Part shown: one piece after another, positions 1 to 48,551 of the stretch
Numbering within the stretch: position 1 is the stretch's first letter
Layout of the letters: the number at the start of each line of letters is the position of its first letter
From: Bacteroidota bacterium
Lineage (GTDB): Bacteria; Bacteroidota; Ignavibacteria; Ignavibacteriales; Melioribacteraceae
Assembly: GCA_021801605.1 (NCBI GenBank)
Contig: JAJYXU010000028.1
Coordinates: 1 to 48,551 of the forward strand
DNA: 48,551 bases
Direction: 5' to 3'
Program-made: the position numbers and the translations under genes
Notes under the pieces: generated by a model
Databases searched by the model: none
The model's input: the letters and a program-made list of their open reading frames with translations, nothing else
What the model was told of the DNA's origin: nothing

Positions 1-16
1 AAAAACATTATTATTT

Positions 17-113
17 GTCATTCTGACCCCGATTTATCGGGGGAAGAATCTAAAAACTTCTTTTTTGCTCGATTCCGAGATTCTTCACTCCACTTCGTTC
101 CGTTCAGAATGAC
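17..113. repeat. Intergenic inverted-repeat element with GTCATTCTGA ends
   Basis: The segment starts with GTCATTCTGA and ends with its complement TCAGAATGAC. Inside are GATTTATCGGGG and a segment with GATTCTTCACTCC, the style of short dispersed intergenic repeats common in Bacteroidota/Ignavibacteria genomes (family knowledge). No ORF covers it. It lies downstream of the minus-strand DsrE gene and could act as a 3' hairpin. The remaining bases up to 259 show nothing I can identify. Confidence 0.5.
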
Positions 114-259
114 ACCTTGCGTAAGGTGACTTATTCAGATATAATGCTGGCTTACATATCCAAGTCAGCACAAAATTTAGTTTAGGAATTAATAAATCTC
201 AATAAATTAAATAAGCGAGAGCATATAGAATAGGATTAACCTAGAATAAAAAACGGTAA

Positions 260-613
260 CTAAAACGAAATTACCTTATCGGAATCAACCGTCCATGCAG
301 TTAACTCAGCCATTGTGCTGATTTGAGCGCCTTCAATCAATTGAAGATTTTTAATACCTCTTGCATCAGCGCAAGTGCCGCAAATTTTAACTTGGCCACC
401 TTTGAGGAGAACAGATTTCAACATGCGTTCGATGTTGTAATAACCATTAGGAGTATTTTGATTTGGCAAAGCGCAAGTTGCGGCATCAGCCATTAAGAAT
501 ATTCTTACTTCATTTTCCGGAAAATCTTTTTGAATCTGCATTGAAAGACGAAGCGCGTTGTATGCTTTTTCCGTTCCGTAAGGCGCATCATTTATCAGGA
601 TGAGGTATTTCAT
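260..613 (-). CDS. DsrE/DsrF-like sulfur relay family protein
   Basis: 117 residues, the usual length for the DsrE/YchN fold. Visible family features are the N-terminal strand MKYLILINDAPYG followed by TEKAYNALRLSMQIQ, the segment VRIFLMADAATCAL, and a CGTCADARGI loop with the Cys pair CGTC at about residues 78-81. Proteins of this type carry or relay persulfide sulfur or act as small redox partners in the cytoplasm; the exact substrate cannot be told from sequence. It is the last gene of a minus-strand operon headed by an ArsR-rhodanese regulator. An AGGAGAAAT ribosome site precedes the ATG, and only 11 bases separate it from the methyltransferase stop. The rhodanese and OsmC genes upstream support a sulfane-sulfur or thiol-stress role (inference). 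Confidence 0.8.
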   Translation of the reverse strand: MKYLILINDAPYGTEKAYNALRLSMQIQKDFPENEVRIFLMADAATCALPNQNTPNGYYNIERMLKSVLLKGGQVKICGTCADARGIKNLQLIEGAQISTMAELTAWTVDSDKVISF

Positions 614-624
614 ATTTCTCCTAT

Positions 625-1191
625 TTATTTGTTAGCAATAATACCATAATGATATGGTGGTAACGAAATTTCTTTGTTGGTGATTTTAAAATTTGCTTCC
701 AGTAACCAATCAACACATTGGAGCGAAGTGGGGCGAATATCCAAAGAAGGTCCGCGCGGAGTTATTGAAGAATGGATCCAATGAATAATTCCGGCTTTAC
801 CGTCGGGTTTGAGTATGCGGTATGCTTCATTCAAAAGAGCTGCGGGATTTTCTGCGTGGAGAATATTGAAGAGCATAACATAATCAACGGAGTTATTTTG
901 AAGTCCGGTCCCTTCTTTCACAAAATCGCGTTTAAATGCTTTTATGTTAGATGATTTTGTTTCATTGATTCTTTGATTCAAGCGCTCAATCATAATCGGA
1001 TCGATATCAAACGCATAGAGATTACCTTTAATAATTTTTGCAGCGGGAATAGTAAATGTGCCGTATCCGGAACCAAATTCAACTGCATCGTTTATTGTAC
1101 GATCGAACTGGAGCTGTGAAAGAATAAATTGAGAATCGAAAAAAGATTCCCAGTAAGTTTCTTCAGGCATCCCGCTTTCACGTATCTTCAT
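625..1191 (-). CDS. Class I SAM-dependent methyltransferase
   Basis: 188 residues. The SAM-binding motif I is VEFGSGYGTFTIPAA (about residues 38-52), an acidic turn FDID follows at about 61-64, and later segments NSVDYVMLFNILHAE and EAYRILKPDGKAGIIHW are the usual post-I and motif III strands of the methyltransferase-11/25 families. The acceptor substrate is unknown. Similar small methyltransferases occur beside arsenic or sulfur stress genes, but the conserved cysteines typical of ArsM arsenite methyltransferase are absent; the only Cys I see is in SLQCVDWLL. It starts six bases after the OsmC stop and is probably translationally coupled, since no strong ribosome site precedes it. Confidence 0.8.
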   Translation of the reverse strand: MKIRESGMPEETYWESFFDSQFILSQLQFDRTINDAVEFGSGYGTFTIPAAKIIKGNLYAFDIDPIMIERLNQRINETKSSNIKAFKRDFVKEGTGLQNNSVDYVMLFNILHAENPAALLNEAYRILKPDGKAGIIHWIHSSITPRGPSLDIRPTSLQCVDWLLEANFKITNKEISLPPYHYGIIANK

Positions 1192-1197
1192 ATTTTA

Positions 1198-1728
1198 TTA
1201 ACCGATGAGTTCTATTGAAGGAACAAGTTTAACCGGATTTTTTAGTGTAAAGACAACCGGACAACGCTGTAAAGCCAGTTCCTCGGCTTGTTTGATTCTT
1301 TCAATCGGTTCATCACTTTCAACCGTCAGTTTAATACGAACCTCTTCCATTATGGGAGACTCATCAATGCCAAACACTTTTGAAAAATTGATGTCCGCTT
1401 CTACTTTGGTAGTTAATTTTTTTAATTTGATTCCGAGCATAGCAGCCATAGTTGCAAATGTTCCGGTATAGCAGGATGCTAATCCATAAAAGCAGTAGTG
1501 CATTGGTCCCGGATGCGAACCGCTTCCGCCCATAAATGTCGGGTTATCCACTCTGAATTCAGTCTCTCCATTTTCAAATTGTATTTTAGATACAAATTGA
1601 GTGCTGCCATTCTCAAGTATCCACTCTCCCTCAATTCCTTGAGTTCTTCTTGCACTAGAAGGATCTTTCTTAAGCAGTGCTTCAAAGGATTTAACACTGT
1701 CTATGTTAACGTTATTTAGCTTACTCAT
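1198..1728 (-). CDS. OsmC family peroxiredoxin-like protein
   Basis: 176 residues from the ATG at 1728, chosen because GGAG lies at a proper distance upstream; a longer reading to 1773 has no such site. OsmC/Ohr-type features are the two redox cysteines, one in GLASCYTGTFATMAAML and one in LQRCPVVFTLKNP, plus the GSGSHPGPMHYCFYG segment. OsmC proteins reduce organic hydroperoxides or handle persulfides in the cytoplasm. Position in an operon with a rhodanese regulator and DsrE protein favours sulfur/thiol stress (inference). The N-terminal 60 residues (MSKLNNVNIDSVKSFEALL) are longer than in the shortest OsmC proteins, as in the YhfA-like branch. Confidence 0.85.
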   Translation of the reverse strand: MSKLNNVNIDSVKSFEALLKKDPSSARRTQGIEGEWILENGSTQFVSKIQFENGETEFRVDNPTFMGGSGSHPGPMHYCFYGLASCYTGTFATMAAMLGIKLKKLTTKVEADINFSKVFGIDESPIMEEVRIKLTVESDEPIERIKQAEELALQRCPVVFTLKNPVKLVPSIELIG

Positions 1729-1759
1729 TTTTAACTCCAGATTTATTTTGTTATTATTT

Positions 1760-2065
1760 TTATGTAGCCACATTATTGGTAGTATTAATCCGGTAAAGAG
1801 CGTCTTTTAACAGCAATATTGAATCACATACTTTGGGATTTACGACAGTATATGAATCAGTATCGTTGACGGAAAATTTTTTGATTAATTTCATTTCAAG
1901 GAGTTGCCTTAGATAATTTTCAATAGTTATGCTATCGAGATTCACCAACTTAGCAATTTTTGTTGATGTTAAATGGTTTTCATAGAGAGAACAAAAAACA
2001 TCTACTAAGTCGGCATCGGAGAAGATATTTTTCAGAGTTTCATTTACGTTATTTTGATCTTTCAT
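1760..2065 (-). CDS. Small winged-helix DNA-binding protein
   Basis: 101 residues from the ATG at 2065, preceded by GCGGTG; an upstream TTG at 2077 is a weaker start. The pattern LVDVFCSLYENHLTSTKIAKL followed by DSITIENYLRQLLEMKLIKKF and TDSYTVVNP is a winged helix-turn-helix of ArsR/MarR type. No metal-binding CxC motif is present; cysteines occur singly (VDVFCSL and PKVCDSI). It follows the ArsR-rhodanese gene by 16 bases and precedes osmC by about 30, so it belongs to the same transcript and may be a co-regulator. Family assignment below the fold level is uncertain. Confidence 0.65.
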   Translation of the reverse strand: MKDQNNVNETLKNIFSDADLVDVFCSLYENHLTSTKIAKLVNLDSITIENYLRQLLEMKLIKKFSVNDTDSYTVVNPKVCDSILLLKDALYRINTTNNVAT

Positions 2066-2081
2066 ATAACACCGCAATAAA

Positions 2082-2741
2082 TTAAGTATTAATTGGCAGC
2101 CCTTGAGCTTGCCATGAATTTACATCCTCTTTTAATATAACTACGTTGAATCCTTTCTTAGTTAAAAGTTTTGCAGCTTCGGCTGCGAGCACGCAATATG
2201 GTCCTCTGCAATAAGCTACTATTTCCTTGTTTGCCGGGAGTTCAGCGGTTCTTTCTTTAAGATTACCTAACGGGATAGAAATAGCTTTTGGAAGATGACC
2301 GCTTATAAATTCTTCTTTTGGTCTCACATCAATAAGAGTAATCTCATCCTTATTCAGCTTATCCCATAATTCTTTTGTAGAGATTGGAACGAAAGCGGAT
2401 CTTTCTTCAAAAAAAAGTCTTGCAGTTTCTTTGATTTCAGCAGCACTTTTTTCCGCTAATGTCTGTAATCCCTTCCAGCATTTGGTAACTTCTTCATTTG
2501 CTAGACTATAAACAACTCTCACTCCTTCTTTTCTGCTCACTACAATTTTTGAGTTTTTTAGGATTTGAAGATGACGGGATGTATTGGCAAAGTTCATATT
2601 TGTTTCGCTGGAAAGAGTATCAACATCTCTTTCTCCTTGTGATAGAATATCTATCAATTCCAGCCGCTTAGGACTTGCAAAGGCGTTTGCTATATTAGCA
2701 AATTGCTGAAATGTTAAGTCCTTGAATTCTCTTCCGGTCAT
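2082..2741 (-). CDS. ArsR-type HTH fused to rhodanese domain
   Basis: 219 residues with two domains. Residues about 8-95 are an ArsR winged helix (FASPKRLELIDILSQGERDV, then SRHLQILKNSKIVVSRKEG). Residues about 120-217 are a rhodanese (LIDVRPKEEFISGHLPKAISI, then the active loop CRGPYCV with catalytic Cys). Rhodaneses transfer sulfane sulfur, so the fusion suggests a regulator that reads persulfide through its own enzyme domain. The paired regulatory cysteines of BigR/SqrR are not present in the HTH part; it has one Cys, in EVTKCWKGL. An AGAAGGAG site precedes the ATG. A perfect palindrome lies 21 bases upstream of the start, probably its own operator. It heads the sulfur/redox operon. Confidence 0.85.
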   Translation of the reverse strand: MTGREFKDLTFQQFANIANAFASPKRLELIDILSQGERDVDTLSSETNMNFANTSRHLQILKNSKIVVSRKEGVRVVYSLANEEVTKCWKGLQTLAEKSAAEIKETARLFFEERSAFVPISTKELWDKLNKDEITLIDVRPKEEFISGHLPKAISIPLGNLKERTAELPANKEIVAYCRGPYCVLAAEAAKLLTKKGFNVVILKEDVNSWQAQGLPINT

Positions 2742-2761
2742 AGCTCCTTCTTAAAAAAAAC

Positions 2762-2783
2762 TATTCAATTGATTAATTGAATA
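2762..2783. promoter_or_regulatory. Palindromic operator before ArsR-rhodanese gene
   Basis: Perfect inverted repeat TATTCAATT - gatt - AATTGAATA, with 9-base arms and a 4-base centre. It is placed 21 bases upstream of the start codon of the ArsR-rhodanese gene. ArsR-family operators are commonly AT-rich dyads of this size over the promoter, so autoregulation is likely (inference). Confidence 0.6.
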
Positions 2784-3103
2784 ATAGCGATTTGTTGTGA
2801 TAGTTGCAAATTTTAGTAATATTTTCAAAAAGTAAACGGCAAAGAGGATCAGAGGATTTTTAGGTGGCAAAAGAATAGTTAAGTTTATAGCATAAAGAAA
2901 AAAGAGAGAGAAGATGGAGAAAATACAAGAGTTGGCAGAGTTGTTATGTCATCAATAACAACAGCGCGAGAGAAAGTTATGCTTTCATTTTTTCCCTTTC
3001 GGTTTGTTTTTGATATTTGATTACTCTGGTTTAACACCAATAAATTTTTGTCCGTCTTTGCTGAGATTATTTAAATATTCTTCCGATTGATACTTTCACT
3101 GCT
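2784..3103. other. Intergenic stretch, possible decayed gene end
   Basis: No intact gene is visible. On the minus strand, about 3021-3095 reads KYQSEEYLNNLSKDGQKFIG and then VKPE before a TAA stop. This has protein-like composition but is preceded by an in-frame TGA. It could be the C-terminal remnant of a lost gene downstream of the DUF2231 gene, or chance. The 2800-2960 part is AT-rich without clear features. Confidence 0.25.
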
Positions 3104-4165
3104 TCATCTCAATGACTCAACCATTATCTCTTTTATGCTTATACTTCCTTTTCCAGTTATGCGCAAACCTACACTTCCGGGTTTAGGTTCATCATCGTGT
3201 CCGTGTACAATTATTTTATTATCAACATATCCGCGGAAATGTTTGCCATCGCTCACTACTTTTACCTCTATCCAACCCTTTTTAGCATAACGATCTTCTC
3301 CAAAAATATTTTCTTGTTCATTAGTTTTTCGCGCTAGAATAATCTTACTATTGCCAACTCTTAAAAAGTCATAGTTATTTTTATCTATGAAGTGATGGAT
3401 CAATTCCAGTTCACCATTAAAATCATCAATGTTAATTTTTGCTGTAACCTGAACGCTTTTAATTTTATTATCATAGACAAATACTACTTCTTTCTCCGGA
3501 TGAAGCATTAAAGCAGATTCGTCCCGATCATACATTGGGTCTAGCTTATCAGCGGAACCTTTAATCCATTTAAATTTTTCTTTTAAGACGGAAGCTGTAC
3601 CTTGCGCTGCAATCAGTTTCCATGAGCCGTCATTACTTTTGGTAAAAATTGAATCGGAAACTTGTTCTTCTTTTTGTCCATTTTTTGTTTCTGTTTTTTC
3701 AATTCTTGAAATATTACCTGTTCCTAATCCATGTCCGTAAACAAGTTTAGCCCCATATTCAGTAGTACGGAAAAGGAAATAAACTCCAACAAAAGCAATG
3801 AGTACAATAGGAACAACTATGGCTTTGTTCAATTTCTTAAGCCAAAAGCCGATTGATAAACGTACTATCGAATAAATAATAAAAAACCACATAGTAGTTT
3901 CTGCCCAATCAGCGTGATCGTTAACAGAAGAGATTACATTTGCGGGAATATTAAGTCCGTCAGAAGCGGAACGTCCTGTAAAAAATGTTATTATTATTAC
4001 TGTAGTTCCAATTGCGTATAAAACGAACGCCGATTTTTCCAGCCAATTAAATCTCTTTAAAAACAAACCTGAAACATCTAAAAGAACCGCCGCTATTAAA
4101 AGCACAATGGGAAAATGAACAATCATCGGATGAATGTTCGGTGCCCAATCTGGTATTAATTGCAT
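3104..4165 (-). CDS. DUF2231 membrane protein with C-terminal lectin-like domain
   Basis: 353 residues. The N-terminal half is a DUF2231-type membrane domain: NIHPMIVHFPIVLLIAAVLL at about 10-29, then further helices at about 43-63 (SAFVLYAIGTTVIIITFFTG), 90-108 and 113-132. HPMIVHFP is the family hallmark, with histidines suggestive of heme or metal contact. After a linker, residues about 175-353 form a predicted beta-sandwich (KSVQVTAKINIDDF, NYDFLRVGNSKIILAR, GWIEVKVVSDGKHFRGYVDN), like the concanavalin/DUF1080 lectin-like fold, presumably periplasmic. Function is unknown. It is the last gene of the long minus-strand metal-handling cluster, 47 bases after a small secreted protein. Confidence 0.7.
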   Translation of the reverse strand: MQLIPDWAPNIHPMIVHFPIVLLIAAVLLDVSGLFLKRFNWLEKSAFVLYAIGTTVIIITFFTGRSASDGLNIPANVISSVNDHADWAETTMWFFIIYSIVRLSIGFWLKKLNKAIVVPIVLIAFVGVYFLFRTTEYGAKLVYGHGLGTGNISRIEKTETKNGQKEEQVSDSIFTKSNDGSWKLIAAQGTASVLKEKFKWIKGSADKLDPMYDRDESALMLHPEKEVVFVYDNKIKSVQVTAKINIDDFNGELELIHHFIDKNNYDFLRVGNSKIILARKTNEQENIFGEDRYAKKGWIEVKVVSDGKHFRGYVDNKIIVHGHDDEPKPGSVGLRITGKGSISIKEIMVESLR

Positions 4166-4212
4166 AGTAACTCCTAATTAAATAATTATATAAATTGTTT
4201 ATAGTTCAAAAT

Positions 4213-4365
4213 TCATTCCCCGCTTATTGTGATAGTATCTCCGCCAACTATGGTTAACGTATCTTGTTTAGCAGCTTTTTCTTTCTTATGATCTTTTCCG
4301 CCGTGTGGGGAGATCACAGTTGCAAAGAGCATCAATAGAAGAATGCATGTAAATAAGTTTTTCAT
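4213..4365 (-). CDS. Small secreted His/Lys-rich protein
   Basis: 50 residues from the ATG at 4365, supported by TGGAG upstream; a longer reading to 4407 overlaps the preceding gene. A signal peptide (MKNLFTCILLLMLFATVIS) is followed by PHGGKDHKKEKAAKQD and TLTIVGGDTITISGE. The HGGKDHKK stretch could bind metal. It ends abruptly after a strand-like segment resembling the DTLTLTGKAIV start of the repeat units in the T9SS protein at 46516, so it may be a truncated relative (weak inference). No known family recognised. Confidence 0.5.
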   Translation of the reverse strand: MKNLFTCILLLMLFATVISPHGGKDHKKEKAAKQDTLTIVGGDTITISGE

Positions 4366-4381
4366 AAAAACTCCATTTTTA

Positions 4382-5266
4382 TTATTCACCAATGAGCCAA
4401 GTAACACCGGTGGAAACTAACAGACCGGGAGAAAATTTAGTTAATCCTACACCGCCGATAAGTGTAAGTGTTAGTTTTGAACTAAGCTGATGGTTAAGCC
4501 CCAGTGATAACTGCTGCGGTGCGGCGTAACCGGAAACAATTTCTGTGTAACCTTGATAGTAGAGTAGAAGCGATGAATTACCATCATTAAAATATTTTCC
4601 GAAACCAACTCCATAGGTAAAAGGATTTTTGTAAGTAATTCCGCTTGGATCGCCGATGTTTAGGTATCCCAAATCTGCAATTGTGAGATAGGAATCAAAT
4701 CCCTTGCGGAAAGTTACGGAGGCGCCATAATCAAATTTGCCGGTACCGATGTTTGTCATTCCGCTTGCTGTTGGAAATTTAACTTGATAATTGACCGATG
4801 CTGTAAAGCTATTTTCGTAGTTAGAATAAAATCGATAATTACCCGTCATAAAGATATCGCCTAGACCAATGCTTGAGTTCATAGAAGATGAAGAACCGAA
4901 CATATAAGGATTAAAATTGCTTCCATTGCTACCCATCATTCCACCATTGCCTGTATTGCCAACCATTCCGCCGGAGTTATTACCGGAAGAGTTACCACCA
5001 ATCGGTAGCATCATTCCACCGGACTGGCTGAGTGTATTGTTATTGCTAAAAATAATTGGTGTGGTAACATTCACGCTGAAATATTCTGATTGATAACGCA
5101 CTCCGCCATAAAAAGAAAAGAGTTTGCTGTAATTATTGTAATAATAATTTCCGCCGGAGTATTGAAGGCTGGTCGAAAGCGACCAGCCCTCTTGAGCAAA
5201 AGTTACTCCACTAAAAAGAATGACGGAAAAAATTAAAAGAAATATGCTTTTAATTTTTATCTGCAT
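4382..5266 (-). CDS. Outer-membrane beta-barrel (transporter-like), Met/Gly/Asn-rich loop
   Basis: 294 residues. A signal peptide ends near VTFAQ (residue 25). The rest alternates short amphipathic strands with aromatic ends (WSLSTSLQYSGGNYYYN, FSFYGGVRYQSEYFSVNV, SLLLYYQGYTEIVSG) and finishes STGVTWLIGE, as in outer-membrane barrels of the phenol-MetA/transporter type. Residues about 83-135 form a low-complexity loop rich in Met, Gly, Asn and Ser (GGMMLPIGG, GGMMGSNGSN). Methionine-rich exposed segments often bind Cu(I), which suits the neighbouring Met-rich protein and Cus operon (inference). It is 11 bases downstream of the Met-rich gene and probably co-transcribed. Confidence 0.65.
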   Translation of the reverse strand: MQIKIKSIFLLIFSVILFSGVTFAQEGWSLSTSLQYSGGNYYYNNYSKLFSFYGGVRYQSEYFSVNVTTPIIFSNNNTLSQSGGMMLPIGGNSSGNNSGGMVGNTGNGGMMGSNGSNFNPYMFGSSSSMNSSIGLGDIFMTGNYRFYSNYENSFTASVNYQVKFPTASGMTNIGTGKFDYGASVTFRKGFDSYLTIADLGYLNIGDPSGITYKNPFTYGVGFGKYFNDGNSSLLLYYQGYTEIVSGYAAPQQLSLGLNHQLSSKLTLTLIGGVGLTKFSPGLLVSTGVTWLIGE

Positions 5267-5276
5267 TTTATTATCC

Positions 5277-5762
5277 CTACTTCTTCATTGAGTTTGGAAG
5301 TTTCTTAATTTTGCCGAGCATGTCGTCATAATCTTTCATCATGTTTTTCATGTTGTCGGTCATGCCTTTCATGTGATCTTTCATTTCTGGATTGTCCATC
5401 ATTTTCTGATCACCCATCATGGTGTTTATTTGATCGAGCATGTTTTTCATGTTCTTCGACATATCGTTCATGTTTTGCATCATGCCGGTCATTTGAGAAC
5501 CCATTCCCATTTGATCTTTTTGGTTTTGCATCATGGAAAGCATCTTGCCGCTTTTATCCATGAGTTGATTCATTTGAGCCATCATGTTTTGCATGTCGCC
5601 CATTTTAGCTCCCATATTTTGCATGTTCTGCATTTGAGAGCCGGCTCCCATATTATTGCCGCTTCCGCTGCCATGTTGGTGTTGTGCAGATACAGTAATG
5701 CTGAAAACAAACATTACTGAAAGCATCATAGCTGTTTTAGCGAATGATTTTAATATATTCAT
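5277..5762 (-). CDS. Secreted methionine-rich protein, probable copper binder
   Basis: 161 residues from the ATG at 5762, chosen for its TAGGAGT ribosome site and because the signal peptide then sits at the start (SFAKTAMMLSVMFVFSITVS, cleavage near SAQ). By my count about 38 residues are Met, mostly in MQNM, MMQNM, KNMKNM and MKGM repeats, preceded by HQHGSGSG. The mature part is probably a long helix or coiled coil with Met stripes. Such proteins bind soft metals, mainly Cu(I)/Ag(I), in the periplasm (family knowledge, inferred here). No homologous named family is recognised. It lies between the PII-like gene and the outer-membrane barrel, whose loop is also Met-rich. The antisense His-rich reading is an artefact of ATG/CAT complementarity. 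Confidence 0.7.
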   Translation of the reverse strand: MNILKSFAKTAMMLSVMFVFSITVSAQHQHGSGSGNNMGAGSQMQNMQNMGAKMGDMQNMMAQMNQLMDKSGKMLSMMQNQKDQMGMGSQMTGMMQNMNDMSKNMKNMLDQINTMMGDQKMMDNPEMKDHMKGMTDNMKNMMKDYDDMLGKIKKLPNSMKK

Positions 5763-5836
5763 TGTGTTACTCCTATTTGTTATTGATTGATTATTAATTT
5801 CACCACTTGAGAAAATGGTGAGATAGTAGAATTCAC

Positions 5837-6130
5837 TCATTCATTTTCTCCTTTATATTTTTGATACATTTTTTTTAATCCCCCATCTTTGCTTTCTAAT
5901 GAGTAAACAAAAAAAGCATGATCTGCGGACTGACCGCATGACCCGATTTTGTGAACGACAGTCCGCACATTTTCAACTAAATGGTCGTCACATGATAATT
6001 CAAACCGAGATATTTGGGAGAGTGGTTTGAAATATTCTGTAACTTCTATTTCTTGAACTCCTAGAGTTTGTAATTCCTCAACTAACCAATGAACTCTAGT
6101 TGTGTTCACGTAAGCCGTTATCTTTTTCAT
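5837..6130 (-). CDS. PII-like (GlnB-fold) protein, metal-efflux associated type
   Basis: 97 residues. The opening MKKITAYVNTTRVHWLVEEL, then GVQEIEVTEYFKP, matches the first strand-helix-strand of PII/GlnB proteins. A shortened middle follows, then RFELSCDDHLVENVRTVVHK, the second strand-helix half. The T-loop with its uridylylated Tyr is missing, as in the PII-NG/DUF3240 branch often encoded next to CusA/CzcA-type RND pumps (family knowledge). Cys occurs in LSCDD and GSCGQS. It probably forms a cytoplasmic trimer sensing a metabolite or metal. It overlaps the YHS gene by four bases (ATGA), so the two are translationally coupled. Confidence 0.65.
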   Translation of the reverse strand: MKKITAYVNTTRVHWLVEELQTLGVQEIEVTEYFKPLSQISRFELSCDDHLVENVRTVVHKIGSCGQSADHAFFVYSLESKDGGLKKMYQKYKGENE

Positions 6131-6342
6131 TCCTTTTCATCCTCTCTAATATTTATTTCATTGCTTCCTTTTGAACTTTGAATATCATTGAAAGCTGCTA
6201 AGTATTTCTGAGGATCACTATCAAATGATTTTTTACAAGATGGCGCACAGAAATAATATGTCTCACCTTTGTAAAGTGTTTGTCCAGCGGCATCTTCTTT
6301 GACAAAGACCATTCCGCATACCGGGTCTTTTACAACTATCAT
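6127..6342 (-). CDS. YHS-domain metal-binding protein
   Basis: 71 residues. DPVCGMVFVKEDAAG, then YKGETYYFCAPSCKKSFDSD and PQKYLA, is a canonical YHS domain with Cys ligands in DPVCGM and FCAPSC. YHS domains occur in copper and heavy-metal ATPases and as free cytoplasmic proteins that bind Cu or Fe. Its ATG overlaps the stop of the ABC ATPase (TAATG) and carries a strong GGAGG site. Downstream it overlaps the PII-like gene by four bases. The order ATPase-YHS-PII suggests a metal-trafficking role with the ABC system. Confidence 0.85.
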   Translation of the reverse strand: MIVVKDPVCGMVFVKEDAAGQTLYKGETYYFCAPSCKKSFDSDPQKYLAAFNDIQSSKGSNEINIREDEKE

Positions 6343-7016
6343 TAGTTACCTCCGTCTAATTTTCCATCTTTTAGAAAGATGTTTTTATTTGCGTAAGCTT
6401 GATAATCTTTATTGTGCGTTACCAAAAGTATTGTTTTGCCTTCTTCAACAAGAAAACCAAAAATGTCCATGATATCTTCACTTGTCTTTGAATCCAGATT
6501 ACCAGTAGGTTCATCGGCAAGGATAATTAAAGGGTCGTTAATTAATGCACGTGCAATTGCAACCCTTTGTTGTTCGCCGCCGCTTAGTTCGTTAATTAGT
6601 CTTTTCGATTTATTTTTTAGGTGAACTTTATCTAGAGTAGCGTGAACAATTTCCCTTTTTTGTTGTCTGTTCAGATCACCAATAGCCAAAGGAACCATAA
6701 CATTTTCTTCAACAGTGAGATAAGGAATAAGGTGGAAAGCTTGAAAAACAAAACCTAAATACTCCCTGCGGAAGTCGGATAAATTATTTTGAGGAAGAGC
6801 ATAAATATTTAAATCATCAATCAGCACTTTCCCTTTTGTGGGAACAGAAAGACCACCTAACATCGTTAGAAGCGTGCTTTTCCCGGAACCGGATTCTCCC
6901 ATAATAGTTATGAATTGACCTCTATCTATTTCCAACGAAATATTATTCACCGCAGCAACGATCTCGGTTCCGGATTTGTATTCTTTACTTACATTTTCTA
7001 TTTCTATTAAACTCAT
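6342..7016 (-). CDS. ABC transporter ATP-binding protein, LolD/MacB type
   Basis: 224 residues, standard length. Walker A is GESGSGKST (about 39-47), the Q-loop is in [11 protein letters not shown], the signature is [15 protein letters not shown], Walker B is [14 protein letters not shown], and the switch His is in LLVTHN. The [16 protein letters not shown] and NLDS segments place it in the LolD/FtsE/MacB class, which couples to FtsX-type permeases instead of solute channels. It follows the FtsX-like permease by 12 bases. In P19-type iron loci such an ATPase acts with DUF2318 and FtsX proteins; a mechanotransmission or export role for metal or redox partners is inferred. Confidence 0.9.
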
Positions 7017-7028
7017 TTCTATGCCTCA

Positions 7029-8189
7029 TTAAATAAATCTAAATGCAACTGTTGGATCTAACCGTGATGCTTTTATTGCCGGGTAAATACATGCCGTTAT
7101 TCCTACGAACAAAGAGAGTAATACTGCAATTGGAAGTGTTGTAAAATTATAAGTAAAAGAAATTAGTCCATGCATGCTAAGGAAGGGCAAAACTAATTTT
7201 GCTACTGATACACCCACAATAAACCCAAGTAAGCCGGCTGTTAAACTTGCCGCAATAACTTCTGTTAAAATGATTTTGAGAATGTGTGATTTTCTATAAC
7301 CAACCGATTTAAATATTCCAATTTCTTTGGTTCTCTCGGTTACAGAAGCGTTTACATTTGCGAATACAATTAAAAAGCTTGTAACTAACATTACCAAAGA
7401 AATTCCAAGCGAGAACCGCTCAAAACTATGAACAGCCATCATTTTCGATTCAATGTTTTGCTTGATTGGTGTAACATTTGCCGTTGGCAAAACAGATGCA
7501 GTTTGAGAAACAATATCTTCGATGGGGCAGTCGTAACACAATGCTGCCATTTCGATGATGCTAAGTTTTGCGGGTTTGTGAAATAGAGTTCGAGCAGTCA
7601 AAATATCCATAAAAATAAGAGCATCGTCTTGCGAACCGGTATTTGAAAGAATACCGGATACGACAAACCGCTGCTCTTTGATTAGGAGCGTATCATTGAT
7701 TTTGATGTGCAAAGCTTCCGCACTGTTTGAACCCACTAAAAGATTATTCGGGGAAAGGGGAGATCTTCCATTGATTATCCACCACTTTTTAAGTTTTAGT
7801 TCATCCGAAAAACGAACTCCGGCAATCAGAACATTTTTACCCTTCAGATTAACAGTCTCAAAAAGTTTAGGTGAAATGATAGATAAGTTCTTTCGGTTCT
7901 TTATCGTATTTATTTTTTGTAAATCATTTTCTGAAAGCTGCGAATTATTGAATGAAACTTCTCCCAAACTCAATCCTCCATAATTTATCATCAGTTGATC
8001 GGATTTAGGAGTAATGATAATGTTAGCTCCAAACTCATCCAAATTGATTGCAACACTTTTATTTATATTTTCGCTTACGGTAATTAGTGTTACTACAGAA
8101 GCCACGGATAGAAATAATCCGACAATCAAAAAAATTGTTTTAGCTTTTCTTCTTCTAAGACTTTGAAATGCAATAGAATATATTTTCAT
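7029..8189 (-). CDS. FtsX/MacB-like ABC permease with periplasmic CxxC
   Basis: 386 residues from the ATG at 8189 (AGAAGAG upstream); a TTG at 8210 overlapping the previous gene is less likely. One membrane helix lies at about 15-40 (KTIFLIVGLFLSVASVVTLI), a periplasmic domain at about 45-255, and three helices at about 260-380 (SLVMLVTSFLIVFANV, LTAGLLGFIVGVSVAKLVL, PIAVLLSLFVGITACIYPAI). This is MacB/FtsX topology. The periplasmic part carries ALCYDCPIEDIV, a Cys-X2-Cys that could be redox-active or bind metal. Campylobacter-type P19 loci encode two such permeases; only one is present here. It follows the DUF2318 gene directly and precedes the ATPase. Confidence 0.85.
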   Translation of the reverse strand: MKIYSIAFQSLRRRKAKTIFLIVGLFLSVASVVTLITVSENINKSVAINLDEFGANIIITPKSDQLMINYGGLSLGEVSFNNSQLSENDLQKINTIKNRKNLSIISPKLFETVNLKGKNVLIAGVRFSDELKLKKWWIINGRSPLSPNNLLVGSNSAEALHIKINDTLLIKEQRFVVSGILSNTGSQDDALIFMDILTARTLFHKPAKLSIIEMAALCYDCPIEDIVSQTASVLPTANVTPIKQNIESKMMAVHSFERFSLGISLVMLVTSFLIVFANVNASVTERTKEIGIFKSVGYRKSHILKIILTEVIAASLTAGLLGFIVGVSVAKLVLPFLSMHGLISFTYNFTTLPIAVLLSLFVGITACIYPAIKASRLDPTVAFRFI

Positions 8190-8191
8190 CG

Positions 8192-8857
8192 TTAAACTCT
8201 TCTTTTCCAATTCTCTACAAGAGCTTTTTCAATTTGTATTTCATTGCCGACAACAATACTTGGCAATGGATCGGGCGGATATTTTTCGCAAGAACCGCTG
8301 ATAGCTTTGAGATCATTGAGATTCCATGTTGTTCCGCATGAATTACAAATTAAATTGCTTCCTTTTATATGGAATTCAGTTGAGTTACATGGTTCGCACA
8401 TACTAATAGCAGTTACAACTTTGCCCTCTTCGGTTAAGTAAGCTACTATTGGAAGATCATTTGTCTTACCGCCTGCAATTTGAAAGCGAACAAATTTTTT
8501 CTCTTTTACTAAATCTAAAGGGAGAATTATTTTGTTATCCTTTACAAAAGCTAAGGTAATTGAATGGTCTAATCGTTCCTCACTATAAACCACTTTATCT
8601 GAAACAACCGGTTGTTTGTTAATAACTGATAGCTCTTTGGATAGATCATTGTTTCTAAAAAATATTAACGCACCAACTATCACTATAGTAATCAATCCGA
8701 TATATATCCAGACCCTATTAGAGTTGGCTTTGCTATTTAGAACACGTTCTTTTTTGATCGTATTATTGCTTTTCACTTTATTACCGCAGCCGGGGCAATA
8801 AACCGCTGCTTCTATTAACTTTTGTCCACAGTTTGGACAGTAAGAAACATTTATCAT
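8192..8857 (-). CDS. Zinc-ribbon, single-TM, DUF2318 cysteine-rich protein
   Basis: 221 residues in three parts. An N-terminal zinc ribbon is CPNCGQKLIEAAVYCPGCG (residues 7-25). One membrane helix lies at about 50-67 (VWIYIGLITIVIVGALIFF). A C-terminal DUF2318 domain has MCEPCNSTEFHIKG, NLICNSCGTTWNL and SGSCEKYPPDPLP. DUF2318 proteins are thought to carry a metal or Fe-S site and accompany P19/FTR1 iron uptake loci (as near Cj1660). There the domain sits in a polytopic membrane protein; here it is anchored by one helix and fused to a cytoplasmic zinc ribbon. The stop is just before the permease start and the ribosome site is AAGGTGAA. The metal is undetermined. Confidence 0.8.
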   Translation of the reverse strand: MINVSYCPNCGQKLIEAAVYCPGCGNKVKSNNTIKKERVLNSKANSNRVWIYIGLITIVIVGALIFFRNNDLSKELSVINKQPVVSDKVVYSEERLDHSITLAFVKDNKIILPLDLVKEKKFVRFQIAGGKTNDLPIVAYLTEEGKVVTAISMCEPCNSTEFHIKGSNLICNSCGTTWNLNDLKAISGSCEKYPPDPLPSIVVGNEIQIEKALVENWKRRV

Positions 8858-8865
8858 AATTCACC

Positions 8866-9819
8866 TTATATTTTTTTACCGCCGTATTTACTATTAACCA
8901 GTTCAATAACCTGCTGAACTGTATATTTATTTGCAGAAATATTTTCATCAATAAATTTTTTAACCTCTTGAGCGCCCTTAGGATGAGAGCAATTGCAATC
9001 TTTTAGTTCGTCAATTCCGCATTTGCCGCAATTACACCTAAAAGCAGAAAAGATTGTAACTCTATCTGAAACACTTGCCGTTTTGTCTAGATCACTTTTC
9101 TTATTCTCAAGATTAATAGCGGGAATTGTTATTTGGTTAGTCTCAAATATTTTTGATTTATCAACTTGTTTGAATTCTCCTGCAAATTGAGATTTTAAGA
9201 ATCCATATTTACTTGCAAGAGCAAACACTATGTTTTCTTTTTTCTGATTTCTTTCAACATATTCTCTTATGAATTGTCTTTCCTCAATTGCGCGTCCACA
9301 TTTACAAACTTCTAAAGATTCTTCATTGCAAGTACCACATGAACAGACAAACTTTGATGCGATATTAAATACTTCGGCTTCCACTAGAGGATTAGCGCTT
9401 TTTGTTTCTAAAGGATATTGACTATCAACGTCTTTCTTAAATAAAGAATTAAGCGCTACTACCGCTAGCAAAGAAACCGCTATTACTCCAATTGCAATTA
9501 ATAACGGCTTCATTCCCAGAGTTTTGTTTGCTATCTCTCTTTTACTTTTTTGAGACTGGTGGATAGTGTTTTTCTTGGTGTTCGTATTATTTTTCTTGTG
9601 ATCATTTGTTTGGGTTAAAGCTCTTCGATCATTACTTGGTTCTCCGTTAACTAACGGCTTCCCGCAAGCAATACAAAAATTATTCGATGGTAAATTTTGT
9701 ACGCCGCAAGAAGGACAAATTGATTTGTCAATCCCAATTTGATTTTTCAGTTCAGCACCACAATTGATACAAAACTTATTTTCTGTAGAATTATCTACAC
9801 CGCACTTATTGCATCGCAT
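8866..9819 (-). CDS. Double zinc-ribbon membrane protein with two CxC/CcmH-like modules
   Basis: 317 residues from the ATG at 9819, chosen because GAGGT falls six bases upstream. Two zinc ribbons open the protein (CNKCGVDNSTENKFCINCG and CPSCGVQNLPSNNFCIACG). A polar linker and one membrane helix at about 118-137 (KPLLIAIGVIAVSLLAVVAL) follow. Two related external modules come next: FVCSCGTCNEESLEVCKCG with IREYVERNQKKENIVFALASKYG (about 170-215), and FRCNCGKCGIDELKDCNCS with FIDENISANKYTVQQVIELV (about 262-313). Each has CxCGxC plus CxC and a helix pair resembling the CcmH/NrfF fold. This suggests thiol or metal handling outside the membrane. It is the first gene of the DUF2318 cluster. No characterised homologue recognised. 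Confidence 0.7.
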   Translation of the reverse strand: MRCNKCGVDNSTENKFCINCGAELKNQIGIDKSICPSCGVQNLPSNNFCIACGKPLVNGEPSNDRRALTQTNDHKKNNTNTKKNTIHQSQKSKREIANKTLGMKPLLIAIGVIAVSLLAVVALNSLFKKDVDSQYPLETKSANPLVEAEVFNIASKFVCSCGTCNEESLEVCKCGRAIEERQFIREYVERNQKKENIVFALASKYGFLKSQFAGEFKQVDKSKIFETNQITIPAINLENKKSDLDKTASVSDRVTIFSAFRCNCGKCGIDELKDCNCSHPKGAQEVKKFIDENISANKYTVQQVIELVNSKYGGKKI

Positions 9820-9841
9820 AATCAACCTCATGTATTATAAC

Positions 9842-9872
9842 GAATGCTGTCAACACTTAGCTGACAGCATTC
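9842..9872. promoter_or_regulatory. Perfect 11-bp inverted repeat between cus and DUF2318 operons
   Basis: GAATGCTGTCA, nine bases, TGACAGCATTC. It lies 22 bases upstream of the zinc-ribbon gene start and just downstream of another hairpin. Without a T-run on the minus strand it reads better as an operator dyad or an mRNA-stabilising hairpin than as a terminator. A TATAAT lies right after it on the minus strand (about 9833-9838), which would fit an operator over a promoter. Confidence 0.5.
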
Positions 9873-9885
9873 ATCTATATATAAA

Positions 9886-9910
9886 GTAGAGCAGATCATT
9901 TCTGCTCTAC
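9886..9910 (-). terminator. Hairpin terminator of the cus operon
   Basis: GTAGAGCAGA, five bases, TCTGCTCTAC, a perfect 10-bp stem overlapping the stop codon of the HMBD protein gene. On the minus strand it is followed by TTTATATATAG, a T-rich tail. It probably ends most cus transcripts, separating the RND operon from the DUF2318 cluster. Confidence 0.6.
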
Positions 9911-10402
9911 GGTATTTTTAACCTTGAAATTATGTTTGAGCAAATCCTCTTTTGCTTTTTCAAGCGTTACTTCTTTTAATTTCATTCCGCATAGCGGGCA
10001 TTCGCCTGCTTTATCAGAAATTACATTAAAGTCCATCTGATCCTGGAAGACTTTGCCATCCTTATTTTTATCAATTGATTGGAGGTCGATTTCACCTTCA
10101 TGGACAATTGAATTCATTTCATGATCCATGTTCTTCATATCATGTTTCATTTCATTCATCGTTTTAGAGGAGTCGGGTTTTGACATGCAGTCCATTTTCA
10201 TTTTATGATCCATATTTTTCATATTCATTGTGGAATCAGCATTTTGCATTTTATCATGCATCTTGGAATAATGGTTTTTCATCTTATTATGTTGATGTTT
10301 GGTTGTATCGGGCTTCTCTTGAGCCGATACCAAAGTGAATGAAATGAGCAGCATCAATAATGATGCTGCAAAGAATGTTGTTTTTCCAATTTGGTTTTTC
10401 AT
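9896..10402 (-). CDS. Secreted Met/His-rich protein with EF-hand-like and heavy-metal-binding motif
   Basis: 168 residues. A signal peptide ends near LVSAQ (about 28). The middle (about 30-100) is rich in His, Met, Asp and Lys (KHQHNKMKNHYSKMHDKMQ, MKNMDHKMKMDCM). The C-terminal 70 residues read EGEIDLQSIDKNKDGKVFQD, then QMDFNVISDKAGECPLCGMK with LKEV. DKNKDGKVF looks like an EF-hand loop and CPLCGMKLKEV is the heavy-metal-binding domain seen in CusB-type adaptors. Almost the same module ends the CusB protein encoded upstream (13804-15525), so this gene probably arose by duplication of that end. A periplasmic copper or silver chaperone for the pump, analogous to CusF, is inferred. Confidence 0.75.
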   Translation of the reverse strand: MKNQIGKTTFFAASLLMLLISFTLVSAQEKPDTTKHQHNKMKNHYSKMHDKMQNADSTMNMKNMDHKMKMDCMSKPDSSKTMNEMKHDMKNMDHEMNSIVHEGEIDLQSIDKNKDGKVFQDQMDFNVISDKAGECPLCGMKLKEVTLEKAKEDLLKHNFKVKNTVEQK

Positions 10403-10451
10403 GTTTTTTCCTTTTTTGTTTTTTAGTTAATTAATTTTCTTACTGATTTTA

Positions 10452-13400
10452 TTATTCTAAAACCAGACCGTTTTTCTTTGCTTCTTTTTTCATTTCCCAA
10501 GAACGCCAGAGGTAATAGATAACAGGGTAAACTGCCAATTCCATTAGAACAGAAGTTACAACACCACCAAGCATAGGCGCAGCAATACGTTTCATTACAT
10601 CTGCACCTGTTCCGTGACTCCACATGATTGGAGCTAAACCTGCAAGAATTACTGCTGCAGTCATTATTTTCGGTCGTACTCGTTTTACAGCGCCATGATG
10701 GATAGCATCTTTCAATCCTTTCAATCCGGTTAGCAGTCCCTTTTCTTTCCATTCTTTTAAGGCGACATCTAGATAGAGTAACATAACTACGCCGGTTTCC
10801 GCATCTAATCCTGCAAGTGCAATTATACCAACCCAAACAGCGATACTTATATTGTATCCGAGCAGATAGAGTAACCAAAAAGTACCGACAAGAGAGAATG
10901 GAACGGCAAGAAATACGATTCCAACTTTTACTAAAGATTTAGTATTTAGATAAATGATTACAAAGATGATGAACAGTGTCATCGGAATTACATAAAACAA
11001 TCTTTCTTGTGCACGCACCATATATTCGTATTCGCCGCTCCATGCAATGTTATAACCTGTGGGCAGTTTAATTTTTTCTGATACAATTTTTTGCGCATTT
11101 TTAACGTATGTGCCAACGTCAATATTTTTAATATCAACATAGACCCAGGCGTTAGGGCGTGTATCTTCACTTCTAACAACCATAGGACCTTTGCGCGGTG
11201 TAATAGTTGCAAGTTGACCGATTGGAACTTGCTCACCAATTGGCGTAGGCACTAACACTTTCTTCATCGCTTCGATATTATCTCTAAGTTCTCTGCTGTA
11301 ACGAAGGTTAACAGTGTATCTTTCTAATCCTTCAACAGTAGTTGTAACAGACATGCCACCCATAGCGGTTTGAATTACATTTTCAACGTCCTCTATTGTT
11401 AATCCGTAACGGGCTGCTTCTTTTCTATTGATTTCAATATCGAGATAATTTCCTCCAACAGATCTTTCAGCAAACGCGCTCAAAGTTCCAGGAACCTTTC
11501 TCATTACCGATTCGACTTCTTTTCCAATATCCTGCAGCGTTAATAAATCAGGCCCGGAAATTTTTATTCCAACGGGAGTTTTGATTCCAGTGCTAAGCAT
11601 GTCCGTTCTTGTTTTGATTGGCATCGTCCAGGCATTAGTAACGCCCGGAAACTGAATAGCTCTGTCCATCTCATCAATTAATTTTTGAACAGTCATACCG
11701 GGGCGCCACTCATTCTCGGGCTTCAACATTATTGTAGTTTCGACCATGTCAAGTCCTGCCGGATCAGTAGCAGTTTCTGCGCGTCCTATTTTTCCGAATA
11801 CGTGATGTACCTCGGGAAATTGTTTAATGATTTTATCAGTCTGTTGCAGTATCTCTTTTGCTTTAGTAATTGACATACCGGGCATAGTGGTAGGCATATA
11901 AAGTAAATCGCCTTCATAAAGCGGCGGCATAAATTCGGAACCAATACTTTTGAAAGGAATTATTGTTAACCCAAGAATAATCAGCGCCGTAACAAGAACA
12001 GCTTTGTTGTGCTTAATTACAAAATCAACAACAGGATGATAAATTTTAATAAGGAATCTGTTGATGGGATTCTTTTCTTCGGGTAAAATTTTACCTTTAA
12101 TCCAGTATCCCATCAAAATAGGAACAAGAGTAACTGAAAGAATTGCGGCTGCTGCCATCGAATATGTTTTTGTGAATGCCAGCGGTCTAAATAATCTTCC
12201 TTCCTGCGCTTCGAGTGTGAATACCGGGATGAAGGAAACCGTGATCACTAACAGTGAATAGAAAAGAGAAGGTCCAACCTCCTTTGAAGCGTCAATAATC
12301 AACTGCCATCTATCTTTTCTTTCTTCAGGTGGTTTTAGGGCTTCGTGCTCTATATGCTTGTGCGCGTTTTCAACCATAATTATTGCCGCATCCACCATTG
12401 CACCAATTGCAATTGCAATTCCGCTCAAAGACATTATGTTAGCATTAATACCCTGCCAGCGCATAACGATAAATGCCATAAGTATTGCTGTAGGCAGCGT
12501 AATGATCGCCACAAAAGCGCTTCGAACATGGAGCAAAAATAAAATACATATTAACGCTACAAATAAAATTTCTTCTACGAGTTTTTCTTTTAAAGTTTCG
12601 ATTGCCCGTTCGATTAAACCGGAACGGTCATATACAGATTCAATTTTTACATCTGAAGGAAGTCCGGCTTTTAATTCTTCTATTTTTTGTTTTACATTTT
12701 CAATTACCTTAAGTGCATTCTGACCGTACCTCATAACAATAATTCCACCGACAACTTCTCCTTCACCATTAGCTTCAACCAACCCTCTTCTCATTAAAGG
12801 ACCAAGAGTAACATCGGCAACATCTTTCAAATAAACGGGTGTGTTAGTTTTTTTATCTACCATCAAAGGAATAATTTTAACATCATCAATCGTTTTAATG
12901 TATCCAAGTCCGCGCACCATAAATTCCATCTCACCCATTTCAATTACTTCGCCGCCAACGTCGTTGTTCGATTTCTTAATTGCCATATCAACCATATTCA
13001 ATGGAATGTTGTAAGCAAGTAATTTTGCCGGGTCAACGGTAACTTGATATTGTTTAACATACCCTCCAATGCTTGCAACTTCTGAAACTCCATCTACAGA
13101 TGACAGAGCATATTTTAGATACCAATCTTGAATGGATCGAAGTTCCTGAAGCGATCTTGTATCTGAAGTAAGTTTATATTCGTAAACCCAGCCAACACCT
13201 GTGGCATCCGGTCCTAATGTAGGCACAATATTATTTGGAAGTCGTTTCTGTGCATAGTTCAAATACTCAAGCACTCTGCTTCTTGCCCAATAAATATCTG
13301 TTCCGTCTTCAAAAATTACATAAACTAAGGAATAACCAAAGAAGGAATATCCGCGTACTACTTTTGAACCGGGTACCGAAACCATTGCTGTTGTTAAAGG

Positions 13401-13601
13401 ATATGTAACCTGATCTTCTACTATTCTTGGCGATTGACCCGAGTATTCTGTATAAATAATTACTTGTACATCGCTCAAATCCGGTATCGCATCTACCGGT
13501 GTACTTAGCATTGAATAGATTCCGACACCGATTAAAAATAAAGTCGCAAGGATAACCATGAATTTATTTCTAATGGAAAACTCTATTATTTTTTCTAACA
13601 T
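10452..13601 (-). CDS. cusA: Heavy-metal efflux RND inner-membrane pump, CusA/CzcA family
   Basis: 1049 residues, normal length. The start MLEKIIEFSIRNKFMVILAT and TPVDAIPDLSDVQVIIYTEY are family hallmarks, as is the TM4 segment LSGIAIAIGAMVDAAIIMVE with its proton-relay Asp. Twelve membrane helices and two large periplasmic loops are present. Met-containing periplasmic segments such as QTAMGGMSV, and the company of Met-rich proteins, favour Cu(I)/Ag(I) over Zn/Co/Cd, but the metal is not proven. It would pump metal from periplasm or cytoplasm through the CusB and TolC-like partners. TTGGAGAA precedes the ATG. A 108-bp MITE-like element sits in the 202-bp gap between it and cusB; spacing elsewhere in the operon is about 20-50 bases. 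Confidence 0.95.
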   Translation of the reverse strand: MLEKIIEFSIRNKFMVILATLFLIGVGIYSMLSTPVDAIPDLSDVQVIIYTEYSGQSPRIVEDQVTYPLTTAMVSVPGSKVVRGYSFFGYSLVYVIFEDGTDIYWARSRVLEYLNYAQKRLPNNIVPTLGPDATGVGWVYEYKLTSDTRSLQELRSIQDWYLKYALSSVDGVSEVASIGGYVKQYQVTVDPAKLLAYNIPLNMVDMAIKKSNNDVGGEVIEMGEMEFMVRGLGYIKTIDDVKIIPLMVDKKTNTPVYLKDVADVTLGPLMRRGLVEANGEGEVVGGIIVMRYGQNALKVIENVKQKIEELKAGLPSDVKIESVYDRSGLIERAIETLKEKLVEEILFVALICILFLLHVRSAFVAIITLPTAILMAFIVMRWQGINANIMSLSGIAIAIGAMVDAAIIMVENAHKHIEHEALKPPEERKDRWQLIIDASKEVGPSLFYSLLVITVSFIPVFTLEAQEGRLFRPLAFTKTYSMAAAAILSVTLVPILMGYWIKGKILPEEKNPINRFLIKIYHPVVDFVIKHNKAVLVTALIILGLTIIPFKSIGSEFMPPLYEGDLLYMPTTMPGMSITKAKEILQQTDKIIKQFPEVHHVFGKIGRAETATDPAGLDMVETTIMLKPENEWRPGMTVQKLIDEMDRAIQFPGVTNAWTMPIKTRTDMLSTGIKTPVGIKISGPDLLTLQDIGKEVESVMRKVPGTLSAFAERSVGGNYLDIEINRKEAARYGLTIEDVENVIQTAMGGMSVTTTVEGLERYTVNLRYSRELRDNIEAMKKVLVPTPIGEQVPIGQLATITPRKGPMVVRSEDTRPNAWVYVDIKNIDVGTYVKNAQKIVSEKIKLPTGYNIAWSGEYEYMVRAQERLFYVIPMTLFIIFVIIYLNTKSLVKVGIVFLAVPFSLVGTFWLLYLLGYNISIAVWVGIIALAGLDAETGVVMLLYLDVALKEWKEKGLLTGLKGLKDAIHHGAVKRVRPKIMTAAVILAGLAPIMWSHGTGADVMKRIAAPMLGGVVTSVLMELAVYPVIYYLWRSWEMKKEAKKNGLVLE

Positions 13602-13682
13602 TTTTTCTCCAATAAAATTCTTTATTAATGTTTATTCATCTTCACTTCACCTTAACGCTCTCCGGAAATAGAGGGAATTTAC

Positions 13683-13790
13683 GAGGTTGTCTCATAAGTA
13701 ATTATTCAAATAAAAAATCTGCGAAAATCTGTTTAATCTGTGTTTATCAGCGGTCTATTATTTAAAAAATTTTACTTATGAGACAACCTC
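13683..13790. mobile_element. 108-bp MITE-like element, copy 1 (inside cus operon)
   Basis: Ends are the perfect 19-bp inverted repeats GAGGTTGTCTCATAAGTAA and its complement. There is no ORF. It is identical at all 108 positions to the copy at 30281-30388. Flanks are ...GGGAATTTAC and ACGGGGGTG...; removing the element and one AC leaves a plausible continuous sequence, so the target duplication may be the 2-bp AC. It sits between cusB and cusA and would add a strong hairpin to their mRNA. Confidence 0.75.
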
Positions 13791-13803
13791 ACGGGGGTGA
13801 GGG

Positions 13804-15525
13804 CTATTTTACTTTAAAACCATGTTTAATCAGATTTTCTTTCGCTTCTTTTATTGATGATTCTTTCAGAGTCATCCCACATATCGGGCATTTGCCGGGT
13901 TTATCTGAAATAACATTCCAATCCATCTGATCTTGAAAAACTTTTCCGTCTTTATTTTCATCTATCGCCTGCAAGTCTATCACTCCTTCATGTACAATCG
14001 CGCTCTTTTGGTGGTCTATGTTTTTCATGTCTTGATCTTCCATATTTTTCGTGTCGGATTTTTTAGATTTTATTTTTTCGTTCTTCTTTGGTTCATCTTT
14101 TCCGTTCATATTCATTTTGCTATGGTCTTCGATTGGTTTTTGTTCATCCATAGGTTTGCTCATATCCATTCCTTCGTGTCCTTTCATCTGCTGGATTGCC
14201 GCTTTAAGATTGCTTTCCGAATCGATTAGGAATTGTGAAGAGACAACGATTTTTTCACCTTCTTTAATACCTTCAAGCACTTGAACCAATCCGTCGGAGG
14301 CAACGCCTAACTTAACATCTCTCGGGTCGAAGTAACCACCGCCAAGAGACATTACGGCAATTGTCCTTTCACCGGAACGTATAATTGCCTGATCCGGCAC
14401 TACAACGGCATCCACAGAGATTGGCGAAACAAGTTTTACGGTTGCAAACATTCCCGGTTTGAAATTGTAATCTGAAGTGTTCTTTACTTCGGTTCTTACT
14501 TTAATCGTTTTAGTTTCTTCGTTTAAGTAGGGATAAATGTAAGTTAATGTTCCTTTGTAAGTTTTGCCGGGCAGATAGGAAAGCTCCAAGTCAACTTTTT
14601 GACCGAGTCTAATCCAGGGTAAATCGACTTGATAAACATCTGCCATTACCCAAACATCTGAAAGATCGGCAACTTTATACAATTCCATTCCAGCCATAAT
14701 TTGCTGCCCTTTGAATACCATTTTTTCTACAACCGTTCCGTTTACAGGTGAATAAATTGTAAGCGTCTTCTTCGGCGCATTATTTTTTACAATCTCATCT
14801 ATGTCTTTTTCGGAAATGTCCCAATACAATAATCTTCTCTTAGCGCTGCTCACTAATTCTTGAGCGCCGTTTTTAACGTCATCAGAACTTTTAGAAACTT
14901 TCTTTAAGTAACGGATTGCTTGCAGGTATTCTTCTTGCGTACTTACAAGTTCCGGGCTGTAAATTTCGAAGAGCGGCTGCCCTTTGCTTATGTATTTGCC
15001 GGTGTAATCAACAAACAATTTTTCTACCCAGCCCATAATTTTTGTTGTAACGGTAGTAACTTTTGTTTCGTCGTAATCAACTTTTCCTGTCGTCCTAACT
15101 ATATTATTAAGTTTTTGTCTTTTTACTGTTTCTATTCTTACACCAATATTTTGAACTGTAACCGGGTCAATCTTTATACCTTCAACATTCTCGTCACCCT
15201 CATAAACGGGCACTAGATCCATACCGCAATCCGGCGCTTTGCCGGGTTTATCCGAAGTGAACCAGGGATGCATCGGGTCCTGGTAGTAAGCAATTTTCTT
15301 TTCACCGCTTCCGCCTTTTTGCTCTGCATAGACCGCAACGTAATCCATTCCGTCCGGGGCTTTCTTTGGCGTTGGCGATGTTTGTGCCGGATCCATTGGA
15401 TTACGATAGTAAAGGACTTTTCTTTCTTTCCCATTTTCAGAAGGTGAAGTTGATTTGAATACAAGCCAGCCGATTCCTAACCCAACTACAAGAAATAAGA
15501 TAGCAGTGATAATTATTTTTTTCAT
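13804..15525 (-). CDS. cusB: Efflux RND periplasmic adaptor, CusB type, with three heavy-metal-binding motifs
   Basis: 573 residues. The N-terminal membrane anchor is IIITAILFLVVGLGIGWLVF. Two heavy-metal-binding motifs follow: YYRNPMDPAQTSPTPKKAPD with GMDYVAVY (about 39-67), where the Cys is missing, and YYQDPMHPWFTSDKPGKAPD with CGMDLVPVYE (about 79-109). The adaptor core is PVTVQNIGVRIETVKRQKL, WVEKLFVDYTGKYISKGQPL, a coiled-coil hairpin and beta-barrel (about 120-450). A charged Met-rich linker (MKGHEGMDMSKPMDEQ) leads to a C-terminal module with IDENKDGKVFQDQMDWNV and CPICGMTLKES, shared with the secreted protein at 9896. It links CusA to the outer-membrane channel and hands metal to the pump. 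GGAG precedes the ATG. Confidence 0.92.
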   Translation of the reverse strand: MKKIIITAILFLVVGLGIGWLVFKSTSPSENGKERKVLYYRNPMDPAQTSPTPKKAPDGMDYVAVYAEQKGGSGEKKIAYYQDPMHPWFTSDKPGKAPDCGMDLVPVYEGDENVEGIKIDPVTVQNIGVRIETVKRQKLNNIVRTTGKVDYDETKVTTVTTKIMGWVEKLFVDYTGKYISKGQPLFEIYSPELVSTQEEYLQAIRYLKKVSKSSDDVKNGAQELVSSAKRRLLYWDISEKDIDEIVKNNAPKKTLTIYSPVNGTVVEKMVFKGQQIMAGMELYKVADLSDVWVMADVYQVDLPWIRLGQKVDLELSYLPGKTYKGTLTYIYPYLNEETKTIKVRTEVKNTSDYNFKPGMFATVKLVSPISVDAVVVPDQAIIRSGERTIAVMSLGGGYFDPRDVKLGVASDGLVQVLEGIKEGEKIVVSSQFLIDSESNLKAAIQQMKGHEGMDMSKPMDEQKPIEDHSKMNMNGKDEPKKNEKIKSKKSDTKNMEDQDMKNIDHQKSAIVHEGVIDLQAIDENKDGKVFQDQMDWNVISDKPGKCPICGMTLKESSIKEAKENLIKHGFKVK

Positions 15526-15545
15526 TCTTTAATCTCCTTGAATAT

Positions 15546-16826
15546 CTATTTTATTTTATTATTAATTTCATCTATAGGAAGACCAACGGCTTGCTCAAGC
15601 TGAGCTTTTGCCTGCTGAAGATTCATTTCACTCATATAAAAATCTAACTTTGCCATAAAAAGCATCCGATAAGCATCTATCAACATTAAGAATTCCGTCT
15701 TGCCGGTTCTATATGCGGCAATTGTAGATTGAAGTGTTTGATCGGCTTGGGGAATTACTGTATTCTTATTTAGGTTGTATAAGTTTCTGTTCGTTTCCAA
15801 TTTAACGACTGCGTTTTGCACTTCGTATGAGATCATATTCTTCATCGAATTGAATTGCTCTTCTGCAGTTTTGATGTTCAATTCATTTTCTTCAACCTTT
15901 CCGCTGTATTTATCCTTCGACCAAAATGCAATTGGAATATTTACGCCAATCATAGCCGACCAGAAATCGTCTTTTGTATCTGCCATATTCTTATACATTA
16001 GTCGAACCATAAAATCGGGATAGTATTCAAGCTCTGATGCTTTCAACTCGCTTCTATACATTTCAATGTTGTAATTCATTCCTTTCAATTCCGGTCTGTT
16101 TGAAACAGCTACCGGAAGTAATTGCTGAAAAGAAAAACTTTGTATCTCCTCGGTAATACCGGGAACGTTGCCCAACTGTTGATAAGGCGGTCTGCTAAGA
16201 ATTGTATTGATCATGGTTTCAATATCTTTCTTGGACTTTAGTAAGTTTATCCCTTCATTGACAAGAGAAGACAATTCTGTTTGTGCGCGTATTATATCCG
16301 TTTGCTTTCCCATTCCAACTTGATATTGTTTTGACGCTATCTCCACAAACTGTTTCAGTAATTCCTGGTTCTCATTGTTCACTTCAATTTTTCTCTGAAC
16401 AAGATAAAGTTCATAATAAGCGTTCTTCAGATCTCTAATAACATTGTTTCTAAGCGCATTAAATTGCTCTTGATACATCTTGGCATTGTTTGCAGCGGAT
16501 AAACCCATCGCGTTCAATTTTCCGGGGAATGGTATCATTTGTTGAACGAAGTAATCGGTCTCCATATTGTTTTTAAGAGGATTTGGAAAGGATTGAATTG
16601 GAAGTTGAAATAATTCTATTCCAACTTGAGGTGCATCCCAAGCGGTTACTTGTTTCACTTTTGTCTGAGAACTTAAAAATTGATTTTGTGCGGCTTTTAA
16701 TTGAGGATTGTTCAGAAGCGCTTCCTTAATTAAATCTTCTAATCGGATAGTCGAAGATTCTTGAGGATAAACCGCAAAACTTAATCCGAAAAATATTAAT
16801 AGCGCCGTTAGATTTTTTTTAAGCAT
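15546..16826 (-). CDS. TolC-family outer-membrane efflux channel, CusC-like
   Basis: 426 residues. A signal peptide ends near AVYPQ (about 22). The two repeated outer-membrane efflux halves are seen as EALLNNPQLKAAQNQFLSSQ (about 36-55) with KQYQVGMGKQTDIIRAQTEL, and PVAVSNRPELKGMNYNIEMY with AAYRTGKTEFLMLIDAYRML. Length is typical. It forms the trimeric outer-membrane duct for CusAB. TTAGGAGAAAA lies before the ATG, and its start overlaps by a few bases the end of a short relic reading frame of another cusA. The cusB gene follows after 20 bases. Confidence 0.9.
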   Translation of the reverse strand: MLKKNLTALLIFFGLSFAVYPQESSTIRLEDLIKEALLNNPQLKAAQNQFLSSQTKVKQVTAWDAPQVGIELFQLPIQSFPNPLKNNMETDYFVQQMIPFPGKLNAMGLSAANNAKMYQEQFNALRNNVIRDLKNAYYELYLVQRKIEVNNENQELLKQFVEIASKQYQVGMGKQTDIIRAQTELSSLVNEGINLLKSKKDIETMINTILSRPPYQQLGNVPGITEEIQSFSFQQLLPVAVSNRPELKGMNYNIEMYRSELKASELEYYPDFMVRLMYKNMADTKDDFWSAMIGVNIPIAFWSKDKYSGKVEENELNIKTAEEQFNSMKNMISYEVQNAVVKLETNRNLYNLNKNTVIPQADQTLQSTIAAYRTGKTEFLMLIDAYRMLFMAKLDFYMSEMNLQQAKAQLEQAVGLPIDEINNKIK

Positions 16827-16911
16827 TCGTTTTTCTCCTAATGTTTCTTTTCATAATCAGAATTACTATGAATCTGTTGTGCGCAGACCATTCAATAATT
16901 TTTTCTATCAT
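16819..16911 (-). pseudogene. Truncated cusA start (30 codons)
   Basis: Reading from the ATG at 16911 gives MIEKIIEWSAHNRFIVIL and then IMKRNIRRKTNA before a stop. The first 18 residues match the start of the intact CusA in this window (MLEKIIEFSIRNKFMVIL) at most positions, and homology stops at the first membrane helix, where the ribosome site of the tolC-like gene begins. This is best explained as the stump of a second or ancestral cusA fused by deletion to the tolC-like gene. Its ATG overlaps the stop of the 39-codon peptide upstream (ATGA), a coupling that would have been used by the full gene. Confidence 0.65.
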
Positions 16912-17027
16912 CTAATTCTCCGATTAGTACGTTTATCCTTTCTATTATTGTATAAGAATGAATGTATTTGATACACCATAAATCCAATCATAGCCAAATA
17001 AATTATGCACCAGATAATCCTTTCCAC
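16908..17027 (-). CDS. 39-residue single-TM peptide, first gene of cus operon
   Basis: From the GTG at 17027 it reads MERIIWCIIYLAMIGFMVYQ (residues 1-20), then IHSFLYNNRKDKRTNRRIR. This is one hydrophobic helix followed by a strongly basic tail, the pattern of a small inner-membrane protein with cytoplasmic C-terminus. AAAGAG precedes the start at about 8 bases. It begins about 20 bases after the predicted sigma54 transcription start, and its stop overlaps the truncated cusA ATG. Function unknown; it could be a small subunit or regulator of the pump. Conservation in related operons would decide whether it is real. Confidence 0.45.
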   Translation of the reverse strand: MERIIWCIIYLAMIGFMVYQIHSFLYNNRKDKRTNRRIR

Positions 17028-17058
17028 AATATTACTCTTTGATTTTGGGAATAGTAAA

Positions 17059-17075
17059 GCCAACAAGTGTGCCGG
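17059..17075 (-). promoter_or_regulatory. Candidate sigma54 promoter of cus operon
   Basis: The minus strand reads CGGCAC-ACTTG-TTGG, matching TGGCAC-N5-TTGC at eight of ten positions (first T to C, last C to G), with the GG intact. It lies about 33 bases upstream of the first cus-operon start codon and downstream of an NtrC-family regulator gene whose GAFTGA loop predicts sigma54 contact. Confidence 0.45.
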
Positions 17076-17133
17076 TAAATTGTCGGCTTTTTAGGTTATT
17101 TTTGAGGGGTGAGCTGTTCAAACTATAAAGAAT

Positions 17134-17151
17134 TCTTAAATTGTTTTAAGA
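17134..17151. promoter_or_regulatory. Candidate enhancer palindrome for the NtrC-type regulator
   Basis: TCTTAAA-ttgt-TTTAAGA is a perfect 7-4-7 dyad, flanked by further AAGAAT/ATTCTT halves. It is 59 bases upstream of the candidate -24 element, the usual enhancer range. It could alternatively be a weak hairpin at the end of the response-regulator mRNA. Confidence 0.4.
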
Positions 17152-17170
17152 TTCTTAAAAAGGATTTTGT

Positions 17171-18517
17171 TTATTCCGGTTTAGCGAGTTTATAGTTCTC
17201 GATCTTTGAATAGAGAGTAGGAAGAGAAATGCCGAGTATTTCTGCGGCTTTGGATTTGTTCCACTTTGTATGTTCCAGAACAGAAGTGATATGTTTTCTC
17301 TCAACTTCCCCAAGGGAAAGATTAATCGTAAATGAGGAAGAATCTGAGAATTGATTTTTAAGAAGTATGTGTTCTTTAAGTAGAACATCTCCGTTGGTTA
17401 AAACCACAGCTTGCATAAGAGTATTTTCAAGCTCGCGAACATTTCCGGTCCAATCGTGCTGATTCAATAAACTCATAACTTCGTCCGAAACTTTAAGAAC
17501 ATTTTTGTGAAGTTCACGGTTTATCTTTTGCAAAAGGGAATTTACAAGAAGAGGAATATCATCTTTTCTTTTGCGGAGTGGGGGCAGCTCTATCTTAACA
17601 ACATTTAATCGGTAAAAGAGATCCTCGCGGAATTTCTTTTCCTTAACAAGCTGTTCGATGTCTCTATTTGTAGCGGTAATAATTCTTGCTTTCATCGGAA
17701 TGACAGACTCACCGCCGACACGCTCAAATTCTTTTTCTTGTAAAACGCGGAGAAGCTTTACTTGAAGATGCTGGGACATTTCGGAAATTTCATCGAGAAA
17801 GATTGTGCCGCTGCCGGCAAGTTCAAATTTTCCTTTTTTAGTTCTATCGGCGCCGGTGAATGCGCCTTTCTCATGCCCGAACAATTCACTTTCGAGAAGC
17901 GAGTCGGTTATAGCAGTGCAGTTGACAGCGACGAATGGTTCCGACTTTGTAATTCCGCTGTAATGGATTGATTTTGCCACAAGTTCTTTACCGGTTCCAC
18001 TTTCACCTTGCAGTAAAACAGTAACGCGGTTTGCAGAGACTTGTCCGATGATTTTATAAACTTCTCTCATCGGTTTAGATTTACCAATGATTTTTTTTTC
18101 CGGCTGAAACTCTTCGGCTTGATCTTCAATGAGTGAATCAATTCTCTCACTTAGGTTTTTTGATTCGAGAGCGCGTGCAATTGTAACTTTTAACCGTTCT
18201 ATATCGAGCGGTTTTTCAAGATAATCATATGCGCCGTACTGCATCGCATCAATTGTAGTTTGAACATCATCGTGAGCAGTTATTAAAATTATTTTTGTAA
18301 GAGGATTAACATCTTTTACTTTCTTAAGAAGTTCCAGTCCGGTGAGATTTGGCATTTTGATGTCGGAGATAATTAAATCCGGCTGTTGACTTTGAATGAC
18401 ATCAAAACCTTTTTTCCCGTCTTCAGCAGAGAGGACAAAATAACCGAGTCGTTTAAGATAATTTGAGAGAGTTTGACGAATTGATTCGTCGTCATCAATT
18501 ACTAAAATCTTTTCCAT
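17171..18517 (-). CDS. NtrC-family sigma54 response regulator
   Basis: 448 residues. The receiver domain has acidic pocket VIDDDES and phospho-acceptor Asp in DLIISDIKMP (about 53). The AAA+ domain has GESGTGKE Walker A, the sigma54 loop ESELFGHEKGAFTGADRTKK, Walker B FLDEISEM and arginine-finger region FREDLFYRLNVV. A Fis-type HTH ends the protein (VLEHTKWNKSKAAEILGISL). It is encoded directly after the kinase with a 23-base overlap. The only nearby target with a sigma54-like promoter is the cus operon immediately downstream, so it probably controls metal-induced expression of that pump (inference). Confidence 0.9.
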   Translation of the reverse strand: MEKILVIDDDESIRQTLSNYLKRLGYFVLSAEDGKKGFDVIQSQQPDLIISDIKMPNLTGLELLKKVKDVNPLTKIILITAHDDVQTTIDAMQYGAYDYLEKPLDIERLKVTIARALESKNLSERIDSLIEDQAEEFQPEKKIIGKSKPMREVYKIIGQVSANRVTVLLQGESGTGKELVAKSIHYSGITKSEPFVAVNCTAITDSLLESELFGHEKGAFTGADRTKKGKFELAGSGTIFLDEISEMSQHLQVKLLRVLQEKEFERVGGESVIPMKARIITATNRDIEQLVKEKKFREDLFYRLNVVKIELPPLRKRKDDIPLLVNSLLQKINRELHKNVLKVSDEVMSLLNQHDWTGNVRELENTLMQAVVLTNGDVLLKEHILLKNQFSDSSSFTINLSLGEVERKHITSVLEHTKWNKSKAAEILGISLPTLYSKIENYKLAKPE

Positions 18518-20621
18518 AGTTGTTTAGTGGTAATTTAATTTCGAAAATTGTTTCTCCGGGACGTGATGAAATAAGTATAAACGTTCCGTTATGCTGTTCA
18601 ATAATTCTTTGTGAGATAGATAACCCGAGTCCGGTTCCCGATGCTTTAGTTGTAAAGAATGGGTCGAAAATATTATTCGGTTCTGCAACTCCACAGCCAT
18701 CGTCTATTATGCGAATATAAAGATAATTGCCATCTAAGCGAGAGGAGACTGTGATTGTTCCGTTTTTAGTAATGGCATCAATCGAATTTTGAATCATGTT
18801 CAGAAAAACTTGCTTTAGTTTATCAGCGTCACCCGTAAATTCAATTTCTGTCGTATCGTTGACAAACGAAATCTGTTTTTGCTTTGTATCTAATTCGATT
18901 TGATGAAATATCTCATCAACAAAGAATTTGAGATTTAGTTTAGCAAGGTTTAGCGGTGCGGTGCGGGAAACTTGTAGGACCTCTTTAACAAGCTCAGTCA
19001 GACGATTGATCTCTTTGCTGATAATTTGAAATGCTTCTTTATCTTCCGGCTGAAGAGGAAGCGTTTGATGCAGAATATCCACATTCATTTTTATTGATGT
19101 GAGAGGTGTTTTGATTTCATGAGCAAGAACAGCGGACATCTTACCAAGTGCGGCAAACTTTTCTGAACGAAGTATTTCCGCTTCAAGCTTCTTCTTATCT
19201 GTAATATCTATTTCAACGAACAAGTAACCTTTCGGTAAAGATTCCGCAGAAATGATTTTAGTAACAGAGAGAAGTAAATATTTAGTCTTTTTATATTCAT
19301 CAGAACTGATTTCGATTTCGCTGGTATAAACAGATCTGGTATTTACTTCATCAATTATATTTTTGAATAAGCCCGATGAATTTTTGAACTGCAAAAAATC
19401 TATAGAACTTGTTTGGCTCTCGCTTTTGTTTTTCTCTATAATAGCATAAAACTGTTGATTTGCTTCAATAACTGAAAAGTTCAGGTCAACTATAGCAATT
19501 GCAGCTAAAGATTTTTCAAAGGCATTTAGCAGAACCGATATCCTTTCTTCGCGTAATTTTAACTCGGTTATGTTTTTGTCCAATGAAAAAGCCATACTGT
19601 TGAATGCTTGGGACAGTTCGCCGATTTCATCGCTTGAATTATATTCAACTTTTACGGCAAAGTTTCCCTTTTCTATCTCAATAGCTTTTTCTTTGAGTAA
19701 TGAAATTGGCTGTGCGATTAATCTTGAAACAATGAAAGACATGCTTACACTTACAATCAAGCCAACAAAAAGACTTATAAAAAAGAAACGGATCATTTCT
19801 TGATTAGAGTTAATGTCAAAAAGAATTCTACCTAGAGGAATTTGAACGAGCAATATGATAATTGGAACAATAACGATAGCCGAGAAGAATATTTTTTTAT
19901 TCAAGCTGAAGCTGTGAACCTTCTGAATTGCCGATGGGAACATATTGTATTTGCCAATCGCAATTGCAGTAAAGAATATGAAACCAATTAGAAATGCAAG
20001 AGGGCTTATTTCAACAAGGTAATAGAAACCAAGTATCCATGGCAAGAATAGTCCAAAAATAAAAGTCGCAATATTTGTTATAACCAATCCAAATAAATAA
20101 AAGAGCAATTGATTGCGGATGTTTGTGCCAGAGGAGATTTTAAGTTTCTTAATTATCCAAGTTGCATTTAGAACTATGAGGAAGAGATACCAAAAAAGGA
20201 ACAATGGATACAGTGATGAGAAATGTGCTGTAAACATATTCATGTGGGCATGGGATTCTTGAATGAAATTTCCATTCCACAAAAGAATTAAAAGAATAGT
20301 TGAAGGAATTATTATTAGCAAGCCACGTGTTATGCCAATTTCTTGTTGGATCGGGTAATTCCACGAAAAGAAAGTAATCGAGACCAAAATCATTAACAAC
20401 AGGGAGTGGCAAGAAATATCAAGAGCTGTTACATCGTATGAGGGCATCAAGACAAAGTGAACCGTATGTGAAATCAAATACGCAATTACCAAAACCAAAG
20501 TAAGAATGAAGAGCTTTGAAGTAATTGCCGACGAAGAACGCGAATAAATAATAAATATGAGTCCGACTGCGGCTATGAATGAAGCAAGAAGAAATAATAT
20601 TTGAGTGAAATCAAAGTGCAT
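18495..20621 (-). CDS. Membrane histidine kinase with HAMP and PAS domains
   Basis: 708 residues from the ATG at 20621 (the TTG just before it is less likely). The N-terminal part (to about 300) has about eight hydrophobic helices, more than the usual two, with an HSHxM-like cluster in QESHAHMNMF that could touch metal. HAMP follows at about 300-350 (SRLIAQPISLLKEKAIEIEK), then a PAS-like domain (about 360-480), the H-box LAHEIKTPLTSI, N-box NMIQNSIDAI, and G/F boxes DDGCGV, DPFFTT and GTGLGLS. It phosphorylates the adjacent NtrC-type regulator. The stimulus is inferred to be copper or another metal from the neighbouring cus operon; the integral-membrane sensor is unlike the periplasmic-loop CusS. 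Confidence 0.9.
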   Translation of the reverse strand: MHFDFTQILFLLASFIAAVGLIFIIYSRSSSAITSKLFILTLVLVIAYLISHTVHFVLMPSYDVTALDISCHSLLLMILVSITFFSWNYPIQQEIGITRGLLIIIPSTILLILLWNGNFIQESHAHMNMFTAHFSSLYPLFLFWYLFLIVLNATWIIKKLKISSGTNIRNQLLFYLFGLVITNIATFIFGLFLPWILGFYYLVEISPLAFLIGFIFFTAIAIGKYNMFPSAIQKVHSFSLNKKIFFSAIVIVPIIILLVQIPLGRILFDINSNQEMIRFFFISLFVGLIVSVSMSFIVSRLIAQPISLLKEKAIEIEKGNFAVKVEYNSSDEIGELSQAFNSMAFSLDKNITELKLREERISVLLNAFEKSLAAIAIVDLNFSVIEANQQFYAIIEKNKSESQTSSIDFLQFKNSSGLFKNIIDEVNTRSVYTSEIEISSDEYKKTKYLLLSVTKIISAESLPKGYLFVEIDITDKKKLEAEILRSEKFAALGKMSAVLAHEIKTPLTSIKMNVDILHQTLPLQPEDKEAFQIISKEINRLTELVKEVLQVSRTAPLNLAKLNLKFFVDEIFHQIELDTKQKQISFVNDTTEIEFTGDADKLKQVFLNMIQNSIDAITKNGTITVSSRLDGNYLYIRIIDDGCGVAEPNNIFDPFFTTKASGTGLGLSISQRIIEQHNGTFILISSRPGETIFEIKLPLNNYGKDFSN

Positions 20622-20732
20622 CAATACTCATTTTTGTACTACTTGAAAATAAGTGAAGCGAGAGAGGAAGTAAAGCAAGGGCGAAGAAAATCGCCCCCAA
20701 TATTATTGACACGATATTGAAGAATTGAATAG

Positions 20733-20784
20733 AGGGTGGTTCTTGGGAATCCATCCCTTCGTGAGAAGCTTTTGGAACCACCCT
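20733..20784. repeat. Short inverted-repeat element, AGGGTRGTTCC family (52 bp)
   Basis: AGGGTGGTTC at one end and GAACCACCCT at the other, 52 bp overall, in the gap upstream of the kinase gene. Its right end read inward, AGGGTGGTTCCAAAAG, resembles the end AGGGTAGTTCCAAAAA of the 100-bp element at 46367-46466, so both probably belong to one MITE-like family. The 68-codon ORF over it is not a gene. Confidence 0.5.
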
Positions 20785-20940
20785 TTATGTATAATTCGAG
20801 AATTTCTTTTCTCATTTCACTATTTTGGATTAAAAAATCGTTCAATTGATTTTAGCAGTCACATTATTAGGAGCATTTTCATTTATAAAAAGAAATTCAC
20901 TTAAGAATAAATTTATAACAAATTTGTGAAGGCAATTGCT

Positions 20941-21375
20941 ATGGAAGAAATTAGACAGTTCAAACGTAAGATTAAAATAAAAGTAAGATTTTCAGACCTC
21001 GATGCAATGCGCCATGTAAACAACGCCACTTATCTTACATATCTTGAAGAAGCGCGTATCGATTATTTCAATGAGCTTTTTAATCGCAAAAAAGAAAGTC
21101 TTGATTTTGACGCTGTCATAGGCAGAATTGAGATAAATTATCTTTACCCGATTGTACTCGGAGATGATATTGAAGTTTTTACTCGTGTATCAAAACTCGG
21201 AACCAAAAGTGTTGATGTTGAACATATCATCGCCGTAAAGAAAGGAAATGAGTTGATCAAAGCTGCTACTTCTCTAACAAAGCTTGTTTATTATGATTAC
21301 GCAACTCAAACTACAAAAGTTATTGCTGATGAAGTCAAAAATAGAATTGCCAAGTATGAAGGATTAAATATTTAA
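20941..21375 (+). CDS. Acyl-CoA thioesterase, hotdog fold (4HBT family)
   Basis: 144 residues from the ATG at 20941, placed 8 bases after GAAGG; an upstream GTG at 20926 is less likely. The motif VRFSDLDAMRHVNNATYLTY with catalytic-type Asp and LEEARIDYFNELF is the 4-hydroxybenzoyl-CoA thioesterase signature. It hydrolyses acyl-CoA thioesters in the cytoplasm; chain length cannot be read. It converges on the ScfR-like regulator gene and is near the beta-oxidation block. A second paralogue lies at 31442-31903. Confidence 0.85.
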   Translation: MEEIRQFKRKIKIKVRFSDLDAMRHVNNATYLTYLEEARIDYFNELFNRKKESLDFDAVIGRIEINYLYPIVLGDDIEVFTRVSKLGTKSVDVEHIIAVKKGNELIKAATSLTKLVYYDYATQTTKVIADEVKNRIAKYEGLNI

Positions 21376-21390
21376 TGCCGGGTTTTATTT

Positions 21391-22878
21391 CTAAAGTTTT
21401 TTGATTGCATTTTCAATGTCTAATGATCTTTGAATCTTTCTTAAAGTAGTAGGTTCGGAAATTCTTTCTTTGCAATCGTGAATGTTGCACATCTCACATG
21501 TATCATTTACAATGCTATACGGAATGCTTGGGTCATTCCAGAAATTAATTTTTTTCTTCAATAATTCATCTAAATAAAATCCAAGTGTTACACTTGTAAA
21601 AGAATTAGGGTCGAGAATGTTTTGTTGTGCCACAGAAAAAGAAATGTATTCATCATTTGTCTCATGAAACTTAGAATGAATAATCCCCGGTTTCATTCTG
21701 CCATAACTATTTAACCCGTTTAATTCTTCTTTAATTTTTTTCAATACTTTAATTGAGACCCAGCGGCGACAGTAATGCTCATTAGTTTGATATCCGCCCG
21801 GATTTTGTTTTATGTTTAAGCGGACTTCTTTTGTTAATTCATATCGGTCTGTCCCGGTGATAGTATTGAATCGAAGGAAAAAATATTTTTTGAGTCCCCA
21901 TACTTTACCTGAAAGATTCGCCAGTCTTTGAAAAAACATTTCGGGAGTTGCATCATATTTAGTTATTAGATTAATTAAAGAATATTCATTCCATTGCTCT
22001 TGTGAGAAAAAATTATTTATATCCGCAGTGAATAGATTTTTGTTTAGTATTAATGCGGCAGAAAAATATGCGGCAATATGATTATTAAGAAGATGATCGA
22101 ATGTATTTAATTTTAAACTGGAGTGAATGTAACTTCTTTTGGATATGTTAAGATAGTTGTAAGCCAATTCTTTCCCTATAATAAATAATTTTTGAGCATT
22201 TGAGAGTTGTGGATTCAAAAATAATATCGGTTGTTTCCCGGGTTTTAATACTCCGCGTAATTGTTCAAGCTCTTCAAAATTGTTGAATCTGCTTTCATCC
22301 AGCTTGTAGTTATAATGCTGAATAAGAATTTGAGAGAGTTGTTCATAATTTATTGGAGGTTCAATAGTTAAATGAGAATCATCAACAAATTTTTCCACCG
22401 ATAATTCGATATCTGCCAAATAGTTGTCATTAATTTCCTTAAATATTCGTAAAGCGGTTCTACTAAAATTATTTTGGCTCAATTCTGTACTTCGCGCCAT
22501 TTCAATAACTGTTGTTACAAGTGCACTTAATTGATAAGAAGCACCAGACATTAAAGTGATAAATTTGTTCAAATCAATTCCGTAATGATCCAGCGGAAGC
22601 ATTTCAAGAATGTTTGATTCAATCAGTTCGGCAATGGGAGTTAAATTTTTGGTAAGTTTTAATGTAACAAGTTCATCATAACTCACACCCAAAGCTTGAG
22701 CAAGTTGAGCAATCTTATCTGCCTTAGGATATTTTTTCCCTTTTTCAATTTCATTTAAGTAAGAAACAGAAAGAGCACATTTCTCGGCTAAATCAACTAA
22801 TGAAAAATTTTGCTCTTGGCGAAGTTGTTTCATCTTCAAGCCGAATATCAGCTTAATATAATTGTTGTGATTTTTCAA
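21391..22878 (-). CDS. XRE-family regulator of ScfR/RamB type (short-chain fatty acyl regulator)
   Basis: 495 residues. The N-terminal XRE helix-turn-helix is at about 14-70 (MKQLRQEQNFSLVDLAEKCA, then SVSYLNEIEKGKKYPKADKI). A long middle domain with IrrE/DUF2083-like features follows, and a Cys cluster TCEMCNIHDCKE sits near the end (about 460), as in RamB/ScfR proteins. The usual HExxH of IrrE peptidases is not seen. Family members sense acyl-CoA or short-chain acyl units and control fatty-acid or acetate genes. It is divergent from acyl-CoA synthetase and the fad genes, with a perfect palindrome between them. The start is TTG by this reading; ATG at 22833 would cut the first HTH helix. Confidence 0.75.
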   Translation of the reverse strand: MKNHNNYIKLIFGLKMKQLRQEQNFSLVDLAEKCALSVSYLNEIEKGKKYPKADKIAQLAQALGVSYDELVTLKLTKNLTPIAELIESNILEMLPLDHYGIDLNKFITLMSGASYQLSALVTTVIEMARSTELSQNNFSRTALRIFKEINDNYLADIELSVEKFVDDSHLTIEPPINYEQLSQILIQHYNYKLDESRFNNFEELEQLRGVLKPGKQPILFLNPQLSNAQKLFIIGKELAYNYLNISKRSYIHSSLKLNTFDHLLNNHIAAYFSAALILNKNLFTADINNFFSQEQWNEYSLINLITKYDATPEMFFQRLANLSGKVWGLKKYFFLRFNTITGTDRYELTKEVRLNIKQNPGGYQTNEHYCRRWVSIKVLKKIKEELNGLNSYGRMKPGIIHSKFHETNDEYISFSVAQQNILDPNSFTSVTLGFYLDELLKKKINFWNDPSIPYSIVNDTCEMCNIHDCKERISEPTTLRKIQRSLDIENAIKKL

Positions 22879-22945
22879 AACTTCTCTTTTTTTGTTCCAA
22901 ATATAGAGATGTTTTCGAGAGAAATCCCAGCTAATATTCTTTGTC

Positions 22946-22959
22946 AGCGAAATTTCGCT
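22946..22959. promoter_or_regulatory. Perfect palindrome between ScfR-like regulator and acyl-CoA synthetase
   Basis: AGCGAAATTTCGCT is a 14-bp perfect palindrome in the 164-bp divergent region, 67 bases from the regulator start and 83 from the synthetase start. It is a natural candidate operator for the XRE-type regulator. The family's known TTTGC/GCAAA-like half-sites resemble the flank TTTCGCTTGCA (inference). Confidence 0.5.
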
Positions 22960-23042
22960 TGCATTATCTCCCTTCTTCGCTTATCTTGAAACAAAAAAAA
23001 GCTTATTAGTTATTTATCAACAAAATAAAAATTGAGGTAGCT

Positions 23043-24821
23043 ATGGCTGAACCTAAAAGACTTTTCGATTTGATTCCCTTTCAAATAGAAAATTATCCAA
23101 TTAAAAATTGTGTTTCTGATAAAAAAGAGGGTCAATGGATAAGTTACAGCACCGAAGAAGTTCAATCAATCATAGATAAGTTTGGTCTCGGTCTGTTGAA
23201 GCTTGGAGTTAATCCCGGGGATAAACTTGCTATTATTTCTCCAAATAGAACTGAATGGAATTTTGTTGATCTTGGAATTCTTCAAGTAGGTGGCGTTGAT
23301 GTTCCTATCTATCCTAATATCAGTGTCGAAGAGTATGAATATATTTTAAACGATGCAGAAGTGAAATATGTCTTCGTTGCAAATCTGGATTTGTATCAAA
23401 AAATATTTTCCATCAAGCACAAAGTAAAATCGTTGATTGATATCTACACGTTCGATAAACTTGAAGGTAAAAAACATTGGAAAGAAATTTTGGAGATTGC
23501 CGATGAATCACTTAGAGAAAGACTTAATCAGATTAAAGATAGTGTTAAGCCAGATGATTTAGCAACGATAATTTATACTTCCGGAACTACCGGAGTTCAA
23601 AAAGGAGTAATGCTTTCTCACAATAATATTTTGAGTAATGTAAATTCGATTCAACAAATTATGCCAATAAATAATTCTCATCGTGTTATCAGTTTTCTTC
23701 CTATCTGTCATATCTTCGAACGAACTGCAGTTTATTATTATATGAGAATCGGTGCTGCGATTTATTATGCGGAAAGTATTGAAAAGGTTGGTGATAATCT
23801 TAAAGAAGTAAAACCGAATTACTTTACAACCGTACCGCGTCTTCTTGAGAAGATTTATGATAAGATTATGGAAAAGGGAAGAGAACTTAAACAACCGAAA
23901 CAAGCAATCTTTGGCTGGGCTGTAAATCTGGCAAATCATTTTCATCCACAAGGTAAAACCAATTTATTTTATGATGTACGACTTTGGGCAGCACGAAAAA
24001 TTGTTTTTTCAAAATGGCTTGAAGCTCTCGGCGGTGAAGTTAAAGGAATTATCAGCGGCGCCGCTGCATTACAGCCGCGTCTCGGAAGAATTTTCACTGC
24101 TGCCGGTGTTAATATTGTTGAAGGATATGGACTCACCGAAACAAGTCCGGTCATCACGTGCAATCGTTTGGAAGATTTTTATATAGGAACTGTTGGTTAT
24201 ACAATTCCGGATGTGCAAATAAAGATTGCCGCTGAAACCGGCGAAATATTAACCAAAGGTCCAAATGTTATGCTTGGTTATTACAATAAACCGGAGGCGA
24301 CCAAAGCAGCGATTGATGATGAAGGATGGTTTCATACCGGCGATATTGGAGTTATGGTTAATGACAAATATTTAAAAATTACTGATAGATTAAAAGAAAT
24401 CTTTAAAACATCCGGCGGTAAATTTATTACTCCTCTTCCAATCGAAAATAAAATGAAAGAATCTCTCTTCATAAGGAATATTATTGTAATTGGTGAAAAT
24501 CAAAAATTCTGTGCCGCGCTTGTTGTACAGGAATTTGATTTCATAAAAAAATGGTGCGAAAAGAAAAGTGTTAAAGATTATCTTGAAAAAGGAATGACCT
24601 GTACTGAAGCTGTAAAGGAAAGAATCTGGAAGGAAATTCAGCATTACAATAAACGATTCAGCCATATTGAACAAATAAAAAAATTCGAATTAGTTGATAA
24701 AGATTGGACGGTTGACTCAGGCGAATTGACTCCGACATTAAAATTAAAGCGAAAAGTAATTATGAAAAATTATGCACACTTAATTGACAAAATTTATTCA
24801 GAACCATTAACTACAAACTAA
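23043..24821 (+). CDS. fadD: Long-chain acyl-CoA synthetase (AMP-forming)
   Basis: 592 residues. The adenylate-forming motifs are IIYTSGTTGVQKGVMLSH (about 178-195), VEGYGLTETSPVITCN (about 359-374), GWFHTGDIGVM and LKITDRLKEIFKTSGGK, the last carrying the fatty-acyl signature and catalytic Lys region. It activates fatty acids to acyl-CoA at the membrane. GAGGT precedes the ATG. It is the first gene of a plus-strand block continuing with fadN, fadA and fadE, and lies opposite the ScfR-like regulator. The bacterial FAA1/LACS branch fits; substrate length is not determined. Confidence 0.92.
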   Translation: MAEPKRLFDLIPFQIENYPIKNCVSDKKEGQWISYSTEEVQSIIDKFGLGLLKLGVNPGDKLAIISPNRTEWNFVDLGILQVGGVDVPIYPNISVEEYEYILNDAEVKYVFVANLDLYQKIFSIKHKVKSLIDIYTFDKLEGKKHWKEILEIADESLRERLNQIKDSVKPDDLATIIYTSGTTGVQKGVMLSHNNILSNVNSIQQIMPINNSHRVISFLPICHIFERTAVYYYMRIGAAIYYAESIEKVGDNLKEVKPNYFTTVPRLLEKIYDKIMEKGRELKQPKQAIFGWAVNLANHFHPQGKTNLFYDVRLWAARKIVFSKWLEALGGEVKGIISGAAALQPRLGRIFTAAGVNIVEGYGLTETSPVITCNRLEDFYIGTVGYTIPDVQIKIAAETGEILTKGPNVMLGYYNKPEATKAAIDDEGWFHTGDIGVMVNDKYLKITDRLKEIFKTSGGKFITPLPIENKMKESLFIRNIIVIGENQKFCAALVVQEFDFIKKWCEKKSVKDYLEKGMTCTEAVKERIWKEIQHYNKRFSHIEQIKKFELVDKDWTVDSGELTPTLKLKRKVIMKNYAHLIDKIYSEPLTTN

Positions 24822-24833
24822 ATAAAAAACATT

Positions 24834-27239
24834 ATGAAAAGAAAAATCAATGAAGTTGCTGTACTTGGTTCCGGCGTAATGGGCTCACGCATCGCTACTC
24901 ATTTTGCAAATATTGGATGCAAAGTCTATTTGTTAGATATAGTACCAAAGGAATTGAATGATTCCGAAAAGAAAAAAGGGTTTACTTTGCAAGACCCGGC
25001 TGTTCGCAACAGAATAGCAAATGACAATCTACAAAATGTTCTCAAAGCAAAACCATCACCAATTTATCGAACTGATTTTGCTTCAAGAATTTCTACCGGT
25101 AATTTTGATGACAATATGAACTGGCTTTCGAATGTTGATTGGATTATCGAAGCGGTTGTTGAAAATCTGGAGATCAAAAAGAAAGTTTTTGATAATGTTG
25201 AAAAGTTTCGTAAACCCGGGACTTTGATTACAACAAACACTTCCGGAATTCCTATTCATTTAATGAATGAAGGACGAAGCGAAGATTTTCAAAAACATTT
25301 TTGCGGGGCACACTTCTTCAATCCTCCGCGTTATCTTCAACTATTAGAAATTATTCCAACACCAAAAACAAGTCAAGATGTTATTGATTTTTTGATGTGG
25401 TACGGTGATTTGTATCTTGGCAAAACAACAGTGCTATGCAAAGACACGCCAGCATTCATAGCAAATCGAATCGGTGTTTTCAGCATTATGGCTGTCTTTA
25501 AGCTGAAAAAAGAATTGGGGTTGAGTATAAAAGAAATTGATACTCTGACCGGACCACTGACCGGCAAACCAAAATCAGCAACATTTAGAACTGCTGATGT
25601 TGTTGGTGTTGATACGCTGGTGAAAGTTGCAAATAATGTTTATCACGATTGCCCGGAAGATGAAGCAAGAGATCTTTTTGCAATTCCGGATTATGTGAAC
25701 AAACTTGTTGAGAACAATTGGCTCGGTGATAAAACGGGACAAGGTTTCTACAAGAAATCAAAAGATGAAAAAGGCGAAAAAATAATCCTTGAACTTGACA
25801 CAGAAACATTTGAGTACAAGCCAAGTCCAAAATCAAATATGGCTTCTGTTACTGCTGCAAAACCGATTGATAATCTAAAAGACAGATTAAAAGTTTTGCA
25901 CGGCGGCAAAGATAAAGCGGGAGAATTTTTACACTCACTTAATTTTTACATTTTCCAATATTCATCAAATAGAATTCCAGAAATTAGTGATGAGCTTTAT
26001 AAACTTGATGATGCAATGCGTGCCGGATTTGGTTGGGAATTAGGGCCATTCGAAACCTGGGATGCTCTCGGCGTTAAAAAAACAGTTGAGCAAATGACCT
26101 CAACAAATATGAAACCCGCTGATTGGGTTTTGAAAATGTTGGAAAGCGGATTCACTTCTTTCTATAAATCCGAAAATGGAAAGATGAAATTTTACGATAT
26201 CATTTCTAATTCCTATAAAGAAATTCCCGGCAAAGGTGATTTTATTATTCTTGATAACTATAGAGCAAATGAACCGGTCTGGAAAAATTCCGGTGCAACT
26301 TTGCACGATATTGGTGATGGAGTTGTTAATCTCGAGTTCCAAACAAAAATGAATTCAATCGGTTCAGAAATTTTGGAAGCAATAAATAAATCAATTGAAA
26401 TTTCTGAAAAAGATTTTAAAGGATTAGTAATTGGAAATAACGGACAACATTTTTCTGCCGGCGCAAACTTAGCAATGATGTTTATGCTTGCAACAGAACA
26501 AGAGTATGATGAATTAGATATGGTAGTTCGACAATTTCAGAATACTACAATGCGCGTTCGTTACTCAAACATTCCGATTGTAGTTGCACCGCATTCATTA
26601 GTACTTGGCGGCGGCTGCGAAGTTTGTTTACACTCAGATAAAATTAATGCATCTGCAGAAACTTACATCGGTTTGGTTGAAGTAGGTGTGGGTATTATTC
26701 CCGCCGGCGGCGGCACAAAAGAAATGACACTTCGGGCTTCCGATACTTATATTGAAGGCGGAATCGAACTTCCGGAACTTCAAAAAAGATTTATGAACAT
26801 CGCAACTGCAAAAGTATCAACCTCTGCAGAAGAAGCTTTTGATATGGGAATTTTTAGAAAAGGACTTGATACTTATTCCATAAATCCAGATCGCGTAATT
26901 GCCGATGCAAAAAAATATGCTATTCTGATGGCAGACAGAGGTTATACAAAACCAATTCCGCGAACTGATATTAAAGTACTCGGTCGCACCGCACTTGCAA
27001 CATTGTTACTCGGCATTCATTCGTTCCGATTAGGAAATTTCATTACTGATCACGATAAAAAAATTGTAGAAAAGCTTGCCTACATTATGTGCGGCGGAGA
27101 TCTTTCTGAAGGCAGTTTGGTTTCAGAACAATATCTGTTGGATTTAGAGCGCGAAGCATTTTTAAGCTTGATAGGTGAAAAGAAAACTTTGGAAAGAATT
27201 CAAAGCATTTTAACGACCGGTAAGCCATTAAGAAATTAA
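24834..27239 (+). CDS. fadN: 3-hydroxyacyl-CoA dehydrogenase / enoyl-CoA hydratase, FadN type
   Basis: 801 residues. The NAD-binding start is VAVLGSGVMGSRIATHFANI. HCDH domains occupy about 1-315 and 340-440 (GFGWELGPFETWDALG). A crotonase domain is last, about 470-700, with oxyanion region GQHFSAGANLAM and catalytic Glu positions in LGGGCEVCLHSD and VEVGVGIIPAGGGT. This order (dehydrogenase before hydratase) is that of B. subtilis FadN, opposite to E. coli FadB. It carries out steps 2 and 3 of beta-oxidation. The gene starts 12 bases after fadD without a clear ribosome site and precedes fadA. Confidence 0.92.
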   Translation: MKRKINEVAVLGSGVMGSRIATHFANIGCKVYLLDIVPKELNDSEKKKGFTLQDPAVRNRIANDNLQNVLKAKPSPIYRTDFASRISTGNFDDNMNWLSNVDWIIEAVVENLEIKKKVFDNVEKFRKPGTLITTNTSGIPIHLMNEGRSEDFQKHFCGAHFFNPPRYLQLLEIIPTPKTSQDVIDFLMWYGDLYLGKTTVLCKDTPAFIANRIGVFSIMAVFKLKKELGLSIKEIDTLTGPLTGKPKSATFRTADVVGVDTLVKVANNVYHDCPEDEARDLFAIPDYVNKLVENNWLGDKTGQGFYKKSKDEKGEKIILELDTETFEYKPSPKSNMASVTAAKPIDNLKDRLKVLHGGKDKAGEFLHSLNFYIFQYSSNRIPEISDELYKLDDAMRAGFGWELGPFETWDALGVKKTVEQMTSTNMKPADWVLKMLESGFTSFYKSENGKMKFYDIISNSYKEIPGKGDFIILDNYRANEPVWKNSGATLHDIGDGVVNLEFQTKMNSIGSEILEAINKSIEISEKDFKGLVIGNNGQHFSAGANLAMMFMLATEQEYDELDMVVRQFQNTTMRVRYSNIPIVVAPHSLVLGGGCEVCLHSDKINASAETYIGLVEVGVGIIPAGGGTKEMTLRASDTYIEGGIELPELQKRFMNIATAKVSTSAEEAFDMGIFRKGLDTYSINPDRVIADAKKYAILMADRGYTKPIPRTDIKVLGRTALATLLLGIHSFRLGNFITDHDKKIVEKLAYIMCGGDLSEGSLVSEQYLLDLEREAFLSLIGEKKTLERIQSILTTGKPLRN

Positions 27240-27277
27240 TTAACAATGAATTTTAAAATTAAATAAGAAGAATAATT

Positions 27278-28453
27278 ATGAGAGAAGCATTTATAGTTGC
27301 CGGATTTCGTTCCGCTATTGGTAAAGCAAAAAAAGGCGGGTTCCGTTTTCATCGCCCGGACGATCTTGGCGCAGAAGTAATTAAACATCTGATGAAATCT
27401 GTTCCGCAACTCGATCCTCATCGTGTTGATGATGTCATTGTCGGAAACGCATTTCCTGAAGCTGAACAAGGATTACAAGTCGGAAGAATGATTTCACTTT
27501 TATCTCTTCCAATCGAAACTCCCGGTTCAACCGTAAATAGATTTTGCGGTTCCGGTATAGATACAATTGCAACAGCATTTGCGCGAATTCATACCGGTAT
27601 GATGGATTGTATTATTGCCGGCGGTGTCGAATCAATGTCGCTCGTTCCAATGACCGGTTGGAAACTTGCACCGAATTATATGATCGCAAAAACAAATCCC
27701 AATTATTATTTAGGAATGGGATTAACTGCGGAAGAACTTGCAAAGGATTTTAAAATTAGCCGCGAAGAACAGGATTTGTTTTCTTTCAAGTCACATCAAA
27801 AAGCAGTCAATGCAATCAACAACGGTTACTTCAAAGATCAAATTGTTCCGATAGAAGTTGAACACGTTTATGTTGAAGAGAACAAAAAGAAAACTAAAAA
27901 ATTTATAGTTGATACAGATGAAGGACCACGAGCAGATACAACAATTGAAGCATTAGCAAAATTAAAACCGGTCTTTGCAGAAAAAGGAACTGTTACTGCC
28001 GGCAACTCATCACAAACTTCTGATGGAGCCGCATTCGTTCTAGTTATGTCCGGTGAAATGATGAAGGAATTAAACTTAAACCCGATTGCAAGATTAGTTT
28101 CATACGCAGTTGCAGGTGTTGATCCACGGATAATGGGAGTCGGACCAGTCGCAGCAGTTCCAAAAGCATTAGAGAAAGCGGGATTATCTTTGAATGATAT
28201 TGATCTTATTGAATTAAACGAAGCATTTGCGGTTCAATCATTAACAGTAATACGCGAACTGAAATTGAATGAAGAAATATTGAATGTTAACGGCGGTGCT
28301 GTTGCATTAGGTCATCCGCTTGGCTGCACAGGTGCAAAACTCACAGTTCAAATTCTTCACGAACTAAGAAGAAGAAATAAAAAATATGGAATGGTTACGG
28401 CTTGTGTTGGTGGTGGACAAGGTGTCGCCGGTATTTATGAATTATTAAACTGA
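27278..28453 (+). CDS. fadA: Acetyl-CoA acyltransferase (3-ketoacyl-CoA thiolase)
   Basis: 391 residues, the same as typical FadA. The nucleophilic Cys is in STVNRFCGSGIDTIATA (about 90), the active His in NGGAVALGHPLGCTGAK and the second Cys in TACVGGGQGVAGIYE. It cleaves 3-ketoacyl-CoA to acetyl-CoA, the last step of beta-oxidation. It sits between fadN and fadE exactly as in the Bacillus fadNAE operon, with gaps of about 38 bases on each side. Confidence 0.95.
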   Translation: MREAFIVAGFRSAIGKAKKGGFRFHRPDDLGAEVIKHLMKSVPQLDPHRVDDVIVGNAFPEAEQGLQVGRMISLLSLPIETPGSTVNRFCGSGIDTIATAFARIHTGMMDCIIAGGVESMSLVPMTGWKLAPNYMIAKTNPNYYLGMGLTAEELAKDFKISREEQDLFSFKSHQKAVNAINNGYFKDQIVPIEVEHVYVEENKKKTKKFIVDTDEGPRADTTIEALAKLKPVFAEKGTVTAGNSSQTSDGAAFVLVMSGEMMKELNLNPIARLVSYAVAGVDPRIMGVGPVAAVPKALEKAGLSLNDIDLIELNEAFAVQSLTVIRELKLNEEILNVNGGAVALGHPLGCTGAKLTVQILHELRRRNKKYGMVTACVGGGQGVAGIYELLN

Positions 28454-28488
28454 ACGAAAAATAATTTAATTAATAAAAGGAATTAATT

Positions 28489-30279
28489 ATGTCTGACGAA
28501 ACAACAAACAAAATTTTGTTCGGCGGAGAATTTTTGATTAAAGATAGTGATCCGCAAAGTATCTTCATTCCGGAAGAAATTAATGAAGAACAAAAAATGA
28601 TGGTTGAAACAGCAGCCAGTTTTGTCCAAAATGAAATCTGGCCAAAGCTCGATGCAATTGATAAACAAGAGCCGGGGTTAACAATTTCTCTTTTGGAAAA
28701 AGCCGGTGAACTCGGGTTACTTGGTACTTCTGTTCCGGAAGAATTCGGAGGACTTGGCGGAGATTTTAACACCAACACTTTTCTTGCCATGGAATTAGGA
28801 ACAAGTTATTCTTTTGGTGTTTCATTTGCCGCGCATACCGGAATAGGAACTCTTCCAATTCTTTACTACGGTAATGCTGAACAGAAAGCCAAATATCTTC
28901 CAAAGCTTGCTTCCGGTGAAATGAAATCAGCATATTGTTTAACAGAACCGACTTCCGGCTCAGATGCACTCTCTGCAAAAACTACGGCTAAACTTTCTGA
29001 TGATGGAAAGTATTATATTCTTAATGGGCAAAAAATGTGGATCACCAACGGCGGCTTTGCAGACATATTAATTACATTCGCACAAGTCGATGGTGATAAA
29101 TTTACTTGCTTCATTATTGATACAAACTCGCTCGGATTCACTCGTGGTGAAGAAGAAAACAAAATAGGGATCAAAGGTTCATCAACACGAGCATTATTTT
29201 TGGATAATGTAAAAGTTCCTAAAGAAAATATTCTCGGTGAAATTGGCAAAGGTCATTACATTGCTTTCAATGTATTGAATGTGGGTCGTTTCAAATTATG
29301 TGCAATGACAACCGGCGGTGCAAAAAGATTTTGCTCGATTGCTGTTCAATATGCAAATGAACGAAAACAATTTGGTAAAACGATTGCAAGCTTTGGAGCT
29401 ATCAAATACAAATTAGCGGAACAAGCAATAAGAATTTTTGTTTCTGAATCAGCAACAATGCGAACCAGCGGTTTGATAAATGATAAAGAACACGAATTGC
29501 TTGCAAGCGGAAAAAGTTACAGCGAAGCTATGATTGGTGCTGCTGAAGAATATGCAATTGAAGCCGCAATGTTAAAAGTTTTTGGTTCAGAAGTTTTAGA
29601 TTATGTTGTTGATGAAACCGTTCAAATTCACGGTGGATATGGTTACTCGGAAGAATATCCCGCTGCACGCGGTTACCGCGATTCAAGAATCAACAGAATA
29701 TTTGAAGGCACTAATGAAATCAATCGTCTTCTTACGGTTGATATGCTTGTTAAACGCTCGATGAAAGGAAGACTTAATTTATTGGGTCCAGCAATGGCAA
29801 TTCAAAAAGAGTTGATGAGCGTCCCCGAATATGGTGAAGAACCATCGGGAGTTCTTGCTAAAGAATTACAAGCAATCAGAAATGCGAAGAAAGCAATATT
29901 AATGACTGCCGGTATGGCTGTTCAAAAGTTTATGCAGAAGTTAGCAGATGAACAAGAAATGATCATGAATCTAACCGATATGTTAATTGAAGTTTTCACT
30001 TCAGAATCCGCAATTCTTAGAACGCAGAAATTAGCAACTATGAAAAGCGAAGCTGAACTTCAACCATATATTGATATGACACAAACATATGTAAGCGATT
30101 CACTTGAAAGAATTAATCTTTACGGCAAGCATGCCATTTCTTCATTTGCCGAAGGTGATGAGCTTAAACTTTTAACACTTGGTTTGAAACGATTCGCAAA
30201 GTTTGATCTTATAAACACAGCTAAGTTAAGAAGAAATATAGCAAACCGGATGATTGAAGCGAATGGTTACTGTTTTTAA
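28489..30279 (+). CDS. fadE: Acyl-CoA dehydrogenase, long FadE type
   Basis: 596 residues, matching the B. subtilis FadE length rather than the 380-residue short type. The dehydrogenase core is at about 25-410 (AYCLTEPTSGSDALSAKT, GQKMWITNGGFADILITFAQ, the FAD segment VQIHGGYGYSEEYPAARGYR, then RINRIFEGTNEINR). A C-terminal helical extension follows (about 430-596). It makes trans-2-enoyl-CoA, passing electrons to ETF. AAGGAA precedes the ATG. The stop codon is one base before the 108-bp inverted-repeat element, which probably serves as the operon's 3' hairpin. Confidence 0.94.
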   Translation: MSDETTNKILFGGEFLIKDSDPQSIFIPEEINEEQKMMVETAASFVQNEIWPKLDAIDKQEPGLTISLLEKAGELGLLGTSVPEEFGGLGGDFNTNTFLAMELGTSYSFGVSFAAHTGIGTLPILYYGNAEQKAKYLPKLASGEMKSAYCLTEPTSGSDALSAKTTAKLSDDGKYYILNGQKMWITNGGFADILITFAQVDGDKFTCFIIDTNSLGFTRGEEENKIGIKGSSTRALFLDNVKVPKENILGEIGKGHYIAFNVLNVGRFKLCAMTTGGAKRFCSIAVQYANERKQFGKTIASFGAIKYKLAEQAIRIFVSESATMRTSGLINDKEHELLASGKSYSEAMIGAAEEYAIEAAMLKVFGSEVLDYVVDETVQIHGGYGYSEEYPAARGYRDSRINRIFEGTNEINRLLTVDMLVKRSMKGRLNLLGPAMAIQKELMSVPEYGEEPSGVLAKELQAIRNAKKAILMTAGMAVQKFMQKLADEQEMIMNLTDMLIEVFTSESAILRTQKLATMKSEAELQPYIDMTQTYVSDSLERINLYGKHAISSFAEGDELKLLTLGLKRFAKFDLINTAKLRRNIANRMIEANGYCF

Positions 30280-30280
30280 T

Positions 30281-30388
30281 GAGGTTGTCTCATAAGTAAT
30301 TATTCAAATAAAAAATCTGCGAAAATCTGTTTAATCTGTGTTTATCAGCGGTCTATTATTTAAAAAATTTTACTTATGAGACAACCTC
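30281..30388. mobile_element. 108-bp MITE-like element, copy 2 (after fadE)
   Basis: It is identical in all 108 bases to the copy at 13683-13790, with the same 19-bp perfect terminal inverted repeats. Flanks are TTTTTAAT and ATTGTTG, so AT may be a 2-bp target duplication. It starts one base after the fadE stop codon, so insertion did not disturb the protein. It has no coding capacity and would depend on a transposase encoded elsewhere. Confidence 0.75.
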
Positions 30389-30468
30389 ATTGTTGCAAAA
30401 CAAAGGGGTACGATACAAAACATATCCTCGTAGAGGATCAACAAGAAGACTAAGATAAAAGATAAGCA

Positions 30469-31356
30469 ATGTTACAACAAAACTATAATACTCCAATGCT
30501 TAAAGAAGGTTCGCTTGAAGGGAAAGTAATTTTAATCACCGGTGGCGGAACCGGACTAGGAAAAGCGATGGGAAAATATTTCTCGGAACTTGGAGCAAAG
30601 CTCGTTATAACAAGCCGCAAATTGGATATACTTGAAAAAGCAGCCGAAGAAATTTCGAATGCAACAAAAAACGAAGTTTTTCCTTTTCAATGTGATGTTT
30701 CCGATTATCATCAAGTTGAACAATTATTAAAAGCATCAGTTGAAAAATTTGGTAAAGTTGATGGCTTAGTGAATAATGCAGCCGGAAATTTTATCAGTCC
30801 AACTGAGCGTCTTTCGAACAAAGCTTTTGATATTATTATTAACATTGTATTAAAAGGGACATACAACTGCACGCTTGCTTTCGGAAAACACTGGATTGAG
30901 AAGAAACAAAAAGCTACTGTGCTGAATATTGTAACAACATATTCGTGGACAGGATCTGCGTTCGTTGTTCCATCTGCAGCAGCAAAAGCGGGAGTTCTAG
31001 CAATTACACGCTCGCTTGCAGTTGAATGGGCAAAGTATGGAATTCGTTTTAATGCAATTGCACCGGGACTTTTTCCGACTAAAGGTGCGTGGGAAAGATT
31101 ATTGCCGGGCGATCTTCAAAATAAATTTGATTTAAAAAAGAAAGTCCCGCTTCAACGCGTTGGCGAACATCAAGAACTTACAAACTTGGCAGCATATTTA
31201 ATTTCTGACTTTTCTTCATTCATTAATGGCGAAGTTGTAACAATTGACGGAGGCGAATGGCTAAATGGAGCCGGACAGTTCAACATTCTGCAAGCAATTC
31301 CAAAAGAACAATGGGATGGAATAGAAAAGATTGTTCGTAATGTTAAAGGAAGCTAA
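30469..31356 (+). CDS. fadH: SDR family 2,4-dienoyl-CoA reductase-like enzyme
   Basis: 295 residues. The Rossmann motif is ILITGGGTGLGKAMGKYF (about 20-37) and the NAG-type motif is VNNAAGNF. The catalytic region is TYSWTGSAFVVPSAAAKAGV, where the classical YxxxK Tyr is replaced as in mitochondrial/peroxisomal-type dienoyl-CoA reductases. It ends with IDGGEWLNGAGQF. It would reduce 2,4-dienoyl-CoA with NADPH so that unsaturated fatty acids can enter beta-oxidation. Placement after fadE supports this. The flavin-type E. coli FadH is unrelated; the symbol follows B. subtilis usage. The ribosome site is weak. Confidence 0.8.
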   Translation: MLQQNYNTPMLKEGSLEGKVILITGGGTGLGKAMGKYFSELGAKLVITSRKLDILEKAAEEISNATKNEVFPFQCDVSDYHQVEQLLKASVEKFGKVDGLVNNAAGNFISPTERLSNKAFDIIINIVLKGTYNCTLAFGKHWIEKKQKATVLNIVTTYSWTGSAFVVPSAAAKAGVLAITRSLAVEWAKYGIRFNAIAPGLFPTKGAWERLLPGDLQNKFDLKKKVPLQRVGEHQELTNLAAYLISDFSSFINGEVVTIDGGEWLNGAGQFNILQAIPKEQWDGIEKIVRNVKGS

Positions 31357-31441
31357 ATATTTTGGATTTTACAATTAAATACAATTTCTTCTAAAGTATT
31401 TTTTTAAAAAAATTCTCTAAACTTTTATTGAAGATAATTTA

Positions 31442-31903
31442 ATGAAGCCCACAAAAAACAAATCCGACTTTAAAAATTATTATGATGTAGTAGTAACTTT
31501 TGATAAAGTTGATATGCTGCATATCGTCAACAATGCTGTTTACTTTAATTACTTTGAGCAAGCCAGAATTAAGTATGCAAAGGATATTGGCTTTCTTCCC
31601 GAAAAAGGAATTTCACTTGATGGGACTACTTTTTATATGGTTAGGAATGAAATCAATTATCTTAAAGCTGCTCTTTTCGAAGATAGATTGCGTGTATACA
31701 CAAGAATTGCATATATAAAAAATTCTAGTTTTGGTTTTGAACATATCATAGAAAATTTAGATAAAGGAATTATCATTGCAGAAGGCACAGGTGTTCTTGC
31801 CCATGTAGATCCGGTTTTAAAAAAATCTGTTCCACTTCCGGAAGAATTTTATCAAAAAGTTTTAGGATATGAGCACAAAGTCGAAATACTTAAATCCAAA
31901 TAG
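31442..31903 (+). CDS. Acyl-CoA thioesterase, hotdog fold (second paralogue)
   Basis: 153 residues. YDVVVTFDKVDMLHIVNNAV followed by YFNYFEQARIKYAKDIGF is the 4HBT motif, with the usual Asp replaced or shifted relative to the paralogue at 20941 (VRFSDLDAMRHVNNATY). In the motif position both have Asp followed by a hydrophobic residue and H-V/I-NN. It probably hydrolyses acyl-CoA and closes the fatty-acid block. Its end overlaps the minus-strand relic of an arsR gene. Confidence 0.8.
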   Translation: MKPTKNKSDFKNYYDVVVTFDKVDMLHIVNNAVYFNYFEQARIKYAKDIGFLPEKGISLDGTTFYMVRNEINYLKAALFEDRLRVYTRIAYIKNSSFGFEHIIENLDKGIIIAEGTGVLAHVDPVLKKSVPLPEEFYQKVLGYEHKVEILKSK

Positions 31904-32103
31904 ACATTTATTTTTTTTGATGACAATTGCACAGTTGATTGTGCCAAAAGCAAACTCTCAACCAAATCGTTACAAATACAATTGAATATATTTACGAGCA
32001 ATTCCATTATTGTTACTCTTGCCGGATGAGAGAAAGTTTTAGCGTATTTAACTACATCTTTTTGGAGATTGGTGTATCCTTCATTTTTGACAAAGCAGCC
32101 CAT
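31852..32103 (-). pseudogene. Truncated arsR remnant
   Basis: The ATG at 32103 has a strong AAGGAG site, and the reading begins like an ArsR repressor: VVKYAKTFSHPARVTIMELL, then CICNDLVESLLLAQSTV (to about residue 58, near base 31930). After STV, where intact ArsR proteins continue into the recognition helix (SQHL), the sequence becomes unrelated and runs into the thioesterase gene. So the metal-site CIC motif is kept but the DNA-binding helix is lost. It is divergent from the intact arsR, with an operator-like dyad between them. Confidence 0.7.
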
Positions 32104-32132
32104 CGTATTCTCCTTTTTACTTAAAAAATATT

Positions 32133-32148
32133 ATTCACCTAAGTGAAT
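32133..32148. promoter_or_regulatory. Dyad upstream of the arsR remnant
   Basis: ATTCAC-ctaa-GTGAAT, 6-bp arms, 30 bases upstream of the truncated arsR start. It differs in sequence from the two TTCGGT-type dyads of the intact ars operon, so it was probably the operator of the lost repressor. Confidence 0.45.
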
Positions 32149-32190
32149 TCAGCAAAGAATTAATTTGGAAGTTATAAGAGGGCAAGTTAT

Positions 32191-32210
32191 ATTTCGGTTA
32201 ACAACGAAAT
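32191..32210. promoter_or_regulatory. ArsR operator 1 (before arsR)
   Basis: ATTTCG-gttaacaa-CGAAAT, ending 7 bases before the arsR ATG. Its core TTCGGTTAACAACGAA shares 12 of 16 positions with the dyad before arsC at 32580-32595 (TTCGGTAAATAGCGAA). Repetition before two adjacent genes of the same operon supports an ArsR binding site (inference). Confidence 0.55.
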
Positions 32211-32216
32211 GAAATT

Positions 32217-32561
32217 ATGAAAGAATCGACAAATATATTCAAGGCGTTATCGGATAAGAACCGTATGCGTATCTTGAAAATGCTTCAAATAAAACCTCTC
32301 TGTGTTTGCGAAATAACCGATATTCTCCAACTTGCCGCTTCTACCGTATCTCAACATCTTAGTATATTAAAGAAAGAAGGATTTATACTTGAAGATAGAG
32401 AAGGCAAGTGGGTGAACTACTTAATAAACCAGCGACCGGGTGATCAAAGAATTTCTGCAATTCTCAGCTCATTGGATTTTTGGATCGGTGATAATCAATT
32501 GATTGATACTGATAAACAGAAAGTTAAAGTTGTAGATCGTTATAAAGTTTGTGGGTTATAA
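32217..32561 (+). CDS. arsR: ArsR arsenic-responsive repressor
   Basis: 114 residues. The winged helix is FKALSDKNRMRILKMLQIKP, then LCVCEITDILQLAASTVSQH and LSILKKEGFILEDREGKW. The Cys pair CVC in the helix after KPL is the As(III) site of the ELCVCDL class. It represses the downstream arsC-acr3 genes and is released by arsenite. Two related dyads, before this gene and before the first arsC, are probable operators. No clear ribosome site except AAATTATG. Confidence 0.9.
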   Translation: MKESTNIFKALSDKNRMRILKMLQIKPLCVCEITDILQLAASTVSQHLSILKKEGFILEDREGKWVNYLINQRPGDQRISAILSSLDFWIGDNQLIDTDKQKVKVVDRYKVCGL

Positions 32562-32577
32562 TTTTTTTTGCTTAAAT

Positions 32578-32597
32578 AATTCGGTAAATAGCGAATT
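32578..32597. promoter_or_regulatory. ArsR operator 2 (before first arsC)
   Basis: AATTCG-gtaaatag-CGAATT, the same spacing as the dyad before arsR and the same core TTCGGTWAA...CGAA. It lies 20 bases before the first arsC start, suggesting an internal ArsR-controlled promoter in the operon. Confidence 0.55.
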
Positions 32598-32616
32598 AGA
32601 AGAAAGGAAATATAAA

Positions 32617-33072
32617 ATGTTGAATGAAATGAAATCCCGCTCAGCGGGAAATAAAAGAATCTTGATACTCTGCACCGGAAATAGTTGCCGCAGTCAAATG
32701 GCTGAAGGATTTATGAAGTCCTTTGATTCGGAATTGGAAGTATATTCTGCCGGAACAAATCCATCCAAGCAAGTTCATCCAAAAGCAATTCAGGTTATGA
32801 ATGAAGTTGGAATTGATCTTTCAAAGAACTTTCCGAAAATGATTGATCAATTTCTAAATAATTCCTTTGATTATGTAATTACCGTCTGTGATAACGCAAA
32901 GGAAACTTGTCCGGTATTTATAGGAAAGGTTAGAAAGCAATTGCACATTGGATTTGAAGATCCGGCTGATGCAACCGGAACAGAGGAAGAAATTCTTTCC
33001 GAGTTTAGACGAATCAGAGATGAAATCAAAAATGACTTTTACAAATTCTATAAAGAAAATTTAAGGAGTTAA
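32617..33072 (+). CDS. arsC: Arsenate reductase, thioredoxin-coupled (first copy)
   Basis: 151 residues from the ATG at 32617, supported by GAAAGGAAA upstream; the longer frame from 32551 overlaps arsR. The phosphatase-like P-loop is CTGNSCRSQMAEGF, and the two further redox Cys are in VITVCDNAKETCPVF, as in S. aureus/B. subtilis ArsC. It reduces arsenate to arsenite, which Acr3 exports. The P-loop has an extra Cys (NSCRS) compared with the second copy (NSARS). Confidence 0.9.
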   Translation: MLNEMKSRSAGNKRILILCTGNSCRSQMAEGFMKSFDSELEVYSAGTNPSKQVHPKAIQVMNEVGIDLSKNFPKMIDQFLNNSFDYVITVCDNAKETCPVFIGKVRKQLHIGFEDPADATGTEEEILSEFRRIRDEIKNDFYKFYKENLRS

Positions 33073-33159
33073 GAAAATGCTAAACATTAAGGTTTTAGAG
33101 ATACCCTTAACTCATTGGTTAATGAATGCACTTGCAGAAATAAAATAAATAGAGGTCAT

Positions 33160-33606
33160 ATGACTAAAGAAAAAGTTCTTTTCGTTTGCGTCCACAATAG
33201 TGCAAGAAGCCAAATGGCTGAAGCATATTTGAATAAATTTGGACGTGATAGATTTATCGCAGAAAGTGCTGGGTTGGAGCCAGGCACTTTAAATCCTCTA
33301 GTAGTGGAAGTTTTGAAGGAAGAAGGGATTGATATTTCCAATAACACGACAAAAAGTGTGTTTGAACTTTTCAAGGAGGGGAGATTACTTTCATATGTTA
33401 TTACCGTGTGCGATAAAGAAGCTGCCGAAAGATGTCCAATATTCCCAGGTGTCCGAGACTATATTAATTGGAGTTTCAAAGATCCATCCAAAATTAAAGG
33501 TGATTATGACGCTAAGCTTAACGCTACCAGAACTATAAGAGACCAGATTAAAAATCAAATTCTAGAATGGATAAAAGAATTTGATAATATAAAAAGTAAG
33601 GAGTAG
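33160..33606 (+). CDS. arsC: Arsenate reductase, thioredoxin-coupled (second copy)
   Basis: 148 residues from the ATG at 33160 (GAGGT upstream). The P-loop is [15 protein letters not shown] and the redox pair is in [18 protein letters not shown]. It is paralogous to the first arsC but clearly diverged (different P-loop, ending [11 protein letters not shown]), so not a recent duplication. The 88 bases between the two arsC genes contain no ORF. Overlap in function with the first copy, or a different oxyanion preference, cannot be decided from sequence. Confidence 0.9.
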
Positions 33607-33608
33607 AA

Positions 33609-33917
33609 ATGGTGTTTATAGAGGTTCAATTTTTTAATGGTTGTCCAAACTCCGAAGAGATGATACTAAGGGTAAAGGCAGCAATGGAGGAATTTGATGA
33701 ACGAATTAGATACAAAGAAATACTTGTAGAAACTCAAGAAGAAGCTGAGCGGGTAAAATTTCGCGGTTCACCGACTGTATTGATTAACGGAATCGACTTA
33801 GAAAATATGCCGGCACCTAGTGAAGCAAACCTCGCATGCCGTTATTATAAAAATGGATTACCGACCGTTATCCGGATAAAAGAATTCATTACAGACCAAT
33901 TAAAGAAAGAGGAATAA
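33609..33917 (+). CDS. Thioredoxin-like protein of ars operon
   Basis: 102 residues. It starts [20 protein letters not shown], a strand followed by a Cys-containing turn and helix, then [15 protein letters not shown], the cis-Pro loop typical of thioredoxin folds, and [12 protein letters not shown]. Only one Cys is in the active turn (GCPNS), so it is a monothiol type; another Cys is in NLACRYY. It lies between arsC and acr3, two bases after arsC, with AAGGAG. It may relay electrons to the thioredoxin-coupled arsenate reductases or bind As(III); this is inference. Confidence 0.65.
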
Positions 33918-33919
33918 TT

Positions 33920-34957
33920 ATGAGTTCGATTACAAAAAAACTCTCATTCCTTGATAGGTATTTAACGCTCTGGATTTTTCTTGCAATGTTCATCGGTGTT
34001 TTTTCCGGTTATCTCTTCCCGGGAATTGTAAATTTATGGAATTCATTTCAGAGCGGAACAACTAACATTTCAATTGCGATTGGATTAATCTTGATGATGT
34101 ATCCTCCGCTTGCAAAGGTTAAATATGAAGAACTGGGCGATGTATTCAAAAATGTAAAAGTACTTTCTCTTTCACTTGTGCAAAATTGGATAATCGGACC
34201 AATCTTAATGTTTGTTCTTGCAATAATTTTTCTTCAAGATTATCCGCATTATATGGCGGGTTTAATTATGATCGGTTTGGCTCGATGTATTGCTATGGTA
34301 ATTGTATGGAACGAACTTGCAAAAGGTGATACGGAATATGCTGCGGGTTTGGTTGCGTTCAACTCGATTTTTCAAGTGCTCTTCTTTTCGATTTACGCTT
34401 ATGTATTCTTAACGGTTTTACCTCACTGGCTCGGTTTACAATCATTCAAAGTTGATATAACAATTGGACAGATTGCGGAGAGTGTTTTTATTTATCTCGG
34501 AATTCCTTTCATAGCCGGAATAATTACGCGCTTCACGCTTCTTAAATTGAAAAGCAGACAATGGTATGAACAAAAATTTATTCCGAAGATTTCTCCTATT
34601 ACACTTATTGCGCTACTATTCACAATCGTAGTAATGTTCTCACTTAAAGGTGAATACATTGTAAAGATTCCTCTTGATGTAGTGCGGATTGCAATTCCGC
34701 TGCTGTTCTATTTTGTGATAATGTTCCTTGTTTCGTTCTATATGGGAAGAAAGATCGGAGCAGATTACTCAAAGACAGCAACGCTTTCCTTTACTGCTGC
34801 AAGCAACAATTTTGAATTAGCAATTGCAGTAGCTGTTGCAGTGTTCGGAATAAACAGCGGTGAAGCATTTGCTGCTGTTATTGGTCCGCTTGTTGAAGTG
34901 CCGGTGTTGATTGGTTTGGTGAATGTTTCATTGTGGTTTCAGAAAAAATATTCTTAA
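33920..34957 (+). CDS. acr3: Arsenite efflux permease, ACR3 family
   Basis: 345 residues with about ten membrane helices. The family motifs are [52 protein letters not shown] (with the conserved Cys needed for As(III) transport in this family) and [20 protein letters not shown]. It exports arsenite using the proton gradient. It starts two bases after the thioredoxin-like gene with AGGAAT and ends the operon. Confidence 0.95.
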
Positions 34958-34960
34958 ATA

Positions 34961-34989
34961 TTGTTACTCAGAGTAACTCAGTGTAACAA
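34961..34989. terminator. Hairpin after acr3
   Basis: TTGTTAC ... GTAACAA, with a nested TTACTC-a-GAGTAA, directly after the acr3 stop codon. No strong T-run follows, so termination is uncertain; it may be a repeat of the GTAACTC type found in related genomes. The remaining bases to 35137 show nothing clear. Confidence 0.4.
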
Positions 34990-35137
34990 ATCAATTTAAT
35001 CTACTAAAGAAGAAAAAATGGTTTGAGTAAATTTCCTCAGCGCCAAATACTTGCACAAAAAATTTGTGATCTTGCGGCTTAAACTTGGCTATAACAGTGG
35101 TTGTTAGATTAAATAGCAAATAGTGTACATTAAAAAT

Positions 35138-36634
35138 CTACGGCATAATTTTCAACTTCTTAATTTTACTTTGCAATGTAGTCGGTTTCATCTTAAGTAA
35201 AGCTGCGGCACCGTCCTTACCGTAAATTTTTCCGTTTGTAAGTTGAAGAGCTTTTTTGATTACTTTTTTTGTTTCTTCATCAAGAGATTGAACTGAAGAC
35301 CCAGTCTCTTCGTAATTGCTTTTAGCAGAATGATCCTTTTCGAAAATTAAGTGTACCGGTTTAATAACGCCGTCCTTGCTTAATATTACGGCTCGTTCAA
35401 GTGTATTTTGAAGTTCGCGCACATTACCGCGCCACGAGTTCTCTCGTAAAACTTTTAATGCTTCATGAGATAAGATCAATTTTTTATTGCCAAATTTTTC
35501 CGAAAGCTTTTCAAGGAAATAATTGGATAAAAGATAAATGTCATCTTTTCGTTGGCACAAGGGGGGAAGGTTAATCGGAAATACATTCAACCGGTAAAAT
35601 AAATCTTCCCGGAATTTTCCTTCCTTAACTTTTTTTTCGAGATCAACATTTGTAGCGCATATAATTCTAACATTGGCATGTATTGTTTTTTCGCTTCCAA
35701 GCCGTTCGAAAGTGCCTTCTTGAATTGCACGTAAAAGTTTTGGCTGAATATCGAAAGGCAGATCGCCGATTTCATCGAGGAATAAAATACCGCCATCGGC
35801 TAATTCAAATCGACCGCGTCTTGAAGAAACAGCTCCTGTGAAAGCGCCTTTTTCATGACCGAACAATTCACTCTCCGCAAGATTATAGTTTAACGCCGAG
35901 CAGTTTAAAGTAATAAAAGGTTGAGTTGATCTTTTTGACAATGTGTGAATTGCTTTTGCAACTTGTTCTTTACCAGTACCGGTCTCACCTAAAATCATTA
36001 CATGAGATTCGGTTGGCGCAACAAGTTTTATTTTTTCAATTACTTGTATCCATGCCGCTGATTTTCCAATGAGACCCTCAACGACAGAGGATATATCGCC
36101 AATTAATGAGGTTCGTTCGTAGATCAAAGTTTCTTTTTCATTCAATAAAAAATCTGTTGCCTTAGCCTGTGCAAGAGCCAGCGCAATTATTTTGGTGAGA
36201 GAATTTGCAATGTTTACTCTTTGAGGTGTAAACATATCGCACTGCCGATGATCGAGTGTCATTAATCCCAATGTTTCACCGTCAATCTTCAAAGGTGCAA
36301 GCATACATGAATGCCCGGTAGGAAGGTCGATAAGCCCTTCGTAAGTATCATGATGATTTTCGTTGATTGTTTCCTCTACTAATTTTACTTTTCCATTATC
36401 AAGTACTTCTACTAAATCCGGTCTGTTCTTCAAAGGGATGGAAAAATCTTTCACTTCATTTGTAAGAAGCGGACCGCGCGCATATCGCACATATAGATTT
36501 TCATCCGATTCTTTGCTCAATATAACGGCTAGTTCATAAGGAATAATTTCACTTATTGCATCAAGAACAATCTCCATTGTTTTAGTTGGAGAGAGAAACA
36601 ATGATTCGCTCTGAACTATCTCTTGCACATTCAT
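35138..36634 (-). CDS. GAF-domain sigma54-dependent activator (NorR/FhlA type)
   Basis: 498 residues. The N-terminal GAF domain is at about 5-165 (SPTKTMEIVLDAISEIIPYE, then HSCMLAPLKIDGETLGLMTL). The AAA+ domain is at about 190-425 with GETGTGKE Walker A, ESELFGHEKGAFTGAVSSRR and FLDEIGDLPFD. The C-terminal HTH is NGKIYGKDGAAALLKMKPTT. No receiver domain is present, so it senses a small molecule or oxidant through GAF. It is divergent from dps and katA, so control of oxidative-stress defence is likely (inference). The single Cys in the GAF domain (HSCML, DHRQCDM region) could be a redox switch. Confidence 0.9.
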   Translation of the reverse strand: MNVQEIVQSESLFLSPTKTMEIVLDAISEIIPYELAVILSKESDENLYVRYARGPLLTNEVKDFSIPLKNRPDLVEVLDNGKVKLVEETINENHHDTYEGLIDLPTGHSCMLAPLKIDGETLGLMTLDHRQCDMFTPQRVNIANSLTKIIALALAQAKATDFLLNEKETLIYERTSLIGDISSVVEGLIGKSAAWIQVIEKIKLVAPTESHVMILGETGTGKEQVAKAIHTLSKRSTQPFITLNCSALNYNLAESELFGHEKGAFTGAVSSRRGRFELADGGILFLDEIGDLPFDIQPKLLRAIQEGTFERLGSEKTIHANVRIICATNVDLEKKVKEGKFREDLFYRLNVFPINLPPLCQRKDDIYLLSNYFLEKLSEKFGNKKLILSHEALKVLRENSWRGNVRELQNTLERAVILSKDGVIKPVHLIFEKDHSAKSNYEETGSSVQSLDEETKKVIKKALQLTNGKIYGKDGAAALLKMKPTTLQSKIKKLKIMP

Positions 36635-36638
36635 CTTT

Positions 36639-36666
36639 CACCGATATTTAGTTTGCACCGATATTT
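36639..36666. promoter_or_regulatory. Direct repeat upstream of dps (candidate enhancer)
   Basis: CACCGATATTTAGTTTG followed at once by CACCGATATTTGGTTTT, a 17-base period, immediately upstream of the activator start and about 86 bases upstream of the sigma54-like element before dps. A third partial copy AACGATATA follows. It fits tandem enhancer sites or autoregulatory sites of the GAF activator. Confidence 0.5.
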
Positions 36667-36751
36667 GGTTTTCAATATAACGATATACAGTTGTTAATTC
36701 AATTTCCTCTTTATTTTATGCGTTTCTAAATCGGTTTAACATCTTTTTTCG

Positions 36752-36766
36752 TGGTATGATGATTGA
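36752..36766 (+). promoter_or_regulatory. Possible sigma54 promoter of dps-katA
   Basis: TGGTAT-GATGA-TTGA matches the TGGCAC-N5-TTGC pattern at seven of ten positions, but the -12 GC is GA, a serious defect. It lies 37 bases before the dps ATG. The neighbouring TTGAC...GTCAA dyad (36763-36780) may be a separate site. Confidence 0.35.
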
Positions 36767-36802
36767 CTTGTAACTGTCAAAAGTCAAAAAGGGAGAAATG
36801 AA

Positions 36803-37273
36803 ATGAAAAATCAAAACAACAATGAAGCGGTTAAAAAAGTAATTGATGAAATGAATGTAATCCTAGCAGATCAGTTTATTCTTTACACAAAATTAAGGAA
36901 CTATCATTGGAATGTAACAGGACCTTATTTTTACGCGCTTCATACAACATTCGAGCAACTATATGATGAAATGGCACTTGGTGTTGATGCGGTAGCAGAG
37001 AGAATAAGAACACTCGGTTTCAAAGCACCGGCATCTTTAAAGGAATATTTAAAACTCGCTACATTAAAAGAAGATGAAGGCAATTATCCGCACTTTACAG
37101 AAATGGTAGAAAATATTGCTAACGACTATAAGTCTGTGGGTATAAAACTTAATGCAACTGCAAAGAAATTTCAAGATGAGTTAAACGATGAAGTATCTGC
37201 CGGAATGTTTTATGGCTTGGTGGAAAAATATCAGAAGCATGTTTGGATGCTGAAAGCAGTTTTGGAAAAATAA
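36803..37273 (+). CDS. dps: Dps-like ferritin, DNA-protection/iron storage
   Basis: 156 residues. The Dps signature is LRNYHWNVTGPYFYALHTTF followed by EQLYDEMALGVDAVAERIRT, containing the ferroxidase His, Asp and Glu at the subunit interface. It forms dodecamers that oxidise Fe(II) with peroxide and store iron. GGGAG is seven bases before the ATG. It is followed by catalase after about 60 bases, a natural peroxide-defence pair, and is divergent from the GAF-sigma54 activator. Confidence 0.93.
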   Translation: MKNQNNNEAVKKVIDEMNVILADQFILYTKLRNYHWNVTGPYFYALHTTFEQLYDEMALGVDAVAERIRTLGFKAPASLKEYLKLATLKEDEGNYPHFTEMVENIANDYKSVGIKLNATAKKFQDELNDEVSAGMFYGLVEKYQKHVWMLKAVLEK

Positions 37274-37334
37274 TTCTTAAACCGGATTGAAATAAAACTA
37301 ACCAACAACAAGAGATATAAAGGAGGAACTAAAA

Positions 37335-38780
37335 ATGGGTAAAGAAAAACAACTTACCACAGCTGCCGGAATTCCGGTCGGCGATAATCAAACCTCTCTT
37401 ACTGCAGGCGAAAGAGGACCAACTCTGCTTCAAGATCATTATTTGATTGAAAAGTTAGCAGCGTTTAACCGTGAAAGAATTCCTGAACGTGTTGTTCACG
37501 CAAAAGCGGCTGGTGCTTTTGGTACACTTACAATTACAAATGATATTACCAGATACACAAAAGCAAAACTGTTCTCGCAGATTGGAAAGAAGATCGAAAT
37601 GGTCGGGCGCTTCAGTACTGTTGCCGGAGAAAAAGGTTCTGCCGATACCGTAAGAGACGTAAGAGGATTTGCTCTTAAATTCTATACCGAAGAGGGCAAC
37701 TGGGATTTAGTTGGCAATAACACGCCAGTATTTTTTATCAGAGACGCAATCAAGTTTCCCGATTTTATTCACTCACAAAAACGGGAGCCGCATACAAATT
37801 TAAGATCAGATACAATGCAGTGGGATTTCTGGTCTAATGTCCCCGAATCACTTCATCAAGTAACAATCCTATTTTCCGATAGAGGAATTCCTAAAAGTGT
37901 TGCTCATATGAATGGCTACGGAAGTCACACTTACAGTTTTCTCAATGCAAACAATGAAAGGTTCTGGGTCAAGTTTCACTTCAAAACCAAGCAGGGAATT
38001 AAAAATTTTTTGCAGGATGAGGCAGACATTCTTGCAGGAAAAAACCCGGATTATATTACCCACGAATTATATGACAGAATTGTTAAAGGTGATTTTCCTA
38101 AATGGACTTTTTATATACAGGTGATGCCGGAGTTAGAAGCGGAAAATTATCGGTGGAATCCTTTTGACCTGACAAAAGTTTGGTCTCATAAAGATTATCC
38201 TCTTATTGAAGTTGGTGAAATGGAATTAAATCGAAATCCTCAAAACTATTTTGCTGATATTGAACAGGCGGCTTTCTCTCCTGCCAATGTTGTACAGGGA
38301 ATTTCATTCTCGCCGGATAAAATGCTTCAGGCAAGAATTTTTGCTTATGCCGATGCTCACCGTTACAGACTTGGTGTAAATTTTGAATCACTTCCCGTAA
38401 ACAGACCGCACGTTGAAGTAAACAATTATCAGCGGGATGGTTATATGCGTTTTGATAATAACGGCGGCTCTTCACCGAATTATGAACCGAACAGTTTTGG
38501 CGGTCCGGTTGAGAACAAAGCTTTTAATGAACCGCCTCTGAAAATTTCCGGAAACGCTGATCATTATGAACAAAAAAGAGGAGTGGATGAGGATTACATT
38601 CAGCCGGGAGATTTATTCCGTCTGATGCCACAAGATGAACAAAACAGACTGATTCAAAATATTGTTGGAAGCCTTAAAAAGGTACCAAAAGAGATTCAGG
38701 AAAAAATGGTTGAGCATTTTACAAGAGCTGATAAAAATTACGGCGGCGGAGTTGCCAAAGGATTGGGACTTTCCAAATAG
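37335..38780 (+). CDS. katA: Monofunctional heme catalase, small-subunit clade
   Basis: 481 residues. The catalytic His is in [16 protein letters not shown] (about 54), the Asn in [20 protein letters not shown], and the proximal heme Tyr in [15 protein letters not shown] (about 338-341). The length suits clade 3 catalases. One oddity is [11 protein letters not shown], where most catalases have VVHAKGAGA. It removes hydrogen peroxide in the cytoplasm. A strong AGGAGG precedes the ATG and a classical terminator follows. Confidence 0.95.
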
Positions 38781-38813
38781 AATTCCTTTTACCTCCGGTT
38801 CTTATTAAACAAG

Positions 38814-38845
38814 ATTCCATCCTTCAGCGGGATGGAATTTTGTTT
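38814..38845 (+). terminator. Rho-independent terminator after katA
   Basis: ATTCCATCC, seven bases, GGATGGAAT, then TTTGTTTT. A perfect 9-bp stem with a T-rich tail, 34 bases after the katA stop codon. Confidence 0.8.
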
Positions 38846-38903
38846 TAAACCAGATCGTTTTTAATCTGCCAGTCATCATTATAAATTGAGGAAAAGTATT
38901 TGT

Positions 38904-38953
38904 AACAGATATCGCAGATTTTTTATTTGAATAATTACTTATGAGATAACCTT
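38904..38953. repeat. Partial, decayed copy of the 108-bp element
   Basis: It matches one end of the 108-bp element in reverse orientation: CGCAGATTTTTTATTTGAAT then AATTACTTATGAGATAACCT, with two C-to-T changes in the terminal repeat and small differences near AACAGAT. The other end is missing. It is probably an old copy or solo end, in the convergent gap between katA and the FecR-like gene. Confidence 0.65.
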
Positions 38954-38977
38954 GAGATATAAAACTTTTGGGAACAA

Positions 38978-39661
38978 CTATCTTTTTAAATTAGCTTCTT
39001 TAATTTTGTCTAATCTCGTTGTTACATCCTTTTTATCTTGCCCACTTAATGTCTGTTCAGAGACTAGGTTGAGTTCTGTTTCGGCTTCATTCATCAAATT
39101 CAACTTGATCATCAAATCGGCAAAGTAAATCCTATCGCTGATTTGGGTTTTTGTCTCGGGATATTTTCTAAAAGTTTCTTTCGCAACAAGGATTGCAGAT
39201 TCCGTAAATCCATTTTGTGCTAGCTGTTTAGCACCATTAATTTTTTTTAGACCAATATCGCTAACAGCCACTGGCGCCGGTTTGCTTACGCTGACTTCAC
39301 TTCCGTAGACAGCCGTGTTACGAGTAAACTGGTTGCTTTTTGTTTTAGGTACATTGCGGATTTCTTCCATAGCAAGAGCGAGCAACAGATCATTGAGACT
39401 CATTTTCTTTATTGAGTTTAATCCGAGAGCAGAATTACTTTGAAGAATAAACCGATTCTCTTTACTGGCAAGCTGGACAAAAGATTTTTCATCAGTAGAG
39501 ATTAAATCCGTGCCGTTCAATTTTTGACCGGCAACAACTTTTATCCAATTCTCACTAGTCCCGATCAAAGCTTGAACATTGCCGCTGACTTTTTCGACTG
39601 TGTATTCTTGTGCCAAAATATTTATTGTAAGAACGAGTAGAATGAAAACTATTTTTTTCAT
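38978..39661 (-). CDS. Secreted FecR-like/TPR-like protein
   Basis: 227 residues. A signal peptide ends near NILAQ (about 17). Residues 20-85 look like a FecR domain (VEKVSGNVQALIGTSENWIK, VVAGQKLNGTDLISTDEKSF, VQLASKENRFILQSNSAL). Residues about 140-225 are helical with TPR-like spacing (ESAILVAKETFRKYPETKTQ, FADLMIKLNLMNEAETELNL). A periplasmic scaffold or sensor role is plausible. GAGGTT precedes the ATG. It is the last gene of the four-gene operon under the CHASE2 activator, 14 bases after the barrel-transglutaminase gene. Confidence 0.65.
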   Translation of the reverse strand: MKKIVFILLVLTINILAQEYTVEKVSGNVQALIGTSENWIKVVAGQKLNGTDLISTDEKSFVQLASKENRFILQSNSALGLNSIKKMSLNDLLLALAMEEIRNVPKTKSNQFTRNTAVYGSEVSVSKPAPVAVSDIGLKKINGAKQLAQNGFTESAILVAKETFRKYPETKTQISDRIYFADLMIKLNLMNEAETELNLVSEQTLSGQDKKDVTTRLDKIKEANLKR

Positions 39662-39675
39662 AATAACCTCATGAG

Positions 39676-41706
39676 TTAAAAATCAACAATTACGACTTTG
39701 CCTTTTGCGAGTCCTAATTGCTCTAAAGCTTCTTTTTCGAATTTGTCCGATGCAACCGACCAGGCAACATCAAAGTTGTTAAGAGAAGTCGTTTCAAGCG
39801 GAATCCAAACTTGATCGATTCCGTTTGAACTTTTTCTGACAAAAACCTTTTTATCGTTATTTGTAATTAAACTGCTTTGTCCCGGTTTCAGTTCGGTATT
39901 TATCAGAAGATTAACATGACTAACGCTGTCCGGATTTTTGTAATCGACAAAAGCGGTTTCAATGCCGATAGATTCCAGCAAAGAAGAAAAACACACGCTA
40001 AAGTCGTCACAGTCGCCGCCTTTTAGTTTTATTGTTTCATTTGGAAATTGAACATGTTCAACATCGGCGCGCGGATCAGAGACGTAAACCATATTTTTTG
40101 CGAACTCATTGAAAAGGGTTTTAACTTTCTGAAACACTTTGAGTTCCATGGCGGCGCTGTCAATACTTTCCTTGTGCCGTTCAAAAATACTTTTGGAGTA
40201 AACTGAAGAAAAATCGTAATCGCGTTTAACAAAATAACTAAGATTTGCTACTACACCGTCCCAGCTATTGATATCATTGATCAAAACCGGTTTTTGAATC
40301 ATGTCATCCGGTTCTGAATTTGAGGTATACAAATAAAAATCCGCTTCTGCTATTTCTCTCTTGACTATTGCATGGTCAGGATGAATCGTCGTAAAAAATT
40401 TTACTTCACTCGTATCTTTAGCCGGGATAGTAATCTCCGGAGAGTAAACCAATCCACTGTTAAGCGAATGAATTAATAGAGCCGGTTTAACAGAAACCGG
40501 TTTATCGGTTAAGTTCACTACTTTAGCAACGGCAACAGGAGTGTCTAAATATTTTTCCTCCATGGTTGGAAATATCTGATTTTTAATTTCAAGATTGATG
40601 TAACGAACATTTTTTTCGGGCACGAAAGAAAGAGCGATTGATACGCTAAGATTAATCCTATCAAAGCTGAATTGATTGTTCATGAGATTATGAATACCGT
40701 TTGATATCAGCTCTGATAGAGGAAGAGGTTTCAAGCGGTCGGTTGTATACTTAATTCCGCTGATAGAAACGTTGAACAAATGAGACGAGACGCTAACAAA
40801 CGGCTGAAATCCGGCAATGAAGGGGAGCTGATACCGGTCATGAAAAGTCGATACACCAAAATCGAAATCGAGACCAAATAATTTTATTGAAGAAGAAACT
40901 CCTCCAATCATCGAACCGTTTGTTTCTATCAAATAATTGATTCTTAGTTTGTCTGCCGGCAAATATTGCACAGCGAACATTGCACCTTTATTTATTTTCA
41001 AAGAATATTTTTTAACTACATCTTCAGAAACATTTTTCTCGATCAAGAAAAGATTTTGCGATGAGAGCGATAGTGAAAGAAAATCAAGTAGTTGGTAAGT
41101 AAAACCAAAATCTCCATGCCAAAAATTATCATTCACAACTGCTGTTTTAGTGGTGATATAATTCACTGTATCCGTAAAGACCGGCTCGGGTTGATCTTCT
41201 TTGAACTGCTGCTCAAAATATCTTAACGAAAATCCGGCGGAAAGTTTTTCTGAAAATCTATATGAGTATCCAAAGCCAAATATTTCCGCTAAATGAATTT
41301 TTGTATTTAATGAAGTATTGAATTTCAAACTGTCGCCCACTAAAAGTTTAACACCGCTGCTAACCACAAAGTCCTGGAAATAGCCGGGCGTGTATCTTAA
41401 ATAAAAATAGTTTTGATTAATCCGTTTTGAAAGCGAAAGCATAAAGATATTTCCCGTAATTTGTTTTTCTCTAACGCCGGAAAACGAGATGGCTAATTCC
41501 CAATCTTTACTAAGATTAAAATTGCCGGCGTTGGATTCTAAAGAATTGAGCCGGAACGGTAAATTACCGGATTGAGAATTGCCAAAACAATCCAAAGATT
41601 GCTGTCCATATAAGGCAGAACCACTCATGATCAAACAAACTCCAATAATTAGTTCGATCTTACCGCGGAATATCGACTTTAATGTTATGAATACTCTGTG
41701 ATGCAA
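39676..41706 (-). CDS. Outer-membrane barrel fused to transglutaminase-like domain
   Basis: 676 residues by this reading (TTG at 41706, overlapping the upstream gene by 47 bases; the true start is uncertain, since ATG at 41628 would shorten the signal sequence IIGVCLIMSGSALYG). Residues about 50-360 are beta-barrel-like (FSLRYFEQQFKEDQPEP, FWHGDFGFTYQLLDFLSLSL, GMFAVQYL-like strands). Residues about 360-480 look like an Ig/beta-sandwich. The C-terminal 190 residues contain a transglutaminase core: LKGGDCDDFSVCFSSLLESI with Cys, then DSVSHVNLLINTE with His. Transglutaminase-like domains act as peptidases or cross-linkers. A barrel carrying one is unusual. It lies in the Met-rich surface operon. 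Confidence 0.65.
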   Translation of the reverse strand: MHHRVFITLKSIFRGKIELIIGVCLIMSGSALYGQQSLDCFGNSQSGNLPFRLNSLESNAGNFNLSKDWELAISFSGVREKQITGNIFMLSLSKRINQNYFYLRYTPGYFQDFVVSSGVKLLVGDSLKFNTSLNTKIHLAEIFGFGYSYRFSEKLSAGFSLRYFEQQFKEDQPEPVFTDTVNYITTKTAVVNDNFWHGDFGFTYQLLDFLSLSLSSQNLFLIEKNVSEDVVKKYSLKINKGAMFAVQYLPADKLRINYLIETNGSMIGGVSSSIKLFGLDFDFGVSTFHDRYQLPFIAGFQPFVSVSSHLFNVSISGIKYTTDRLKPLPLSELISNGIHNLMNNQFSFDRINLSVSIALSFVPEKNVRYINLEIKNQIFPTMEEKYLDTPVAVAKVVNLTDKPVSVKPALLIHSLNSGLVYSPEITIPAKDTSEVKFFTTIHPDHAIVKREIAEADFYLYTSNSEPDDMIQKPVLINDINSWDGVVANLSYFVKRDYDFSSVYSKSIFERHKESIDSAAMELKVFQKVKTLFNEFAKNMVYVSDPRADVEHVQFPNETIKLKGGDCDDFSVCFSSLLESIGIETAFVDYKNPDSVSHVNLLINTELKPGQSSLITNNDKKVFVRKSSNGIDQVWIPLETTSLNNFDVAWSVASDKFEKEALEQLGLAKGKVVIVDF

Positions 41707-42592
41707 TATAGCTGTCTTTTAATACTGCGTTATAAGGAATTCCCTTTATGATTCTTTTAATTAGAGTTACAACTAAGAATTTAGTTTTGCTGAACTGAAT
41801 TTTTTCAAGAATAGACCAGGGCACTTTTAATGAATTAGTATTAGCGGTTTTGAAAAGGAAGAGCGGATTAGCATCGTTTGACGACTGATTGACAATTCCG
41901 ATAATAACATTTACAGAATCGTTTGCGTTGCCATTCCATGTAAGTTCCATGCTAAGATTATTTGTTGAAACCGTACCTTGAAGTTTGATCTGCCCGATAA
42001 TTTCGTTCGGAGTCGGTAAATCAAATTGGTAAAGCGGATTAGCGCCGTCGTTAATTCTAATATTTATGCTTGAGCCGTAAGGAAACGGGTTATTCAAACC
42101 GCCGTGCATGCCATGACCCATTCCGTTCGACAACACATATTTGAAACCGAGCGATGTATCAACAGGGGCATGTTGTTGATTCATCATTTTCATACGGTTG
42201 GATTCTTGCTGAGCCGGAACATTATTGAAGAAAACTGAAGTTACTGATTTTGATTTAAAACCCACAAGAGAATTATTAGGACCCATAACCGGTTTAGTTT
42301 TATCGTTAAAGAGGGCAAAGTAATATGCGCCGTAGGTAAAACTGCCATAATTTGAATTGTGTATTCCGCTGACATTTACGATCGTATTTTTATTTACGAA
42401 CGGTTCCACGATACCGGTTGAATCGTATCCATTACTGTAAACATAAGTAGATGGCTTTGCCGGCACAATTCCAACATTTATGTTTTCAGTTGTTGTGGTG
42501 TTGTCGGTAAATTCAACAGGAGAAGGATTGCCGCAAGAAATTAAGCTTAACAGCAGAATGAACAGTATCAAATATTTATTTTTTTTATTCAT
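41660..42592 (-). CDS. Secreted lipoprotein with Met/His-rich segment
   Basis: 310 residues. The signal peptide with lipobox is YLILFILLLSLISCGNPSP (Cys at about 20). The mature protein is mostly beta (PSTYVYSNGYDSTGIVEPFV, INIRINDGANPLYQFDL), with RMKMMNQQHAPVDTSLGF and NGMGHGMHGGLNNPFPYG in the middle, candidates for copper ligands. No family recognised. It may bind metal or form a surface partner of the preceding lipoprotein. It overlaps the next gene by 47 bases if that gene uses its upstream start. Confidence 0.6.
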   Translation of the reverse strand: MNKKNKYLILFILLLSLISCGNPSPVEFTDNTTTTENINVGIVPAKPSTYVYSNGYDSTGIVEPFVNKNTIVNVSGIHNSNYGSFTYGAYYFALFNDKTKPVMGPNNSLVGFKSKSVTSVFFNNVPAQQESNRMKMMNQQHAPVDTSLGFKYVLSNGMGHGMHGGLNNPFPYGSSINIRINDGANPLYQFDLPTPNEIIGQIKLQGTVSTNNLSMELTWNGNANDSVNVIIGIVNQSSNDANPLFLFKTANTNSLKVPWSILEKIQFSKTKFLVVTLIKRIIKGIPYNAVLKDSYIASQSIHNIKVDIPR

Positions 42593-42604
42593 GATTTTTT
42601 AAGC

Positions 42605-42627
42605 GGAGCAGGAATAATTCCCGCTCC
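42605..42627. terminator. Intercistronic hairpin
   Basis: GGAGC-A-GGAA-taa-TTCC-C-GCTCC between the two lipoprotein genes, 13 bases upstream of the second. There is no T-run on the minus strand, so it is more likely a processing or stability hairpin than a terminator. Confidence 0.4.
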
Positions 42628-42641
42628 AATAGTTTCAAAAT

Positions 42642-43724
42642 TTATTTTACAGCAATCGGAATTCCCCAGCTCTTTTCTTCCACCGGTGCGGTATCATCAT
42701 AAACAGTTTGTTTAGGAACTGCGTTCACTACAGCGTGCATAAATCCGCCGCCAACTGAAGGCGTATTCCATTGCAGCTCATAAACTTTATCATAAGAACT
42801 TCCGTTTTGTGTGGAGGAAATTAACTTAAATTTCAGTTTATTTCTATCACCAAAAATATTCATTTGTGCACCGTTACCTGAAGCGCCTTTTCCATTCATT
42901 CCTCCATTCATCATACCATTGCCATTCATTCCGTTTCCCATTGAGCCGCTGCCAACACCACCCATCATATAACCGTTTGCCAAACCTTGAATCATCATTC
43001 CATGGGTGAGAGTTAAAACATCTTCATCTTTGTATGCGCTAGTAATTTCGACGCGAATGGTTGCCAAACTTTGTTTGGAATAAAGAGGAAATTGATGACG
43101 AGAACCTTGCGCCATTGTTAAGAAGAAATTGTTCGGCGAGGTTGTTTCATAAACTTTTCCATCCGAAAATGTTACGGTTATTTTTTTGATATCAATATTG
43201 TTTGTATTTGTGCCGCCGCTAGCGAGTGAAGTTGCAATCACTCTCCAATCATTTAATTGGTTGCCCGTGTTTCCGACTTTAACATATTTAATTACACGCG
43301 TAACTGTGGTTGAATACGGTTTGTGTATTAACGTATCTACTCTTTTTGATCCGTTACCGGTGGACGGCTGATACGAAGCAGCAATTAATAATTCACCTTC
43401 AAATTTTTGCGTAAGGTAACCGTAAGCGGTATCTGCTTGCTGTTGAAAATCTAATTTGCTGTCAACCATTTTTAATTTCTGTCCAACTTTAACCGGGTAG
43501 ATTTCTTTTGAGAGACTGCCGACTATATTCATTACAGTTGTCTCGTTATAATTTGGTTCGAAGGACTGAACTGCCGGATCATTTGCAGTAATTGTTTCAA
43601 GAGCCGAGTTTAAACTGCCGGATTGGGAATCAGCTTCAATAGGGTTTATTTTATCGCAACCGTAAAACCCAAAGATTAGAATTGTTAAGACCGAAAACGC
43701 GAGAAAGATTTTTTGTTTATTCAT
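42642..43724 (-). CDS. Secreted lipoprotein with Met/Gly/Asn-rich segment
   Basis: 360 residues from the ATG at 43724 (GGAG seven bases upstream; an ATG at 43736 overlaps that site). Lipobox: LTILIFGFYGCDKINPI. Residues about 255-295 are low-complexity: NGYMMGGVGSGSMGNGMNG, then NGMMNGGMNGKGASGNG. Other parts are beta-rich (VTRVIKYVKVGNTGNQLNDW, KKITVTFSDGKVYETTS). The family is not recognised. The Met-rich loop resembles those of the barrel at 4382 and suggests soft-metal binding (inference). It is the first gene after a near-perfect sigma54 promoter. Confidence 0.6.
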   Translation of the reverse strand: MNKQKIFLAFSVLTILIFGFYGCDKINPIEADSQSGSLNSALETITANDPAVQSFEPNYNETTVMNIVGSLSKEIYPVKVGQKLKMVDSKLDFQQQADTAYGYLTQKFEGELLIAASYQPSTGNGSKRVDTLIHKPYSTTVTRVIKYVKVGNTGNQLNDWRVIATSLASGGTNTNNIDIKKITVTFSDGKVYETTSPNNFFLTMAQGSRHQFPLYSKQSLATIRVEITSAYKDEDVLTLTHGMMIQGLANGYMMGGVGSGSMGNGMNGNGMMNGGMNGKGASGNGAQMNIFGDRNKLKFKLISSTQNGSSYDKVYELQWNTPSVGGGFMHAVVNAVPKQTVYDDTAPVEEKSWGIPIAVK

Positions 43725-43764
43725 TTTATGCTCCATATATTATTAAGGTTTTGATTTAATGAAA

Positions 43765-43779
43765 GCATAATGAGTGCCA
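43765..43779 (-). promoter_or_regulatory. Sigma54 promoter of the Met-rich lipoprotein operon
   Basis: TGGCAC-TCATT-ATGC on the minus strand, nine of ten consensus positions, with GG and GC correctly spaced. It lies 41 bases upstream of the first lipoprotein start. Two TTGCCTG elements lie 54 bases further upstream. The neighbouring gene encodes a sigma54 activator. Confidence 0.75.
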
Positions 43780-43832
43780 AAGACAAAAGATGCATTTTTT
43801 TTGCAGAATCGAATTAGACAGAAAAACTTATT

Positions 43833-43858
43833 GCCTGTAAATCAACACCGATTGCCTG
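43833..43858. promoter_or_regulatory. Upstream activating element A (paired TTGCCTG)
   Basis: GCCTG at 43833 and again at 43854, 21 bases apart (two helical turns), each preceded by TT, the second followed by AA. The first lies 54 bases from the -24 element at 43779. The identical arrangement occurs before the T9SS gene at 48139. A further inverted CAGGC is at 43871-43875, in the end of the activator gene. Confidence 0.7.
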
Positions 43859-43865
43859 AAGCGAA

Positions 43866-46304
43866 TTAAACAGGCAGTTTTCTAAGTAAGTCTTTTATTG
43901 TTTCATCAAGATAAGAATGAAATTTAGCCGGAAGATTTTTATACTTTGAAGCGAAGGCGGATTTAATATTTTCAAACTCCTTCACTTTAATTTTTGCCAG
44001 ATCTTTTTGCAAGTTCTCAATATAAGTTTCGGCTTTCGCTTTTAGCCGTATCAGAGATTCTTCATCGTCAGTGTTAGCAAGTTCTCTGATTGTTCTGTCA
44101 AATTGGAAAGAATTAGCAACATACTTTTTAAAAAACATTCCGCGCAGATTCTCGGAAACAACTGTTCGGTTGATGTTGCCAAGTTCCTTAGCTGTTTCAT
44201 TTATTGATGAATGTGAAAAAGATTTATGGCGCAACGATTCTAAGATTAAATCTTCGAGGTTAGAACGGTCAACTTTGCGGTATTCTTCCGATAGATCGTT
44301 GAGCTGAATAATTTTTCTGCTTTCAGATTTAGCAAATATAACAGCACGTTTGATTACGGATTCCAATTCGCGAACGTTCCCTCTCCACTCGTTTTTAGTT
44401 AGACTATCCAAAACAGCTTTGGAAATTTTCAGTTCAGAATCTTCCATGCGGATAAAGTGATGGGCGAGCAATTCGATATCATCTTTTCTTTCGCGCAAAG
44501 GAGGCAATTCCAATTTAAGAACATTGAGGCGGTAATAAAGATCTTCGCGGAAAAGTTTTTCTTTTACACGCTCTTCTAAATTTTTATTAGTGGCTGCAAT
44601 TACGCGAACGTTTACATGTTTAATTTCTGCGGCGCCGACTTTCTGAACCTCGCCAAATTGGATTACACGCAAAAGTTTAGCTTGAAAATTTTCTATGGTC
44701 TCGCCAATTTCATCAAGAAAAATTGTGCCGCTGTCAGCTAATTCAAATTTACCTTTTCGATCAGCGATCGCATTGGTAAATGCGCCTTTCACATGCCCGA
44801 ACAGTTCGCTTTCGAGAAGCGATTCCGACATTGCTGCACAATTAACAGCTACAAAGTTTTTGTCTTTTCGTTTTCCAAGATTATGAATTGCCCGCGCAAC
44901 AAGTTCTTTACCGCTACCGCTCTCGCCAAGAATTAAAGTTGTTGCATCAGAGACGGAAACTTTTTTTATCATTTCGATAAGATCGCGCATAACATTGCTT
45001 CGAAAGACCATTCCCTCAAAAGTTGTAATCGTTTCTTTTTCGGCAGAAATGATTTCCGGTTCATTATCATCTTTCCATTTTTTCAATTGTGATATTTCAT
45101 CTTCGAGCAAAACAATTTTTGATGTTAGCACGCTCTGTTTTTTATCGGATACCGTTCCGAGCTGATCTTTTAATCCGGCTAATTCCTCTTCCTTTACCGA
45201 TAACGCACGTTTCAATATTTCAGATTCGTTGAAAGTATCCAGCAGTTTTGCTTTACTTTCGGAAAGATTAAAACCGAACTCAATCATGAGATAAACAACA
45301 GTTGGAATTATTACTGCGGAATAATTTACTTCGATAAAGAAAAATGTTAAGAGAATATAAGCGATGATGAGAAAACCGAGAAAGTAGATCAACGCGGCAT
45401 ACGATAGCGGAAGTCTTATTTTAATTAGAATTACAATAAACAACGGCAGCAAAAAAACAAAAGCCAGATATGAACTTAACCGGAAATTAAGAGTACGTTT
45501 TGTGAGAATGTTATCGAGTGCAAAGGCATGAAGCGCAATACCCGGGAGTTCTTTATCGAATCCAGTTGAAATAGTTTTCGCTATTGAAGGATCGCTGACA
45601 CCAACTAAAACAATTTTATTTCTGAAACTTACAAGGTTGCCATCATTCTCTTCAACCATTCTAAAAAATTCTAGAAGAGAATAGTTCTGATAATTTTTCC
45701 ATGAGTTGTAGAAATTGATTTTTATCCGGTTATTATTGAAATCTTTATTTGCCAGAGCAGAGGAAAATGATTTTTCAGGTATGCCATTAACCGTTATTAA
45801 ATTTGGGATATAAATGCCGTCGTCTGAAATATAATTTAAATGACCGCTCGTGAGGTTCGGATTGTCTAATTTTGGTTGCGAATATATTATTGAATCGGCT
45901 CCTCCGACATTTGTTATCAAAGACGATACAACAACTATTCCGCTGCGTTTAATTTCTTCATTCAATAGATCGTTATAGATAGACTGGATTGCTGCATTAT
46001 TCGACAGAAGAACTTCGATACCAATTTTGGAAACACCTAAATTTGCAAGCTTGTCAATCAGCAATGCGTAATAGCTCCTCTTCAGAGGCCAGCCCCCCAG
46101 TTTTTCAATATCAGTCTCATTTATGTGAATTATAATTATACTGGAGTCTAATGATCTTTGTCCCGTTAATTTGGTAAAAGTGTTTTCGGCAAATCGATTG
46201 AAGGGATTGAATAGCCCCAACAGCGAAAAAAGAAGAAAGAGGAGAATCACCGCAATGATCTCAATTACTTTTTTAGATGAAAATATTTTTCCGGCCGATA
46301 TCAT
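43866..46304 (-). CDS. Membrane-bound CHASE2-domain sigma54 activator
   Basis: 812 residues. TM1 is at about 13-35 (VIEIIAVILLFLLFSLLGLF). An extracytoplasmic CHASE2 domain is at about 45-265 (SIIIIHINETDIEKLGGWPL, then VLVGVSDPSIAKTISTGFDK). Three more helices are at about 275-350, followed by a coiled coil (SVKEEELAGLKDQLGTVSDK). The AAA+ domain (about 420-650) has GESGSGKE, Walker B FLDEIGET and the loop GAFTNA instead of GAFTGA. A C-terminal HTH-like region (SINETAKELGNINRTVVSEN) is followed by a long helix. No receiver or kinase is present, so it is a one-component membrane activator. It lies between two promoters with identical upstream elements, its probable targets. Confidence 0.88.
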   Translation of the reverse strand: MISAGKIFSSKKVIEIIAVILLFLLFSLLGLFNPFNRFAENTFTKLTGQRSLDSSIIIIHINETDIEKLGGWPLKRSYYALLIDKLANLGVSKIGIEVLLSNNAAIQSIYNDLLNEEIKRSGIVVVSSLITNVGGADSIIYSQPKLDNPNLTSGHLNYISDDGIYIPNLITVNGIPEKSFSSALANKDFNNNRIKINFYNSWKNYQNYSLLEFFRMVEENDGNLVSFRNKIVLVGVSDPSIAKTISTGFDKELPGIALHAFALDNILTKRTLNFRLSSYLAFVFLLPLFIVILIKIRLPLSYAALIYFLGFLIIAYILLTFFFIEVNYSAVIIPTVVYLMIEFGFNLSESKAKLLDTFNESEILKRALSVKEEELAGLKDQLGTVSDKKQSVLTSKIVLLEDEISQLKKWKDDNEPEIISAEKETITTFEGMVFRSNVMRDLIEMIKKVSVSDATTLILGESGSGKELVARAIHNLGKRKDKNFVAVNCAAMSESLLESELFGHVKGAFTNAIADRKGKFELADSGTIFLDEIGETIENFQAKLLRVIQFGEVQKVGAAEIKHVNVRVIAATNKNLEERVKEKLFREDLYYRLNVLKLELPPLRERKDDIELLAHHFIRMEDSELKISKAVLDSLTKNEWRGNVRELESVIKRAVIFAKSESRKIIQLNDLSEEYRKVDRSNLEDLILESLRHKSFSHSSINETAKELGNINRTVVSENLRGMFFKKYVANSFQFDRTIRELANTDDEESLIRLKAKAETYIENLQKDLAKIKVKEFENIKSAFASKYKNLPAKFHSYLDETIKDLLRKLPV

Positions 46305-46366
46305 AATCTTTCCAATAATCCGGCATTAAATTACCAAATTCCAAAAGAATATGTAGAATTGAATTT

Positions 46367-46466
46367 AGGGTAGTTCCAAAAATTATCTTTTGTAAAGAAT
46401 TTAACGCGGAGAACGCAAAGAATACGCAAAGTTCGCAGAAGATATTGAAGTTTTTGGAACTACCCT
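46367..46466. mobile_element. 100-bp MITE-like element, AGGGTRGTTCC family
   Basis: Perfect 16-bp terminal inverted repeats AGGGTAGTTCCAAAAA and TTTTTGGAACTACCCT. The interior has AACGCGGAGAACGCAAAG and ATACGCAAAGTTCGCAG, with no ORF. It lies between the CHASE2 activator and the T9SS gene. A shorter relative is at 20733-20784. Confidence 0.65.
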
Positions 46467-46479
46467 TTAGAAGAGAAGC

Positions 46480-46501
46480 GGAGCTTGATTATTCAAGCCC
46501 C
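46480..46501. terminator. Hairpin downstream of the T9SS gene
   Basis: GGAGCTTGA-ttat-TCAAGCCCC, with one mismatch in nine pairs, 15 bases after the stop of the minus-strand T9SS gene. The minus strand continues GCTTCTCTTCT, moderately T-rich; the plus strand has GTTTTTA. Probable terminator of the T9SS gene. Confidence 0.5.
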
Positions 46502-46515
46502 GTTTTTAGATGGTT

Positions 46516-48030
46516 TTACTTTAGTAGCATCATTTTTTTTACTTGAATAAAACTACTCGTTTGCAATTTGTAGAAATATATTCCGCTTGCAAGTGTGCTT
46601 GCATCAAAGTTAATCTTATAGCTACCGGCGTTTTGATATCCGGTTATAAGAGTTGCAACTTGATTGCCAAGAACATCATAAATTTTTAAACTGACATTTC
46701 CATCGGAAGAAAGTTTGTAAGAAATTGTTGTAGATGGGTTAAAAGGATTCGGATAATTTTGACCGAGAACAAATTCTGTTGGTACAACTTGAGTGTTTTC
46801 AACAGCAGTTACGGCAGAACTTGTTAAAGCTACAAATCCGCTTGCAGTCGATGAACTGAACGATACAATGTTGTTCAGTTCATCCACAGATGCTGTAATG
46901 GTTTTCCACGAACTCGTTTGTTTATCCCAAAGCTTTACCTGGATGCTGTTCTTGTTCATGTTGTAAGTATTTAATTGAGTATCTGTAAAATGAAGTTGAA
47001 CTTTGATATTGTTGCCGAAATCCATGCGACCACCACCATGACCGTTCTGCCACATCATATTATTTTCGGACGGGTTGAACATATCAATTTCGTAACCGGC
47101 AAAAATATTTTGACCTTTATAGTTAGGCATGTTTTCCGGATAAACTTCAAACATTTGACCGAAAATGGAATCTGGCAAAGAACCCATCATATGTTCGCCC
47201 TGGTGCCATCCTTGTATCATTGTTACCATTGTGCTGTCATCGAAAGACGAATGGAAGCGTGTCGAATTCGAATTTCTATTGACCCATCCACCGCCGAAAT
47301 GTGGATTTAATTTTGTCGAGTCTCTCCATACTTCTCCGTTAATCTCATAAACGATCAGCATTGATAAACCGGAACTGTTGGAAAGTAATCCGCCTTTGAT
47401 GGTAACTGTTTCGCCATTTTGAGGTCTCTTGGCTCCGGATGAGGGCTGATACCAGTAAGGTCCAAAATTCAAAAAGTAATTTGGCTTTTCGTCGTTGTTG
47501 GTATCTAAGTAAAAATGATCCATCATAAAAGTTGTGTCCACTAAAGCTGTACCGATTAGTGTAACAGTTTTTAATGAGTCATGATTCCAACCGAAACCAT
47601 AACTGCCGCCGAACATTCCATGTTTACTCCATCCGAACATGTTGTTGTGTTTACCCATGTCGTTCCAATTAGCAAAGAATGGATCCCGCCAAAACAGATC
47701 GTTGATTTCATAAACTGCTATCGACTTAAAATTGTATTTAGATGATTGGTAAGCACCGCCAACAATTTTTATTTGATCGCCGTCTTTGGGACGTTGAGCG
47801 ACGGAACTATCCGGCTGATACCATGGCGAGCCAAAGTTAAGATGGTAATCTGCAGTCCCGTCAAGGTTTGTATCGATAAAATACTGAGGTACCGGTATTG
47901 ATTGATCAACAATTGCTTTACCGGTTAATGTTAGTGTGTCTAATTTATCTGCTCTTAGATGACCGTTCATCATTTGAGCGAATGATAAAGTAGTCATAAG
48001 AATGAAACCAAGTAGAAATATTTTTTTCAT
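46516..48030 (-). CDS. T9SS-exported protein with duplicated beta domain and Met/His-rich region
   Basis: 504 residues. The signal peptide ends near TLSFAQ (about 19). Two homologous units follow: about 30-115 (LTLTGKAIVDQSIPVPQYFI, NFGSPWYQPDSS, YEINDLFWRDPFF) and about 150-240 (VTLIGTALVDTTFMMDHFYL, NFGPYWYQPSSG, YEINGEVWRDS). The middle is rich in Met, His, Gly and Trp (GWHQGEHMMGSLPDSIFGQM, NNMMWQNGHGGGRMDFG). A C-terminal T9SS type A sorting domain of about 85 residues follows (FVLGQNYPNPFNPSTTISYK, NVSLKIYDVLGNQVATL, GIYFYKLQTSSF). It is exported and probably attached to the cell surface. The same upstream element as the lipoprotein operon links it to the CHASE2 activator. Confidence 0.82.
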   Translation of the reverse strand: MKKIFLLGFILMTTLSFAQMMNGHLRADKLDTLTLTGKAIVDQSIPVPQYFIDTNLDGTADYHLNFGSPWYQPDSSVAQRPKDGDQIKIVGGAYQSSKYNFKSIAVYEINDLFWRDPFFANWNDMGKHNNMFGWSKHGMFGGSYGFGWNHDSLKTVTLIGTALVDTTFMMDHFYLDTNNDEKPNYFLNFGPYWYQPSSGAKRPQNGETVTIKGGLLSNSSGLSMLIVYEINGEVWRDSTKLNPHFGGGWVNRNSNSTRFHSSFDDSTMVTMIQGWHQGEHMMGSLPDSIFGQMFEVYPENMPNYKGQNIFAGYEIDMFNPSENNMMWQNGHGGGRMDFGNNIKVQLHFTDTQLNTYNMNKNSIQVKLWDKQTSSWKTITASVDELNNIVSFSSSTASGFVALTSSAVTAVENTQVVPTEFVLGQNYPNPFNPSTTISYKLSSDGNVSLKIYDVLGNQVATLITGYQNAGSYKINFDASTLASGIYFYKLQTSSFIQVKKMMLLK

Positions 48031-48070
48031 GATGTACCTTTTATTAATTTATTTTGGATGCTTTATTTAA

Positions 48071-48085
48071 CCATCAATCATGCCA
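48071..48085 (-). promoter_or_regulatory. Candidate sigma54 promoter of the T9SS gene
   Basis: TGGCAT-GATTG-ATGG on the minus strand, seven of ten positions of the sigma54 consensus with the GG intact, 41 bases upstream of the ATG, the same distance as in the lipoprotein operon. Its -12 is weak, but the upstream element is at the same 54-base distance, which raises confidence. Confidence 0.55.
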
Positions 48086-48138
48086 TGATAGAATAATCGA
48101 ATTCCTGGTCGGAAAACAAATTTATTAGAAAATTAGTT

Positions 48139-48164
48139 GCCTGAATTTCCCAAAGATTTGCCTG
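48139..48164. promoter_or_regulatory. Upstream activating element B (paired TTGCCTG)
   Basis: GCCTG at 48139 and 48160, 21 bases apart, each preceded by TT, the second followed by AAG, as in element A. The 14 bases between the copies differ (AATTTCCCAAAGAT against TAAATCAACACCGA), so the conserved part is the TTGCCTG halves. The first copy is 54 bases from the -24 element. Confidence 0.7.
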
Positions 48165-48551
48165 AAGAGATTCATTTCAATCAAATGATGATATAAAGTG
48201 AAACTCCTTTTTTGAGCCAACAAAGAAGCGAAAGAATGACGCAAGGAATGAAAATGAATCTTTTCATTTAGATTTTGGTTGCTATGATTTTATTGACAGG
48301 AAAGTAGAGGAATTTATTCCGTTCATCTATATTTTAGAAAAACGACCTTTTTACAAATCTCTTTTGGTTAATTTATTTTTTGTGCAATGTTAGTGAGAAA
48401 TTATTCACAACTAAAATTGGATTTAGTTTATCAATTATTTAGTTTACAACGTGTAGTTGATAATATTCAAATTTTAGCCAAGAATAATAATTAGAGACCT
48501 CTGAAAAATTAAGAATAGAACGCAGATGACGCGGATTTGGCAGATTTAATC
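48165..48551. other. Intergenic, with a repeat cut by the window edge
   Basis: No gene is visible in 48165-48551. The last 40 bases contain AACGCAGATGACGCGGAT and GGCAGATTTAATC, the same word style as the interiors of the other inverted-repeat elements (AATCTGCGAAAATCTG). It may be the beginning of another dispersed repeat continuing outside the window. Confidence 0.35.

Follow-up and report, generated by a model that had tools for sequence, protein, structure and literature searches.

The closest described system, FetMP-FetABCDEF of Campylobacter jejuni (in E. coli a plasmid form), has DUF2318, YHS, an FtsX-type permease and a LolD-like ATPase in common with the locus described here. In its treatment of FetABCDEF, one account leaves the role in iron uptake open, the substrate of the ABC transporter being unclear and the biochemistry of the DUF unknown (PMC10783030), and another states in its DUF2318 passage that these genes almost always lie in P19/FTR1 clusters (PMC6083913). 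The FTR1/P19-free loci reported below qualify the latter statement, as worded there: a membrane machine attributed to bacterial iron uptake also exists, widely distributed, in a sister form without the iron parts, here beside a copper pump. The permease and ATPase also have the same domain make-up as those of the type VII ABC systems MacB, LolCDE and FtsEX. NosDFY, which serves copper-site assembly, is an ABC system working for copper delivery outside the membrane, and its likeness to the present module is one of analogy only.

The window, that is, the whole stretch of 48,551 nucleotides of Ignavibacteria DNA that was analysed, contains a minus-strand, operon-like run (5837-9831) of six genes, A-F, whose gene models are real according to their reading frames and family assignments (Table 1). 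Fet comprises FTR1 (FetM), P19 (FetP) and thioredoxin-like FetE/FetF, none of which lies alongside the window locus, and two permeases (FetB/FetC), whereas the window locus has one, in their sister clade. FetA is polytopic and in E. coli fuses PF10080 and YHS in one chain, whereas in the window these are two separate genes and gene B has one TM and a zinc ribbon. Unlike Fet, the window locus has a CcmH-like protein and Cus genes beside the core. The run is more than a chance assembly, since the same genes recur in unchanged order in other genera and phyla.

Table 1. Features of the locus and its neighbours, in window positions
Feature	Position	Strand	Description
Gene A	8866..9831	-	two zinc ribbons (PF13240, PF12773), one TM, two CcmH-like modules (PF03918)
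Gene B	8192..8857	-	zinc ribbon, one TM, PF10080 DUF2318/FtrD-like, predicted Rieske fold; extracytoplasmic domain about residues 75-221
Gene B, first CxxC codons (approximate)	8392..8398	-	residues 154-157 begin just above; derived from residue numbers
Gene B, site CxxC-x13-CxxC-x15-C	about 8288-8398	-	derived from residue numbers
Gene C	7029..8210	-	MacB/FtsX-type permease, PF12704 (MacB_PCD) + PF02687 (FtsX); CYDCPI in extracytoplasmic domain
Gene D	6342..7016	-	LolD-like ABC ATPase, PF00005 2e-35
Gene E	6127..6342	-	YHS-domain protein, PF04945 2.6e-15
Gene F	5837..6130	-	divergent short PII-like protein, assigned via homologues with PF00543
HMBD heavy-metal-binding protein	9896..10402	-	PF19335 5.9e-8
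CusA-type RND pump	10452..13601	-	three CusA methionines kept; homologues
CusB-like membrane fusion protein	13804..15525	-	HMBD-like C-terminus; matches cluster relatives
CusC/TolC-like outer-membrane protein, candidate	15546..16826	-	position and relatives
Inverted repeat 9842-9852/9862-9872 and terminator-like stem-loop 9886-9910	9842..9910	-	between HMBD gene and gene A

The boundary read from the sequence alone, 9819, falls on a second ATG within gene A, whose reading frame begins at 9831. For gene C the listed TTG start at 8210 overlaps gene B, whereas the ATG at 8189 does not and is likely the start. The stem-loop upstream of gene A is weak, because five terminator-like sites were found against 3.4 in shuffled sequence. 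A sequence-only reading had both the YHS and the PII-like gene overlapping the ATPase gene; this applies to gene E (1 nt), whereas gene F overlaps gene E instead, by 4 nt. On domain grounds gene E corresponds to the YHS part of FetA, and a YHS gene follows the ATPase gene in only 8/79 loci. Gene F alone gave an insignificant match to Pfam PII (0.13), and a homologue (L019:14264-14605) matches gene F at 5e-11 and PF00543 at 1.6e-13.

The core was followed through 79 DUF2318 loci, found with the gene B subfamily and distributed over ten phylum names, where a permease stands beside the gene B homologue in 73 and an ATPase in 67. No FTR1 or P19 was found near any of the 79 by tblastn, and P19 (PF10634) was found in none of 51 genomes, the source genome included, in a search whose control set was positive in Haloferax. 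FTR1 is present in five of these core-bearing genomes and absent from 46. As had been remarked from the sequence, FTR1, P19 and thioredoxin are missing here, a Pfam scan of the ten proteins encoded between 3104 and 10402 giving no hit to any of them, and the source genome at large has no P19 and a single FTR1-domain protein, which carries a cytochrome c domain and lies on another contig (C56). By eye, the C56 gene adjoins an ArsR-like regulator and a metal P-ATPase. A simple local loss would leave FTR1 and P19 adjacent in close relatives, and neither was found there in any relative examined.

The permease tree gives these absences a phylogenetic frame. Permeases from DUF2318 loci form a sister clade to E. 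coli FetB/FetC (support 97/92), these two being the only representatives of Fet and FetC a long branch, and the clade stands apart from MacB, LolC/LolE and the source genome's own paralogues. The references included MacB, LolC and LolE, with FtsX of FtsEX left out, and the ten source-genome rows represent nine distinct paralogues, since the ORFs of L120 and L123 are identical over the tree columns; three further ORFs from the same loci were left out beforehand because the permease profile did not match them. Together with the PF10080 and YHS domains of FetA, this placement upholds the suggested kinship with the Fet/P19 auxiliary genes. The description of the locus as half of a P19 system, or a reduced version of one, is not supported: judged by its sequence relationships, the locus represents a branch of the core in its own right and not a locally decayed P19 system, as FTR1 and P19 are found in 0/79 loci, P19 in 0/51 genomes, and the permeases have a supported clade of their own. 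The same kinship, and the FTR1-cytochrome c protein of C56, could be read as signs of an iron-uptake auxiliary whose permease is encoded elsewhere, be it the C56 protein or an unrelated importer; however, with FTR1 in 5/51 genomes and in no locus, P19 in none, and the C56 gene in the setting just described, we consider this improbable.

The single permease with a CYDC motif noticed earlier is borne out as gene C, and new here is that each locus has exactly one CxxCP permease (69/69), a motif that goes with the separation of these permeases from MacB and LolC/LolE. The MacB_PCD and FtsX domains of gene C, like the CusC/TolC-like channel and the metal genes in the vicinity, would also fit ordinary MacB-like export, in which a small molecule or peptide is exported in response to envelope or metal stress and genes B and A act in regulation or sensing. 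We think this improbable as well, because MacB falls outside the permease clade, and redox or metal work is suggested by the strict pairing with gene B (73/79 loci) and by the invariance of CxxCP. Gene D scores 226 bits against the TIGR02211 LolD equivalog, below the cut-off of 308. An ATPase tree, which had long branches and did not place FetD, was set aside as evidence.

For gene B, the proposed DUF2318 domain with one TM and an N-terminal zinc ribbon held in the profile search (PF10080 'FtrD-like', E 3.1e-23, 82.3 bits against a cut-off of 26.3), and the source genome has one PF10080 copy. The predicted model (pLDDT 90.5) has a Rieske fold, with Z 9.8 to 1vm9 over 104 residues in structure comparisons whose tables do not exclude a family by omitting it, and its ligand loops are colinear with those of Rieske ferredoxins and proteins. 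The Rieske motif CxH...CxxH is absent, however; CxxC-x13-CxxC takes its place, one further conserved cysteine is added, and the window protein has no twin-arginine signal. C157, C171, C174 and C190 are conserved in 68/68 rows of the DUF2318 alignment and C154 in 65/68, the exceptions (L071, L074, L076) being loci where no permease was seen. Rieske sequence profiles barely match gene B (3.7% probability), and the DUF2318 profile found no convincing relative among PDB sequences, the best being a designed protein (E 0.024). A Rieske fold for DUF2318 with cysteine-only ligand positions is predicted here as a new assignment; a literature search, which covered few subscription journals, found only four papers naming DUF2318 and nothing linking the two. 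The window domain had no tblastn match in plasmids, and with a Bacillota query the match to E. coli FetA was no better than E 0.2; Pfam confirmed this protein as PF10080.

The duplicated CxCGxC/CxC modules described for the first gene are present in gene A as CSCGTC...CKC and CNCGKC...CNC, and they are CcmH-like: PF03918 matches at E 1.3e-7 (31.4 bits against a curated cut-off of 25) and the model matches the CcmH structures 2hl7 (Z 8.9) and 2kw0 (Z 7.6). First-module cysteines are invariant in 36 rows and those of both modules in eight. CcmH typically has an LRCxxC-type motif, which gene A lacks, and gene A further differs by its two modules and zinc ribbons and by a window without CcmF. In an alternative reading the module would be an accessory of cytochrome c maturation, in which gene A with its doubled CcmH-like module and the Rieske-like domain of gene B, together with CcmF, keep apocytochrome thiols reduced, and Cus would adjoin because copper poisons that pathway. 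CcmF lies within 8 kb in 17/79 loci (7/8 in the Calditrichota group) and is present in 41/51 genomes, but CcmF_C is missing from 10/51 core-bearing genomes, so that the core can do without CcmF, which is rejected as a universal partner; moreover, both CcmF genes of the source genome are on other contigs, and the E. coli Fet core is accompanied by thioredoxin-like proteins rather than CcmF. We regard a role as maturation accessory as unlikely.

CusA occurs within 10.5 kb in 21/26 assessable loci of the Ignavibacteria/Bacteroidota group, which are related and hence not independent, against a chance expectation of 0.42 of 30 genomes; it is near 3/6 Calditrichota-group loci, 1/8 Desulfobacterota/Myxococcota loci and 0/27 Bacillota/Chloroflexota/Actinomycetota loci. 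Only in the Ignavibacteria group is the association with copper a strong one. The Cu-coordinating methionines of this Cu(I)/Ag(I) exporter family (E. coli M573, M623, M672) are kept in 24/24 aligned CusA, and an HMBD protein lies upstream in 19/79 related loci. A CopA query matched 17 ORFs in 16 loci, with CPC and MxxSS only in L036, L045, L081, L099, L106 and L108, the last four being additional loci with CPC-type P-ATPases and no Cus. Six matches without CPC (L043, L051, L052, L056, L063, L065) and five partial or motif-less ones (L041, L047 twice, L058, L100) were dropped as copper evidence, as were BlaI/CopY-like repressor and M56 pairs beside seven Bacillota/Actinomycetota loci, which had at first counted as a copper signal but whose repressors belong to a Pfam family (penicillinase repressor) without specificity for copper. 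A shared metal-resistance island may account for the linkage to Cus. The direction proposed from the sequence, copper or redox delivery, is supported by CusA proximity, the CcmH-like modules and the Rieske-like fold.

The analysis suggests that the basic job of the module is to handle metal and electrons outside the cell membrane. We propose, with a probability of about 0.45, that genes A-E encode a metal/thiol redox module that is extracytoplasmic and ATP-driven, an FTR1/P19-free sister of FetABCD serving copper in this lineage, with a chemistry that we infer. Like other mechanotransmitting ABC systems of type VII, the module would use ATP hydrolysis by gene D to move the extracytoplasmic domain of gene C, with no substrate passing through the membrane, and this movement would bring the CxxC of gene C and the cysteine site of gene B together. 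Thiols or electrons from gene A would keep the cysteine sites reduced; copper would be held or reduced to Cu(I), with the YHS and HMBD proteins as carriers, and passed to CusCBA for export or to copper/heme enzyme assembly. In the Fet system, this core would work for P19/FTR1. Because a widespread sister lacks the iron permease and P19 and has a predicted redox fold and an invariant CxxCP, the core function appears separable from iron import. A bolder, rather doubtful extension is that the whole DUF2318-FtsX-LolD core, FetABCD included, is a general ATP-driven periplasmic metal-redox machine and not an iron-uptake accessory, in which Rieske-fold cysteines and a mechanically moved CxxC would reduce copper and pass it on, or would hold metal sites in the reduced state; FTR1/P19 would be one client only, with the P19 copper site as target in Fet and CusCBA as partner here. 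The conserved positions of genes B and C name the residues to mutate.

Around the Cus genes, the C-terminal tail of the CusB-like protein resembles the HMBD protein in sequence, and no sigma-54 pattern was found near them, two sites occurring elsewhere against 0.76 expected. Other loci have thiol or electron partners nearby, namely CcdA (8 loci), polyferredoxin (8) and TlpA (2), as well as DsbC-like proteins and CcmH.

The cluster proposed by the sequence-only reading is a genuine run of six consecutive minus-strand genes (A to F in the table) with small gaps or overlaps, in which A to E were assigned to Pfam families and F, whose own Pfam match is weak, was placed through homologues that are clear PII proteins. 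FtrD-like is the present-day Pfam name for DUF2318 (PF10080), and gene B is its single copy in this 3.24-Mb genome. Immediately upstream of the run, whose core is the DUF2318 gene, the FtsX-type permease and the LolD-like ATPase, are located a heavy-metal-binding (HMBD) protein gene and Cus genes. Between the HMBD gene and gene A are a perfect inverted repeat and a terminator-like stem-loop, so that transcription of the core may be separate from that of Cus.

Coordinates of the features discussed (in the window unless a compared locus or another stretch of the same genome is named)
Feature	Position	Strand	Assignment
gene A	8866-9831	minus	zinc ribbons + CcmH (Pfam)
gene B	8192-8857	minus	zinc ribbon + FtrD-like (Pfam)
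gene C	7029-8210	minus	MacB_PCD + FtsX (Pfam)
gene D	6342-7016	minus	ABC_tran (Pfam)
gene E	6127-6342	minus	YHS (Pfam)
gene F	5837-6130	minus	PII-like (through homologues)
inverted repeat	9842-9872		perfect, 11 bp
stem-loop	9886-9910		terminator-like
probable arsenic island	32551-34957		two ArsC-like proteins, ACR3-like transporter (by eye, translations)
FTR1-cytochrome c protein	L134:387-2357 (own genome, C56)		
second metal island	L133:1-16000 (own genome, C96)		Czc-like CBA, PII-like, MgtC-like, CDF-like
GCCGG membrane protein	L092:10646-11215		no Pfam match
GCCGG membrane protein	L095:10604-11107		
GCCGG membrane protein	L106:10486-10992		
GCCGG membrane protein	L110:10640-11083		
canonical Rieske-type protein	L045:12563-13006		CTH... 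(by eye)
canonical Rieske-type protein	L056:15717-16223		CTH... (by eye)

Comparison of the gene B alignment with 84,980 species genomes yielded 79 loci (best 80 of 91 matches) carrying ten phylum names: Ignavibacteriota, Bacteroidota, Calditrichota, Kryptoniota, Deferribacterota, Thermodesulfobacteriota, Myxococcota, Bacillota, Chloroflexota and Actinomycetota. The majority are assembled from metagenomes, and the titles of some records may be out of date. The view that the cluster is half of, or a reduced, P19 iron system is not supported: judged from sequence comparison, the core is not a decayed P19 system. P19 (PF10634) was found by Pfam in none of 51 genomes (the window's genome and the genomes of 50 loci out of the 79), FTR1 (PF03239) was missing from 46 of them, and tblastn with E. 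coli FetM and FetP, the FTR1-type and P19 proteins of the Fet iron-uptake system, gave no match at E 0.01 in the 79 loci (best 80 of 91 matches). The FTR1-domain protein of the window's genome lies on a different contig and has an N-terminal cytochrome c domain; its gene is adjoined, by eye, by those for an ArsR-like regulator and a metal P-ATPase. In a 53-row tree comprising 38 cluster permeases and ten rows (nine distinct) from the window's genome, the cluster permeases form a single clade (support 99/98), separate from MacB, LolC, LolE and the genome's own paralogues, and sister to FetB and FetC, represented by E. coli only (97/92). Permease profile scores differ by a modest gap (FetC 128 and FetB 124 bits vs 104 for the best own paralogue), and the ATPase tree was uninformative. 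E. coli FetA combines DUF2318 and YHS in one chain, a fusion that connects B with E, which are separate genes here. PMC6083913 places DUF2318 genes almost always in P19-type clusters; relative to that statement the 79 loci, a non-random sample recruited with a query from this subfamily, are an exception class, and their interest lies in a Fet core separated from iron, with residues open to testing.

A permease adjoins gene B in 72 of the 79 loci (best 80 of 91 matches) by script, and also in L088, where it follows a B that the script left unlabelled. The sequence of L037 stops 75 bp past B, and L071, L074 (judged on 1.3 kb only), L076, L099 and L112 have no permease next to B. The ATPase was counted in 67 of 79 (best 80 of 91 matches); the other 12 comprise these seven loci, with the ATPase of L088 truncated and below the script limit, four whose sequence stops within or shortly past the permease (L034, L064, L068, L082), and L084. 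In the phylum sample, PF10080 occurs in 16 of 247 genomes (17 matches), nine of the matches (the window and L018-L025) having FtsX and LolD alongside, and CusA lies within the stretch read in all of these except L018. The remaining eight (L026-L033) have no such permease adjoining B, and Cus genes adjoin L026 despite this. Within the genus, only the window's own genome among 12 is PF10080-positive, which makes the core a patchily distributed accessory trait there.

Against L035, a locus from a different family of the same taxonomic order, DNA identity rises from 51-61% to 82-99% near 8400, inside B, and the higher level continues into the ATPase gene, at least to 6701; at the protein level, C to H share 77-93% identity with L035, compared with 60% for B and 46% for A. 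Gene B looks mosaic with a break near 8400, and its cysteine half and genes C to H seem to have been transferred between families as a block. This identity jump, together with the rarity of PF10080 in the genus, makes lateral exchange of the segment likely.

Gene B is predicted to have a Rieske fold. For its AlphaFold2 model (68 relatives, pLDDT 90.5), Foldseek placed Rieske ferredoxins and oxygenases on top (four matches with E 0.001 or lower, the best 1.8e-4). VIA-align, run on the same chains as a further look, gave Z 9.8 and rmsd 2.5 over 104 residues to the Rieske ferredoxin 1vm9, and the rows at its top are Rieske proteins by title. The profile alignment with 16 Rieske domains of relatives is colinear, setting C154 on the first Rieske cysteine and C171/C174 on CxxH, and as it reaches only 3.7% probability (pairwise E 0.011), the claim rests on structure. 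Among the papers searched, none was found that connects DUF2318 with Rieske proteins. By eye, two Calditrichota loci also have canonical Rieske-type proteins close to the core. The ligand positions of B are CxxC-x13-CxxC plus C190; C157, C171, C174 and C190 are present in 68/68 rows and C154 in 65, being replaced by Ser in L071, L074 and L076, all permease-less, while L099 and L112 are permease-less yet retain it. The permease-less proteins of L026-L033, L071, L074 and L076 have zinc ribbons, several have lost the first cysteine, and some are encoded, by eye, next to genes of PIG-L-like (BshB1-like) or PurK-like type; these proteins may have a second function. B is probably N-in, as favoured by the positive-inside count in 65/68 rows. 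Since a loose twin-arginine pattern occurs in just 5/68 rows and not in the window's B, Fe-S cluster insertion before export is doubtful; E. coli FetA has RRNAL preceding its last TM (by eye). On the cytosolic side next to the membrane, the motif K[KRH]x[KR][VFIY][LMTVI] (residues 35-40 of the window's B) is shared by 50/68 DUF2318 proteins, ranging from Ignavibacteria to Bacillota (mean 0.8 and maximum 4 after shuffling).

Among 86 permeases longer than 330 aa from 69 loci, exactly one per locus carries CxxCP[IV], an invariant site of gene C; where a locus has two permeases, the second one lacks it (17 cases), and E. coli FetB has YCTAYV, with a single cysteine, at the aligned position (by eye). 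Gene A is, on its model (pLDDT 81.3), a double CcmH-like protein: the first module, to which the match is limited, resembles the CcmH structures 2hl7 (P. aeruginosa, Z 8.9) and 2kw0 (E. coli, Z 7.6; next row 3.9), Foldseek E-values (0.11, 0.62) being weak alone. In several Bacillota/Actinomycetota loci a Gly/Cys-rich (GCCGG) membrane protein, possibly a metal-binding partner, is encoded between B and the permease.

The proposal that the cluster serves copper or redox delivery rather than iron uptake is sustained in part, by CusA linkage in the Ignavibacteria group, the CcmH-like modules and the predicted Rieske fold. CusA, edge fragments counted, lies within 10.5 kb in 29/79 loci (best 80 of 91 matches): 25/36 in Ignavibacteria, Bacteroidota, Kryptonium and L061, 3/8 in Calditrichota and L046, 1/8 in Desulfobacterota/Myxococcota and 0/27 in Bacillota, Chloroflexota and Actinomycetota. 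Restricted to loci with 6.5 kb or more of upstream sequence, the first two groups give 21/26 and 3/6. Random placement, given copy numbers and genome sizes, predicts 0.42 of 30 genomes, the linked loci sharing descent (L053-L055 are near-copies) and not being independent events. All 24 sequences compared, from 22 loci, the window and E. coli, retain the three CusA methionines. Six loci have Cu-type P-ATPases, and in two of these six CusA is present as well. From these counts, copper partners are a strong feature of one lineage and occur sporadically in the others. CcmF lies within 8 kb in 17/79 loci (best 80 of 91 matches; present in 41/51 genomes). Several branches have partners for thiol or electron transfer: outside the Ignavibacteria group there are polyferredoxins (8 loci), CcdA (8), TlpA (2), a DsbC-like protein (L072) and CcmH (L112).

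As to mechanism, we infer that ATPase D would drive motion of the extracytoplasmic domain of C, by analogy with such motion in FtsEX (PMC11491553), while the CxxC of C and the cysteine site of B would exchange electrons, thiols or metal, with reductant supplied by A and metal carried by the E and HMBD proteins. Cus is an exporter of Cu(I)/Ag(I) (PMC3017539), so reducing Cu(II) to Cu(I), or passing metal on to the pump, would be of use. The Fet authors, too, have proposed that reducing power is relayed (PMC10783030). Gene F and its relatives fit the setting of PII-NG proteins, a class said to cluster with metal RND pumps (PMC7726332). The same genome has a second metal island, on another contig (RND genes by homology, others by eye), and one of its two CcmF genes (Pfam) lies 4 kb beyond that island.
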